Source: Actinomycetota bacterium
Lineage (GTDB): Bacteria > Actinomycetota > Aquicultoria > Aquicultorales > Aquicultoraceae
DNA length: 46,260 bases
Assembly: GCA_018333515.1 (NCBI GenBank)
Contig: JAGXSZ010000019.1
Span: forward strand, 1 to 46,260
Direction: 5' to 3'
Below are positions 1 through 46,260 of this stretch, one piece after another. Made by a program: the position numbers and the translations under genes. Within the stretch, counting starts at the first letter, position 1. Every line of letters begins with the position of its first letter. The notes beneath the pieces were generated by a model. That model saw only the letters and a list, made by a program, of their open reading frames with translations, made no database searches and was not told the DNA's origin.

Positions 1-840
1 CGTTTTTTGACCACCGGCCCCGCCGGCGCGGTTGTCGTGCCCGAGCCGCTCGCTATCGGCAGGCTTCCGCGGCACACCGTCGACGCGATAGTGCGCAGAG
101 AGAAGAACCATGTCCCCGTCGTCGACCCGGCGGAGCGCGTCAAGAGCTTTGTGGAGGCCGAGGGCGGCTTCGATATCGATATGGCTATCTACGAGGCGGG
201 GCGCTGCATGAACTGCGGGCGCGGCGCCGAGATAATCGCCGAGAAATGCGCGGCTTGTCTGACCTGCGTGCGGGTCTGCCCGTTCGGCGCGCCGTATATC
301 ACCGAGGCGCGCGTAGCCGGTTTCAATTGGGATAGCTGCCAGTCCTGCGGCATTTGCGCGGCGGAATGCCCCGGCATGGCGATACATGTCGGCTTCAATG
401 ATGATACACTTATAAATGAGCGGATAGACGCGGCTACGAGCGGTATCGTTGCCTTCGGCTGCCAGCTTGGCAAGCCCGAGATATATAACCCGGTCTCCAA
501 GGCGACATCCGCGCCGCCCGGTCTCAACTTCGTAAAACTGATGTGCGCGAGTCGCCTCGACATGCGGCACATCCTGCGCGCGATTGAGAACGGTGTCGAC
601 GGCGTGGCCGTCATGGCCTGCCCCGATGACAAATGCCGCTATCGCAAGGGCGTCAACTGGGCCGAGGTTCGCGCCAATCGCGTGAAGCGGCTCCTCGACG
701 AGATAGGCATCGGCGGTGAGCGCGTCGAGTTCATGGGCTCGTTCGCGACCCCGGAAGAGGCGCGGCAAGCTATAGGTGCGTTCAGGGCCGCGCTCGCCGA
801 GCTGGGGCCGAATCCTCTCAATAAAGTGATGGTGAAATAA
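1..840 (+). CDS. HdrA-like/MvhD fusion protein, C-terminal part (5' truncated by window edge)
   Basis: The reading frame is open to the first base, so only the C-terminal ~279 residues are seen; the in-frame TTG at position 7 is not taken as a true start. The order is: the end of a flavin/pyridine-nucleotide oxidoreductase fold, a GltD-like RCMNCG motif, two 4Fe-4S motifs (CAACLTCVRVCP and CQSCGICAAECP), then an MvhD-like domain with FGCQLG, MCASR and ACPDDKCRYRKG. Family knowledge: HdrA-type flavoproteins and MvhD pass electrons between ferredoxin, pyridine nucleotide and a partner enzyme; in acetogens such as Moorella they sit with the MetFV methylene-THF reductase. Here metV starts 2 nt after the stop and metF follows, so this subunit probably supplies electrons to that reductase. 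The electron donor cannot be read from the sequence. Confidence 0.85.
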   Translation, partial: RFLTTGPAGAVVVPEPLAIGRLPRHTVDAIVRREKNHVPVVDPAERVKSFVEAEGGFDIDMAIYEAGRCMNCGRGAEIIAEKCAACLTCVRVCPFGAPYITEARVAGFNWDSCQSCGICAAECPGMAIHVGFNDDTLINERIDAATSGIVAFGCQLGKPEIYNPVSKATSAPPGLNFVKLMCASRLDMRHILRAIENGVDGVAVMACPDDKCRYRKGVNWAEVRANRVKRLLDEIGIGGERVEFMGSFATPEEARQAIGAFRAALAELGPNPLNKVMVK

Positions 841-841
841 G

Positions 842-1492
842 ATGATTGTTGCGGAGCCAAAGAGCCTGGATGAGATAGAAGCTATGGTCGACGGATATGA
901 CCGCGTCCTTATGGTCGGTTGCGGTACCTGTGTAGAGGTCTGCCTTACCGGCGGCGAGCGCTCCGTCAACCTCACCGCGACCGCCCTGCGCCTCGCGCGC
1001 AAGGTCGACGGGCGCGATATCGAGGTCGGCGAGCAGACCGTCATCCGCCAATGCGATTTCGAATACCTCGATGAGGTCAAAGATACCGATAAGTACCAAG
1101 CCATCGTCTCCCTGGCGTGCGGTGTCGGGATTCAGGGCATCGCCCGAAAGTTCCCGGATTTGCCGGTCTTCCCCGGGGTCAACACGACCTTTATGGGGTT
1201 CAACGAAGAGTACGGGTACTATACCGAGATGTGTAAAGGCTGCGGCGAGTGTATTTTGCACTTGACCGGCGGCGTTTGCCCGGTCGCCCGCTGCGCGAAG
1301 AGCCTGCTCAACGGGCCGTGCGGCGGCACCAACAACGGCAAGTGTGAGATAGGAAACGATAAGGACTGCGGTTGGGTCCTTATCTATAATAAGATGGAGC
1401 AGCTCGGCACGCTCGACAAGTTTATGGAGATAAACATGCCCAAGAACTACGGCAAAGCCGGGAATATCCGCTCGATGGATTTGAGGAAGTAG
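842..1492 (+). CDS. metV: MetV, methylenetetrahydrofolate reductase C-terminal-domain (zinc/iron) subunit
   Basis: A 216-residue protein of the methylene-tetrahydrofolate reductase C-terminal family (MetV). The last third is cysteine-rich: residues ~127-170 contain CKGCGEC, GGVCPVARCAK and NGPCGG, the metal-binding signature of the family. In acetogens MetV is the small partner of MetF and connects the flavin subunit to electron-transfer subunits. The ATG lies 2 nt after the stop of the HdrA/MvhD gene and metF follows after 12 nt, so the three genes almost surely form one transcript and one complex that reduces methylene-THF to methyl-THF in the methyl branch of the Wood-Ljungdahl pathway. 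Confidence 0.88.
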   Translation: MIVAEPKSLDEIEAMVDGYDRVLMVGCGTCVEVCLTGGERSVNLTATALRLARKVDGRDIEVGEQTVIRQCDFEYLDEVKDTDKYQAIVSLACGVGIQGIARKFPDLPVFPGVNTTFMGFNEEYGYYTEMCKGCGECILHLTGGVCPVARCAKSLLNGPCGGTNNGKCEIGNDKDCGWVLIYNKMEQLGTLDKFMEINMPKNYGKAGNIRSMDLRK

Positions 1493-1504
1493 GAGGGTAG
1501 CACA

Positions 1505-2377
1505 GTGGGATTTAAAGAAGAGATTCAAAGTGGGAATTTTGTGGTCACCGCTGAAGTCGGCCCTCCGAAAGGCACCGACATCAGCGAGATGGTTCATCAT
1601 ATTAAAGGACTAAAAGGCAAGGTAACGGCGCTCAACGTCACCGATAACCAGAGCGCGGTCATGCGTATCTGCACTCTGGCGACGGCTAAAGAGATCATGG
1701 ACATCGGTATCGAGCCGATTTATCAGATGACCTGCCGCGACCGGAACCGCCTGGGGCTCCAATCCGACCTGCTCGGTGCGGCCATCATGGGGATTAAGAA
1801 CGTCCTCGCGCTCACCGGCGACCATCCGGTCCTCGGCGACCACAAGGACGCCAAAGCGGTCTTCGATATCGAGTCGGTTCAGCTCCTCGAGGTCATCAAC
1901 GGCCTAAACGAAGGGCGCGACATGGCCGGACTCGAGCTGCGAGGCGCGACCGATTTCTTCGCGGGCGCGATTGTGACGCCCGAGTCGATTCCGTTCGAGC
2001 CGCAGCTCGCTAAGTTTAAGAAGAAGGTCAACGCCGGCGCCAAGTTCTTTCAGACGCAGGCCATATACGATATGCCCAAGTTCATGACCTTCATGGAGCG
2101 GGCCAAAGAACTCGATGTGCCGATTCTCGCGGGTATCTTGCTCTTGAAATCGGCCGGTATGGCTAAGTATCTCAATAAGTTTGTGGCCGGTGTTTCAGTG
2201 CCGCAAGAGCTTATAGATCAACTCGCGCCGCTCAAGGGCGAAGACGTGCTCAAGAAGGGTATCGAGATAGCGGGCGACCAAATCGCCCAGCTAAAAGATG
2301 TCTGCGCGGGTGTCCATGTAATGGCCATCGGCGCTGAAGACAGGGTGCCGGATATTTTAGCCGCGGCCGGCTTATAG
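1505..2377 (+). CDS. metF: Methylenetetrahydrofolate reductase, MetF
   Basis: A 290-residue MetF-family TIM-barrel flavoprotein, of usual length for the short bacterial/acetogen form. Typical stretches seen are the N-terminal TAEVGPPKG, the NVTDNQSAVMR region, ALTGDHP and the FFQTQAIYD segment. It reduces 5,10-methylene-THF to 5-methyl-THF. It starts with GTG, chosen because a good Shine-Dalgarno (GGAGGG, about 1492-1497) lies upstream. With metV and the HdrA/MvhD protein it gives the electron-bifurcating or ferredoxin-linked type of MTHFR complex found in anaerobes (inference), and its product is the substrate of AcsE encoded 1 kb downstream. Confidence 0.93.
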   Translation: MGFKEEIQSGNFVVTAEVGPPKGTDISEMVHHIKGLKGKVTALNVTDNQSAVMRICTLATAKEIMDIGIEPIYQMTCRDRNRLGLQSDLLGAAIMGIKNVLALTGDHPVLGDHKDAKAVFDIESVQLLEVINGLNEGRDMAGLELRGATDFFAGAIVTPESIPFEPQLAKFKKKVNAGAKFFQTQAIYDMPKFMTFMERAKELDVPILAGILLLKSAGMAKYLNKFVAGVSVPQELIDQLAPLKGEDVLKKGIEIAGDQIAQLKDVCAGVHVMAIGAEDRVPDILAAAGL

Positions 2378-2469
2378 GATCAAGGGTAAGGGCCGGCTCC
2401 CGTAGCTCGGCCCCTAAGGACCGATGTTTTTAATGTATTGACAACTTTAATTTGGCGGGATGATGTAGA

Positions 2470-3258
2470 GTGAAAATAGCGGTAACCGGTAAGGGCGGCG
2501 TCGGCAAGACGACAGTCGCCGCGGGCCTGGCAAGGCTTCTTGCGCAAGAGGGCTACAATGTCATAGCAATCGACGCCGACCCGGACGCCAATCTGGCCGC
2601 GGCGCTCGGCATCGACCCGACCGCCGCCGCAAATATAGTGCCGATCGCCGGGATGAGCGAGCTTATCGCCGAGCGCACGGGCGGCGTACCGGGGACCATG
2701 GGGGGCTTTTTCAAGCTCAACCCCAAGGTCGACGATATCCCGGATGAACTCAGCGTCGAGGCCGACGGGGTAAAACTCCTCGTTCTCGGCACGGTGGAGT
2801 CGGGCGGCGCGGGGTGCATCTGTCCCGAATCGACGATGCTCAAAGCGCTTTTAAAGCACGTCATCGTGGGGCGCAACGAAGCGGTCATCATGGATATGGA
2901 GGCCGGCATCGAGCACCTCGGGCGCGGCACCAGCCAGTCGGTCGATGCGATGTTAATCGTGATAGAGCCGGGCCAGCGGAGCATCCAGACCGCGCGCCAG
3001 ATTGAAAAGTTGGCGAAAGACTTAGGCATACCGCGCATCTTTCTCGTCCTCAACAAGGTACACGACCGCGACGAGGAAGAGACGATGCGCAAGCATATAC
3101 CGGATTTACCGGTAATCGGCACACTTCGCGAGAGCGAGACGATACGCAAGGCGGACCTCGAGGGGAAATCACCGTTCGACAGCGACGCGGAGTATGTCGA
3201 GGATATACGGGCCATCAAAGAGCGGCTCCAGGCCGAAATCGGCGAGAGCGACGCGTAG
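2470..3258 (+). CDS. cooC: CooC-type ATPase, nickel insertion into CO dehydrogenase/acetyl-CoA synthase
   Basis: A 262-residue MinD/ParA-family ATPase. The deviant Walker A GKGGVGKTT is at residues 7-15, DADPDANL follows, and the CxC metal site GCICPE lies near residue 115. That CxC is the hallmark of CooC proteins, which dimerise on a metal ion and use ATP to load nickel into the CODH C-cluster or acetyl-CoA synthase. The start is GTG with a weak ribosome site. It lies 92 nt after metF, and acsE follows after 181 nt, so it belongs to the Wood-Ljungdahl cluster. The CODH/ACS structural genes are not in the window. MinD-like proteins of unrelated function exist, but the CxC and the neighbourhood make CooC much more likely. 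Confidence 0.88.
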   Translation: MKIAVTGKGGVGKTTVAAGLARLLAQEGYNVIAIDADPDANLAAALGIDPTAAANIVPIAGMSELIAERTGGVPGTMGGFFKLNPKVDDIPDELSVEADGVKLLVLGTVESGGAGCICPESTMLKALLKHVIVGRNEAVIMDMEAGIEHLGRGTSQSVDAMLIVIEPGQRSIQTARQIEKLAKDLGIPRIFLVLNKVHDRDEEETMRKHIPDLPVIGTLRESETIRKADLEGKSPFDSDAEYVEDIRAIKERLQAEIGESDA

Positions 3259-3439
3259 CCGTATTGCATATTCGAGAGCAACCGGGGTCTTGAGCCTTGA
3301 TACGAGAGGGCGCAGCGAGACGCGACAAACACCATGATTCATCGCGTCGCCGCAGTTCTCTAACGATATGTAGGGGTGCGGGACTGCTCGAGTTTCCGGT
3401 ATCTGATATACAAAGCTTACGAGGGAAGGAGAAACAAGT

Positions 3440-4255
3440 ATGCTGATTATTGCCGAGAAGATTAATATTATGTCGAAGACGATTGGTCCGGCTATGCGCG
3501 AGCGCAATGCCAAACCTATCCAGGACTTGGCGCTCGCCGAGGTCGCGGGCGGCTCGCGTTGCCTTGACCTTAACCTTGGGCCGGCGACCAAAGACGGTTC
3601 GGCTATGATGGAATGGCTCGTTAAGACAGTCGAGGAGGTTGTCGACGACTCTATCCAACTATGCCTCGATACCAAGAACACCGAGGCGATGGAGGCGGGC
3701 CTCAAAGTGGTCACCAAGCACAAACCGATGATCAACTCGACCAACGCCGACGAGGACGTGCTCGACAAGTACATGCCGATGGCGGCGACATTCGACGCCG
3801 ATATCATCGCGCTCGCTATGACCTCCGCCGGTATCCCGCGTGACTGCAACGAGCGCCTTGTAAACGCCGCGACCATCATGGGTAAAGCGATGGAGCACGG
3901 CGTGGGCCTCGAGAGAATCTACCTCGACCCGCTCGTTCTGCCTATCGGGGTGGCCCAGATGGATGCGATGGAGGTCGTTGAGACCATCCGCCAATTCCAG
4001 ATGCTCAACGACCCACCGATGAAATCGGTCGTCGGTTTGAGCAATATTTACAACGGTACGCCGAAGGACCTTCACACGCGCTTCGGCTACACCTTCATGA
4101 CGATGCTGGCAGCCGCGGGTCTTACCGCCGCAATCGCCGACTCGCTCGACAAAGAACTGATGTCGGTCGTCAAGACCGTCGAGGTTCTCAAGAACGAGAT
4201 GCTCTACGCCGCGTCATACCTCGATGACATTCTTGGCGCGAAGGCCGAAGCGTAA
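3440..4255 (+). CDS. acsE: Methyltetrahydrofolate:corrinoid/iron-sulfur protein methyltransferase, AcsE
   Basis: A 271-residue pterin-binding TIM-barrel methyltransferase, close to the family's usual ~262 residues. The N-terminus IIAEKINIM, the LDLNLGP segment, the CLDTKN strand and NSTNADE are AcsE/MeTr hallmarks. It moves the methyl group from methyl-THF to the cobalt of the corrinoid/iron-sulfur protein (CFeSP), joining the methyl branch to acetyl-CoA synthase in the cytoplasm. The ATG is preceded by GGAAGGAG with good spacing. The gene sits between cooC and formate dehydrogenase. Its dependence on a corrinoid partner links this cluster to the cobalt and B12 genes near 28-33 kb. Confidence 0.93.
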   Translation: MLIIAEKINIMSKTIGPAMRERNAKPIQDLALAEVAGGSRCLDLNLGPATKDGSAMMEWLVKTVEEVVDDSIQLCLDTKNTEAMEAGLKVVTKHKPMINSTNADEDVLDKYMPMAATFDADIIALAMTSAGIPRDCNERLVNAATIMGKAMEHGVGLERIYLDPLVLPIGVAQMDAMEVVETIRQFQMLNDPPMKSVVGLSNIYNGTPKDLHTRFGYTFMTMLAAAGLTAAIADSLDKELMSVVKTVEVLKNEMLYAASYLDDILGAKAEA

Positions 4256-4308
4256 TAGGCGGTTCACGATATGAGTGAGTAATCGACGAATAGAAGGACG
4301 GAGAGGAG

Positions 4309-4331
4309 AGGGCGGACTACGCGTCCGCCCT
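4309..4331 (+). other. GC-rich hairpin between acsE and fdhA
   Basis: A perfect 9-bp inverted repeat, AGGGCGGAC / GTCCGCCCT, with a 5-nt loop, in the 193-nt gap between acsE and the formate dehydrogenase gene. Only TT and then mixed sequence follow, so it is at best a weak terminator or a processing or stability hairpin. Confidence 0.5.
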
Positions 4332-4448
4332 TCCGATACGTCTTCTGCGCATAAGAAAATATCGCCGAGCATCGGCGGCGCGCGAGTTTTTCTTGTTTTC
4401 AGAAGACCTAGGCACATCTTTATCTGATCTTAAAAGCTGGGAGGACTT

Positions 4449-7400
4449 ATGTCGGAGACACTGGTACGCGAACAACTCAACATAACAATAGACGGGGAGT
4501 CCCTTATGGCTCAGTCGGGCCAGACTATCCTCGACGTTGCGCGGGCACGCGGGGTCTATATCCCGAGCCTCTGCGGCGACCCGCGCCTCAAACCGAATGA
4601 GCGCTGCGGCATGTGTGTCGTAGAGGTGTCCGGTGAAAGCGAGCCCGTCAAGGCATGCGCGACCGCGCTAGTCGAAGGCATGAGCGTGCGCACCGACACC
4701 CCCGCGCTCATCGACATACGAAAGAGCCGCCTCAAGGAACTCTTTGCCGACCACTGGGCCGACTGCATCGCGCCCTGCACTCTGGCCTGCCCGGCGGGGA
4801 CCGACGCCCAGGGCTACATCGGCCTCATCGCGCGGAAACGCTACCGCGACGCGGTAGAGCTTATAAAGCGGACCAACCCGCTCCCCGGCATCATCGGGCG
4901 GGTCTGCACCCGTCCCTGTGAGGATGTGTGCCGGCGCAACCTGGTGGAAGAGCGCATCAGCATCTGCTGGCTCAAGCGATTCACCGCCGACCGGGATAAA
5001 TTCTCGGCGATGCGCTTTCGCCCCGATGTAAAGCCCGCGACCGGCAAGAAGGTCGCTATCATCGGCGCCGGTCCGGCCGGCCTCTCATGCGCGTATTACC
5101 TCGCCATCGAGGGCCATAAACCGGTCATCTTCGAGGCGATGCCCCAGGCCGGCGGTATGCTCCGCTACGGCATCCCCGCCTATCGTCTCCCGAAAGACAT
5201 TATCGACGACGAGGTCCACGAGATACTCGAACTCGGCGCGGAGCTTCATACCAACAAACGCCTCGGCGCGGACTTCACAATAGAGGAGCTACAAAACGAA
5301 TACGACGCGGTCTTTCTCGGTATCGGCGCACAGGCCGGCACGAAGATGTGGATTGAGAACGAAGATATTCCCGGCGTGATGAGCGGCGTCGATTTTTTGC
5401 GCTCCATCGGCCTCAACGACCCGATAAAAATCGGAAAAACAGTTGCCGTAGTCGGCGGCGGAAACGTTGCTATCGACGCGGCGCGAAGCTCGCTTCGTCT
5501 CGGCGCCGAGAAGGTCTACCTTATCTACCGCCGCGGCCGCGCTGAGATGCCGGCCCATGATATAGAGATAGAAGAGGCCGAGCACGAGGGCGTCGAACTA
5601 TTGCTCCTGGCGAACCCGACCCGCGTCATCGGCACGGATAGGGTCGAGGCGGTCGAGTGTGTGCGGATGGCGCTTGGCGAACCCGACGCATCGGGGCGCC
5701 GCCGTCCCGAGCCGCAGGCGGGGAGTGAGTTCGTTCTCGAAGTCGATAATCTCATCGCCGCAATCGGCCAGGCCATCGACGGCACCGGCGCGGAAGGCGC
5801 GATGGACGGAAAATATATGGCGGCCGATGCCGCCACCACGCAGACCTCGCTTACCGGCGTCTTTGCGGCGGGTGACGCGGTGACCGGCCCCGACGCCGCT
5901 ATCCAGGCGGTCGCCGGCGGTCGCGACTCCGCGTTTGCGATAATCCAATACCTCGACGGCAAAGAGATAGACCTGGGCGCGCGGACGCCCTTTAGCGCGG
6001 CGCGCGGCGGGGTCACGAAAGAAGACCTCGGCGTATCGGGAGTCGCGCGTGTAAAAATGCCCGACCTCGAGACGGCTAAAAGACTCGGTGTCGGCAACTT
6101 CACCGAGGTCGAATTGGGCCTGAGCGAGGAAGACGCGCTTAAGGAAGCGGAGCGTTGCCTCGAGTGCGGCTGCATCAAACAGAACGACTGTGACCTGCGC
6201 GACGCCGCCATAACTTACGAGATTGAGCCGAGCGACGACTATGCGGCCATGCGCCGTTTCAAGATAGACAAGAGCCACCCCATCGTCTTACGCGACCAGA
6301 ACAAGTGTATCCAGTGTCAAAAGTGCGTCGATATCTGCGATTCGGTGGTCGGGGCTTTTGCGCTAGAGTACCGGGAGGGTGAAAACGATATCGTGCCGAC
6401 CGGCAATATCCCGCTCGCCGAGACCAAATGCGAAGCGTGCGGCCAGTGCATCTCGGCTTGCCCGACCGCGGCGCTCGTCGAGAACCGGCCGAAATTCGCC
6501 CGCGAGTTTCTCTGGCCGCCCGCGGTTACGACAACGACCTGTACTTATTGCGGAGTCGGCTGCACGCTCGAACTCAACACCGACCGCACCGGCAAGGTCT
6601 TTCGTGTGACGCAAACGCTGGGCGAGGGAGTCAACAAGGGCAACCTCTGCGGCAAAGGCCGCTTCGGCTACCATTTTATCGGTCACCCCGACCGCCTGAC
6701 CCACCCGCTGATGCGAAAAGACGGCAAGCTGGTCAAAGTCTCTTGGGTCGAAGCGATAAACACGGTAGCCGGGAGGCTCTACGATGTGAAGAGCACCTAT
6801 GGGGCGGACACGGTGGCCGGGTTTACCTCGGCCCGCTGCACCAGCGAGGAGAACTATCTCTTCCAGAAGCTTCTGCGGGCGGTGATCGGCACCAACAACG
6901 TCGACCACTGCGCCAGGTTGTGACACTCCGCTACTGTGGCCGGTCTGGCCAAAGCGTTTGGTAGCGGTGCGATGACCAACACCATCGAGGACCTGGCGGA
7001 AGCCGACGTCATCCTCGCGATAGGAACGAATACGACCGAAGCGCACCCCATCATCGGCTATCAGATGAAGAAGGCGGTACGCGAGCGCGGCGCGAAGATA
7101 ATCGTAGCCGACCCGCGCCGCATCCCGCTCGTCGACTTCGCCGAGATATGGCTGGCGCAGAGACCAGGCACCGATGTCGCCCTGCTCAACGGTCTCATGA
7201 ACGTCATTCTCTCCGAAGGCCTGGCCGACCGCGACTTCATCGCGGAACGCACCGAGGGCTTTGCGGAACTCGAAGTCGTCTTGCCGAAATATACCCCCGA
7301 TGTGGTGGGGAAGATAACCGGCGTTGCCGCCGAAGATATCAGGCAAGCGGCCAGGCTCTACGCGAATGCCGGGCGCGCGGCTATCTGCTACACCATGGGC

Positions 7401-8552
7401 ATTACCCAGCACACCTCGGGTACGGACAATGTGTTGGCCATCGCGAATCTCGCGATGATCACCGGCAACCTCGGCAAGCGGGGCGCGGGCGTAAATCCGC
7501 TGCGTGGCCAGAACAACGTCCAGGGTGCGTGCGATATGGGCGGCTTGCCTAACGTATTAACCGCATACCAGCCGGTCGCCGATGAGGCGGTGCGCGAGAA
7601 GTTCGAAAAGGCGTGGGGCGTCGAACTCTCGCCGAACCCGGGTTTAACCCTCTCGGAAGTAACAAAAAAAGCCGGCGAAGGCGAGATAAAGGCGCTCTAT
7701 ATCATGGGTGAGAACCCGGCGCTCTCCGACCCGGACAGCACCCACGTCAAGGAGGCGCTCGAGAAACTCGATTTCCTGGTGGTGCAGGATATCTTCCTCA
7801 CCGAAACGGCGGAGTTGGCCGATGTCGTCCTGCCGAGTGCGTGTTTCGCGGAGAAGGACGGCACTTTCACCAACAGTGAGCGGCGGGTGCAGCGCGTGCG
7901 CAAAGCGACCGAGCCGCCGGGTGAGGCAAAGCCCGACTGGCGGATAATCGCGGAAATCGGCCTCGCGCTTCGCTACCCGATGCATTATGAGTCGGCCGAG
8001 GAGATATATGAAGAGATGCGAAAGCTTACCCCGAGTTACGCCGGTATCAGCTACGAGCGTCTTGAGAAGGGCGGCCTGCACTGGCCGTGCCCGACCGAGG
8101 AGCACCCGGGAACACCCATCCTGCACACGCAGGGCTTCACAAGGGGTAAGGGGCTCTTCCACGCGGTCGACCACCGGGCGCCGGCAGAAGAAGCGGACGA
8201 GGAATATCCGATGATACTGACTACCGGGCGCAGCCTGTGGCAGTATCACACCGGGACGATGACGAGGCGCTCCGAAGCACTCAACTCGCTCGCGCCGAGA
8301 AGCTGGGTCGAGATGCACCCGGCCGACGCGGCCAAACACGGCATCGCCGACGGCGAGGACGTGGTCTTAACCAGCCGACGCGGTTGTCTGACCAGTACGG
8401 CGATGGTCACCGAAGGCATACGGGAAGGCGTAATCTTCATGCCGTTCCACTATGCCGAGTCGGCGGCGAATGTCTTAACGAACACCGCTATCGACCCGGT
8501 CGCGAAGATACCCGAACTCAAAGTCTGTGCGGTTAAAATGGCGAAGGCGTAA
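4449..8552 (+). CDS. fdhA: Selenocysteine formate dehydrogenase fused to a GltD-like NAD(P)H oxidoreductase module
   Basis: One 1367-residue protein read through an in-frame TGA at 6921-6923 (Sec825). The motif around it is [13 protein letters not shown], the catalytic loop of FdhA/FdhF-type formate dehydrogenases, and the frame is unchanged on both sides. Domains in order: 2Fe-2S ferredoxin (~1-85); NuoG-like/GltD N-terminal cysteine segment (~95-180); GltD-like flavoprotein (~195-575) with FAD motif GAGPAGL and nucleotide motif GGGNVAI; two 4Fe-4S motifs (CIQCQKC, CEACGQC, ~620-680); the CTYCGVGC cluster (~694); then the molybdo/tungsto-bisMGD domain. It interconverts CO2 and formate, the first step of the methyl branch. 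The GltD part suggests NAD(P)H exchanges electrons on the same chain. The Shine-Dalgarno GGGAGG stands before the ATG. A hairpin terminator follows. Confidence 0.93.
6921..6951 (+). promoter_or_regulatory. UGA selenocysteine codon and bacterial SECIS hairpin
   Basis: The TGA at 6921-6923 is followed 13 nt later by a perfect 5-bp stem, TGGCC (6937-6941) and GGCCA (6947-6951), closing a GGTCT loop. The E. coli fdhF SECIS has an apical loop with the same GGUCU and a similar distance from its UGA. This is the signal expected to recruit SelB-Sec-tRNA. selA, selB and selC are not in the window. Confidence 0.88.
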
Positions 8553-8604
8553 GGCGCGGCAGACATATATCGGGCCTATCGGGCTGGTCGGATATGAGTA
8601 TAAG

Positions 8605-8632
8605 AAGACGGGGCTGTATCGGCCCCCGTCTT
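8605..8632 (+). terminator. Intrinsic terminator after fdhA
   Basis: A 9-bp stem AAGACGGGG / CCCCGTCTT with a short loop, followed by a short T-rich tail, 53 nt after the fdhA stop. It separates fdhA from the convergent hemerythrin gene. Confidence 0.65.
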
Positions 8633-8669
8633 TGTGCCCGTCTTTGTGCGTTTCAGTCTATTCTAAACA

Positions 8670-9092
8670 CTAAGCCGCTTTACCGCCCGGGCCACCAGTG
8701 ATAAAATGAGCCATTTCCCTATCGGCCTTCGTGAAATGCCCGGTCAGCCAGGGGACCATGTAGTGCTGAACGCTTGTCGCAAGAGCCCCGTTGTCGCCGG
8801 TCTCGTCAAAATGTTGTACTATCTTGACTACCTCTCCGGCAAATTCATCGTGACCTTTTTTGTGCGATTCGTAGCCCGGATAGCCCGCATCGCGCATTGT
8901 TTTTTCTTCACACTGGAAGTGCTCGACGACAAAATCCGCGAGTAGGCTCGTCGCTTCCGCAGCGACTTCACGGTCTTGGGCTTTCTCTGCTATCGCGTAA
9001 AGACCGCTGAGCATTCGAACCAGTGCCTTATGTTGGCAATCGACCCCACATACACCGGTTTTGAAATCATCGCTCCATTGAACGATTGGCAT
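8670..9092 (-). CDS. Bacteriohemerythrin
   Basis: A 140-residue hemerythrin. The full di-iron ligand set is visible: His21, His58 with Glu62, His77 with His81, His119 with Asp124, in the family pattern H...HxxxE...HxxxH...HxxxxD. The start MPIVQWSDDFKTGV is the typical hemerythrin N-terminus and has a GGGAGGT ribosome site 5-10 nt upstream; the open frame extends further upstream but without a better start. It binds O2 reversibly and in anaerobes is thought to buffer or sense oxygen, which fits a neighbourhood of oxygen-sensitive enzymes. It is a single gene, convergent with fdhA. Confidence 0.95.
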   Translation of the reverse strand: MPIVQWSDDFKTGVCGVDCQHKALVRMLSGLYAIAEKAQDREVAAEATSLLADFVVEHFQCEEKTMRDAGYPGYESHKKGHDEFAGEVVKIVQHFDETGDNGALATSVQHYMVPWLTGHFTKADREMAHFITGGPGGKAA

Positions 9093-9323
9093 GTTACGAC
9101 CTCCCTGGGTTGAAATAGTGCGGCGCGCACTCAAACACCAACTATCTTTTCTGCTATATCGGCCACAAGAATGATTACTTGACCGCAACAGGCACAGTTT
9201 CAAACGGTCCCGCGGAGGTAACGATCTCCGATCATGGGCCCGATAGGGCTTAGGTGTTATAGCGGCATCCGACGGCGTGGAAATCAAATTATAAGCGCGG
9301 GCGCTTAGTCGTGATTCGTTCCC

Positions 9324-9352
9324 TTGACATACTCTGCCCGGCTTGTTAATGT
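9324..9352 (+). promoter_or_regulatory. Sigma-70-type promoter of the TPP riboswitch/thi4 unit
   Basis: TTGACA (9324-9329), a 17-nt spacer, and TAATGT (9347-9352). The expected start point near 9359 lies just before the riboswitch. Confidence 0.65.
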
Positions 9353-9370
9353 GGGATAAATTCATAAGTA

Positions 9371-9462
9371 TGTGCGGGAGCCACTGATGGTGGCTGAGAG
9401 GCTGGGCGAAACCCGGCGACCGTTTGAACCTGATCTGGATTATACCAGCGAAGGGAACGCGT
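9371..9462 (+). ncRNA. TPP riboswitch (THI element)
   Basis: The conserved parts of the TPP aptamer are all present in order: GCGGGAGCC, GGCTGAGAGG, CCCGGCGACC, GAACCTGATCTGG, ATACCAGCGAAGGGAACGC. It lies between a clear promoter and thi4. A terminator-like hairpin follows at 9473-9504, so control is probably by transcription termination when thiamine pyrophosphate is plentiful. Confidence 0.96.
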
Positions 9463-9472
9463 TAGTTAGTAA

Positions 9473-9504
9473 CCGTACCTTTTTCTGGTGCGGCTTTTTT
9501 GTTT
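9473..9504 (+). terminator. Riboswitch-linked terminator
   Basis: The stem CCGTACC / GGTGCGG (one G-U pair) is followed by a T-rich run. It lies directly after the TPP aptamer and before thi4, the usual place of the expression platform. Confidence 0.7.
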
Positions 9505-9572
9505 TATTGAGCAGTACATAAGAAAAGAGTGCGATAGAAGATATGCTAAGTAACTTTAGGAGGTATTTGCAA

Positions 9573-10388
9573 ATGGAAGAGAGAATATTCGCCCCGGTGG
9601 GCGAAGCCGCGGTAACGAGGGCTATCGTCGGTGAGTTTATGGAAGAGTTTATGGATTATGTCGAGAGCGATGTTATTGTAGTTGGCGCCGGGCCGAGTGG
9701 CTTGATAGCGGCAATGGATATGGCTAACGCCGGGTTAAAAACGCTCGTTATCGAAAGCAATAACTATCTCGGCGGCGGTTTTTGGATAGGCGGCTATCTC
9801 ATGAACAAGCTGACCGTTCGCGCGCCCGCCCAAGAGGTATTAAATGAGTTGGGCGTGCCCAACAAAGAGATTAGCGCCGGCCTTTATGTCGCCGATGGCC
9901 CCCATGCGTGTTCCAGGTTGATAGCGGCCGCGTGCGATGCCGGGGCAAAGGTGATAAACGCGACCAGGTTTGAAGACCTCGTTGTCCGCAACGAGATTGT
10001 GCAGGGCGCCGTGATCAACTGGAACGCGGTGGCTTCGCTGCCGCGAGCCATAACCTGCGTCGACCCGGTGGCGATCGAGTCGAAGTTCGTAATCGATGCA
10101 ACCGGACACGATGCCCATGTCATTGGCGCCTTAGCGAAGCGCGGCGTTTTAGGCTTGCCGGGCTGCGGGAGTATGTGGGTAGAAGAATCCGAAGATGTGT
10201 TGGTGAAAAAGACCGGTCTGGTATACCCCGGTCTTCTGGCAACCGGCATGGCGGTTGCTTCGGTTTACGGCCTGCCGCGCATGGGCCCCACCTTCGGCGG
10301 GATGCTCTTGTCCGGTCGAAAGGTCGCAAAGATAGCCGTTTCAGCCCTGGAAGAGATGAAATCGGCTAACTTTATCGAGCGGAAATAG
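9573..10388 (+). CDS. thi4: Thi4-family thiazole synthase
   Basis: A 271-residue Thi4/archaeal-type thiazole synthase that makes the ADP-thiazole carboxylate of thiamine from NAD, glycine and sulfide or a protein sulfur. Seen: FAD/NAD fold VVGAGPSGL (~37-45), [11 protein letters not shown], and the DATGHD motif. The start at 9573 was chosen over an in-frame ATG 30 nt upstream because AGGAGG (9558-9563) is 9 nt before it. The residue before VDP in the active-site loop is Cys162 (AITCVDP). At this place methanogen enzymes carry His and use free sulfide, while yeast THI4 carries the suicidal sulfur-donor Cys. The TPP riboswitch upstream confirms the thiamine role. Confidence 0.93.
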
Positions 10389-10488
10389 AAGCGTAGAAAA
10401 GCAAAAGGCGGGCAACAGGGATCTGGGCCTCGATAGTTAATAGGCATTTTTGCCCCAACCGCCTGCAGTCGGCCCCCTCTTTTATTGA

Positions 10489-10532
10489 TGTGCGGATAGC
10501 ATCAAAATAATGTGCGGATAGCATCGAAAATG
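10489..10532. repeat. 22-bp tandem duplication
   Basis: TGTGCGGATAGCATC occurs at 10489-10503 and again at 10511-10525, with similar flanks, giving two copies of a 22-bp unit in the gap after thi4. An inverted repeat TCAAGACCTC / GAGGTCTTGA (10542-10551, 10587-10596) lies just downstream. No gene is seen in 10389-10777. Confidence 0.6.
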
Positions 10533-10643
10533 CTTTCCATATCAAGACCTCCTTATCGTGTTTACCGGTTATAAACGAGATAGTGTGAGGTCTTGATCTA
10601 TTTTGCAAGACCTTCACTCGCCTATAAGGAATTTACAGAGAGC

Positions 10644-10673
10644 TTGACAAGGCAACAAATAGATTGATACAAT
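10644..10673 (+). promoter_or_regulatory. Probable promoter of the split-Soret cytochrome unit
   Basis: TTGACA (10644-10649), an 18-nt spacer and TACAAT (10668-10673). It stands about 270 nt before the cytochrome gene and 105 nt before a 35-codon reading frame, so the transcript has a long leader. Confidence 0.55.
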
Positions 10674-10777
10674 TGTTACAAAGAATCCTAGTAAGCCGAT
10701 ATGAATAATGGGTTGCAAGCGAACTTAATCCTAGTGTTTCTACATGTATACTAATTTTCTAAGAAAGGAGGTTGGTA

Positions 10778-10885
10778 TTGATTGGAAATTTATTACGTAT
10801 CCGTAAAAATCCAATGGCATTGGAGCACCGCGCGCACTTTGTCCGGAATTTAGCTCAGGCGGCGGGCCAAAGGGCAGACACATGA
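10778..10885 (+). CDS. Small 35-residue protein or leader peptide upstream of the cytochrome
   Basis: A TTG-started frame of 35 codons with a very good Shine-Dalgarno (AGGAGG at 10766-10771, 6 nt before the TTG). The peptide starts MIGNLLRIRKN and is basic (several Arg, Lys and His) without a membrane segment. No family is recognised. It ends 54 nt before the split-Soret cytochrome gene and lies in that gene's leader, so it could be a regulatory leader peptide or a small protein. Support is the ribosome site only. Confidence 0.4.
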   Translation: MIGNLLRIRKNPMALEHRAHFVRNLAQAAGQRADT

Positions 10886-10939
10886 GGCAAGGAGGCCTTA
10901 CTTATCCGCAAAGATTGTGTAAAGGGGAGGTAGGAAATT

Positions 10940-11722
10940 ATGGAGATATACAAGGGGTTAGAAGAGGATAAGTTATCAAGACGACGGTTTCTCGCCAAGG
11001 CAGGGGTACTTACTGCGGGAGCAACGACAATGGCGGTGTTATCGGGATGTGGGGTGCAGTCTTCTCAAGTGCCAACCGCGGAAACATCAGCTAAGGCAAA
11101 ACCTGAATATCCATGGGGGTACAAGAAAATAGATCCCGATAGGGCCGCGGAAATAGCTTACGACAGGTGGTATAAGGGATTTTGTAGTTATTCGGTTGTA
11201 AGCGGGATACTCGTTCCTCTCCAGGAAGAGATGGGAGAACCTTATGCCCTACTTCCATTAGAAGCTTTTAAATTTGCCCATGGCGGAGTAGTTGGCTGGG
11301 GAACCATGTGTGGAACGTTGATCGCAGCGGGCATCGCCACAAGTTTTATCGCCGGTGAGGAGGGCGAAAAAATACTAAATGATGTTATAAATTGGTATAC
11401 GACTACTGAGCTGCCGATTTATAAGCCGGCAAATCCAAAGGCGGATATCAAAAATGTAAACAAGAGCGGCTCACCGCTCTGTCACATTTCAGTTGGTAAA
11501 TGGATGAAAAAGGAGGGAGTTCCAATCGGTTCCCCCCAGAGGAAAGATAGATGCGCAAGGCTTTCTGTCGACGTTACAGTAAAGACCGTAAATCTTCTAA
11601 ATGAATGGACAGACGGTAAGTTCGTACCAGTGCACGGCTCCCAAGTTAAGACGCACGATATAACATCCCAAAATAACTGCACCAGCTGTCATGGAACGGA
11701 TGTGCCGATGCCGCCCAGATAA
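10940..11722 (+). CDS. Tat-exported split-Soret cytochrome c-like lipoprotein
   Basis: A 260-residue exported protein. The N-terminus has a twin-arginine motif (SRRRFLAKAG) and then LSGCG, a lipobox, so it is probably a Tat-exported lipoprotein. The body resembles the C_GCAxxG_C_C/split-Soret cytochrome c family: CSYSVV, then GGVVGWGTMCGTL, PLCHIS, DRCARL, and a C-terminal heme c site CTSCH. Family knowledge: split-Soret cytochrome c of Desulfovibrio binds two hemes per subunit and shares axial ligands across a dimer; only one CXXCH is visible here. Its role is extracytoplasmic electron transfer with an unknown partner. Base composition is more AT-rich than the neighbours, which suggests transfer. 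Confidence 0.82.
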   Translation: MEIYKGLEEDKLSRRRFLAKAGVLTAGATTMAVLSGCGVQSSQVPTAETSAKAKPEYPWGYKKIDPDRAAEIAYDRWYKGFCSYSVVSGILVPLQEEMGEPYALLPLEAFKFAHGGVVGWGTMCGTLIAAGIATSFIAGEEGEKILNDVINWYTTTELPIYKPANPKADIKNVNKSGSPLCHISVGKWMKKEGVPIGSPQRKDRCARLSVDVTVKTVNLLNEWTDGKFVPVHGSQVKTHDITSQNNCTSCHGTDVPMPPR

Positions 11723-11798
11723 TCTATATATCCTAAACCGCGCCGCGCTTTTGCCGAGAATAAATAGTAACGGAAATCCACTCGAAGGAGACGTCGCA

Positions 11799-12395
11799 AT
11801 GTTTATTCTCGGCTTTATTATGCTCGCACTTGTTTTTGGCTATCTTCAAGGGGGGAAGCTCGCTTCACTCTCGCAGGTTAGGTTGCGTTATGGTCTGCTT
11901 GTCGTGGCGGCTTTCATCTTGCAGGCGACGGTCTATGTGTGGGACACGTCTTACTTGAGCGTTGCCGCTATTGGTATAATCGCAAACGGCGCATCCTACG
12001 CGCTCATCATCGTGTTCATGCTTGCCAATCGCGGCATCGCCGGAGCGCCGGTTATCGCCACGGGTCTGCTCCTTAATTTCTTTGCGATACTCTCGAACGG
12101 CGGCTATATGCCGGGTTCGATAGCGGTCGCGGGCACCGGCCTCGTTAATCTAGGGTATCCAGCCGACCCTCCGCTCCTCTGGTTTCTCGGTGATGTCTTA
12201 TCTATGCCCCAGGCATTATCGTTTGGCGGCGCGTTCAGCATAGGCGACGTCTGTGTCGGTATCGGTGTCTTCGCGGGGCTTCGCGAGTTGATGGAGCCCG
12301 CGAGCGCGGAGATCCGGATATTGAGGCCGCGCTACCAGCCGAAGCACCTCGCGAGCGCGAGTAAGCGTCTCCTATTGGTGAGGCGCGCGAGCTAG
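11799..12395 (+). CDS. DUF5317 family integral membrane protein
   Basis: A 198-residue membrane protein with about five hydrophobic segments, including an N-terminal FILGFIMLALVFGYLQGG and the FFAILSNGGYMPGS stretch near the middle that marks the DUF5317 family. The start at 11799 is chosen because GAAGGAG is 8 nt upstream; the frame is open further upstream but would overlap the cytochrome gene. No function is known for the family. It follows the cytochrome by 76 nt and ends before a strong terminator, so the two may be co-transcribed. Confidence 0.8.
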   Translation: MFILGFIMLALVFGYLQGGKLASLSQVRLRYGLLVVAAFILQATVYVWDTSYLSVAAIGIIANGASYALIIVFMLANRGIAGAPVIATGLLLNFFAILSNGGYMPGSIAVAGTGLVNLGYPADPPLLWFLGDVLSMPQALSFGGAFSIGDVCVGIGVFAGLRELMEPASAEIRILRPRYQPKHLASASKRLLLVRRAS

Positions 12396-12437
12396 CCCGC
12401 TCGCAGGCGTTTCGGTTGACCATGCCTTCGTCTTTTT

Positions 12438-12465
12438 AGGCCCCTCCGCGGAGGGGCCTTTTTTT
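12438..12465 (+). terminator. Strong intrinsic terminator
   Basis: A perfect palindrome, AGGCCCCTCCG / CGGAGGGGCCT, followed by seven T residues, 43 nt after the DUF5317 gene. Confidence 0.93.
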
Positions 12466-12512
12466 GTTCAGCCATGACGGACGAGTTCTCGATTCGATAA
12501 AGAGGGCGTAAG

Positions 12513-12641
12513 ATGACAGTCGATAAACTAAAAGACAAAATCAGGCCGGACATCGAGTCGACGTTCGGCGGCTTGACGGCGAATTACCTTGATATAGCGC
12601 CGGTAAGATATACTTATATGCAAGAAAAACCCACGAAATAA
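12513..12641 (+). CDS. Hypothetical 42-residue protein (possibly a gene fragment)
   Basis: A 42-codon frame from ATG to TAA, starting MTVDKLKDKIRPDIEST. The sequence is hydrophilic and has normal-looking GC-rich codons until the last ~10 codons, where composition turns AT-rich, so it may be the first part of a longer gene cut by an insertion or deletion. AGAGGG lies ~8 nt upstream. No family recognised. The stretch 12642-12828 holds nothing I can name. Confidence 0.3.
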   Translation: MTVDKLKDKIRPDIESTFGGLTANYLDIAPVRYTYMQEKPTK

Positions 12642-12828
12642 ACATACAAGATACCCTTTACATCCATCCCCCCTCTGGTAGCCTATAAACGTAGTGCTAC
12701 TTTACGATAGTCGGATTTTCCAATCAGAATCAATTTGCGAGGGGGCGGTGAATCGCGGGATGAATTTTCTTTTTAACGCGGTGATTGTCTTCCATGTTTG
12801 AACAAGTGTATGCTGGTTAGGAGGGAAC

Positions 12829-12963
12829 ATGAAGAAATTGTTTGTCGCTTTGTTGGTGGTAATGATCGGCGGGACTTTGGTAGTGGGCATTGCTTATGCT
12901 TATACGCATACTTTATTAAACAAAGACGCTGCCAGAGCTTCTACCGCTAGGTGGTTTAATTAA
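12829..12963 (+). CDS. Small membrane or secreted peptide, 44 residues
   Basis: A 44-residue frame that starts MKKLFVALLVVMIGG, a classic signal peptide or single membrane segment (residues ~4-25), with a short polar tail. AGGAGGG lies just upstream with good spacing. It ends 27 nt before the next gene, which also has a signal peptide and AT-rich codons, so the two are probably co-transcribed. Function unknown. Confidence 0.6.
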   Translation: MKKLFVALLVVMIGGTLVVGIAYAYTHTLLNKDAARASTARWFN

Positions 12964-12990
12964 TATAACAAGTATCGAAAGGAGACAGAC

Positions 12991-13590
12991 ATGAAAAAAA
13001 TAAAAGTAGTCACCTTGCTTCTGACAGCAACCTTAACAGTGAGTGCCCTTGCAGCCTATGGTTACGGGAAAATGATCAGTCCCGGAAAAACAGTTGTTAG
13101 CGCAGATGCTAGCTTTGCATATCATGACAAAAACGAACTAGTTAACCTTGCTACTGTTATCGTGTCGGGGGAAGTCGTCTCTTCAGAGGTGCAAGATGAT
13201 TTAAGAGGTTTTCCTGCAACAGACTATATAGTTAAGGTGGACAAAGTATTTAGGGGCAACCCTGGTGCTGAAGTCGAGGTCCGTACCGAAGGTGGGGAAA
13301 ACGCCAAAATGATCTACGATCCCGGCGAAGGGTATGTTACCTTTCAAATAGGAGAACAAGTAGTTCTGTTCCTCACTGACGATAAAGGGGATCGTACAGA
13401 CAAAGATGACTTCGGTTACTACGTACTTGGAGTCCAAGGAAAATTCAAAGAAGAAAACGGCAAACTAACGAACAGGGATTATACATTTGATGCAGCTACC
13501 TTTGCGCAAGAACTGGACCAGATTGAGAAAGAAAACAAAGCGAATGGGTTAAAGAAACTCACAGATGTTCCAAGTAGTGATGGAATTTAA
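12991..13590 (+). CDS. Secreted protein of unknown function, AT-rich island
   Basis: A 199-residue protein with an N-terminal signal peptide (MKKIKVVTLLLTATLTVSA...). The mature part has the pattern ATVIVSGEVVS ... TDYIVKVDKVFRGNPG ... VRTEGG ... VVLFLTDD ... YYVLGVQGKF, a beta-rich fold seen in secreted hypothetical proteins of Firmicutes (from memory, no named function). AAAGGAGA precedes the ATG. Codons are clearly more AT-rich than those of the C1 or pantothenate genes, and no C1 or cofactor genes are linked, so recent transfer is likely. It could bind a ligand at the cell surface, but nothing catalytic is visible. Confidence 0.8.
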   Translation: MKKIKVVTLLLTATLTVSALAAYGYGKMISPGKTVVSADASFAYHDKNELVNLATVIVSGEVVSSEVQDDLRGFPATDYIVKVDKVFRGNPGAEVEVRTEGGENAKMIYDPGEGYVTFQIGEQVVLFLTDDKGDRTDKDDFGYYVLGVQGKFKEENGKLTNRDYTFDAATFAQELDQIEKENKANGLKKLTDVPSSDGI

Positions 13591-13655
13591 CCATTTGCAG
13601 CTCGGCAACTGCCATAAAGGCATCTAGCTTTCACGTCTAAAACAAAGAATCGCTC

Positions 13656-13793
13656 TCAGAGCTTTTCAACAAGTTCAACGATATCGCGCGCGGCCTGGGA
13701 GACTAGCTTGCGCGCGATATCGCTTATGCCCTCATCGCCGCGAAGCTGGTTGCCATAACCGATGATCAAGACGTTCTTATCCATGGATACCAT
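13656..13793 (-). pseudogene. Remnant of a hydrogenase maturation protease (HyaD/HycI family)
   Basis: A 45-codon frame reads MVSMDKNVLIIGYGNQLRGD and then EGISDIARKLVSQAARDIVELVEKL. The first part is the hallmark N-terminus of hydrogenase maturation endopeptidases (IGxGNxLRGDEG, with the metal-binding Asp/Glu). The last part resembles the C-terminal helix of the same family. About 100 residues that normally lie between are missing, so this looks like an in-frame internal deletion of an old gene rather than a working protease. No hydrogenase genes are in the window. Confidence 0.65.
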
Positions 13794-13856
13794 TATAGCG
13801 ATAGGGCCGGTGTGCGACGAGTAAAAGTGATAAGAATCTTTGACCTAGCTGCAGCG

Positions 13857-14240
13857 CTACCGGCTCGTTGTCGGCTGCAAGACATCGGCGGCGGTGACCG
13901 GTTTGTTGTCGTTGTCCACCAGGACGACTCTCGGTTGCCACTCCGCTATCTCGCTCTCAGATACTATTGCGTATGAGAGGATGATGACCTTCTCGCCCGG
14001 CTGCATCAAGAGCGCCGCGGCGCCGTTGAGGCAGATGACGCCCGAGCCTCGCGCGCCGGCGATGGCGTAGGTCTCCAGGCGGACACCGTTATCGAGGTTG
14101 ACCACACTTACTTTTTCGTTTTCGAGGATGTCGGCAAGTGCCATAAGCCCGCTATCGATAGTGACGCTCCCGATATAATCGACGTTCGCCTCGGTAATCG
14201 TCGCCCTATGGATTTTGCCTCGCAGCATAAAACGTTGCAT
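13857..14240 (-). CDS. panD: Aspartate 1-decarboxylase, PanD
   Basis: A 127-residue pyruvoyl-dependent aspartate decarboxylase that makes beta-alanine for pantothenate. The self-cleavage site is YIGSVTID (Gly24-Ser25), where the serine becomes the pyruvoyl group. [27 protein letters not shown] and KVIILSYA are family hallmarks, and the length is normal. GTAGGAGC lies before the ATG. It is the last gene of the minus-strand set DUF2520, panB, panC, panD. Confidence 0.97.
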
Positions 14241-14331
14241 ATGCTCCTACCTGTTTCAACTATACGAAAGGATAACATCTAATTTAAAACAATTCGCCGT
14301 ATTTTTCAAGCTCCGGCCGTGTGACGGCTTG

Positions 14332-15195
14332 TTAGGCCGGTCGCACCACTGCGTTATCGATCAAGCGAGTTCCGCCGACCCTGGCCGCTATCGCTATCAA
14401 AGTGTCGCCCGCGATTTTGGCGACTTCAGCTAGGCTTTGAGCGTCGCGGACCTCGAGATATTCAATCTCGACGAGACTCTCAGCCTCGATTACGTCACGC
14501 ATCGCCCGCTCAACCTCGGCCGACTCTCTTATATTCTTATCTACCATCTCCTGCGCGATTTTAAGCGCTTTCGCGAGCACGAGCGCCGCTTTTCGCTCCC
14601 CGGCCGAGAGGTAGGCATTGCGCGAGGACATCGCAAGCCCGTCCGCTTCCCGCACCGTCGGTACACCGACGATTTCGCTGTCGATGTTCAAGTCGGCCGC
14701 TATCCTGCGCACCACGGCGAGCTGCTGCCAATCTTTTTCGCCGAAGACCGCTATGTCGGGCTCGACTATATTGAGGAGCTTGGCGACGACGGTGGCGACT
14801 CCGCTGAAATGCCCGGGACGGCTTTTGCCGCAGAGCACATCGGCGATGCCTTCAACGTTAACCGAGGTCGCATAACCCTCGGGATATATCTCCCCGGCGC
14901 TCGGCGTAAATAGTATGTCGACGTCGACGCTCTCCGCCATAGCCCTATCGCGGTCGAGGTCTACCGGATACTTTTCAAAATCCTCGCTTGGCCCGAACTG
15001 CGTCGGGTTTACGAAGATGCTCACCACGACTACGTCGGCCCGTTTCTTCGCCTCGCGCATCAGCGTCAGGTGGCCTTCGTGGAAGTAGCCCATCGTCGGC
15101 ACAAACCCGACTCTTCTATTCTCCGCGCGAGCCGCGCCCAGCTTCTTTCGCAGCTCAACAATGGTATGTGTCTCAAACATCTCAATGCTCGTCAT
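14332..15195 (-). CDS. panC: Pantothenate synthetase, PanC
   Basis: A 287-residue pantoate-beta-alanine ligase of normal length. Seen: VPTMGYFHEGHLTL with the nucleotide-binding HxGH-type motif (residues 39-42), SIFVNPTQFGP, VFGEKDWQQ, and the KMSKS-like MSSRNAYLS. It joins pantoate with beta-alanine using ATP. Its neighbours panB and panD supply both substrates. The N-terminus may start at the first Met or at Met6; no strong ribosome site decides it. Confidence 0.96.
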   Translation of the reverse strand: MTSIEMFETHTIVELRKKLGAARAENRRVGFVPTMGYFHEGHLTLMREAKKRADVVVVSIFVNPTQFGPSEDFEKYPVDLDRDRAMAESVDVDILFTPSAGEIYPEGYATSVNVEGIADVLCGKSRPGHFSGVATVVAKLLNIVEPDIAVFGEKDWQQLAVVRRIAADLNIDSEIVGVPTVREADGLAMSSRNAYLSAGERKAALVLAKALKIAQEMVDKNIRESAEVERAMRDVIEAESLVEIEYLEVRDAQSLAEVAKIAGDTLIAIAARVGGTRLIDNAVVRPA

Positions 15196-15317
15196 GGTCG
15201 GCGCCGTTACTGTAAAACACCTAGTCAGCGGTGCTATTATATCAGCGTACTGTTACAATTGCAAGGCAAACGCCAACTATGCGCAAACACGTAACACCAC
15301 GATGTTACATGCTATTA

Positions 15318-16181
15318 TTAAGACTCCTCCAGCCCCTTATCGATCATCTTTATAAACGTATCGAGGACGGCTTCATCCATGCCGTAGGAGTGCTCGGGGG
15401 TTGGGAAGACGTCGGTTCGAACCTCGGTGATATAGCTTTGGACCGCTTCGCCGACGATGGCCCTAAGATTCGTATATTGCTTGGAGAACTTAGGCGTGAA
15501 CTTCTCGAACATGCCGAGGAGGTCGTTGGTGACAAGCACCTGGCCGTCGCAATTGGGTCCCGCCCCGATGCCGATGGTGGGGATGGAGAGGCCGGCGGTG
15601 ACCAGCTCGGCGAGTTCCGCCGGGACTTTCTCGAGTACGATGGCGAACGCACCGGCCGCTTCGAGGGCGAGCGCATCGTCAAGGAGGACTCTGGCCTCAT
15701 CGACGCCGCGCGCCCGCAGGCCGTAGCCGCCGAACTGGTGGAGGGATTGCGGCGTCAGGCCCAGGTGTCCCATGACCGGTATGCCGGCGTCCGTTATCTT
15801 CTTAACCAGCCCCACGATACGCGACCCGCCTTCGAGCTTGACCGCTTGCGCGCCCGAGAATTTCATAATAGAGCCGACGTTCTCGAGCGCTTTTTCATCG
15901 GATACCTGGTACGACATAAACGGCATATCGGTTATGATCATTGCCTGCGTGGAGCCGCGCGCCACCGCTTTGGTGTGGTGTATCATCTCCTCGACGGTCA
16001 CGGGCAGCGTGTCCTCGTACCCGAGAGCGACCATGCCGAGCGAATCGCCCACCAACAGAATATCAATGCCCGCCGCATCCAATATTCCGGCGAACGCATA
16101 GTCGTATGCGGTGAGCATCGTTATTCGTTCACCCTTCGATTTCATCTCCCGCAGTGTCTGTATGTTCACCCTTCCCGCCAT
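15318..16181 (-). CDS. panB: 3-methyl-2-oxobutanoate hydroxymethyltransferase, PanB
   Basis: A 287-residue ketopantoate hydroxymethyltransferase, a TIM barrel that transfers the one-carbon unit of 5,10-methylene-THF to ketoisovalerate. Seen: KMAGRVN-like N-terminus, LTAYDYAFA, the metal-binding VGDSLGMV, KLEGG, GHLGLTPQS, and the catalytic-Glu region LEKVPAEL. GGGGAGGAAA lies before the ATG. It uses the same methylene-THF pool as MetF. The 122-nt gap before panC and the 229-nt gap upstream hold no gene. Confidence 0.97.
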   Translation of the reverse strand: MAGRVNIQTLREMKSKGERITMLTAYDYAFAGILDAAGIDILLVGDSLGMVALGYEDTLPVTVEEMIHHTKAVARGSTQAMIITDMPFMSYQVSDEKALENVGSIMKFSGAQAVKLEGGSRIVGLVKKITDAGIPVMGHLGLTPQSLHQFGGYGLRARGVDEARVLLDDALALEAAGAFAIVLEKVPAELAELVTAGLSIPTIGIGAGPNCDGQVLVTNDLLGMFEKFTPKFSKQYTNLRAIVGEAVQSYITEVRTDVFPTPEHSYGMDEAVLDTFIKMIDKGLEES

Positions 16182-16410
16182 CTGCTATTTCCTCCCCCGT
16201 TTGAACATCCTATGCGCTTTATCTAGCGTTTTGCTCTGTTTAGAGCGCTTATTATACAAGCCAAAACGTACCCGCACCATCCACGGGCCCGTTTTTCCGC
16301 GCCGCTTTGTCTCACGAATACAAATAGGCGCCTACGGGCCGTCCCCTCCGCCGGCCTCTCCTCTCCCCGCCGCGCTTTGCGCTATAAACAGGCAACCGCA
16401 AACACGCCCG

Positions 16411-17319
16411 CTACCCATGCTCCGCTTTGAGCGCCGCATAGAGTTTGGCCGCGACTTCCGGTCTCAAGCCCCCGTTTGTCACAGCCATATCGACTGTTCT
16501 TAGCCCCAGCATGCGGTAGGTCTCGATTATCTCTTCGTCCATGACGACGAGTTTTTTGAGGTGCCGCTCGACAGTCTCGGCGTCCCCGCGGGCAATCGGC
16601 CCGGTAAGCGCAGGCGCGGCTCCGACGCTCTCGATGTTTGCGAGCGTCCCTTTTATCAGCGGCATCATCGCTTCTACCGCGGCGCGCTCCTCGAAACCGG
16701 CGGCCGCGTAGAGTTTTTGCGCGGTATATACCAGCGTCACCAGGTAGTTCGAGGCCACGCAGGCCGCGGCGTGGTAGAGCGTCTTGTGTCCATCGGCGAC
16801 CTCCACGACTTTGCCGTCGAGGTCGGCGGCTATTCGCAGGGCGACCTCGCGGGCCGTCCCCTCCGCCGTCAGACCGAAGTAGGAGCCCGGCAGGCGCTCC
16901 ACGGCAAGCTCGATGCCCGCAAACGATTGTATCGGGTGAAGGCTCGCCACACCGGCGCCGGCCTCTTTGGCGGAGGATAGCAGGTCGAGGCCGGCCGCGC
17001 CGCTCATGTGTATTACGGTCTGTGACGGGGTGAGCCCGCCGCCCGCCGCGAGTTTTTTGCAGGCGCTCTCGATTTGACCATCCTTTGTCGTGATAAGGAT
17101 GACATCAAGATCCGCAGTTATGTATGAATCGGCCGGCGCTTCGCCGGTGTCCCGCACAAGGCGCGCTCCCGGCAGGTACAAGGCGGCCTTCTCGAGCGAC
17201 GCCTCGCTCGCCGTGACCGCGACGGCAATGCGGTGTCCCTTCCTCCGCAGGAGGTAGCCAACGGCCGCCCCGACTTTTCCCGCCCCGATTATGGCGATAT
17301 TATAGCCACTCTCACTCAT
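16411..17319 (-). CDS. Rossmann-like/DUF2520 dehydrogenase-like protein in the pantothenate cluster
   Basis: A 302-residue protein with an N-terminal NAD(P) Rossmann motif (IIGAGKVGAAVG, ~8-19) and a C-terminal all-helical DUF2520 domain (LYHAAACVASNYLVTL and following), the layout of 6-phosphogluconate-dehydrogenase-like or ketopantoate-reductase-like enzymes. The start MSESGYN is taken rather than an in-frame codon 33 nt upstream because the signature starts right after it. Genes of this family often lie directly before panB-panC-panD in Gram-positive genomes. A role as a ketopantoate reductase substitute is plausible here, since no panE is seen, but it is inference. Confidence 0.82.
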   Translation of the reverse strand: MSESGYNIAIIGAGKVGAAVGYLLRRKGHRIAVAVTASEASLEKAALYLPGARLVRDTGEAPADSYITADLDVILITTKDGQIESACKKLAAGGGLTPSQTVIHMSGAAGLDLLSSAKEAGAGVASLHPIQSFAGIELAVERLPGSYFGLTAEGTAREVALRIAADLDGKVVEVADGHKTLYHAAACVASNYLVTLVYTAQKLYAAAGFEERAAVEAMMPLIKGTLANIESVGAAPALTGPIARGDAETVERHLKKLVVMDEEIIETYRMLGLRTVDMAVTNGGLRPEVAAKLYAALKAEHG

Positions 17320-17653
17320 GCGCCACCCGCTATCAAAGCGTAAACATATCAAACGCTTCTTATTTGTACCCTATTGTAATGTCTACCGCGCTTGAAGTCC
17401 AAAAAATCCCCGCATATTTACCCGTTCTTGCGGTCGCTCAATCACTCGGACCAGGCCCGAGCAGCGCACATACAGGCGCCGGTTTCATCTGGATAATACG
17501 AGCGCAAGGTAGTATAGTTGAGATGCGGATGTTATTATAACAGTCATTTCGGGTAAATAATTCAGGCCTTACTCGGGCACTCGGGCACTATACAGTCGCA
17601 AGAAAAGCAGGCTTTTTCGCCGATAGTGATATTTATAGAACAGGAGAAGCCAT
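17320..17653. other. Divergent intergenic region, no gene seen
   Basis: A 334-nt region between the divergent DUF2520 and PQQ-propeller genes. It must hold two promoters, but I see no convincing consensus boxes. A short tandem repeat ACTCGGGC (two copies near 17573-17588) is the only other pattern. GGAG before 17654 serves the propeller gene. Confidence 0.4.
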
Positions 17654-19921
17654 ATGCCGACAGGCCCAGAACGGGAGCGCCGCGCCGGCGGGATACCGAA
17701 GATATTCATGCCTCGGCGTGAAAGCGCTTCCCAGACAGAGACCGCCTCGTCTCGCGCGTTGAGCCGTACCTCTATCGCGCTAATCGTTGTTGCGCTCATT
17801 CTAATCGCGCTCGTCGCTATCCTCACGACCATCTCGCTTCTGAGAAATACTCAGGCACCCGTTGGTGTCGCGGATACGTCGGGCGCCGTTAATTTCTCAG
17901 CCGAGCCGGGACCGCCGCTCCTCAAGGCCTGGGAGTACCAGGCGGGGGGTGCCGTGGTCTCGTCGGTAGCCGTCGCCGATGGACTCGTATATGTCGGTTC
18001 GGAAGACGATATGCTTTACGCGCTCGACGCGCAAAGCGGCGAGAAAAAGTGGACATTCAAGACCGGCAAGCGCATCGTCCGGGCACCGGTCGTGGCGGGA
18101 CGCAGTGCCTATGTCAGCTCAAGCGACGGCTACCTCTACGCGCTCGATTCGGCAGGGGGCCGGCAACTTTGGCGGTTTTCTGCTGGGGCTGATACGAACC
18201 TCTCCTCACCGGTATCGGCGCAGCGTAGGCTCTTTGTGTCGGCCTGGGACGCGACCGGCCGCGATGGTGACAGCAGGGTCATCGCGATCAAGCCCGAAGA
18301 CGGGAAGCGGGTTTGGGATGCCGAGGTAAGCGGGCGGGTCGTAGGGACTCCGACCGTTGGCGTCGGCCAAGTCTACGTCGGCTCGGAGGACGGCGCTATC
18401 TTTGCGCTCGATATGCTCGTCGGCACGGTGAAATGGCGGTTTAAGACGGATGGTCCGGTAAGCGCCTCGCCCCTCGCATACGATGACGTTCTCTATGCCG
18501 GTTCGTGGAACGGCACGTTCTACTGCGTCGAAACGGCAAGCGGGAAGAAGAGGTGGGAGTTTTCAGCCGGCGGCGCCGTATATGCAAAACCGGCGCTATC
18601 CGAGGGTGTCCTAATCGTCGGCGCTAACAACGGGAAGGTTTTCGCGCTAAACCCACACGACGGCACCGAACTCTGGGGCTTCGACACCGGCGATGCCATA
18701 ACGGTTTCGCCGGTCATATCGGGTTCTAGCGTCTATATCGCAACGAGCGAAGAGCGTATCGTCGTCCTTGACGTTGCGACAGGCGAGCAGAGGTGGGCCT
18801 GTAACACGTACTCGCCGATTTATGCCGCGCCCGTCGTGAGTGAGGGTCTCCTTTATCTGGGCACCTCCGATGGCATGGTCTACGCGCTCGGCCGCCGGAG
18901 TGACGCCGCGACAAAGAAATCTTTCGCAGGCGATACGGGAGTGTTGAGCGTAAGCCATCTCGAACCGCCGCTTAGTGTAAAATGGCAACTTCAAATCGGC
19001 GACGTAATAGAGGTATCCCCGCTCTTGGCCGGAGATACGATATATGTCGGTTCAAACGACGGCAAACTCTACGCGCTCGACGCGGGGAGCGGTCGCGCGA
19101 AGTGGGAGTTTAAGACCGGACAGCCGATGAGCGCATCCCCGGTTCGGTCGAAGGATACGATATTCGTAGGGTCGAAGGACGAGTCCGTATACGCGCTCAA
19201 CGCGGCAAACGGGGCGCGGAAGTGGTCCTTCAAGACCGGCGGCAGGTTGTTCACCTCACCCGCAGTCTCCGACGGGGTCTTATACTGCGGCTCGGCGGAT
19301 GGCAAGCTCTACGCGCTCGACGCCGAGAGCGGCAAGCTAACATGGCTCCATAAGACCGGCGGCCCGATATTCTCATCACCGGCGGCTTATAAAAAGACCG
19401 TGTTTGTCGGCTCAAACGACGGTCATATGTACGCACTCGATACCTCGACCCGGCGGAAGAAGTGGTCCTTCAAGACGGGCGACCACATCTATTGCGACCC
19501 GCTCGTCTACCGCGAGACCCTCTATTTCGGCTCAAACGACGGTAAGCTCTACGCGCTCGACGCCGCGAGAGGCTCGAAGAAATGGGAATACGAGACCGGC
19601 TTGGCCATCTATGCCACGCCGGCGGCATACGATGGGGTGGTCTATATAGGCTCCGGTGACCGCAATCTCTACGCGCTCGACGCGGCGACCGGCCGGCTCA
19701 TCTGGCGGTTTGAGACCGGCGGTCCCATATACACCAAGGCGCTGATTACGCGCCAGACGGTCTATGTTTGCTCGAATGACGGTAACCTCTACGCGCTCGA
19801 CATAAAGAGCGGCGCCAAGAAATGGCGGCGCGCGATGGGCGCCAACGGCTCGCTGGCGGCGCGAGACGACATGCTCTTCGTAGGGCTAGGCGACGGCAAA
19901 CTTATGGCGCTTGGAGAATAG
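17654..19921 (+). CDS. Membrane-anchored double PQQ-repeat beta-propeller protein
   Basis: A 755-residue protein with a basic N-terminus, one membrane segment (~36-60, IALIVVALILIALVAIL) and an outside domain made of 16 PQQ-like repeats of about 40 residues (pattern VYVGSxDGxLYALDAxSGxxxWxFxTG). The repeats fall into two sets of eight, split near residue 425 by a linker (LEPPLSVKWQ) that resembles the start of the first set, so two eight-bladed propellers are likely. Relatives include BamB and PQQ dehydrogenases; no PQQ-binding or catalytic residues or lipobox are evident. It may be a surface scaffold or binding protein. GGAG precedes the ATG. It stands alone, followed by a hairpin. Confidence 0.88.
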   Translation: MPTGPERERRAGGIPKIFMPRRESASQTETASSRALSRTSIALIVVALILIALVAILTTISLLRNTQAPVGVADTSGAVNFSAEPGPPLLKAWEYQAGGAVVSSVAVADGLVYVGSEDDMLYALDAQSGEKKWTFKTGKRIVRAPVVAGRSAYVSSSDGYLYALDSAGGRQLWRFSAGADTNLSSPVSAQRRLFVSAWDATGRDGDSRVIAIKPEDGKRVWDAEVSGRVVGTPTVGVGQVYVGSEDGAIFALDMLVGTVKWRFKTDGPVSASPLAYDDVLYAGSWNGTFYCVETASGKKRWEFSAGGAVYAKPALSEGVLIVGANNGKVFALNPHDGTELWGFDTGDAITVSPVISGSSVYIATSEERIVVLDVATGEQRWACNTYSPIYAAPVVSEGLLYLGTSDGMVYALGRRSDAATKKSFAGDTGVLSVSHLEPPLSVKWQLQIGDVIEVSPLLAGDTIYVGSNDGKLYALDAGSGRAKWEFKTGQPMSASPVRSKDTIFVGSKDESVYALNAANGARKWSFKTGGRLFTSPAVSDGVLYCGSADGKLYALDAESGKLTWLHKTGGPIFSSPAAYKKTVFVGSNDGHMYALDTSTRRKKWSFKTGDHIYCDPLVYRETLYFGSNDGKLYALDAARGSKKWEYETGLAIYATPAAYDGVVYIGSGDRNLYALDAATGRLIWRFETGGPIYTKALITRQTVYVCSNDGNLYALDIKSGAKKWRRAMGANGSLAARDDMLFVGLGDGKLMALGE

Positions 19922-19936
19922 CGGCGCGCTAGCCGA

Positions 19937-20050
19937 TTAGTGATCGACGCCGACGCCGGTGTGGCGCCTTAAACAGACGCCGTCGAGGTTGCCGGTCGGC
20001 TCATCGAGGAGTAATATCTTCGGGTTCATCGAGCACACGGTAGCGAGAAG
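19937..20050 (-). pseudogene. Fragment of a CbiO-type ABC transporter ATPase gene
   Basis: On the minus strand this reads LLATVCSMNPKILLLDEPTG and then NLDG, the Walker B and switch region of an ABC ATPase. It closely matches the intact cbiO at about 30180-30245 in protein ([21 protein letters not shown]) and DNA. No Walker A or signature motif is left. It is a decayed copy or a relic of a recombination event. Confidence 0.75.
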
Positions 20051-20075
20051 CCCTCCTCTTTTTAGGGGAGGGCTT
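20048..20075. terminator. Hairpin, possible terminator
   Basis: The 11-bp stem AAGCCCTCCTC / GGGGAGGGCTT (one G-U pair) with a TTTTTA loop lies between the propeller gene and the convergent Ig-repeat gene. There is no long T tail on either side, so it may be a weak terminator. Confidence 0.45.
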
Positions 20076-20123
20076 GGGCGGCGGTGAATGGCTCCTGATT
20101 AAGCAATCATACGACGGTAGCGA

Positions 20124-22013
20124 CTATCTCTTTGTGGTAAACGTTAGGATGAAATCCTCGTCAAGACCTTTCCCCTTGGTATCCGAGACGGCTTCAGCCG
20201 GAATGGTAAGCACGTAGGTCGTCTCTCTCTTCAATATCCCGGTTGGCCTGATTCTAAGCATTTTGCCCCAAAGCCTTACGCCGGCTCTTACGACATTGCC
20301 GTCCTCATCCGATAAAGTAATACTCGAGAAATCCGGGCCTTTTATAATGCGGGTGTCGAAAGTAACCCGTATTGACGGGTAGCGATGTACGTTAACCGCG
20401 CCATCCGGCGGCGTGGCCATACTAACATCCGGATTATCACCCGTCAAATCGTCGGAAGGCCTGTTGGTGGTTACAAAGAAATCCGCCACCGCCTCGGGCC
20501 TACCCCAGGCGGGTATATCGGCATATACCGCGTACGCACCGCGCCGGACCCGGTCGGGCACGGTCAGGGTGGCCCTGAACTTGCCGAAGCTATCGGTTTT
20601 TACGCTTCTGGAGGGTTCGTTAGCATCTTTTTTGCCGTTGCCGTTGATATCAAACCAAATTCTCCCGGACGACCAGACCTTAAAGTCCCGTCCGTTAACG
20701 ATGAGTATCGTGCCCGGCGCTCCGCTGTTCACGCTCAAAGAGAGGGTTGGCTCCGCCAGAATCACTATGCTCGCCGAAATCGCGCCAAATCCGCCCCCTG
20801 GGATATCGGCAAGGACGGGATAGGTTCCCGCTGCCACCTTAGGTATGGTTAGGGAAGTTACAAAACCACCATGAGCATTAGTGGTCACCTTTTTATAGAA
20901 CTCGTCGGTGTCCCTGACGCCGTTCTTATTGGCGTCAAACCAGACCCAGCCGGATGTATTTGACGGAAAGCGGCTGCCGACAGCATTGATCGTTCCGCCA
21001 GGTATTCCCTTTCTAGCACTCAAAGCCAAGATTGAGCCCTTTACCATGAAGTTTTGAGTAGGCGTAACGGCGTTACCCGCGGGAAGGTCGACCCGGACGG
21101 GGTAAGACCCCGGTGGTAAGCCACCGGTAGGTGAAGGCAGGGCGACTATTATTCTACCGAAAGCGTCACTTGTTACCGCCGCGGTAGGCTCACCGGTGTC
21201 CCTGACGCCGTTCTTATTGGCGTCAAACCAGACCCAGCCGGGCTTATTCGCCTCAAACCCGCTACCGGTAACAGTAATAAATGTGCCCGGTGAACCGCTG
21301 GTCGGGTTTAGATTTATGGAAGGAATGGCGGTAAAGATCGCCTCACCCTCGACATAGGCGCCTTCGGGAAGGTCGGCCCTTACAGGGTAAGCTCCCGCCG
21401 CTACGTTGGGGACGGTAATCGAGGCGTAGAATCCGCCGTAGCTGTTGGATGTTACTTGCATAGCCGGCTCGCCGGGGTCTTTAATATAATTGTTGTTGGT
21501 ATCAAACCAGACCCAGCCCGCCCTACCGGGGGCAAAGTACCTACCGGTAACGATAACCGCTCTGCCGGGCGGCCCGCTGGTCGTCCCTAAGGTTAAGCTT
21601 GGATTTCTAACTATAAACAAAGCTTCGCCCTCGATAATGCCCCCGCCGGGAATATCGACCCGGATAGGATAATACCCCGGGGCTACGCCGGGCACGGTCA
21701 GAGCGGTGCTAAAATTGCCAAAACCATCGGTAGTCACACTACTTTGGGACTCGGCGGGATCTTTAATGCCGTCGCCGTTGGCGTCAAACCAGACCGAGCC
21801 GGCCTGACCCGCGACGAAGCCGCTGCCCGTAACGGTAATCCCCGTGCCTGAAGCACCGCCGAGCGGGCTCAAGTTAAGGCTTGGGGTTGCGAAAGCCGTA
21901 CCTGGCAGCCAAAACAAAGTCGACAACAATATCGCCGCGAATGTCGCAAATTGCACAAATAGTTCAATAGGTCTAATACTCTCCCGAGACGGCATAACCT
22001 TTAGCACCAGCAC
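20124..22013 (-). CDS. Secreted protein with tandem Ig-like (IPT/TIG-like) repeats and calcium-loop motifs
   Basis: A 629-residue exported protein. The signal peptide ends near GTAFA-TPSL. Then come five tandem repeats of ~95 residues, each with PGTxITVTGSGF, a loop such as WFDANGDGIKDPAE or WFDANKNGVRDTGE, and PVRxDxPxG. The acid loops look like dockerin/EF-hand-type calcium sites (inference). The C-terminal ~110 residues (PPDGAVNV...VTFDTRI...TYVLTIPAEAV...LTFTTKR) fit a Big_5/SbsA Ig-like domain. The GTG at 22013 is chosen because AGGAGG is 6 nt upstream; an ATG six codons later is the alternative. It has a Pho-type repeat promoter. No catalytic domain is seen; a surface-layer or adhesion role is likely. 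Confidence 0.8.
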   Translation of the reverse strand: MLVLKVMPSRESIRPIELFVQFATFAAILLSTLFWLPGTAFATPSLNLSPLGGASGTGITVTGSGFVAGQAGSVWFDANGDGIKDPAESQSSVTTDGFGNFSTALTVPGVAPGYYPIRVDIPGGGIIEGEALFIVRNPSLTLGTTSGPPGRAVIVTGRYFAPGRAGWVWFDTNNNYIKDPGEPAMQVTSNSYGGFYASITVPNVAAGAYPVRADLPEGAYVEGEAIFTAIPSINLNPTSGSPGTFITVTGSGFEANKPGWVWFDANKNGVRDTGEPTAAVTSDAFGRIIVALPSPTGGLPPGSYPVRVDLPAGNAVTPTQNFMVKGSILALSARKGIPGGTINAVGSRFPSNTSGWVWFDANKNGVRDTDEFYKKVTTNAHGGFVTSLTIPKVAAGTYPVLADIPGGGFGAISASIVILAEPTLSLSVNSGAPGTILIVNGRDFKVWSSGRIWFDINGNGKKDANEPSRSVKTDSFGKFRATLTVPDRVRRGAYAVYADIPAWGRPEAVADFFVTTNRPSDDLTGDNPDVSMATPPDGAVNVHRYPSIRVTFDTRIIKGPDFSSITLSDEDGNVVRAGVRLWGKMLRIRPTGILKRETTYVLTIPAEAVSDTKGKGLDEDFILTFTTKR

Positions 22014-22128
22014 CTTGCCCCTCCTTGCTCTGTCTCTTTCAGCTACTCCGTAATTTTTCTTTGCCGATTCGATATAAATACCGGAAATACCCGTAACCGA
22101 TAATATCCGCGGCACTGTTTTCAGGAAA

Positions 22129-22184
22129 ATTTTAACGGATGGACGACGAACAATGGTTAAACTATTGTAAAGAAATTGTTACAA
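22129..22184 (-). promoter_or_regulatory. Pho-box-like 11-bp direct repeats and -10 box for the Ig-repeat gene
   Basis: Read on the minus strand: TAACAAT (22181-22175), TTACAAT (22170-22164) and TAACCA (22159-22154), an exact 11-bp period. After 19 nt comes TAAAAT (22134-22129), a -10 box. The same design occurs before pstS and the SLH gene. Such 11-bp repeats fit a PhoB/PhoP-type response regulator. Confidence 0.78.
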
Positions 22185-22244
22185 TTTCTGGTAATGTTTT
22201 AGTAATCCCCGAGCCCATAATTACGCTCGTGACGCCGCGCCGTG

Positions 22245-22310
22245 TTTAACAATCTTTTTACAATGTTTAAACCTCATTTTAACCAATTCCATAAGGCTCG
22301 ATGTTAGCAT
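22245..22310 (+). promoter_or_regulatory. Pho-box-like 11-bp direct repeats and -10 box of the pst operon
   Basis: Four units at 11-bp spacing: TAACAAT (22247), TTACAAT (22258), AAACCTC (22269) and TAACCAA (22280). After 19 nt comes TAGCAT (22305-22310) as the -10 box. Position and content fit PhoP/PhoB activation of pstSCAB at low phosphate. Confidence 0.8.
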
Positions 22311-22416
22311 TTCACTGTAGCGCGCTGGTAAATCCGTTACGAGTTGGACGGCCAAATATTAGCCGACATGGAGGTGATAGGGCGGCAAGAAATTGTGTTA
22401 GTTCGTGTTGGTTGGT

Positions 22417-22543
22417 AAGTGTGTTAGCAAGTGTGTTAGCAAGAGTTAAGAGTTAGTTGATTAGCAAGAATTAGTTGACCCGGTCAAGTAAGTGCGATGG
22501 TCGAAAACTAGAAGAAATAGAAGAGCGATAATAGAAGAGCGAT
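22417..22543. repeat. Short tandem repeats in the pstS leader
   Basis: AAGTGTGTTAGC is repeated twice (22417-22440) and AATAGAAGAGCGAT twice (22516-22543). They lie in the ~370-nt untranslated leader of pstS. A CCACAGT / ACTGTGG hairpin follows closer to pstS. No gene is seen in 22311-22685. Confidence 0.7.
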
Positions 22544-22685
22544 AAATTGTTTGATCGGGTTTCGAGTTACATCAGGCTATTTAAGCCGTACGGACTTTAA
22601 GCGATTGATAAGTTAAAGCAGTCGGATTACACCACAGTATAACTGTGGAAAAGTATGGGAAAAAGTATGGAAAGGGGTTTTTGAA

Positions 22686-23504
22686 ATGTTTGCAAATAAG
22701 TTGTTAAGCAAGAAAAAGCTTGTTGCGTCGATAGTCGCCGTTACGCTTATGCTATCCGCGACACCGGCCTTCGCTTCCAAGCTCACAGGAACACTTAATA
22801 TCAGCGGGTCTACAACAGTTCAGCCGTTGACCGAACAATTGAAGGCCGGTTTCGTGAAAAAGAACAAGGGAGTCAAGGTCAATGTCACCGCTCCCGGTTC
22901 AAGCGCGGGCATTAAGGAAGTACAGGCCGGAAAAGTACCCATGGCCGGGTCATCCCGTGAGTTGAAGCCGGCAGAAGTAAAAGACGGCTTGGTAGCGACA
23001 AAGATCGCAAATGAGGCGCTCGTGGTTGTTGTTCATAAATCAAACAAGATCAAGGGACTAACTCAAGCTCAGGTTAGAGATATCTACCTTGGAAAGATCA
23101 CAAACTGGAAAGAGCTTGGCGGCGCCAATGCGCCTATTATGGCGCAGGGACGCGATACGGCGTCGGGTACGTTCGCATACTTCAACGAGCACTTTCTCGG
23201 CACGGAAAAGCCGGCGCCAACAGTAAAGGAATTTGCCCACAATGGTTTGGTGCGTCAAGCGGTAACTAAGAATAAAAACGCAATCGGCTATATCGGTGCC
23301 AGCTACCTGAACCCGAGCGTAAAGGGATTAGCTATTGACGGCAAGGCGCCCACAAAGAAAAACTTCGCCGCGAAAAACTACCCTGTAATTAGGCCGCTCT
23401 TCTTTGTTACCAAGGGAGCGCCTACGGGGCTATCGAAGGCGTTCATCGATTTCAGCATAAGCGCGGCGGGCAAGAAAATAGCAAAAAAGGATTTTATGCC
23501 GTAA
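22686..23504 (+). CDS. pstS: Phosphate ABC transporter substrate-binding protein, PstS
   Basis: A 272-residue phosphate-binding protein of the short PstS type. The signal peptide ends at ATPAFA-SKL, followed by GTLNISGSTTVQPL (phosphate-binding SGST loop), APGSSAGIKEV, and GRDTASGTFAYF. It binds phosphate outside the membrane and hands it to PstCA. There is no lipobox Cys at the cleavage site, which is unusual for a single-membrane bacterium where PstS is commonly a lipoprotein. The gene leads pstC, pstA and pstB and has the Pho-type promoter upstream. Confidence 0.96.
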   Translation: MFANKLLSKKKLVASIVAVTLMLSATPAFASKLTGTLNISGSTTVQPLTEQLKAGFVKKNKGVKVNVTAPGSSAGIKEVQAGKVPMAGSSRELKPAEVKDGLVATKIANEALVVVVHKSNKIKGLTQAQVRDIYLGKITNWKELGGANAPIMAQGRDTASGTFAYFNEHFLGTEKPAPTVKEFAHNGLVRQAVTKNKNAIGYIGASYLNPSVKGLAIDGKAPTKKNFAAKNYPVIRPLFFVTKGAPTGLSKAFIDFSISAAGKKIAKKDFMP

Positions 23505-23613
23505 CTTGCCGTAACGGTTAAGGGAAAGTTTCGCGGCCTCTCTCCGGTTGAGGCATTTAAGGTGAGCAGAGTTTGGCCGGAGAAGCACCCATTAAAGCGA
23601 TAACGCTCAATAT

Positions 23614-23670
23614 TGAAAAGTGCCGGTTTGTCGCCAGAGATGAGACTAGATAATAAGCCGGCACTTTTCA
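23614..23670 (+). other. Large inverted repeat between pstS and pstC
   Basis: A perfect 13-bp repeat, TGAAAAGTGCCGG / CCGGCACTTTTCA, with a 31-nt loop, in the 255-nt gap. It could stop most transcripts or protect the pstS part of the mRNA, so that more PstS than PstCAB is made. Confidence 0.65.
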
Positions 23671-23759
23671 GGGTGTCTTAAGGTAGGTTGTCCGGCCATT
23701 ACGGGTAGGCCAAAACCGCTCCGTTGGCGGATACAAGAAGTCAATTTCAGCAAAGGTAA

Positions 23760-24827
23760 ATGAGGCGCATGAAAGCTTTTGATTCAAAAACGGCTAGTAG
23801 CGTAGAGCAAGAGAATATCGTCCTTAAACAAGTTTATAGCCCCCTCAGGATAGAAAGCGCATCCCGGCGGTATCGTCTCTGGGACAAAATTGTGGAAAAA
23901 TTGCTCCTCTTGGCCGCGATTATCTCAGGCAGCCTGGTTTTAGTAGTAATCTTTTTCGTTATCAAGGAAGCGATTCCCATCTTTGTGCATAATGGTGTAC
24001 GCTTTGTCACCGCCGGTGGATGGGATCAAGATATAAGCAAAGCATGGGCCAGTGTCGAGCCTATGTGGCGATTTGGCGCTCTGCCGGTTATCGTCGGTAC
24101 GTTCATAGCCACGGGCGGGGCGCTTATACTTACTTTTATTTTAGGAATCGGGTGCTCTATTTTTCTAGCCGAACTGGCACCGGATGCTATTCGCTCACCG
24201 GTAGAGGCGATAATACGACTTCTCGCGGGAATTCCCTCGGTCGTCTTTGGGTTAATCGGCTTAATGATAGTCGTTCCGCTGATTATGGATTGGTTCATTA
24301 GCGATGAGTTAGCATTGAAATACATTAAAATAGTTCCCCTTGACGGACAGAGTTTGCTCGCCGGAATCTTGGTCTTGACATTCATGATCCTTCCTTTTTT
24401 TATAACGGTTGCCGTCGATGCTTTAAGGGCCGTACCGAAAACCTACAAGGAGGCAAGCCTCGCTTTAGGTGTAAACGGTTGGAGAACTATAGTGAAAGTG
24501 GTTATTCCGGTCGCAACGCCCGGTATAGTCGCGGGGATAGTTCTCGCATCGGGCCGGGCGGTTGGGGAAGCTATTGCCTTATCGATGGTCGCCGGCGCCA
24601 TGGCTTTTATGCCCGATCCCTCACACGGGGCGGTCTTTTTTCTTGAACCGATTCGCACCATGGCTTCGGCTATCGTAGACAATAAAGAGACTATGGGGGC
24701 GGAAACGGTCGAAACGGCGCTATTCGCAATTGGCTCGTTACTTCTACTAGTAAGTGTTTTGCTAAGTTTAACAGCGAGAATTACCTTTAACAGGTTCCAA
24801 AAGAGAGTGATGGGGATGGTCGAATGA
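23760..24827 (+). CDS. pstC: Phosphate ABC transporter permease, PstC
   Basis: A 355-residue membrane permease with about six membrane segments and the binding-protein-dependent transport loop (YKEASLALGVNGWRTIVKVVIPVATPGI). RLLAGIPSVVFGLIGL is typical of PstC. The N-terminal ~45 residues are a soluble extension. It may start at the first ATG or three codons later. It overlaps pstA by 4 nt (ATGA), so the two are translationally coupled. Confidence 0.95.
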   Translation: MRRMKAFDSKTASSVEQENIVLKQVYSPLRIESASRRYRLWDKIVEKLLLLAAIISGSLVLVVIFFVIKEAIPIFVHNGVRFVTAGGWDQDISKAWASVEPMWRFGALPVIVGTFIATGGALILTFILGIGCSIFLAELAPDAIRSPVEAIIRLLAGIPSVVFGLIGLMIVVPLIMDWFISDELALKYIKIVPLDGQSLLAGILVLTFMILPFFITVAVDALRAVPKTYKEASLALGVNGWRTIVKVVIPVATPGIVAGIVLASGRAVGEAIALSMVAGAMAFMPDPSHGAVFFLEPIRTMASAIVDNKETMGAETVETALFAIGSLLLLVSVLLSLTARITFNRFQKRVMGMVE

Positions 24828-25765
24828 TCGATATAGCGTTGAAGAAAAAGCGAAACCGGACTTCGCCGGGGCCGTTTTTGTGCTGGCTAAGTACGGCGAT
24901 TATCGTGGTTGTTTGCGCCGGATTGGTTATATACCCGCTAATCGTCGGCGCCAAAGCGATAAATTTAGAGTTTCTATTGACCGATCCGCTGCCAAGCCTT
25001 AAAGAAGAATTGAGCGGGGGGATACTTACACCAATCGCCGGAACAATCATCATAATATTGATCACCTCGGTGATCACAACCCCAATAGCCCTTGGTACCG
25101 CCATATACCTTACGGAGTATGCGGGTAGAGATAAATTACCAACCCGATTGATGTCTCTCGGCATCGATGTGCTTGCCGGAGTTCCGAGCGCGGTATTGGC
25201 GATATTCGGATTGGCGGTATTCAGCCTCCCGCAATTGGCGATCTTCAGCAGTAAAGTTGAAGGGGCCGAGCTGTCATTTGGGAATTCATTTCTTGTCGGG
25301 GGGATAGTAATGATACTCCATATTATATCGTTTGTCATAAAAGCCATGGAGGAATCTATAAAATCCGTCCCGTCGAGCTATCGAGACGCGGCTTACGCTC
25401 TCGGAACTACGCGCTGGAGAACGATTAAGAGGGCCGTTTTGCCGGCGGCCAGGCCTGGAATAATTACGGGAATAATTCTGGGCATAGGTCTTATAGCCGG
25501 CGATACCGCCATTATCTGGCTTTGCGTGGGCGGCAGCATGACGATGACGGGCGCCGAGCAATGGTGGTTGCCATGGAACTGGCTTGCCGTCATCCAGCAT
25601 TCCGGGAGCACCCTGACCTCCTATATCTTTTATTCGTCTCCCGCCGGAGAAGGAAACTCTCCAAATAAGGCTTTTGGAGCGGTGTTCGTCCTTATGGTTA
25701 TAATTCTAGCGCTCAATCTGATCGTTGATTATTTGGGCAAAACAAAAAAGATAACACAGGTATGA
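24824..25765 (+). CDS. pstA: Phosphate ABC transporter permease, PstA
   Basis: A 313-residue membrane permease, partner of PstC. Six membrane segments, VLAGVPSAVLAIFGLAVF, and the coupling loop SYRDAAYALGTTRWRTIKRAVLPAARPGI are seen. It overlaps the end of pstC by 4 nt and is followed by pstB after 60 nt. Confidence 0.95.
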   Translation: MIDIALKKKRNRTSPGPFLCWLSTAIIVVVCAGLVIYPLIVGAKAINLEFLLTDPLPSLKEELSGGILTPIAGTIIIILITSVITTPIALGTAIYLTEYAGRDKLPTRLMSLGIDVLAGVPSAVLAIFGLAVFSLPQLAIFSSKVEGAELSFGNSFLVGGIVMILHIISFVIKAMEESIKSVPSSYRDAAYALGTTRWRTIKRAVLPAARPGIITGIILGIGLIAGDTAIIWLCVGGSMTMTGAEQWWLPWNWLAVIQHSGSTLTSYIFYSSPAGEGNSPNKAFGAVFVLMVIILALNLIVDYLGKTKKITQV

Positions 25766-25825
25766 CAGGAAAAGACAACACAGGTATGGCCGGGGTGACC
25801 AACAATTATTGAATCGGAGTCTAAA

Positions 25826-26683
25826 ATGGAGAACAAAGATATGCAATTTTTGAGAAACCAATCGTACGGCCCCGCGCCTTTGAGCGAGGAGAATGGCGAG
25901 CGAGCTAAAATGGCGGCCAAAACAAATACCGTCAAAATAGAGACGAGAAATCTTAATGCCTGGTATGGGCCGAAACAGGTTATTTTCAGCGTAGACCTTC
26001 CCGTGATTGAAAATGAAATCATAGCGTTCATCGGACCTTCGGGTTGCGGCAAGAGCACTTATCTGCGCTGCATGAACCGGATGAACGATATCATAAAATC
26101 ATTTAGGATAGAGGGAGATATAACCCTCGACGGCTATGATATTTACGCCCGGGATGTCGATCTCGCTACTTTAAGGCGCAAGGTGGGGATGGTGTTTCAG
26201 CACCCAAATCCGTTCCCGATGTCAATCTTCGACAATATCGCCTTTGGAGTGCGTGAGAGTAATCGGCGAATTAAGAAAGCGGAACTCGGAGAAATCGTAG
26301 AAGAAAGCCTGCGCCAGGCGAGTCTGTGGAACGAAGTGAAAGATAATTTAAACGCATCCGGGCTTTCTCTCTCCGGCGGCCAACAACAACGCCTCTGTAT
26401 CGCGCGTGCTCTGGCGGTAAAACCGGAGGTCATAATGTTGGACGAACCGTGTTCTTCACTTGACCCGGTCTCAACAGCCCGGATCGAGGAGCTTCTCTTA
26501 CAGCTGTGTGAAGAGTACACGATAATTATCGTCACCCACAACCTGGGCCAAGCGCGTCGCATCTCCCACCGCATGGCATTTTTCTTGAACGGTCGCTTGA
26601 TCGAAGAAGGTCCTACGGCCGAGATGTCGATCCGTCCGCGTTGCCGGGAGACGGAGAATTACCTTTGCGGTCGTTTCGGGTAG
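25826..26683 (+). CDS. pstB: Phosphate ABC transporter ATPase, PstB
   Basis: A 285-residue ATPase with Walker A GPSGCGKSTYLRCMNRMND, Q-loop FQHPNPFPMSI, signature LSGGQQQRLCIARAL and Walker B VIMLDEPCSSLDP, all typical of PstB. It drives phosphate import by PstSCA. The N-terminal ~40 residues are longer than in most PstB. It is the last pst gene; phoU is not seen in the window. Confidence 0.97.
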   Translation: MENKDMQFLRNQSYGPAPLSEENGERAKMAAKTNTVKIETRNLNAWYGPKQVIFSVDLPVIENEIIAFIGPSGCGKSTYLRCMNRMNDIIKSFRIEGDITLDGYDIYARDVDLATLRRKVGMVFQHPNPFPMSIFDNIAFGVRESNRRIKKAELGEIVEESLRQASLWNEVKDNLNASGLSLSGGQQQRLCIARALAVKPEVIMLDEPCSSLDPVSTARIEELLLQLCEEYTIIIVTHNLGQARRISHRMAFFLNGRLIEEGPTAEMSIRPRCRETENYLCGRFG

Positions 26684-26720
26684 GCGTCATGGCGGCAGTG
26701 ATCGTCAGGGCCTTTCTCAT

Positions 26721-26856
26721 CTAGTATTCCATCACACATACATCGACTAGTATCCGTCATTCTGAGGGAGTTGAAAACGACCGAACAATCTCAAGCTTTA
26801 GAGATTCTTCGTTTCACTCAGAATGACGACTCATAAAACGTGTGATGGAGTACTAG
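26721..26856. mobile_element. 136-bp palindromic MITE-like element
   Basis: The ends CTAGTATTCCATCACAC (26721-26737) and GTGTGATGGAGTACTAG (26840-26856) are inverted with one mismatch. Inside, CGTCATTCTGAG and CTCAGAATGACG form a second inverted pair, and AATCTC / GAGATT a third. The whole element could fold as one long hairpin. No coding capacity. The GTCATTCTGAG core resembles a palindromic repeat that I recall from many bacterial genomes. Confidence 0.7.
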
Positions 26857-26935
26857 AGTATGTAACATTTATTTTTCAATTATTTAACAACATATCTACA
26901 GTACAGCGATTCAATTCTTAATTATATCCCATAAA

Positions 26936-26991
26936 TTGTAACAATCTATTTACAATACTTTAACCACTCCTTACCGCCTATCCGCTAGTAT
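26936..26991 (+). promoter_or_regulatory. Pho-box-like 11-bp direct repeats and -10 box of the SLH gene
   Basis: TAACAAT (26939), TTACAAT (26950) and TAACCA (26961) at 11-bp spacing, then 19 nt, then TAGTAT (26986-26991). The first ~28 nt are nearly identical to the box of the Ig-repeat gene. Confidence 0.78.
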
Positions 26992-27082
26992 TTTTTTTAG
27001 ACAAGGGGCTTGACGAATGGGCACCGACTCTAACAGGGGTTTGAAATATAAAACAACCCGACAACAAAAAAAGGGGGTGGGA

Positions 27083-27139
27083 ATGTGCGGTAATAAAAGG
27101 TCGGATTTGGGTGCAGTTAGGTCGGATTTAGATCTTTAA
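27083..27139 (+). CDS. Possible 18-residue leader peptide upstream of the SLH gene
   Basis: ATG to TAA, 18 codons (MCGNKRSDLGAVRSDLDL), after a strong purine-rich ribosome site (AAGGGGGTG). RSDL and its DNA (AGGTCGGATTT) occur twice. It ends 36 nt before the SLH gene. It may be translated, but no other evidence supports it. Confidence 0.3.
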   Translation: MCGNKRSDLGAVRSDLDL

Positions 27140-27175
27140 AACCAAGCCAAGATATGATGAAAGGATGAAAATTTC

Positions 27176-27991
27176 ATGCGTACGTTTAGGAGTAAGTTAA
27201 AGAAAAAAGCCGCTACTTTGCTTGCGGTAAGCATGCTGGCGACTTCGTTGATGGGAATGTCGATAGCTAGCGCCAATACGGGATTAGAAATGCCGGATGA
27301 TTTCACAGTGACGCCTTCAAGGGACGCCTTCTTGCCAAGGTTTAGCATGCCTACAGATGTAACAACCACAACAGTAGGCGCAGCCGGGTACCACTGGGCC
27401 GCCGCCGATATTTTCGACATGATGGCCGTAGGGTCTCTCAAGGGTTATCCGGATAAAATGTTCCGTCCAAACAAGGCGGTTACCCGTGCGGAGTTCGCAA
27501 CGGCTATGACGCGCGGTCTTCAGTTGCCCTCTCCCGAGGATAGCGTGGAACTCAGGGATCTCTCCGAGAAGCACTGGGCATTTAAAGACGTCCAGAAAGC
27601 CCTCCCTTACCTCGCGATGCTTCCTGATGGTTCATTCCGTCCAGGCACCGCGGCTACCAGAGAAGACGTAGCTGTGGCCTTAGTTATGGCTACCGGTCTC
27701 GACAAGAGGGTTGCGGACCCGGTCGCTATCGACTTGATCTTTGCGGACTACAAGACCGTATCTCCGGACCTGAGAGCCCTCGTCGCTGTAGCCGTCGATC
27801 AGAAATTGATCAAGGGCTACAAAGTATTAAAGGCGGATGGTCAGTATACTGACGCTGCTGGCCTCAAGTATAACCTCGAAATCAGAGGTCAGAGCTTTGT
27901 AACCAGGGGCGAAGTGGCCCACCTGCTCAACGAGTCCAGGAAGAACATGTCGCTCGGATTCAAGTTGGCTCCCGGCACCGAGTTAGAGTAA
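27176..27991 (+). CDS. S-layer-homology (SLH) domain surface protein
   Basis: A 271-residue exported protein. A signal peptide (KKKAATLLAVSMLATSLMGMSIASA) is followed by SLH motifs: HWAAADIF...GYPDKMFRPNKAVTRAEFATAMTR (~76-120), HWAFKDVQKALPYLAMLPDGSFRPGTAATREDVAVAL (~130-170) and a weaker third copy ending at RGEVAHLLN. SLH domains bind cell-wall-linked polymers and hold S-layer or envelope proteins. Apart from them there is almost nothing else, so it may be an anchor or spacer. Expression is probably under the Pho-type promoter. The convergent thiC-like gene is separated by a long terminator hairpin. Confidence 0.87.
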   Translation: MRTFRSKLKKKAATLLAVSMLATSLMGMSIASANTGLEMPDDFTVTPSRDAFLPRFSMPTDVTTTTVGAAGYHWAAADIFDMMAVGSLKGYPDKMFRPNKAVTRAEFATAMTRGLQLPSPEDSVELRDLSEKHWAFKDVQKALPYLAMLPDGSFRPGTAATREDVAVALVMATGLDKRVADPVAIDLIFADYKTVSPDLRALVAVAVDQKLIKGYKVLKADGQYTDAAGLKYNLEIRGQSFVTRGEVAHLLNESRKNMSLGFKLAPGTELE

Positions 27992-28042
27992 GAATACGGT
28001 ATTTACTAGCGCGATTTACTAGTGTGATTTAAGTGAAGGTCT

Positions 28043-28090
28043 AAGGAGCACCTGGCTGAGGGTAGCATAGCCCTCAGCCAGGTGCTCCTT
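28043..28090. terminator. Long perfect hairpin between convergent genes
   Basis: A 20-bp perfect stem (28043-28062 with 28071-28090) and an 8-nt loop. It lies 51 nt after the SLH gene and 6 nt before the end of the thiC-like gene, so it likely terminates both. Confidence 0.8.
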
Positions 28091-28096
28091 AACTTA

Positions 28097-29380
28097 TTAC
28101 ATAAAATGCCGGTTCGCGTTGGCCAGCGCGCAGAATTTGCCGCACATCGTACAATTGTGCTCGGCCCCCGGGCTGCGGTCGTCGCGCATCGCCCGTGCGT
28201 CCTGGCCGAAGAGCGCGTGCGAGAATTGTCTCTCCCAGTCGAGGTCGCGACGGGCGCGCGACATATCGAGGTCGCGCTCGGCCACCCTGCCGCGCAGCTT
28301 CACGATATCACCGGCGTGGGCCGCAACTTTGGCGGCCTTGACCCCGATGCGCACGTCCTCCTCGTTGGGAAGCCCCAGGTGCTCGGCGGGGGTGATGTAG
28401 CAGAGAAGGTCGGCCCCGTAGCGGCTCGACATGGCGATGCCGATCGCCGCCGTTATGTGGTCGTAGCCCGCGCCGACATCGGTGACGAGCGGCCCGAGCA
28501 TGTAGTAGGGCGCGCCTCCCGACATCTTCTTCTCGAGGATGATGCTCGCTTCTACTTCGTCGAGCGGAACGTGGCCGGGGCCCTCGACCATCACCTGACA
28601 GTCCATCTCGCGGGCGGCCTCCGCCAGCTCGCAGTTGATGAGCAGCTCCTGAATTTGCGCGCGGTCGAGTGAGTCGGCGATCGCGCCGGCGCGCAGGCCG
28701 TTGCCGAGGCTTAAGACCGTATCGTATTTCTTCAGTATCTCGACGACCTTATCGAATCTCTCGTAGAATGGGTTGTCTTTCTCGTTGGCGAGCATCCAGC
28801 CGACCATCGTCGCGCCGCCTTTTGAGACGAGGCCCCCGTGACGGTACCCCTGCCGCTTGAGGCGCTCTATCGTGTAGAGGTTGATGCCGCAATGGACGGC
28901 CATAAAGGCCACACCGTCGGCGCACTGGCGCTCGAGCACGTCAAAAAGGAGTTCCTCGGTGAGTTTGTTGGGGTCGCCATAGCGCTCGGTCGCCTCACAG
29001 AAGGCCTGGTAGAGCGGGACCGTGCCGACCGGCAGCGGTGTCGCCTCGATGATTGCGCGCCGTATCGCGTCGAGGTCGCCACCGACGCTCAGCTCCATGA
29101 GCGTGTCCGCGCCGCTCTCGAGCGCGACCGCGGCCTTTCGAAGCTCGAGGTCGAGGTCGGCTATCTCGGTCGAGGTGCCGATGCTTGCGTTGACCTTGCT
29201 GCTCAGGCCGTATCCAATGCCTACCGGCCGCGAGTCCTGTCGCAAGCCGCCGACGATGATCACGGTGCCCTTGGCGATACGTTGCCTCAATATTTCCACG
29301 TCGATGCCCTCGACGTGTGCTACTTTGCGCATCTCCTCGCTGATGTGACCGTCTCTTGCCAACTCAAGCTGTGTCTTCAT
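28097..29380 (-). CDS. ThiC-family radical SAM enzyme, probably BzaF-type 5-hydroxybenzimidazole synthase
   Basis: A 427-residue ThiC-family protein with the C-terminal cluster motif CTMCGKFC. The family uses a radical SAM reaction to rearrange aminoimidazole ribotide: ThiC makes the thiamine pyrimidine, BzaA, BzaB and BzaF make 5-hydroxybenzimidazole, the lower-ligand precursor of B12. The sequence has changes from ThiC hallmarks I know: SLGNGLRAG for SLGDGLRPG, and MELSVGGD for MDLSTGGD. A cobalamin riboswitch with its own promoter and terminator stands directly upstream, and cobalt-uptake genes lie just beyond it. This favours a B12 role, though plain thiC is not excluded. AGGAGGT precedes the ATG at 29380. 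Confidence 0.85.
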   Translation of the reverse strand: MKTQLELARDGHISEEMRKVAHVEGIDVEILRQRIAKGTVIIVGGLRQDSRPVGIGYGLSSKVNASIGTSTEIADLDLELRKAAVALESGADTLMELSVGGDLDAIRRAIIEATPLPVGTVPLYQAFCEATERYGDPNKLTEELLFDVLERQCADGVAFMAVHCGINLYTIERLKRQGYRHGGLVSKGGATMVGWMLANEKDNPFYERFDKVVEILKKYDTVLSLGNGLRAGAIADSLDRAQIQELLINCELAEAAREMDCQVMVEGPGHVPLDEVEASIILEKKMSGGAPYYMLGPLVTDVGAGYDHITAAIGIAMSSRYGADLLCYITPAEHLGLPNEEDVRIGVKAAKVAAHAGDIVKLRGRVAERDLDMSRARRDLDWERQFSHALFGQDARAMRDDRSPGAEHNCTMCGKFCALANANRHFM

Positions 29381-29441
29381 TTATACCTCCTGGTTTCTAT
29401 GGATTGAAGCTGATGGCTGATTACTGAAAGCTTAGAAAAAC

Positions 29442-29472
29442 AAAAAAACCTCAAGCCAAAAATGGCTTGAGG
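29442..29472 (-). terminator. Riboswitch expression-platform terminator
   Basis: On the minus strand CCTCAAGCCA / TGGCTTGAGG is a perfect 10-bp stem followed by seven T residues. It lies between the cobalamin aptamer and the ThiC-family gene, so B12 binding probably stops transcription here. Confidence 0.88.
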
Positions 29473-29535
29473 TAATCGACCAGATATATCCTCAAACGCC
29501 GCACTCCCAGCGCTCGAAAGTCTTTCGCGGCATAC

Positions 29536-29802
29536 CCAGGCAGGTCTTCTGGCTTACGGTCATTGCCTTTTCCGCGCCTTCCCGGGCCGGTAGATAATTG
29601 TAGCTCAGCGCTCGTAGGGCTTTAGCCCTGATACTCTTCAGCCCTAACGGTCAGCACTAAAAGGCTGGTCAGCTACGGAATATCGATTCCTGTTTTATCT
29701 ACGTGTTGCCCAGTGGCATAATGCGGATGGCTCCCGTTTACAGCGGCGGGCCCGCGCCGGATTCGCACCGGCTTCCCTATTCTCCCACGATGGGGCACCT
29801 GG
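29536..29802 (-). ncRNA. Cobalamin (B12) riboswitch
   Basis: Read on the minus strand the conserved parts occur in order: GGTGCC, AGGGAAGCCGGTG, CGAATCCGGCGCGG, CCCGC-CGCTGT, GCCACTGGG, GGGAAGGC, and GACCGTAAGCCAGAAGACCTGCC. This is the classic B12-box aptamer. It is bounded by a promoter upstream and a terminator downstream and points at the ThiC-family gene, not at cbiM. Confidence 0.95.
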
Positions 29803-29836
29803 ATAGATTCTATATACGATTGTCCAACACCACAGA

Positions 29837-29865
29837 ACTATATAGAAAGCAGGCGGGCTTGTCAA
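29837..29865 (-). promoter_or_regulatory. Promoter of the cobalamin riboswitch unit
   Basis: On the minus strand TTGACA (29865-29860), 17-nt spacer, TATAGT (29842-29837). The start point is expected near 29830, just before the aptamer. It shows the riboswitch unit is transcribed apart from cbiO. Confidence 0.8.
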
Positions 29866-29947
29866 ACGCCGGCTTGCCCTCGCAATCCGTGTGTTCTGCC
29901 TGGTTTTACTTGGGGTCTTGTGTTAATTGTCAAGCGTCGCGTGCGCC

Positions 29948-30724
29948 TTAACCCCGCAACCCCTCCAGCTCCGCGCTGAGCGGCAGCTCCAAGCCGTGGG
30001 CTTCAAGCAGCTCTCTATCGACCAGCAGCTCCCGCGTCGGGGCGTCGGCTACTATTTTGCCGCCCGAGAGAATCACCGAGCGGTCGCATGTACGCCAGGC
30101 GAAATCGAGGTTGTGGGTGGCGATTATCATGGTGTGGCCGAGTTCGAGGATAAGCGTCTCCAGGCGTTTTCTGGCCCGCGGGTCGAGGTTGCTGGTCGGC
30201 TCATCGAGCACGAGTATCTTCGGGTTCATCGAGAGGACGGTCGCTAGCGCCACCCGCTTCTTCTCGCCGAAGCTTAGGTGATGCGCCGAGCGGCTGGTAG
30301 CCCAGAGCATATCGACTACCTCGAGGGCGTCTTTTACGTGCGCTGCGACCTCAGCCTCATTCAAACCCTGGTTTATCGGGCCGAACGCGACGTCGTCGAA
30401 GACGGTCGTCAAAAAAAGCTGGTCGTCAGGGTCTTGAAAGACGAGGCCGACGAGGCCGCGAATCTTCTTAAGGTTCTGCTTGGTCGGCGCCAGGCCGTCT
30501 AACAGAAGCTCGCCCTCGCCCCTGAGCGTCCCGTTCAAGTGCATCAGGAAGGTCGATTTTCCGGCGCCGTTCGGGCCAAGGAGCGCGACGCGCTCCCCCT
30601 CGCGCACCGCAAGGTCGATGCCTTTGAGCGCGGCGGTCCCGTCCGGGTATCTATAGGTCAAGCCGACTGCTTGAATTACAGTATGCAAAACGGTATCTAA
30701 AACAGTATGCAAAACAGTATCCAA
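29948..30724 (-). CDS. cbiO: Cobalt/nickel ECF transporter ATPase, CbiO
   Basis: A 258-residue energy-coupling-factor ATPase with Walker [12 protein letters not shown], signature [16 protein letters not shown] and Walker [14 protein letters not shown]. It powers cobalt or nickel import with CbiM and CbiQ. The TTG start is backed by GGAGG 9 nt upstream and sits 3 nt after the cbiQ stop. The first 16 codons are a tandem duplication ([16 protein letters not shown]) of 24 nt, ahead of the usual start. A decayed copy of its Walker B region lies near 20 kb. Confidence 0.95.
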
Positions 30725-30727
30725 AAT

Positions 30728-31642
30728 CTAGAGCCTCCAGAATAAAATAATCGATAGCGTCACGAAAAAGAGCACGGTGAATACCGCGTCGCGGGCGGCA
30801 AACGCCGGCACTTCGAGGGTCTTTATCGTCCCGTCGTAACCCCGCGCCGACATCGCCGCGTAGACCCGCTCGGCGCGCTCGTAGGAGCGGATAAAGAGAC
30901 TCCCAACCATTTGCCCGATGATTTTGAGGTGCCAGATGCGTCCTCCCCCGAAAGCGCGTGCGTCCCTGGCGCGCATCATCGTCTTGACCTCGCTCGTCAG
31001 CACCCACATGAAGCGGTAGAGAAACGAGAAGAGCATCGTTAAGACCTGCGGCACCCGGATAAGCTCTAGCCCCTTGACGAATTTAGGAAACGGCGTCGTC
31101 GAGTAGAGAAGTATTGTCGTCAGCACCGAAAGCCACGATTTAATGAGCGCGTTGAAGAGGGTGTAGAGACCCCCGTGCGTTATCGAGTAGCGCGCGAATC
31201 CCAGATTATAGGTTTCGGGGTGGGGCTTGTCCGGCATAAACACCAGGAGCGCCCCCGCAAAGAGCACGAAAGGGAGGACGATGAGCGAGCGCTTTACACC
31301 AAAGGTAATCGGCACTCCGGCTATCATATAGAGCAGCGTTATCGCGGTGAAGTACAGGCCGAAGCGCCAAACTTCCGCCGCCGGGGTAAGCACGACCGCC
31401 AGGATAAGCGCGACGAGCGCTATCGTTTTGGTCCGCGCGTCTAAGCGGTGGATGGGGGAGTCGGCGTATGCGTATAGTTCGAATGAGTAGGTGTGCGTAT
31501 GCCGGTGCGCCTCTTGAAGCTTTTTGTCGGCGGCTTTCTCATGGGCGTGCTGGTGATAGTGGGCATGGCGATGCGTAACCGCCCCGTGCGCGTGGTCGTG
31601 AAAGTGTATCTCATTGTCATCGTGCGTGTGTTGCGAATCCAT
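30728..31642 (-). CDS. cbiQ: Cobalt/nickel ECF transporter T-component, CbiQ, with His-rich N-terminus
   Basis: A 304-residue membrane protein. The first ~50 residues hold about 17 His (HTHDD, HFHDHAH, THRHAHYHQHAH, HRHTHT), an added metal-binding tail. The rest is the EcfT/CbiQ domain with ~5 membrane segments and the coupling motifs ARDARAF and AMSARGYDG that contact CbiO. The His tail suggests storage or delivery of Co2+ or Ni2+ at the inner face (inference). It lies between cbiM and cbiO. Confidence 0.93.
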   Translation of the reverse strand: MDSQHTHDDNEIHFHDHAHGAVTHRHAHYHQHAHEKAADKKLQEAHRHTHTYSFELYAYADSPIHRLDARTKTIALVALILAVVLTPAAEVWRFGLYFTAITLLYMIAGVPITFGVKRSLIVLPFVLFAGALLVFMPDKPHPETYNLGFARYSITHGGLYTLFNALIKSWLSVLTTILLYSTTPFPKFVKGLELIRVPQVLTMLFSFLYRFMWVLTSEVKTMMRARDARAFGGGRIWHLKIIGQMVGSLFIRSYERAERVYAAMSARGYDGTIKTLEVPAFAARDAVFTVLFFVTLSIILFWRL

Positions 31643-31714
31643 CGGTCGGTTTCCTCTCCCAAGAACCAGGGGTCAGGTCTTTATTTTTTAGCCTAGCCTA
31701 GTTGCGAGCCCGTT

Positions 31715-32632
31715 CTAGCCGGTCTCTCCACCAACCTGCCGGCGCCTGGCAATGCCGGCGAGCCCGAAGCCGACGCCTAGCGCGATACAGACGCCCACCA
31801 GGCCGGCCAGGCCGGTCGCCAGCCACTCGTTTCGCAGCCCCGGAACGGCGTAGTCGGGAATGAGCGAATTAAAAAGACCGGTCGCCCTATCGATGAAACC
31901 GAGGTCGTGCGCGACCCGCTCGAGACCGTCGGGGAGTGAGGATGCGAGCGGCGACAGAAATACCGCGAGCGCGATCGATATCGACGAAAAGACGGCGATG
32001 CTTCGCACGTCGAGCGCGGCATTGCCTTGGATAAGGTCGGGCCGGACTCTGGCTAGGTAGCCGATGGTGGTAGCAGTGATAAGACCCTCGGCCGCCCCGA
32101 TGACGATATGCCAGCCGGTCATGAGCGAGGCGGTTATCGCCAGCGGCGCCGTGCCGGATAAATAGAGTTCGACCGCGACAACGAGCGCCGTGACTACCGT
32201 AGATACCAGCCCGGCCGAAAATGCCGCCACCGGAGTGCTGAAACGTTTTATCACGCCGTAGATTAGATACGCGACGGAGGGGGCTATAATCGCCATGTTG
32301 AACACGTTGGCCCCGAGCGCGCTGATGCCGCCGTCGCCGAAGAGAAATGCCTGGACGCCGACGACCGAGAGCATCACGAGCATCGCCCTCCACGGGCCGA
32401 TGAGAATCGCCGCGAGTGCTGCCCCGAGGAAATGGCCCGAGGTGCCGCCGGCGACCGGGAAGTTGAGCATCTGCGCCGCGAAGATGAACGCCGCGAGGAC
32501 GCCCATGAGCGGCGGGTCTTTCTCTTCCAACTCTTGGTTGGCACGGCGTACCGCATAGGTTATCGCGATGCCCGCCGCCGCCGCTGTCGTCACCCATGTC
32601 TTCGTGTCCAGGAATCCATCGGGGATATGCAT
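31715..32632 (-). CDS. cbiM: Cobalt/nickel ECF transporter substrate component, CbiM with fused PDGLE (CbiN-like) domain
   Basis: A 305-residue membrane protein. It starts MHIPDGFL, the CbiM metal-binding N-terminus where His2 and the free amino end bind the metal. The [20 protein letters not shown] and [16 protein letters not shown] motifs are family hallmarks. After residue ~220 comes a PDGLE domain ([11 protein letters not shown]) with a last membrane helix, which replaces CbiN. AGGAGC precedes the ATG. It takes up Co2+ (or Ni2+) for corrinoid and nickel enzymes. It is 85 nt after a His-rich small protein. Confidence 0.95.
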
Positions 32633-32717
32633 TTACGGCTCCTTTAATAATTCCAATGGTTGTTTACTCTTAGACACTTCGGTGTCCGATTGCGGGTGCC
32701 CGATTCATCGGGCGAAA

Positions 32718-32966
32718 CTAAACTTCTGTGATATGGACGTGTCCGTGGTTGTGGTGGCGCAAATCCTCCATCGCCGCCTCGAGGAGCGCCCCGGCCTCCG
32801 CCGCTTTCGCCCCGGCGTCTTTGAGCTTGCCCGAAAGCTCGTGCTCGTGCGCCGCGTCGGCGAGCCTCGCCCATTGCTCGGCGTTGGTATTCAAGAGCTT
32901 GAAATGCTCTAGTAGCTGGTAAATCGCGACCTTAAAGTCGGTCGTATTGAGTCCTGCTTGACACAT
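32718..32966 (-). CDS. Small His-rich-tailed protein at the head of the cobalt-transport operon
   Basis: An 82-residue mostly helical protein that ends in RHHNHGHVHITEV, a likely metal-binding tail. The start at 32966 is preceded by GGAGGTG; a longer frame upstream has no ribosome site. It is the first gene before cbiM, cbiQ and cbiO, so it may bind or sense cobalt or nickel for the transporter. No named family is recognised. Function is inference from tail and place. Confidence 0.7.
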   Translation of the reverse strand: MCQAGLNTTDFKVAIYQLLEHFKLLNTNAEQWARLADAAHEHELSGKLKDAGAKAAEAGALLEAAMEDLRHHNHGHVHITEV

Positions 32967-33041
32967 TTCCACACCTCCGGCTCGGCCTTGAGGCGTTCGC
33001 CCCGGATTAGGCGTCGCCGTTGGTCGACCAGTTTGTCGACC

Positions 33042-33091
33042 AAAAACAAAAACCACGAACTCGCGGGGTTCGCCCCGCTGGACCTTCGTGG
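33042..33091 (-). terminator. Intrinsic terminator between cooT and the cobalt operon
   Basis: On the minus strand CCACGAA ... TTCGTGG encloses an inner GCGGGG / CCCCGC hairpin, followed by TTTTTGTTTTT. It lies 121 nt after the cooT stop and before the His-rich gene. It ends the trx-cooT operon or acts in the leader of the cobalt operon. A second inverted repeat, TTGGTCGAC / GTCGACCAA (33020-33043), follows. Confidence 0.8.
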
Positions 33092-33211
33092 TCTGGTTAT
33101 TAGTTATTAGATTGTCAAAAGCATATCAGGTTTCGAGCGCGCTGCCTAGAGAGCGCACGCAATAATTGCCGATTATTTGCATGCAGCGCCCGCCTGTAGT
33201 CTGTACCTACG

Positions 33212-33403
33212 CTATTCGCTCGGCGTTAAAATAACCATATGGTCGAGGAGCTTCAGCTCTTTGAAATCGGCCTTGACTTGCTTTTGTTCTCCGAAAAGGT
33301 CGATGAGGAGAAGTTTATCGCCCGATGGCGTTATCGAAACGACATCTTTCATGAATATCTCTTGCTCGCCGTCCTTCTCGATATATACGTTTGTCTCACA
33401 CAT
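33212..33403 (-). CDS. cooT: CooT family nickel-binding protein
   Basis: A 63-residue CooT-family protein (MCETNVYI, VVSITPSGDKLLLIDLFGEQ, LDHMVIL). In Rhodospirillum rubrum, CooT binds Ni(II) through the N-terminal Cys2 and helps CO dehydrogenase maturation. Cys2 is present here. The start at 33403 overlaps the end of the DUF3842 gene by 8 nt, with GGAGG inside that gene. It goes with CooC from the first part of the window. Confidence 0.88.
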   Translation of the reverse strand: MCETNVYIEKDGEQEIFMKDVVSITPSGDKLLLIDLFGEQKQVKADFKELKLLDHMVILTPSE

Positions 33404-33848
33404 TCCCTTTAACCTCCACAACTCTACTGGTCTTATTGCCGGTGAGCGTGCTCTTGACCATCCTGAGCATCTCGTCCATGAGGTGGGGGAGCGGCAGGTT
33501 GCTCGCCCCCACGATGTCGATATGCGGCTGGCTCATCGGCAGCAGGATTTTCTTGGCTTTCGACAGCGATAAGCTCTCCGCCATCGCGGCGGTAAGCTCA
33601 CCCATAAACGAATTGGGCATGATTACCGATATCGGGCCGATTATAACGGCGGCCTCGGGCGCGGTTATTCGAAAGGCGTTTTCGCCGCTCGCCCCGCGGT
33701 TCGCCCCCGCCTTCATCATATTGCTCGCCGCAATCGCGTTCGTCCCGAGCACTATTATCTCTATCTTATCGGGGAGTTGCTCCCTGAGCCTGGCGACGAT
33801 TTGCTGGCCTATGCTGCCGCCGGCCCCGTCTACTACGAGTATTTTCAT
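33396..33848 (-). CDS. DUF3842 family protein
   Basis: A 150-residue protein of the DUF3842 family. The N-terminus MKILVVDGAGGSIGQQIVARL is a Rossmann-like beta-alpha unit with a glycine loop, followed by IIVLGTNAIAASNMM and IIGPISVIMPNSFMGE. Known neighbours of this uncharacterised family are CooT-like genes (memory, not checked). Here it is between trxA (3-nt gap) and cooT (overlap), so a role in nickel or CODH handling is plausible. Confidence 0.8.
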   Translation of the reverse strand: MKILVVDGAGGSIGQQIVARLREQLPDKIEIIVLGTNAIAASNMMKAGANRGASGENAFRITAPEAAVIIGPISVIMPNSFMGELTAAMAESLSLSKAKKILLPMSQPHIDIVGASNLPLPHLMDEMLRMVKSTLTGNKTSRVVEVKGNV

Positions 33849-33851
33849 CGG

Positions 33852-34181
33852 TTATCCAAGCCACTCCGAGAGTTCATCGACAAATCTCTCTTTGGGCATC
33901 GCGCCCATGAACCGCCGCTTAGCTTCGCCTTTTTCGAATAGGATGAAGGTGGGGATGCTCAACACCTGAAACTCGCCGGCTATGCGCGGGTTATCATCGA
34001 CGTTTAACTTGGCGAACTTTACTTTCTCTAAGAATTCACCGGCGAGTTCCTCGATGACCGGGGCGACGATTCTGCACGGTGCGCACCACTGCGCCCAGAA
34101 ATCGACCAGAACCGGCTTGTCCGAACCGATAATCTCCGCATCCCACGTCTGCTCGCTTACTTCGACCACATTCTCTCCCAT
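33852..34181 (-). CDS. trxA: Thioredoxin
   Basis: A 109-residue thioredoxin with the active site WCAPC (Trp32, Cys33-Cys36), the cis-Pro region (VLSIPTFILF) and normal length. It reduces protein disulfides in the cytoplasm and is reduced by the thioredoxin reductase encoded 19 nt upstream. Confidence 0.97.
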   Translation of the reverse strand: MGENVVEVSEQTWDAEIIGSDKPVLVDFWAQWCAPCRIVAPVIEELAGEFLEKVKFAKLNVDDNPRIAGEFQVLSIPTFILFEKGEAKRRFMGAMPKERFVDELSEWLG

Positions 34182-34200
34182 TGAGCGTTCCTCTCTATCC

Positions 34201-35118
34201 TTAAGTCTCTATGAATTTTTCGGCGGATACCGCGGCGAGCGCCCCCTCGGCGGCAGCCCACACTACCTGCTTTAAGTTATTCTTTCTGACGTCGCCCGCG
34301 GCGAAGACGCCCGGGATGGAAGCGGTCAACGTATCATCGGTGATAATATAGCCGGCCTCGTCCATACTGAGCGCGCCCGCGAAGAGTTCGGTGTTGGGGA
34401 TGTTCCCGACGAAGACGAAGATGCCTTCGACGCCGACCTCTCTTTCCTCACCGGTCTTGACGTTTTTTACCGTGACCGCTGAGACCGAGTTCTCGCCGGA
34501 CACCCCAGAGAGCACCGAATCGAGCAGAAAGTCGATCTTTTCGTTCTTGAACGCGCGGTCTTGGACTATTTTCTCGGCGCGAAGTCGGTCGCGCCGGTGT
34601 ATAATCGTGACTTTGCTCGCGAATTTCGTCAGGTAGATAGCTTCTTCAACGGCCGAGTTGCCGCCGCCGATGACCATGACCCGCTTGTCCCTAAAGAACG
34701 GGCCGTCGCAAGTGGCGCAGTACGAGATGCCGCGCCCGGTAAGCGTCGCCGCGCCCGGTACATCGAGCTTGGTCGGGCGCACGCCGCTAGCGATAATAAT
34801 CGCTTTAGCGGCATACTCACCGTCGGGAGTCGTTACTTTCTTTAGCGGACCACTCAAATCCGCCGAGGTGACCTCGCTCATATCCAGCTCGACATCGAAT
34901 TTTTGCGCTTGCTCGCGCATCTTTTCGGCAAGCTCGAACCCGGTGATGCCCTCGGGAAAACCGGGGTAGTTTTCGATAATATCCGTAATCGAGGCCTGCC
35001 CCCCGATAAGTTCTTTTTCGAAAAGTTTGGTCTTGAGCATCGAGCGCCCCGCGTAAAGGCCGGCGGCCAGGCCGGCGGGCCCGCCACCGATTATCAGCAC
35101 ATCATATTCGTTATTCAA
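34201..35118 (-). CDS. trxB: Thioredoxin reductase
   Basis: A 305-residue low-molecular-weight thioredoxin reductase. FAD motif GGGPAGLAAGLYAGR (~11-25), redox-active CATC followed by DGP (~135-140), nucleotide motif GGGNSAVEEA and the C-terminal FAAGDVR are all seen. TTG start with AAAGGTGG before it. It lies 5 nt after the PIN-TPR gene. NADPH or ferredoxin-type donor cannot be decided. Confidence 0.96.
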   Translation of the reverse strand: MNNEYDVLIIGGGPAGLAAGLYAGRSMLKTKLFEKELIGGQASITDIIENYPGFPEGITGFELAEKMREQAQKFDVELDMSEVTSADLSGPLKKVTTPDGEYAAKAIIIASGVRPTKLDVPGAATLTGRGISYCATCDGPFFRDKRVMVIGGGNSAVEEAIYLTKFASKVTIIHRRDRLRAEKIVQDRAFKNEKIDFLLDSVLSGVSGENSVSAVTVKNVKTGEEREVGVEGIFVFVGNIPNTELFAGALSMDEAGYIITDDTLTASIPGVFAAGDVRKNNLKQVVWAAAEGALAAVSAEKFIET

Positions 35119-35123
35119 ACGCG

Positions 35124-36257
35124 TTACCCACCTTTCGATTGTGAATTCAACCGGGCTTCGACCTGTTTCAAATATTCGTCCGCTTGAACGTAGAAAATAC
35201 TGTCTTTAGGTGCTTTTTCCTTGACCTTAATAAAGTTCGAACGGGCGTTGAGCAGGTCGCTCTCTTCTCGCAGGAGAATCACCCCTAAGTTGAAGTAGGC
35301 CTGATAGAAATTGTCGTCCCTGCTTATCACCGTATTGAGTTCGCGAATGGCCAAGTCGGTCGTGCCCAGGTATGAATAGGCGACAGCCATGTCCGTTCGC
35401 GTAGAGTTTTGATCAGTGTCGATGTCGAGCACCTTTTTAAAATATTCGATTGCCGTCTGAAAGTTCTTCTTGTCCTGAGTCAAGTGGCCCATGTTGAAAT
35501 AGGTGTTTCCAAGGCCGATAAGGGCTTGGATATCCTTTGGGTTGTTCTCGATTATCGCGAGGTACGTATCTCGCTGTGTTTCCAGCGCCTTGACGCTATT
35601 CTGGTAATCCTGGAAGCCCTGGACCAGCTGTGGCGGCCCTTCCGGGATGCCCGCCCCTTGCTCAAGCCCCAAATAGTCCGTGATTTGCGGGAAGAATGCC
35701 AGAGCGATTGCGACCGCCGCGACCGCCGCGATTGCCGTAAGCGCTTTCTTTTGGGCCTTTACCTTAAAGAAGGCCCGTTTGACGCCGCCGTAGGCAAACT
35801 CCTCTCCCGGGTGCTCAACGTTGACTCCGAGCGCCTGCGCTTTCAAGAGCATATTCAAATCGTTGGTCACAATAGTCACCGGTCGTCCATTGGTATCTTG
35901 TTTTACTTGGTAGACGATGGTCAGAATCCTATCATCCGAGTTCTTCGCACTGAAGGTCTCCGGCGTCCCCTTGCCGGGGTCAAAGCTCATTACCCTCACT
36001 ATAGAATTTTTGCCGAAGGATATCCCGTCAGTAAGCTTTCCTTTTTCGGACAAGTCGAAGAGAATCCGCGAGATTTGGCGGCTGCGGTAGCGCAACTCAC
36101 GGTCGGCCCGCGAAGTCTTTACTTTGTCCAGCTCGCTCAAGACGATATCCGGTATTACGACATCCGCGTCCGGGAACGCGTATATCGCCCTTGGATTGTA
36201 GAGTAATACGTTGGTGTCTAGTACGTAAATTGGCCGTTTCTTCTTTATTTTTGACAT
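35124..36257 (-). CDS. PIN-domain nuclease fused through a membrane helix to TPR repeats
   Basis: A 377-residue protein. Residues ~10-150 are a PIN domain of the PhoH-associated type: YVLDTNVLL (Asp14), SELDKVK (Glu42), NSDDRIL and VTNDLN carry the acidic metal-binding residues of an RNase. Then a membrane helix (~172-192) and tetratricopeptide repeats (~215-370). The PIN side is expected in the cytoplasm and the TPRs outside. PIN domains of this type are usually joined to a PhoH ATPase. A TATAAT box only 9 nt before the ATG suggests a leaderless mRNA. It heads the trxB, trxA, DUF3842, cooT operon. Confidence 0.82.
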   Translation of the reverse strand: MSKIKKKRPIYVLDTNVLLYNPRAIYAFPDADVVIPDIVLSELDKVKTSRADRELRYRSRQISRILFDLSEKGKLTDGISFGKNSIVRVMSFDPGKGTPETFSAKNSDDRILTIVYQVKQDTNGRPVTIVTNDLNMLLKAQALGVNVEHPGEEFAYGGVKRAFFKVKAQKKALTAIAAVAAVAIALAFFPQITDYLGLEQGAGIPEGPPQLVQGFQDYQNSVKALETQRDTYLAIIENNPKDIQALIGLGNTYFNMGHLTQDKKNFQTAIEYFKKVLDIDTDQNSTRTDMAVAYSYLGTTDLAIRELNTVISRDDNFYQAYFNLGVILLREESDLLNARSNFIKVKEKAPKDSIFYVQADEYLKQVEARLNSQSKGG

Positions 36258-36266
36258 AGTAATAAC

Positions 36267-36272
36267 ATTATA
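36267..36272 (-). promoter_or_regulatory. -10 box for a nearly leaderless transcript
   Basis: TATAAT on the minus strand, 9 nt before the start codon of the PIN-TPR gene. No Shine-Dalgarno is visible between them. A -35 box is not clear. Confidence 0.5.
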
Positions 36273-36354
36273 AACTTTATTGAGCCTAACCGATAGTTGT
36301 TGTTAGCAGAAAAACTGCTGGTCACGAAGAAAAAGAGGAGCTGCCGACGATGGC

Positions 36355-36717
36355 TTAGTTGGTGGCACTCCGAGCGATCGCTTTACCAGACAAGTAGGCG
36401 TCGAAGTAACCGATACGGTGCGCGAACAGGGTTTTCTTAGGGTTAGTCTCGACCTCCACTACCGCGAAACCGTTTTCGACGGCAAAGCCGGTAAGCTTGC
36501 TCCGCGTCCGCTCGCACATCTTGTAAGCGGCCATGAGGGCGACCTCTTGCTTGCCCCCGGAGTTTCGATATGCGCCGGCGGTTTCCTCGGCGACCGAGCG
36601 GGCGAATTTGTCCGCGAGCCAGTAGTTGGTCGCCACAACGGTTGCATCGTTTATTAGCACTCCTATTATCGCTAAGGATATGATGACCTTTGCGAGCCTC
36701 CCGAAACCGTCGTTCAT
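36355..36717 (-). CDS. Small membrane protein with pilin-like N-terminus
   Basis: A 120-residue protein with one hydrophobic helix at the start (~residues 9-31, AKVIISLAIIGVLINDATVV) and a soluble part outside, the layout of TadE/TadG-like pseudopilins. The start at 36717 is chosen because GAGAGGTG lies 7 nt upstream. No named family is clear. It is a single gene divergent from lon. Confidence 0.6.
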   Translation of the reverse strand: MNDGFGRLAKVIISLAIIGVLINDATVVATNYWLADKFARSVAEETAGAYRNSGGKQEVALMAAYKMCERTRSKLTGFAVENGFAVVEVETNPKKTLFAHRIGYFDAYLSGKAIARSATN

Positions 36718-36970
36718 CGCCACACCTCTCGCCCTTGTTGCCGCAAATCCGAAAAAACTGGTAAAGTTATTATCGTCAGCGGCAGCCGGGCTCCTTAGCG
36801 TTGTGAGAAAGTTCCCGCACCCGATTAAGGAGCGTTATACGTTATCCGATACTCTGTTAAGTCGAAACGAGATTTACGCCGTCTTGGATTAGCCATGCGG
36901 TTACCCGGGGATAAATGTGAGTAGGACCGTACCGCGCGTTGACTAAAATATGTTGAAGAAGGAGAGTCGC

Positions 36971-39346
36971 ATGCTTGAAATAGGCAAAGAAGAAATAGTC
37001 ATACCAGAAGAATTACCCCTAATCCCGCTGAGGGATATGATAATCTTTCCAAACCTAGTCGTACCCCTCTTCGTAGGAAGAGAACGGTCGATAAACGCGC
37101 TGGAAGCGGCGATGAAGGAAGAGCACATCGTTGCGCTGGTCACGCAGAAGATAGCCGATGTCCAGGAGCCGGAGATAGAAGACCTATACCGTCTCGGAAC
37201 GGCAGCCACGATTATGCAGGAGCTGAAAATACCCGACGGCACGGCTAAAGCGCTTGTAGAAGGACTCAGCCGTATAGAGATCGTCGAGTTCACACAGACC
37301 GAGCCTTACTTCAGGGTCAGGATAAAGGTCTTGGACGAAGAAGAAGAAAAAGATATCGAGGTCGAGGCGCTCATGCGAAATCTCGTCTCGCAGTTCGAAC
37401 GGGCGGCGAGCCTGGGCAAGCCGATACCGCAAGAGGTCTTGCTGGCTACCGCTAATATCGATGAGCCGAGCCGCCTCGCCGATTTTATCGCGTTCCATTT
37501 GAGCCTTAAGATAGATGAAAAACAGCGGATAATCGAAGCCGTCAACGCCCGCGAGCGCCTGGAGAGGGTCTCGACTTTCTTAAGCCGCGAGCTTGAGATA
37601 CTCGAGATAGGCAGCAAGATACAGTCGCGCGTCAAAGAGCAGCTGACGAAGACCCAAAAAGAATATTTCCTGCGCGAGCAGCTAAAAGCCATCCACCAGG
37701 AACTCGGCATAGCGGACGAACAGGCCGCGGAGATAGATGAGCTGCGCGCCAAGATAAAATCGGCCAAGATGCCGAAGCCGGTCAACGAGAAGGCGCTCAA
37801 AGAACTCGATAGGCTGGCGAAGATGCCTCAAGCGGCCGCGGAGTCATCGGTCATTCGTACCTACCTCGATTGGCTCATCGGTTTGCCCTGGCAGAAAAAA
37901 TCGAAGCAAAAACTCGACCTTAAAGAGGCGTCTAAGATACTCGATGAAGACCACTACGGTCTGGAGCAGGTCAAGAAGCGCGTACTCGAGTACCTTGCGG
38001 TCCATAAATTGACCGAGAAGATGCGCGGGCCAATCCTGTGCTTTGTCGGCCCGCCGGGAACCGGCAAGACCTCCATAGGTAAATCTATCGCGCGCTCTCT
38101 CGGGAGAAAGTTCGTGCGGATTTCGCTCGGCGGCGTCCATGACGAGGCCGAGATAAGGGGACACCGACGCACCTACGTCGGGGCGTTGCCCGGTCGCATC
38201 ATCCAAGCCATACATCAGGCGGGGACCAAAAACCCGGTATTCATGCTCGACGAGATCGATAAAGTCGGGGCCGATTTCAGGGGCGACCCTACCGCGGCGC
38301 TCCTGGAGGTGCTCGACCCCGAGCAGAACTTCGCCTTCAGCGACCACTACCTAGAGGTCCCCTTCGACCTCTCCGACGTCGTCTTTATAACGACGGCGAA
38401 TATGCTGGAGACCATACAGCCGGCGCTCAGAGACCGCATGGAGGTAATACCATACTCGGGCTACACTGAGGAAGACAAGGTACACATAGCGACCGAGTAT
38501 CTCATCCCCAAGCAGGTAGAGACACATGGCTTAAATGACAAGAACATCTTGATAGAAGAAGCGGCGCTCCGGAAAATCATCCGTGAATATACACGGGAAG
38601 CCGGCGTGCGAGACATAGAGCGCAAAATAGCGGGTATTTGCCGCCAAGTGGCGCGAAAAGTCGTCGAAGGCGAGAAAAAGCGCTTGAAGATAACGCAAGA
38701 GAACCTCCACGATTACCTGGGGCCGAGCCGGTTCCGCTACGGGCTGGCCGAAGAAGCCGACGAGATCGGTGTCGCGACGGGGCTTGCCTGGACCGAAGCG
38801 GGCGGCGACGTCCTCTCCGTCGAGGCGACGACCTTGAGCGGCAAGGGCAAGCTGATTCTCACAGGCCACCTCGGCGAGGTCATGCGCGAGTCGGCGCAAG
38901 CGGCCGTGAGCTATGTGCGCTCCCGCGCCGAGGTTCTCAAAATCGACAAACATTTTTACAGCGAGTTCGACACGCACATCCACGTGCCCGGCGGCGCTAT
39001 CCCCAAGGATGGTCCATCGGCCGGCATCACAATGGCGACGGCTTTGGCCTCGACGCTGACCAAGCGCCCGGTCAAACGCGAGCTGGCGATGACCGGCGAG
39101 ATAACTTTGAGGGGCCGCGTACTCCCAATCGGCGGCGTCAAAGAAAAAGTTCTGGCCGCGCATCGGGCCGGCATCAAGGAGATAATCCTGCCCGAGGAGA
39201 ACGAGAAGGACCTCGAACTCGTAGCCAAAGAGGTCAAAGAAGAACTCAAGTTTCACTTCGTCGATCACATGGACGCGGTACTCGAACTGGCGCTCAGGCC
39301 GGAGACACCCTCGAAACGGATACGGCAACCGGGAAAACAGGCGTAG
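36971..39346 (+). CDS. lon: ATP-dependent protease Lon
   Basis: A 791-residue LonA. N-terminal substrate domain ([24 protein letters not shown]), coiled-coil region, AAA+ domain with Walker [10 protein letters not shown] (~360-368) and Walker B FMLDEID, then the Ser-Lys protease domain ([10 protein letters not shown] with catalytic Ser near 684; [11 protein letters not shown] with catalytic Lys near 725). The start at 36971 is chosen because AAGGAG is just upstream; an in-frame ATG lies 21 nt earlier. It degrades damaged and regulatory proteins. A terminator follows. Confidence 0.97.
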
Positions 39347-39371
39347 CCGGCAACACTAAACACTATCACCG

Positions 39372-39399
39372 GGGCCGCTCAACGGGCGGTCCTTTTTTT
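39372..39399 (+). terminator. Intrinsic terminator after lon
   Basis: The stem GGGCCGCTC / GGGCGGTCC (two G-U pairs) is followed by seven T residues, 25 nt after the lon stop. Confidence 0.85.
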
Positions 39400-39484
39400 G
39401 GTGGTGCGGACACAACGTAACTTTTTGGCGAACACAAAGTAACTTATTTGAAAAACCGACCCCGAAGCTTGTATTATATCTAGC

Positions 39485-40525
39485 ATGATGCGATCTTTTT
39501 CCAAAAGCGACCGGGGCGACGAGGTCGTCGATATACAAATAAGGCTCTCCAAGCTCGGCTATAATCTCGGTCCGAGCGGTGTCGATGGGAGCTTCGGCGA
39601 CGCGACCGAGGCCGCCGTTGTCATGTTCCAGCGCGACCGCGACCTCTTTGTCGACGGGGTCGTCTCCGATGAGACCTGGAGAGCGTTGGTCGAGGCGACT
39701 TACAAGCTCGGCGACCGTCTTATCTATTTAAGAAGCCCCTTTTTCCGCGGCGATGACGTAAAAGAGCTGCAGCGCAACTTGAACACACTCGGTTTCAACA
39801 CCGGGCAGGTCGACGGCGTCTACGGCGAGACTACCGAGCGCGCGGTCCGCGAATACCAGCGAAACCTCGGGTTGCAGAGCGACGGTATCTTCGGTCCCTC
39901 GACGCATGCCGCCATAGAGAACTTCCGGCATCTTTTAAAGAGCGAGGCGAGCGCCGTCTATCCCGACCCGCACCGGAATCAAGACTCCGCGCTATCCATC
40001 TTCGAAAACAGGCTTATCGTTGTCAATCCCATATTCATACAATACGAACTCGAGGGACCCGCGCGGGATTCAGCGGTGGAGACCAATCGCGACCTCGGGA
40101 TACGCCTCGGCAATCTTCTGGAACTCCTGGGAGCGCGGGTGGTGTATCTCGATGGAGACGCTATCGGCGGCTTCGACGGGGCGGCCGATATCTACATCGA
40201 GTTCAGCCTCAACATCGCCGAAGATGAGGAGCACTCCGGCAGTGTCGTCCACTATGACGACACATTCGATGAGGGCGCCGCGCGCAGTCAGGTGTTGGCA
40301 AAGATATTACAGGACGAGCTGGTCTGCGCCCTGGAGCTACAAGACCTCGGAGTCGAGAGGGCAATGCTTGACGTTAAGCCGGGTCAGGCGGTCGCGGCGG
40401 TTCGCATAAAGCCGTTTTTCAGCTTGAAATCGGATGAGACGGCGTTTCTCGAAGAAGAGATTCTTAGGCAAAAAATCGCTGTGGCGGTATTTGACGGCAT
40501 ATCCAGCTACCTGCAGCTTTACTGA
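39485..40525 (+). CDS. CwlM-like protein: two peptidoglycan-binding domains and a degenerate amidase
   Basis: A 346-residue protein with no signal peptide. Two PG_binding_1 domains (~8-70 and ~85-150; GDEVVDIQIRLSKLGY and GDDVKELQRNLNTLGF) are followed by an Amidase_3 fold. Its zinc ligands are gone: the usual DPGHGG is VNPIF, SIHAN is EFSLN and the last VELGF is VRIKPFF. Family knowledge: actinobacterial CwlM is a cytoplasmic non-enzyme that controls MurA and cell-wall synthesis. Domain order, lack of a signal and lost ligands fit that. No RBS is obvious. Confidence 0.78.
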   Translation: MMRSFSKSDRGDEVVDIQIRLSKLGYNLGPSGVDGSFGDATEAAVVMFQRDRDLFVDGVVSDETWRALVEATYKLGDRLIYLRSPFFRGDDVKELQRNLNTLGFNTGQVDGVYGETTERAVREYQRNLGLQSDGIFGPSTHAAIENFRHLLKSEASAVYPDPHRNQDSALSIFENRLIVVNPIFIQYELEGPARDSAVETNRDLGIRLGNLLELLGARVVYLDGDAIGGFDGAADIYIEFSLNIAEDEEHSGSVVHYDDTFDEGAARSQVLAKILQDELVCALELQDLGVERAMLDVKPGQAVAAVRIKPFFSLKSDETAFLEEEILRQKIAVAVFDGISSYLQLY

Positions 40526-40672
40526 TAACCGCTGGTGGAGCCGGTTTGCCCTCAAAAAATATTTTGTGATAAACTTAGTCGGTTCCACTTTTGAAAAGGA
40601 TTTGAAGATTAAAGCATAGAATACTTTTTGACGAAGCATAGGATAGCGCTGAAATATAGGAGGAGATGTAGC

Positions 40673-41716
40673 ATTTATCGTAGCAGACGCAGTTTAATCT
40701 CAGTCATATCCTTAGTCACCATAGTTTTTACAGCCGTGACCTCACCGGCAACCGCGAATCCGCAAAACACCGGCAGACAAGCGGAAGTCCGCAAAATCAA
40801 GTCTCAGATAAGCCAAATCGATCAACGGCTCGATGTGGTTGTCGAAGAGTACAACTCAGCGACCCATTCTCTCAATAATACTAAGAGCGAACTCAAAATA
40901 GTCAGCGCTAAGCTAGTCGAAGCCGAGCGGGAATCATCCCAACGGCAAGCGGCGATCAATAAGCGGGTCGCATCCTTGTACCGCGAGGGCGGACTCTCGT
41001 ATCTAGAGGTGCTCTTGAACACGACCGACCTCGACCAATTTCTATACTGTCTCGAACTAGTCGAGAGGTTGGCCGACCGCGATGCTCGTATTATTGCGGA
41101 TTTAAAGGAGAGCAAGAAAGAGGCGGCAACGCATAAAGCGGCGCTAGTCGAAAAAGAGAGCGCGCAAAAAGCGTTCCTCACCGAATTGCAGGTCAAGAAG
41201 AGCAATATCCAGGCCCAGCTCAATGACCGGAACAAGCTTTTGGCCCGTATCGGCAAGGAGATCGCGAACGAGCGCCGTGTCGAGGCAAGAAAGCAAGCCC
41301 AAATGCGCGACAAGATAAAGGTTAGCTACAACAGGGGCGGCGGCGTTTCCGTATCGCGAGGCGAGGGACGCTCGGGTGCCGTAGGTATCGCGATGGGAGA
41401 GCTTGGCAAGCCTTATAGCTGGGGCGCCGGCGGACCCAATTCGTTCGACTGCTCGGGTTTGACCCGGTACGTCTATGGCCAATTGGGTGTCAGCCTGCCG
41501 CATTCGAGCAGGGCGCAGTATAACAGCGGCCGTCGAGTCAGCCGCGACGACCTTCAATCCGGAGACCTCGTCTTCTTTGCGCGCGGCGGTACGATATCGC
41601 ACGTCGGCATCTATGTCGGCGGCGGCAGTTTCATCCACGCCCCGCAAACCGGTGACGTCGTAAAGATCAGCAGTCTCGGTAGGCACGGCGGGTACGTCGG
41701 CGCCGTGAGGCCGTAA
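40673..41716 (+). CDS. Secreted NlpC/P60 endopeptidase with N-terminal coiled coil
   Basis: A 347-residue secreted hydrolase. The signal peptide ends near SPATA, a long coiled coil follows (~30-210), then an NlpC/P60 domain with catalytic Cys in FDCSGL (~259) and His in HVGIYVG (~310) plus HAPQTG. It cuts peptidoglycan peptides, likely in cell division or separation (RipA/CwlO type). The only good ribosome site (AGGAGGAG, 40658-40665) fits an ATT start codon at 40673 and gives a perfect signal peptide. The nearest conventional start is a TTG at 40628 without a ribosome site. Confidence 0.9.
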   Translation: MYRSRRSLISVISLVTIVFTAVTSPATANPQNTGRQAEVRKIKSQISQIDQRLDVVVEEYNSATHSLNNTKSELKIVSAKLVEAERESSQRQAAINKRVASLYREGGLSYLEVLLNTTDLDQFLYCLELVERLADRDARIIADLKESKKEAATHKAALVEKESAQKAFLTELQVKKSNIQAQLNDRNKLLARIGKEIANERRVEARKQAQMRDKIKVSYNRGGGVSVSRGEGRSGAVGIAMGELGKPYSWGAGGPNSFDCSGLTRYVYGQLGVSLPHSSRAQYNSGRRVSRDDLQSGDLVFFARGGTISHVGIYVGGGSFIHAPQTGDVVKISSLGRHGGYVGAVRP

Positions 41717-41761
41717 GTCTAAGGAAATCGGGTTCTTCGGGGACTCGCAAATTGATACTGA

Positions 41762-41788
41762 AGGGTGGAGATATCTCCACCCTTTTTT
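41762..41788 (+). terminator. Intrinsic terminator after the NlpC/P60 gene
   Basis: A perfect palindrome, AGGGTGGAGAT / ATCTCCACCCT, followed by six T residues. Confidence 0.92.
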
Positions 41789-41843
41789 GCACCATCATGC
41801 GGCCGCCGGTAAAGTTTTGTCCGCCCAATCCGAAATATCGTAT

Positions 41844-42917
41844 ATGGAAGACTTTTCTCTCTTGCGCTTCCTCGTCGATGCGAGGGGCTCCGATTTGCAT
41901 ATCAAGGCGGGTAGCAAGCCGTGTCTACGTGTGGACGGTGTACTTCGTACCGCCGACCTTCCCGTCTACGACATGGACGAAGTCGAGAGATTCGCGTTCG
42001 CGATGATGAATGACCGACAGAAAAATCTCTTCGCCGAGAAAAACGAGATTGATTTTGCGCTTACCCTGCCGGGGATCGGACGGTTTAGGACAAACATTTT
42101 CAAACAGCGGGGCAGCGTCGGCTTAGCGATAAGGCGAGTAATGAGCGAGCAGCTCAGTATAGCCGAATTAGACCTGCCGCCCGTCGTCGAAGAGCTGGTT
42201 CAAGAACCGAGAGGGCTGATTCTCGTCACTGGTGTTGCCGGCAGCGGCAAAACGACGACTTTGAACACGATGATAGACCATATCAACAAGACGCAACAGC
42301 GGCATATCATCACCATCGAAGACCCGATAGAAGTTCTTCACAAGGATATAAACAGTTTCGTCAACCAGCGCGAGATAGGCGTCGATACCGATAGCTATGC
42401 GGACGCTCTCAAGCACGTTGTGCGCCAAGACCCCGATGTCATAATGATAGGGGAGATGAGGGATATGGAGACGGCTCAGGCGAGCCTTACGGCCGCCGAG
42501 ATAGGAAACCTGGTCTTGAGTTCGCTCCACACCATCGACGCGGCCGAGACCATCAACCGAATTATCGACCTATTCCCGCCGTATCAACAGAAACAGGTGC
42601 GCATTATGCTTGCGGCCACCTTGAAGGGAATTATCTCGCTGCGTCTGCTCCCGCGTGTCGGCGGCGGCAGGATACCGGCGGTAGAAGTGATGGTGTCGAC
42701 GGCGACCATCAAGGAGTACATCATAAACGAAGACGAGACCTCGAAGATAAACGAGGCCATCGAGCAGGGCGGCTATTACGGGATGCAAAGCTTTGACCGG
42801 GCGCTCTTGTCGCTCATCGAAGCCGACAAAATCCGGAGCGAAGACGCCCTAGCGATGTCTTCACACGCCCATGACTTCAAACTCAAAGCCAAGCAGGCCG
42901 GTTTTTTTGTCGCTTAA
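41844..42917 (+). CDS. pilT: PilT-type type IV pilus retraction/twitching ATPase
   Basis: A 357-residue secretion-type ATPase of the PilT/PilU family. N-terminal GSDLHIKAGSKPCLRVDG, Walker A GVAGSGKTTTLN (~130), Asp box EDPIEVLHKD, Walker B-like DPDVIMIGEMRD and the family His box (SLHTIDAAETINRIIDLFP) are seen. It powers pilus retraction. The start at 41844 fits family alignments; the frame is open upstream into the terminator. Other pilus genes are not in the window. Its stop overlaps the stop of the convergent ferredoxin gene. Confidence 0.93.
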   Translation: MEDFSLLRFLVDARGSDLHIKAGSKPCLRVDGVLRTADLPVYDMDEVERFAFAMMNDRQKNLFAEKNEIDFALTLPGIGRFRTNIFKQRGSVGLAIRRVMSEQLSIAELDLPPVVEELVQEPRGLILVTGVAGSGKTTTLNTMIDHINKTQQRHIITIEDPIEVLHKDINSFVNQREIGVDTDSYADALKHVVRQDPDVIMIGEMRDMETAQASLTAAEIGNLVLSSLHTIDAAETINRIIDLFPPYQQKQVRIMLAATLKGIISLRLLPRVGGGRIPAVEVMVSTATIKEYIINEDETSKINEAIEQGGYYGMQSFDRALLSLIEADKIRSEDALAMSSHAHDFKLKAKQAGFFVA

Positions 42918-43105
42918 GGTTCCCGGCGGATGGCGGCTGTCGGGCATTCCTCAATCGCCTCGTCGACTCTTCCGGCCAGGCTCTCGGCGGGCGTTTCGTT
43001 TAAGACGTAAGCCATGCCGTCCTCGCGCAGCTCAAAGACTTCGGGCGCGATTTGCTCGCATTGCCCGCAGCCGATGCATTCATCGATGTCGATTACTATT
43101 CGCAT
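42914..43105 (-). CDS. Small 4Fe-4S ferredoxin
   Basis: A 63-residue ferredoxin with one cluster: Cys10, Cys13 and Cys16 (CIGCGQC) and the distant Cys54 in EECPTAA. It resembles the single-4Fe-4S or 3Fe-4S type found in Gram-positive bacteria (Fer4_13-like). It carries electrons for unknown partners. AAGGAGAT precedes the ATG. The TAA shares bases with the pilT stop (TTAA), so the two genes meet tail to tail. Confidence 0.93.
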   Translation of the reverse strand: MRIVIDIDECIGCGQCEQIAPEVFELREDGMAYVLNETPAESLAGRVDEAIEECPTAAIRREP

Positions 43106-43295
43106 GATATCTCCTTAGTCGGCGCAACAGAAAGTCTATCGCCCTGAAACGCCCATGTCAACGAATTGCCGCCGCCATCATGGAGAAGCTGACGGTCTCT
43201 CGCCGGCAAAGCAATCGTCTAAACGGGAGCTGTGCGTTTTGCATTCAAATAACTGGGTAAAAATGAATAAAATCGACTCGATTGGAGATACTATC

Positions 43296-44444
43296 ATGCG
43301 AGAGACGCGAAACGGCCTTAAAATCGGCCGGATTTTAGGCATAGAGATTTCGCTAAACTACAGCTGGTTCATCATCTTCACCCTGATCACATGGGGCTTG
43401 TCGGCGGTATTGTTCCCGCAGGCCGCGCCGGGCTTTAGCGCGACCACCTATTTGGCGATGGGCGTTGTTACTTCGCTCCTCTTCTTTGGCTCGGTCCTCT
43501 TCCACGAGCTGATGCACTCCGTTGTCGCTAGAAGCTACGGTTTGCCGATAGAAGGGATAACGCTGATGATCTTCGGCGGCGTGTCGCAACTCGCCGACGA
43601 ACCGCAAAGCCCGGCGGTGGAGTTTAAGATGGCAATCGCCGGTCCGCTAAGCAGCCTGGTAATCGGCGCTTTTTTTGTCGTAGTCTTCCTTGTCGGCCAA
43701 GGAGCTAATCTGAGCCCCGTCTTTTTGTCGCCGGTATTATGGTTGGGCTATATCAATATAGTGCTCGCCATATTCAACATGCTCCCAGGGTTTCCGCTCG
43801 ATGGGGGGAGGGTACTTCGCTCGGCGATTTGGCATTTTACCGGCAACCTGCGGCGCGCGACGGCCATCGCCTCCGGTTTCGGCAAAGCCCTGTCCTACGG
43901 GCTGATATCGCTCGGCGTCTTCGGGGTCGTCTCCGGCAATATCGGCCTCTTGTGGTTTCTTCTCCTGGGCTGGATATTGCTGCAGTCCGCCGAAGCCGGC
44001 TATCAGCAGGTCGTCTATCGCTTGGCACTCGAAGGAGTCACGGTCGGCCAAGCTATGACCCCCAACCCGCGGACCATAAGCCCCGAGCTGACGCTCGCCG
44101 ATGCGGTCACTGACTACTTTACCCAGCATTTGTGGGTCGCTTATCCGGTAGTCGATGATAGAGAGGTTCTAGGCATCGTAACGTTCAACAGCGTCAAAGG
44201 AGTCTCTAAGCTAGCCTGGGACGAGAAGCGCGTGCGCGACGTCATGCGCCCGCTCTCGCTCGATATCGTCACACAACCGGAAGCCCTGCTAACGGAGGTT
44301 CTGCCGAAACTCAACCTCAAGGCGGAGGGACGGATGTTGGTGATGAAAGGCGCCAGTCTGATGGGTATTCTTACCGCGGCCGACGTAACACGCGTGCTCA
44401 TGCGCCAGATGCGCTACGAAGAAGCGGAGCGGCGAGCCGGCTAG
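43296..44444 (+). CDS. Site-2 protease (M50 family) with CBS domain pair
   Basis: A 382-residue membrane metalloprotease, M50/SpoIVFB-like. Zinc motif HELMH (70-74) in the first half, NMLPGFPLDGGRVLRS as the second metal-ligand motif, about six membrane helices, then two CBS domains in the cytoplasm (QAMTPNPRTISPE; VRDVMRPLSLDIV). It cuts membrane-bound signal proteins; CBS may sense adenine nucleotides. The start at 43296 has GGAGAT 8 nt upstream; an earlier ATG in frame (43263) is possible. The target is unknown. Confidence 0.92.
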   Translation: MRETRNGLKIGRILGIEISLNYSWFIIFTLITWGLSAVLFPQAAPGFSATTYLAMGVVTSLLFFGSVLFHELMHSVVARSYGLPIEGITLMIFGGVSQLADEPQSPAVEFKMAIAGPLSSLVIGAFFVVVFLVGQGANLSPVFLSPVLWLGYINIVLAIFNMLPGFPLDGGRVLRSAIWHFTGNLRRATAIASGFGKALSYGLISLGVFGVVSGNIGLLWFLLLGWILLQSAEAGYQQVVYRLALEGVTVGQAMTPNPRTISPELTLADAVTDYFTQHLWVAYPVVDDREVLGIVTFNSVKGVSKLAWDEKRVRDVMRPLSLDIVTQPEALLTEVLPKLNLKAEGRMLVMKGASLMGILTAADVTRVLMRQMRYEEAERRAG

Positions 44445-44466
44445 AGTAAATCCGCCCTATTCATTC

Positions 44467-45576
44467 TCAGACTTCCAGCTGTTTTTGGGAGGCGCTGGTC
44501 CGCGACGACGTTACGTTGCGCGATTGCGCCAGCGCTTTTTCGTATGCGACCTCGTGGCGCTCGACAAAGCTTCGCTCGGTATATTCGCGCTCGACGAGGC
44601 GGCGGCAGGCCAAGCGGTCTATCTCCCCGATGCGCGCAACCGCTTCTATCATGCCGTCTTCGTCTTCGACTATAAAGCCGGTCTCGCCGTCCTGAATCAC
44701 CTCGGGAACCGAGCCGTTGCGAATCGCGATAACCGGCGTTCCGCAAGCCATCGATTCTATCATGACCAGCCCGAACGGTTCCGGCCACTGGATGGGGAAG
44801 AGCACGCATTCGGCCCCGCGGTAGAGTTCTACTTTGGCGGCGTGCTCGACCTCGCCGAGGTACTCGATGTCGCCGCCGAGGAACGGGCGGACCTTCTCTT
44901 CGAAGTAAATCTTCTCGTGCGGCTCACTCGACTTGCCTATCATAATCAGCTTTCGCCCGAGCTTTTTCGCGACCGAAGCCGCGATGTGCGCCCCTTTCTC
45001 GTCGTTCATCCGCCCGACAAAGAGGAGGTAGTCGCCGCTTGTCGGCGAGAAACCATAATCGTCTAGCTTGATGGCGTTGGGTATGGTCGCCAGAAAGTCG
45101 AGCCCGGTATAGCTCGACCGCTGAGCATCGCTGATGGCGACAAACCGCAAATCATCGCTGACCGAGGTGTAATAATCGAGGCTCGGCTTGTAGGCCGGAC
45201 CATGCATCGTCGCGAGCACCGGTATCGAGAAGAGCCGGCTAACCAGTGCGCCCAAGAGACGGCTTCCAGAGCCGTCGTGGTCGTGGATTATGTCGAACTC
45301 GCGCGCCATCTCGTACGCCGCCAGGCTGTGTATATTTTCAAGATAGACGTTTTCTTTGATGAGCCGGTACGGAGCTTCGTCGAAGACGGAGATCAACCGG
45401 GCCTCGGTAACGGAGTCACCCGACGCAAAGAGTGTGATGTCATGGCCCCGGTGGTGCAATCCCTCGGCGAGAATTGAGACCACCAGCTCTATACCGCCAT
45501 ATCCGGGTGGTGGGACCGGGAACCAAGGGGGTGCTACGATTGCGATTTTTAGCTTATTTGTCCTAAAATCATTCAT
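44467..45576 (-). CDS. GT4-family glycosyltransferase
   Basis: A 369-residue GT-B glycosyltransferase (GT4/GlgA-type). The N-terminus has PPGYGGIELVVSILAEGL (family Gly-rich loop). The C-terminal half has FVGRMNDEKG, and the EPFGLVMIESMACGTPVIA ... GSVPEVIQDGETGFIV motif that binds the sugar nucleotide. It acts in the cytoplasm on polysaccharide, glycolipid or a compatible solute; the acceptor cannot be told. It is convergent with the site-2 protease gene. Confidence 0.92.
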   Translation of the reverse strand: MNDFRTNKLKIAIVAPPWFPVPPPGYGGIELVVSILAEGLHHRGHDITLFASGDSVTEARLISVFDEAPYRLIKENVYLENIHSLAAYEMAREFDIIHDHDGSGSRLLGALVSRLFSIPVLATMHGPAYKPSLDYYTSVSDDLRFVAISDAQRSSYTGLDFLATIPNAIKLDDYGFSPTSGDYLLFVGRMNDEKGAHIAASVAKKLGRKLIMIGKSSEPHEKIYFEEKVRPFLGGDIEYLGEVEHAAKVELYRGAECVLFPIQWPEPFGLVMIESMACGTPVIAIRNGSVPEVIQDGETGFIVEDEDGMIEAVARIGEIDRLACRRLVEREYTERSFVERHEVAYEKALAQSRNVTSSRTSASQKQLEV

Positions 45577-45732
45577 GATTGATAGGATACCCTATATCAC
45601 GACGGCGTTAACCGGTTCGGCGCGAAAAATCGACTAGGATTATTCCGCACCTTGCGTAGCAGCCGATTTCAATCACAAAATCGGCGCGAAACTGGTGTTT
45701 TTGCTAAAAGATGTTATAATAATATCCGCAAT

Positions 45733-45806
45733 CGGGATGTAGCGCAGTTTGGCAGCGCGCCACGTTCGGGACGTGGAGGCCGGAGGTTCAAATCCTCTCA
45801 TCCCGA
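45733..45806 (+). tRNA. tRNA-Pro (anticodon CGG)
   Basis: A full cloverleaf. The acceptor CGGGATG pairs with CATCCCG, the D arm is AGCGCAGTTTGGCAGCGC, the anticodon arm is CCACG-TTCGGGA-CGTGG with CGG, and the T arm has GGTTCAAATCC. Discriminator A; the 3' CCA is not encoded (the next bases are CAG). Confidence 0.96.
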
Positions 45807-45813
45807 CAGCATT

Positions 45814-45849
45814 AAGGGCTTGTGAAAATGCTTTTCGCAAGCCCTTTTT
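45814..45849 (+). terminator. Intrinsic terminator after tRNA-Pro
   Basis: A 15-bp stem (45814-45828 with 45832-45846, one G-U pair) followed by T residues. The group II intron starts 3-4 nt after it. Confidence 0.9.
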
Positions 45850-45852
45850 CAT

Positions 45853-46260
45853 GTGCGCCCGGCATGGGCGATAGCTTAGCGGTGAAAGTCCGCTATGGGC
45901 TTGGCAGTGGGAACCATTAGCCAAGGGCAAGGGTGTCCATCGCGAGGTGGAATCAACAGGCAAGCCGGAGGCAAAGTCCCGACCCGATGAACAAGAACCG
46001 CATATGAGGCTGAATTGGGGCGGACGAGTTTGCGTGACAAAACGAAGTCCAACACTGCACGAACCCCATACAGTAGATGCGGCGGGTACATGGGAGGAAG
46101 GCTATCGTTCTTACCCGGGGAGGTCTGGCAGATATGCTATGGAGATGAACTTCGAGATGGCAACCCGTACAGTAATGTACGATTGAAGTGCCAGAAGTCA
46201 GCAGAGGCCATATTAGGTTGGCGGTCATGAACACCAACCGAAGGGCCGAACGTCAGGAGG
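45853..46260 (+). mobile_element. Group II intron, 5' part (cut by window edge)
   Basis: It starts GTGCGCCC, the group II 5' splice-site consensus (GUGYG), and continues with typical domain I parts, including GGTGAAAGTCCGC and the GGGAACC ... GGTGGAATC region. It lies just after a terminator hairpin, the insertion place favoured by class C introns. A frame that starts ATGAACACC at 46227 and a purine-rich GTCAGGAGG at the edge suggest that the reverse transcriptase/maturase gene lies beyond the window. Class cannot be fixed from this part. Confidence 0.8.

Follow-up and report, generated by a model that had tools for sequence, protein, structure and literature searches.

The locus

The window, a stretch of 46,260 nucleotides from an Actinomycetota bacterium of the Aquicultoraceae (contig JAGXSZ010000019.1 of assembly GCA_018333515.1), carries on its reverse strand a gene whose 377-aa product consists of a PIN_4 nuclease domain, one membrane helix and three TPRs, as seen with Pfam, hydropathy and AlphaFold. 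A small membrane protein without a Pfam match, here called p122, is encoded directly upstream, trxB and trxA follow downstream, and lon is transcribed divergently (Table 1). Early-branching Actinomycetota share this architecture, and envelope and thioredoxin genes belong to the operon. Related loci are cited below by L numbers and genomes by G numbers.

Table 1. Features of the PIN-TM-TPR locus, in window coordinates
Feature	Position	Strand	Evidence
DUF3842 protein, further along the cluster and conserved there	33396..33848	-	Pfam 6.5e-49; 30/80 loci
trxA, thioredoxin	33852..34181	-	NCBIfam TIGR01068 5.5e-35; conserved beside trxB
trxB, thioredoxin reductase, 5 nt downstream of the PIN gene	34201..35118	-	NCBIfam TIGR01292 8e-116
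PIN-TM-TPR protein, 377 aa, ATG start	35124..36257	-	Uninterrupted ORF; full length kept in named relatives
Three TPRs (residues 243-348) and capping helix (354-376), predicted extracytoplasmic	35130..35531	-	Pfam, AlphaFold
Transmembrane helix (172-190), positively charged towards the PIN domain	35688..35744	-	Kyte-Doolittle 2.34, charge count
PIN_4 nuclease domain, residues ~10-148	35814..36230	-	Pfam, AlphaFold, PDB fold matches
Putative catalytic Asp133 (TND motif)	35859..35861	-	D in 78/78 orthologues
Putative catalytic Asp108 (NSDDR motif)	35934..35936	-	D in 78/78 orthologues
Putative catalytic Glu42	36132..36134	-	E in 78/78 orthologues
Putative catalytic Asp14	36216..36218	-	D in 78/78 orthologues
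TATAAT -10 box, 9 nt before the ATG	36267..36272	-	Recurs in L026-L035
p122, small conserved membrane protein directly upstream	36355..36723	-	Relatives upstream of the PIN gene in 21-22/80 loci
lon, divergent	36950..39346	+	NCBIfam TIGR00763; in flank of 58/80 loci

Domain architecture and start of the transcript

The anatomy of the protein is well supported. Pfam PF13638 (PIN_4) matched residues 11-148 with an E value of 9.2e-28 (97.6 bits against a cut-off of 21.9) and TPR families matched residues 232-331, so that the union of nuclease, membrane helix and TPRs in one intact frame, proposed in an earlier note on this DNA, is borne out together with two of its details: the helix placed at about residues 172-192 coincides with a Kyte-Doolittle peak at 172-190 (helices were called from hydropathy only), and the repeats do reach the C-terminus, where a capping helix follows the third one. 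The full-length AlphaFold model, for which the 78 orthologues served as input, had a pLDDT of 86.8 and a pTM of 0.49, with mostly >90 in the PIN blocks, about 98 in the three TPRs and low values in the linker and transmembrane stretch; as the pTM indicates, the two halves have no fixed mutual orientation in this model. Modelled alone, the PIN domain reached a pTM of 0.84. An assembly fusion is ruled out, because the same architecture recurs at 80 named loci and in 36 of 396 genomes.

PIN_4, TPRs and the genes of the operon are each already known singly. On their combination as PIN-TM-TPR, our literature search, outside which the 2017 classification of the PIN superfamily lay, found no paper joining PIN, TPR and membrane, and an earlier mention is possible.

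The transcript is predicted to be leaderless or nearly so, as had been suggested before: no Shine-Dalgarno sequence precedes the window's ATG, and all ten of the nearest loci (L026-L035) have a TATAAT or TATACT box that ends 6-9 nt ahead of the start codon. In other classes such a box is rare at this place (L078 has TATAAT) and the gene often overlaps or abuts the upstream gene, so leaderlessness would be a feature of the window's lineage.

The nuclease domain

The acidic residues that the earlier note had picked out (D14, E42, NSDDR and TND) are present, and the four positions listed in Table 1 are invariant in orthologues down to 26-27% identity. Asp109, beside Asp108, is Asp in 75 of the 78 and differs in three, and T131, N135, R60 and R64 are likewise invariant among the 78 aligned sequences. 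The best PDB fold match of the PIN model was the PIN domain of human SMG6/EST1A (E 1.2e-7), with exosome structures of the Rrp44 type and Nmd4 lower in the list. Because the active-site residues are invariant and the fold is that of a PIN domain, we infer a metal-dependent endoribonuclease that groups with the PIN_4/SMG6-like enzymes.

A pair of cysteines lies next to this active site in 33 orthologues, spaced C-X3-C in 30 and C-X4-C in three, where the helix opening with motif III ends, just before motif IV; its columns align to about residues 119-123 of the window's protein (L044 and L048 are examples). All 33 bearers fall among the 50 members of one well-supported, mainly Coriobacteriia clade, and the pair is absent from every orthologue outside it, including the window's protein. 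In nearly all 33 these are the only cysteines of the protein, and trxB is usually the next gene. A disulfide controlled by thioredoxin is thus a candidate mechanism for the clade with the pair only, and is the obvious thing to test there.

Topology and the TPR side

In all sequences examined (24 sequences and 80 loci, which are overlapping sets) the 15 residues preceding the helix hold 3-7 Lys/Arg and the following 15 hold 0-2. By the positive-inside rule, the flank of a membrane helix that is rich in Lys/Arg is the cytosolic one. With one transmembrane helix and the positive bias on its N-terminal side, the pattern of a type II protein, the PIN domain would therefore be cytosolic and the TPRs outside, and the protein probably crosses the membrane once, in type II orientation. 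Of the 78 orthologues, 74 have no cysteine in the TPR half, and a relative at L121 (4364-5050) is a lipoprotein of the lipobox type (LSCAS in its N-terminal signal) whose TPR region is 40% identical over residues 224-374. An external position of the TPRs is thus suggested by the agreement of the charge bias, the lipoprotein and membrane-anchored relatives, and the cysteine-poor repeats.

Conservation and distribution

Among the 40 genomes nearest to the window, 37 have relatives at E <= 0.001, some of which match the TPRs only. In a wider sample of 396 Actinomycetota genomes, 46 passed E 1e-25: 36 with a full-length match, eight with TM-TPR only, and two with a PIN in frames of PhoH2 size. This sample gives a less biased count than the contig scan that yielded the 80 loci, since the latter used motifs derived from the family and kept the best matches to the full protein, so that both the restriction to Actinomycetota and the full architecture in 80/80 loci carry a selection bias. 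Three of the 80 loci run off the contig end, and genes in neighbouring loci were called mechanically as ORFs and given their names by similarity. The named loci come from Candidatus Aquicultor, Oleimmundimicrobium, Geothermocultor, many Coriobacteriia/Anaerosomatales and unclassified Actinomycetota bins; behind a few unexpected labels (Slackia, Aeromicrobium) there are probably misassigned bins.

PIN_4 matched all 78 aligned orthologues, and TPR families matched at least 77 of them, so that the architecture withstands both checks suggested in the earlier note: whether the TPR part occurs in related proteins, and whether the acidic PIN residues are conserved in orthologues. The majority residue had a mean frequency of 0.68 across the PIN domain and of 0.52 across the TPRs, where R287 and D289 are conserved.

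Relatives that lack the PIN domain also occur. The window's genome has a TM-TPR paralogue of this kind (G000:C23:68844-69416; L118 8342-8947). Another lies at L119 (5348-7626), in a genome that yielded no full PIN-TM-TPR protein; its gene overlaps the one for a membrane ResA-like redoxin, and a gene of the CcdA/DsbD type comes next.

Gene neighbourhood

The link to the thioredoxin genes is tight. Among the 75 loci with enough downstream sequence, trxB starts at most 150 nt past the stop of the PIN gene in 68, commonly with an overlap of 4 nt, and in five further loci the first Trx-type gene to follow is trxA, at a distance of 5-169 nt; neither was found next to the PIN gene at L100 and L101.

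On the upstream side, a secreted protein of the DUF6049 type with a C-terminal helix is encoded within 4 kb in about 50 of the 80 loci, and kin of p122 occur at the PIN locus in several lineages, with p122 undetected at most loci. L037 and L093 have MurJ between DUF6049 and the PIN gene. At L087 (7075-7950), L090 and L102 the gene 23-48 nt upstream encodes Amj (PF10997, 7e-82), which is unrelated to MurJ and has the same proposed job, lipid II flipping; these three loci count as one event because they form one clade in the tree, and with Amj standing where other lineages have MurJ, one lipid II flippase may have been exchanged here for a non-homologous one. Since MurJ or Amj adjoins in only five loci, the window's own not among them, the link to the flippase may be inherited gene order.

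The same surroundings are found in other Actinomycetota, where tblastn placed MurJ beside DUF6049 in 23 of 30 fetched loci. We take Rv3909 to be a DUF6049 protein. According to a two-hybrid study, Rv3909 lies beside the MurJ homologue Rv3910 and is probably transcribed together with it, and the MurJ homologue was reported to be essential in M. smegmatis (PMC6656915). In those loci that we followed further, the stretch from MurJ to TrxB encodes a kinase-like protein and an ECF sigma factor, with a kinase domain protein in L157 and L158, a kinase-like protein judged by eye in L154, and also a zf-HC2 anti-sigma factor in L157. Flanks and slot are thus shared, with the PIN-TM-TPR gene here standing where these loci have a kinase-like protein and an ECF sigma factor (and, in L157, the anti-sigma factor). 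A small p122-like protein follows MurJ within this stretch in L156-L158; its homology to p122 across the phylum rests on size, position of the transmembrane segment and gene order, because identity is only 14-27%. At L162 (G014:C10), the DUF6049 hit is followed by trxB and trxA, and the PIN gene was not found in G014, an apparent loss.

Comparison with known systems

The nuclease domain has about 36% identity to the PIN domains of PhoH proteins, and the earlier note was fair in stating that PIN domains of this sort are normally joined to PhoH: annotated matches on plasmids and phages were mostly PhoH proteins, aligned over the PIN domain only. PhoH2 (NF053827) has a homologous PIN_4 domain, with residues 10-171 of the window's protein aligned to positions 3-162 of the model, and carries the PhoH ATPase where the window's protein has the membrane helix and TPRs instead. 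The match to NF053827 reached 73.7 bits against a cut-off of 680 and covered the PIN part only, and PF02562 was not found in the protein, so that a PhoH2 with a lost ATPase was rejected as a matter of membership and kept as kinship of the PIN domain. The only PhoH match of the genome is a separate frame of 353 aa, and PIN-PhoH frames are separate genes in the relatives G033-G035. A mobile element was likewise rejected, as neither plasmids nor phages gave a match over the full length.

SMG6, too, combines a PIN domain with helical-repeat domains, and both it and Rrp44/Dis3 are eukaryotic and have no membrane helix; although the best PDB fold matches, they reach a TM-score of only about 0.65 at 19-23% identity. 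YacL is another bacterial membrane-associated PIN protein (PIN-TRAM). It differs in being a separate gene of the PF01850 type with a TRAM domain, in which no TPR is known; the window's protein had no TRAM match, and a YacL-like PIN+TRAM candidate lies elsewhere in the window's genome (G000:C6:2500-3036). RNase Y is a membrane-anchored endoribonuclease as well, and the likeness is in the anchoring, as it is a KH/HD-domain enzyme whose fold is unrelated to PIN. Cytochrome maturation factors of the CcmH/CycH type carry extracytoplasmic TPRs and no nuclease; their PF23914 model matches 27 of the 78 orthologues at E up to 0.001, and the window's protein only at E 0.14. HARP, a protein-only RNase P, is also an RNase of the PIN superfamily and belongs to the PIN_5 cluster (PMC8266387). 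It was rejected, as only PIN_4 among the PIN models matched at E up to 1 and the fold match was weak (E about 0.02). VapBC, a small single-domain PIN toxin with an adjacent antitoxin, does not fit a protein of 377 aa with a transmembrane helix and TPRs whose neighbours are trxB and p122.

Proposed function and alternatives

The architecture, the invariant active site, the charge bias and the operon are all observed directly in the sequences. From them we infer RNase activity, a topology, a partner, and a signal with a direction, and arrive at this reading: a membrane-tethered RNase whose external TPRs would dock an envelope partner, so that the nuclease is positioned or gated according to envelope and thiol state. 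We give this reading an even chance. The cytosolic N-terminal PIN domain would cut RNA near the membrane, and the external domain of three TPRs would dock a partner in the envelope, probably a peptide or C-terminus of an exported or membrane protein. The product of a gene of the same operon would be a likely partner, i.e. p122, the DUF6049 surface protein or a lipid II flippase. With the partner bound on the outside, the nuclease on the inside would be positioned or gated, and RNA would be cut as envelope and thiols dictate. A possible link between envelope state and RNA cutting is suggested by the conserved operon, which the gene shares with genes of the cell envelope and of the thioredoxin system, and we also counted the signalling genes in the equivalent slot elsewhere (kinase-like protein, ECF sigma, anti-sigma) in favour of a signalling role.

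The earlier note had offered two readings. A membrane-tied RNase that senses at the TPR side gains from the invariant active site, from the charges and from TPRs that are probably outside, and its RNase and signal remain the presumptive part; the other reading, in which a scaffold brings RNA decay to the membrane, loses ground because the TPRs seem to lie on the opposite side of the membrane from the nuclease. New relative to that note are the topology, the deep conservation, the linkage to trxB, the upstream DUF6049, flippase and p122 genes, the kinase-ECF slot and the CX3C clade.

The simplest alternative is an RNase that is constitutively active at the membrane, with TPRs that only anchor or place it, for instance at the pole or septum, and transmit no signal, comparable to the anchoring of RNase Y. 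The invariant active site, the single membrane anchor and the finding of no antitoxin-like partner conserved at every locus would all agree with this, but a plain anchor needs no extracytoplasmic domain of three TPRs kept across very divergent orthologues and leaves the tight operon with trxB/trxA unexplained, and we consider it fairly unlikely. That operon is what a redox-gated RNase would account for, in which thioredoxin reduces the PIN domain and switches its activity, hence the overlap of the gene with trxB. The CX3C/CX4C pair in 33 of the 50 members of one clade, mostly as sole cysteines and usually with trxB next, is as expected from such a gate; yet the window's protein and all orthologues outside the clade lack the pair and have a similarly tight linkage to trxB, so that redox gating is not a general explanation and we consider it unlikely.

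Two further readings touch the nuclease itself. Activity is known only as a prediction, which would suit a catalytically dead PIN domain that merely binds RNA in a scaffold protein, but four acidic positions invariant in 78 divergent orthologues make this very unlikely. Least probable of all, and in our judgement hardly credible, is an element of the toxin-antitoxin kind, with a PIN toxin restrained by p122 or by the membrane. PhoH2-type PIN proteins have been reported as type II toxins (PMC4826407), and p122 is encoded directly upstream in the same orientation; against this, the gene is chromosomal with a fixed gene order, most loci have no detected p122, and no full-length copy was found on plasmids or phages.

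The preferred reading of a tethered, envelope-responsive RNase could be extended to a transmembrane device made of one protein, in which the TPRs would read the state of wall or envelope, the PIN RNase would be the effector and thioredoxin would add a redox gate in one clade; we regard this extension as speculative and improbable as it stands. Bacterial transmembrane signalling is known mainly via kinases, sigma/anti-sigma pairs, proteases and second messengers. If the extension were true, binding on the outside coupled to an RNase on the inside would form a direct route from envelope to RNA, and the device would fill the slot taken in other Actinomycetota by the kinase-like protein, ECF sigma and anti-sigma factors. 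The idea is directly testable, because the gene order names candidates both for the partner (p122, DUF6049, MurJ/Amj) and for the control (TrxA), and it provides a lead on DUF6049 and on the flippase-thioredoxin locus, which is widespread in Actinomycetota.

On a separate matter, CooT and metal transport genes of the CbiM/CbiQ/ABC type follow trxA and DUF3842 in the window (29948-33421), and at related loci they are joined by genes judged by eye to be HypF/HypC/HypD-like and NikR-like; together these suggest a nickel/hydrogenase cluster.
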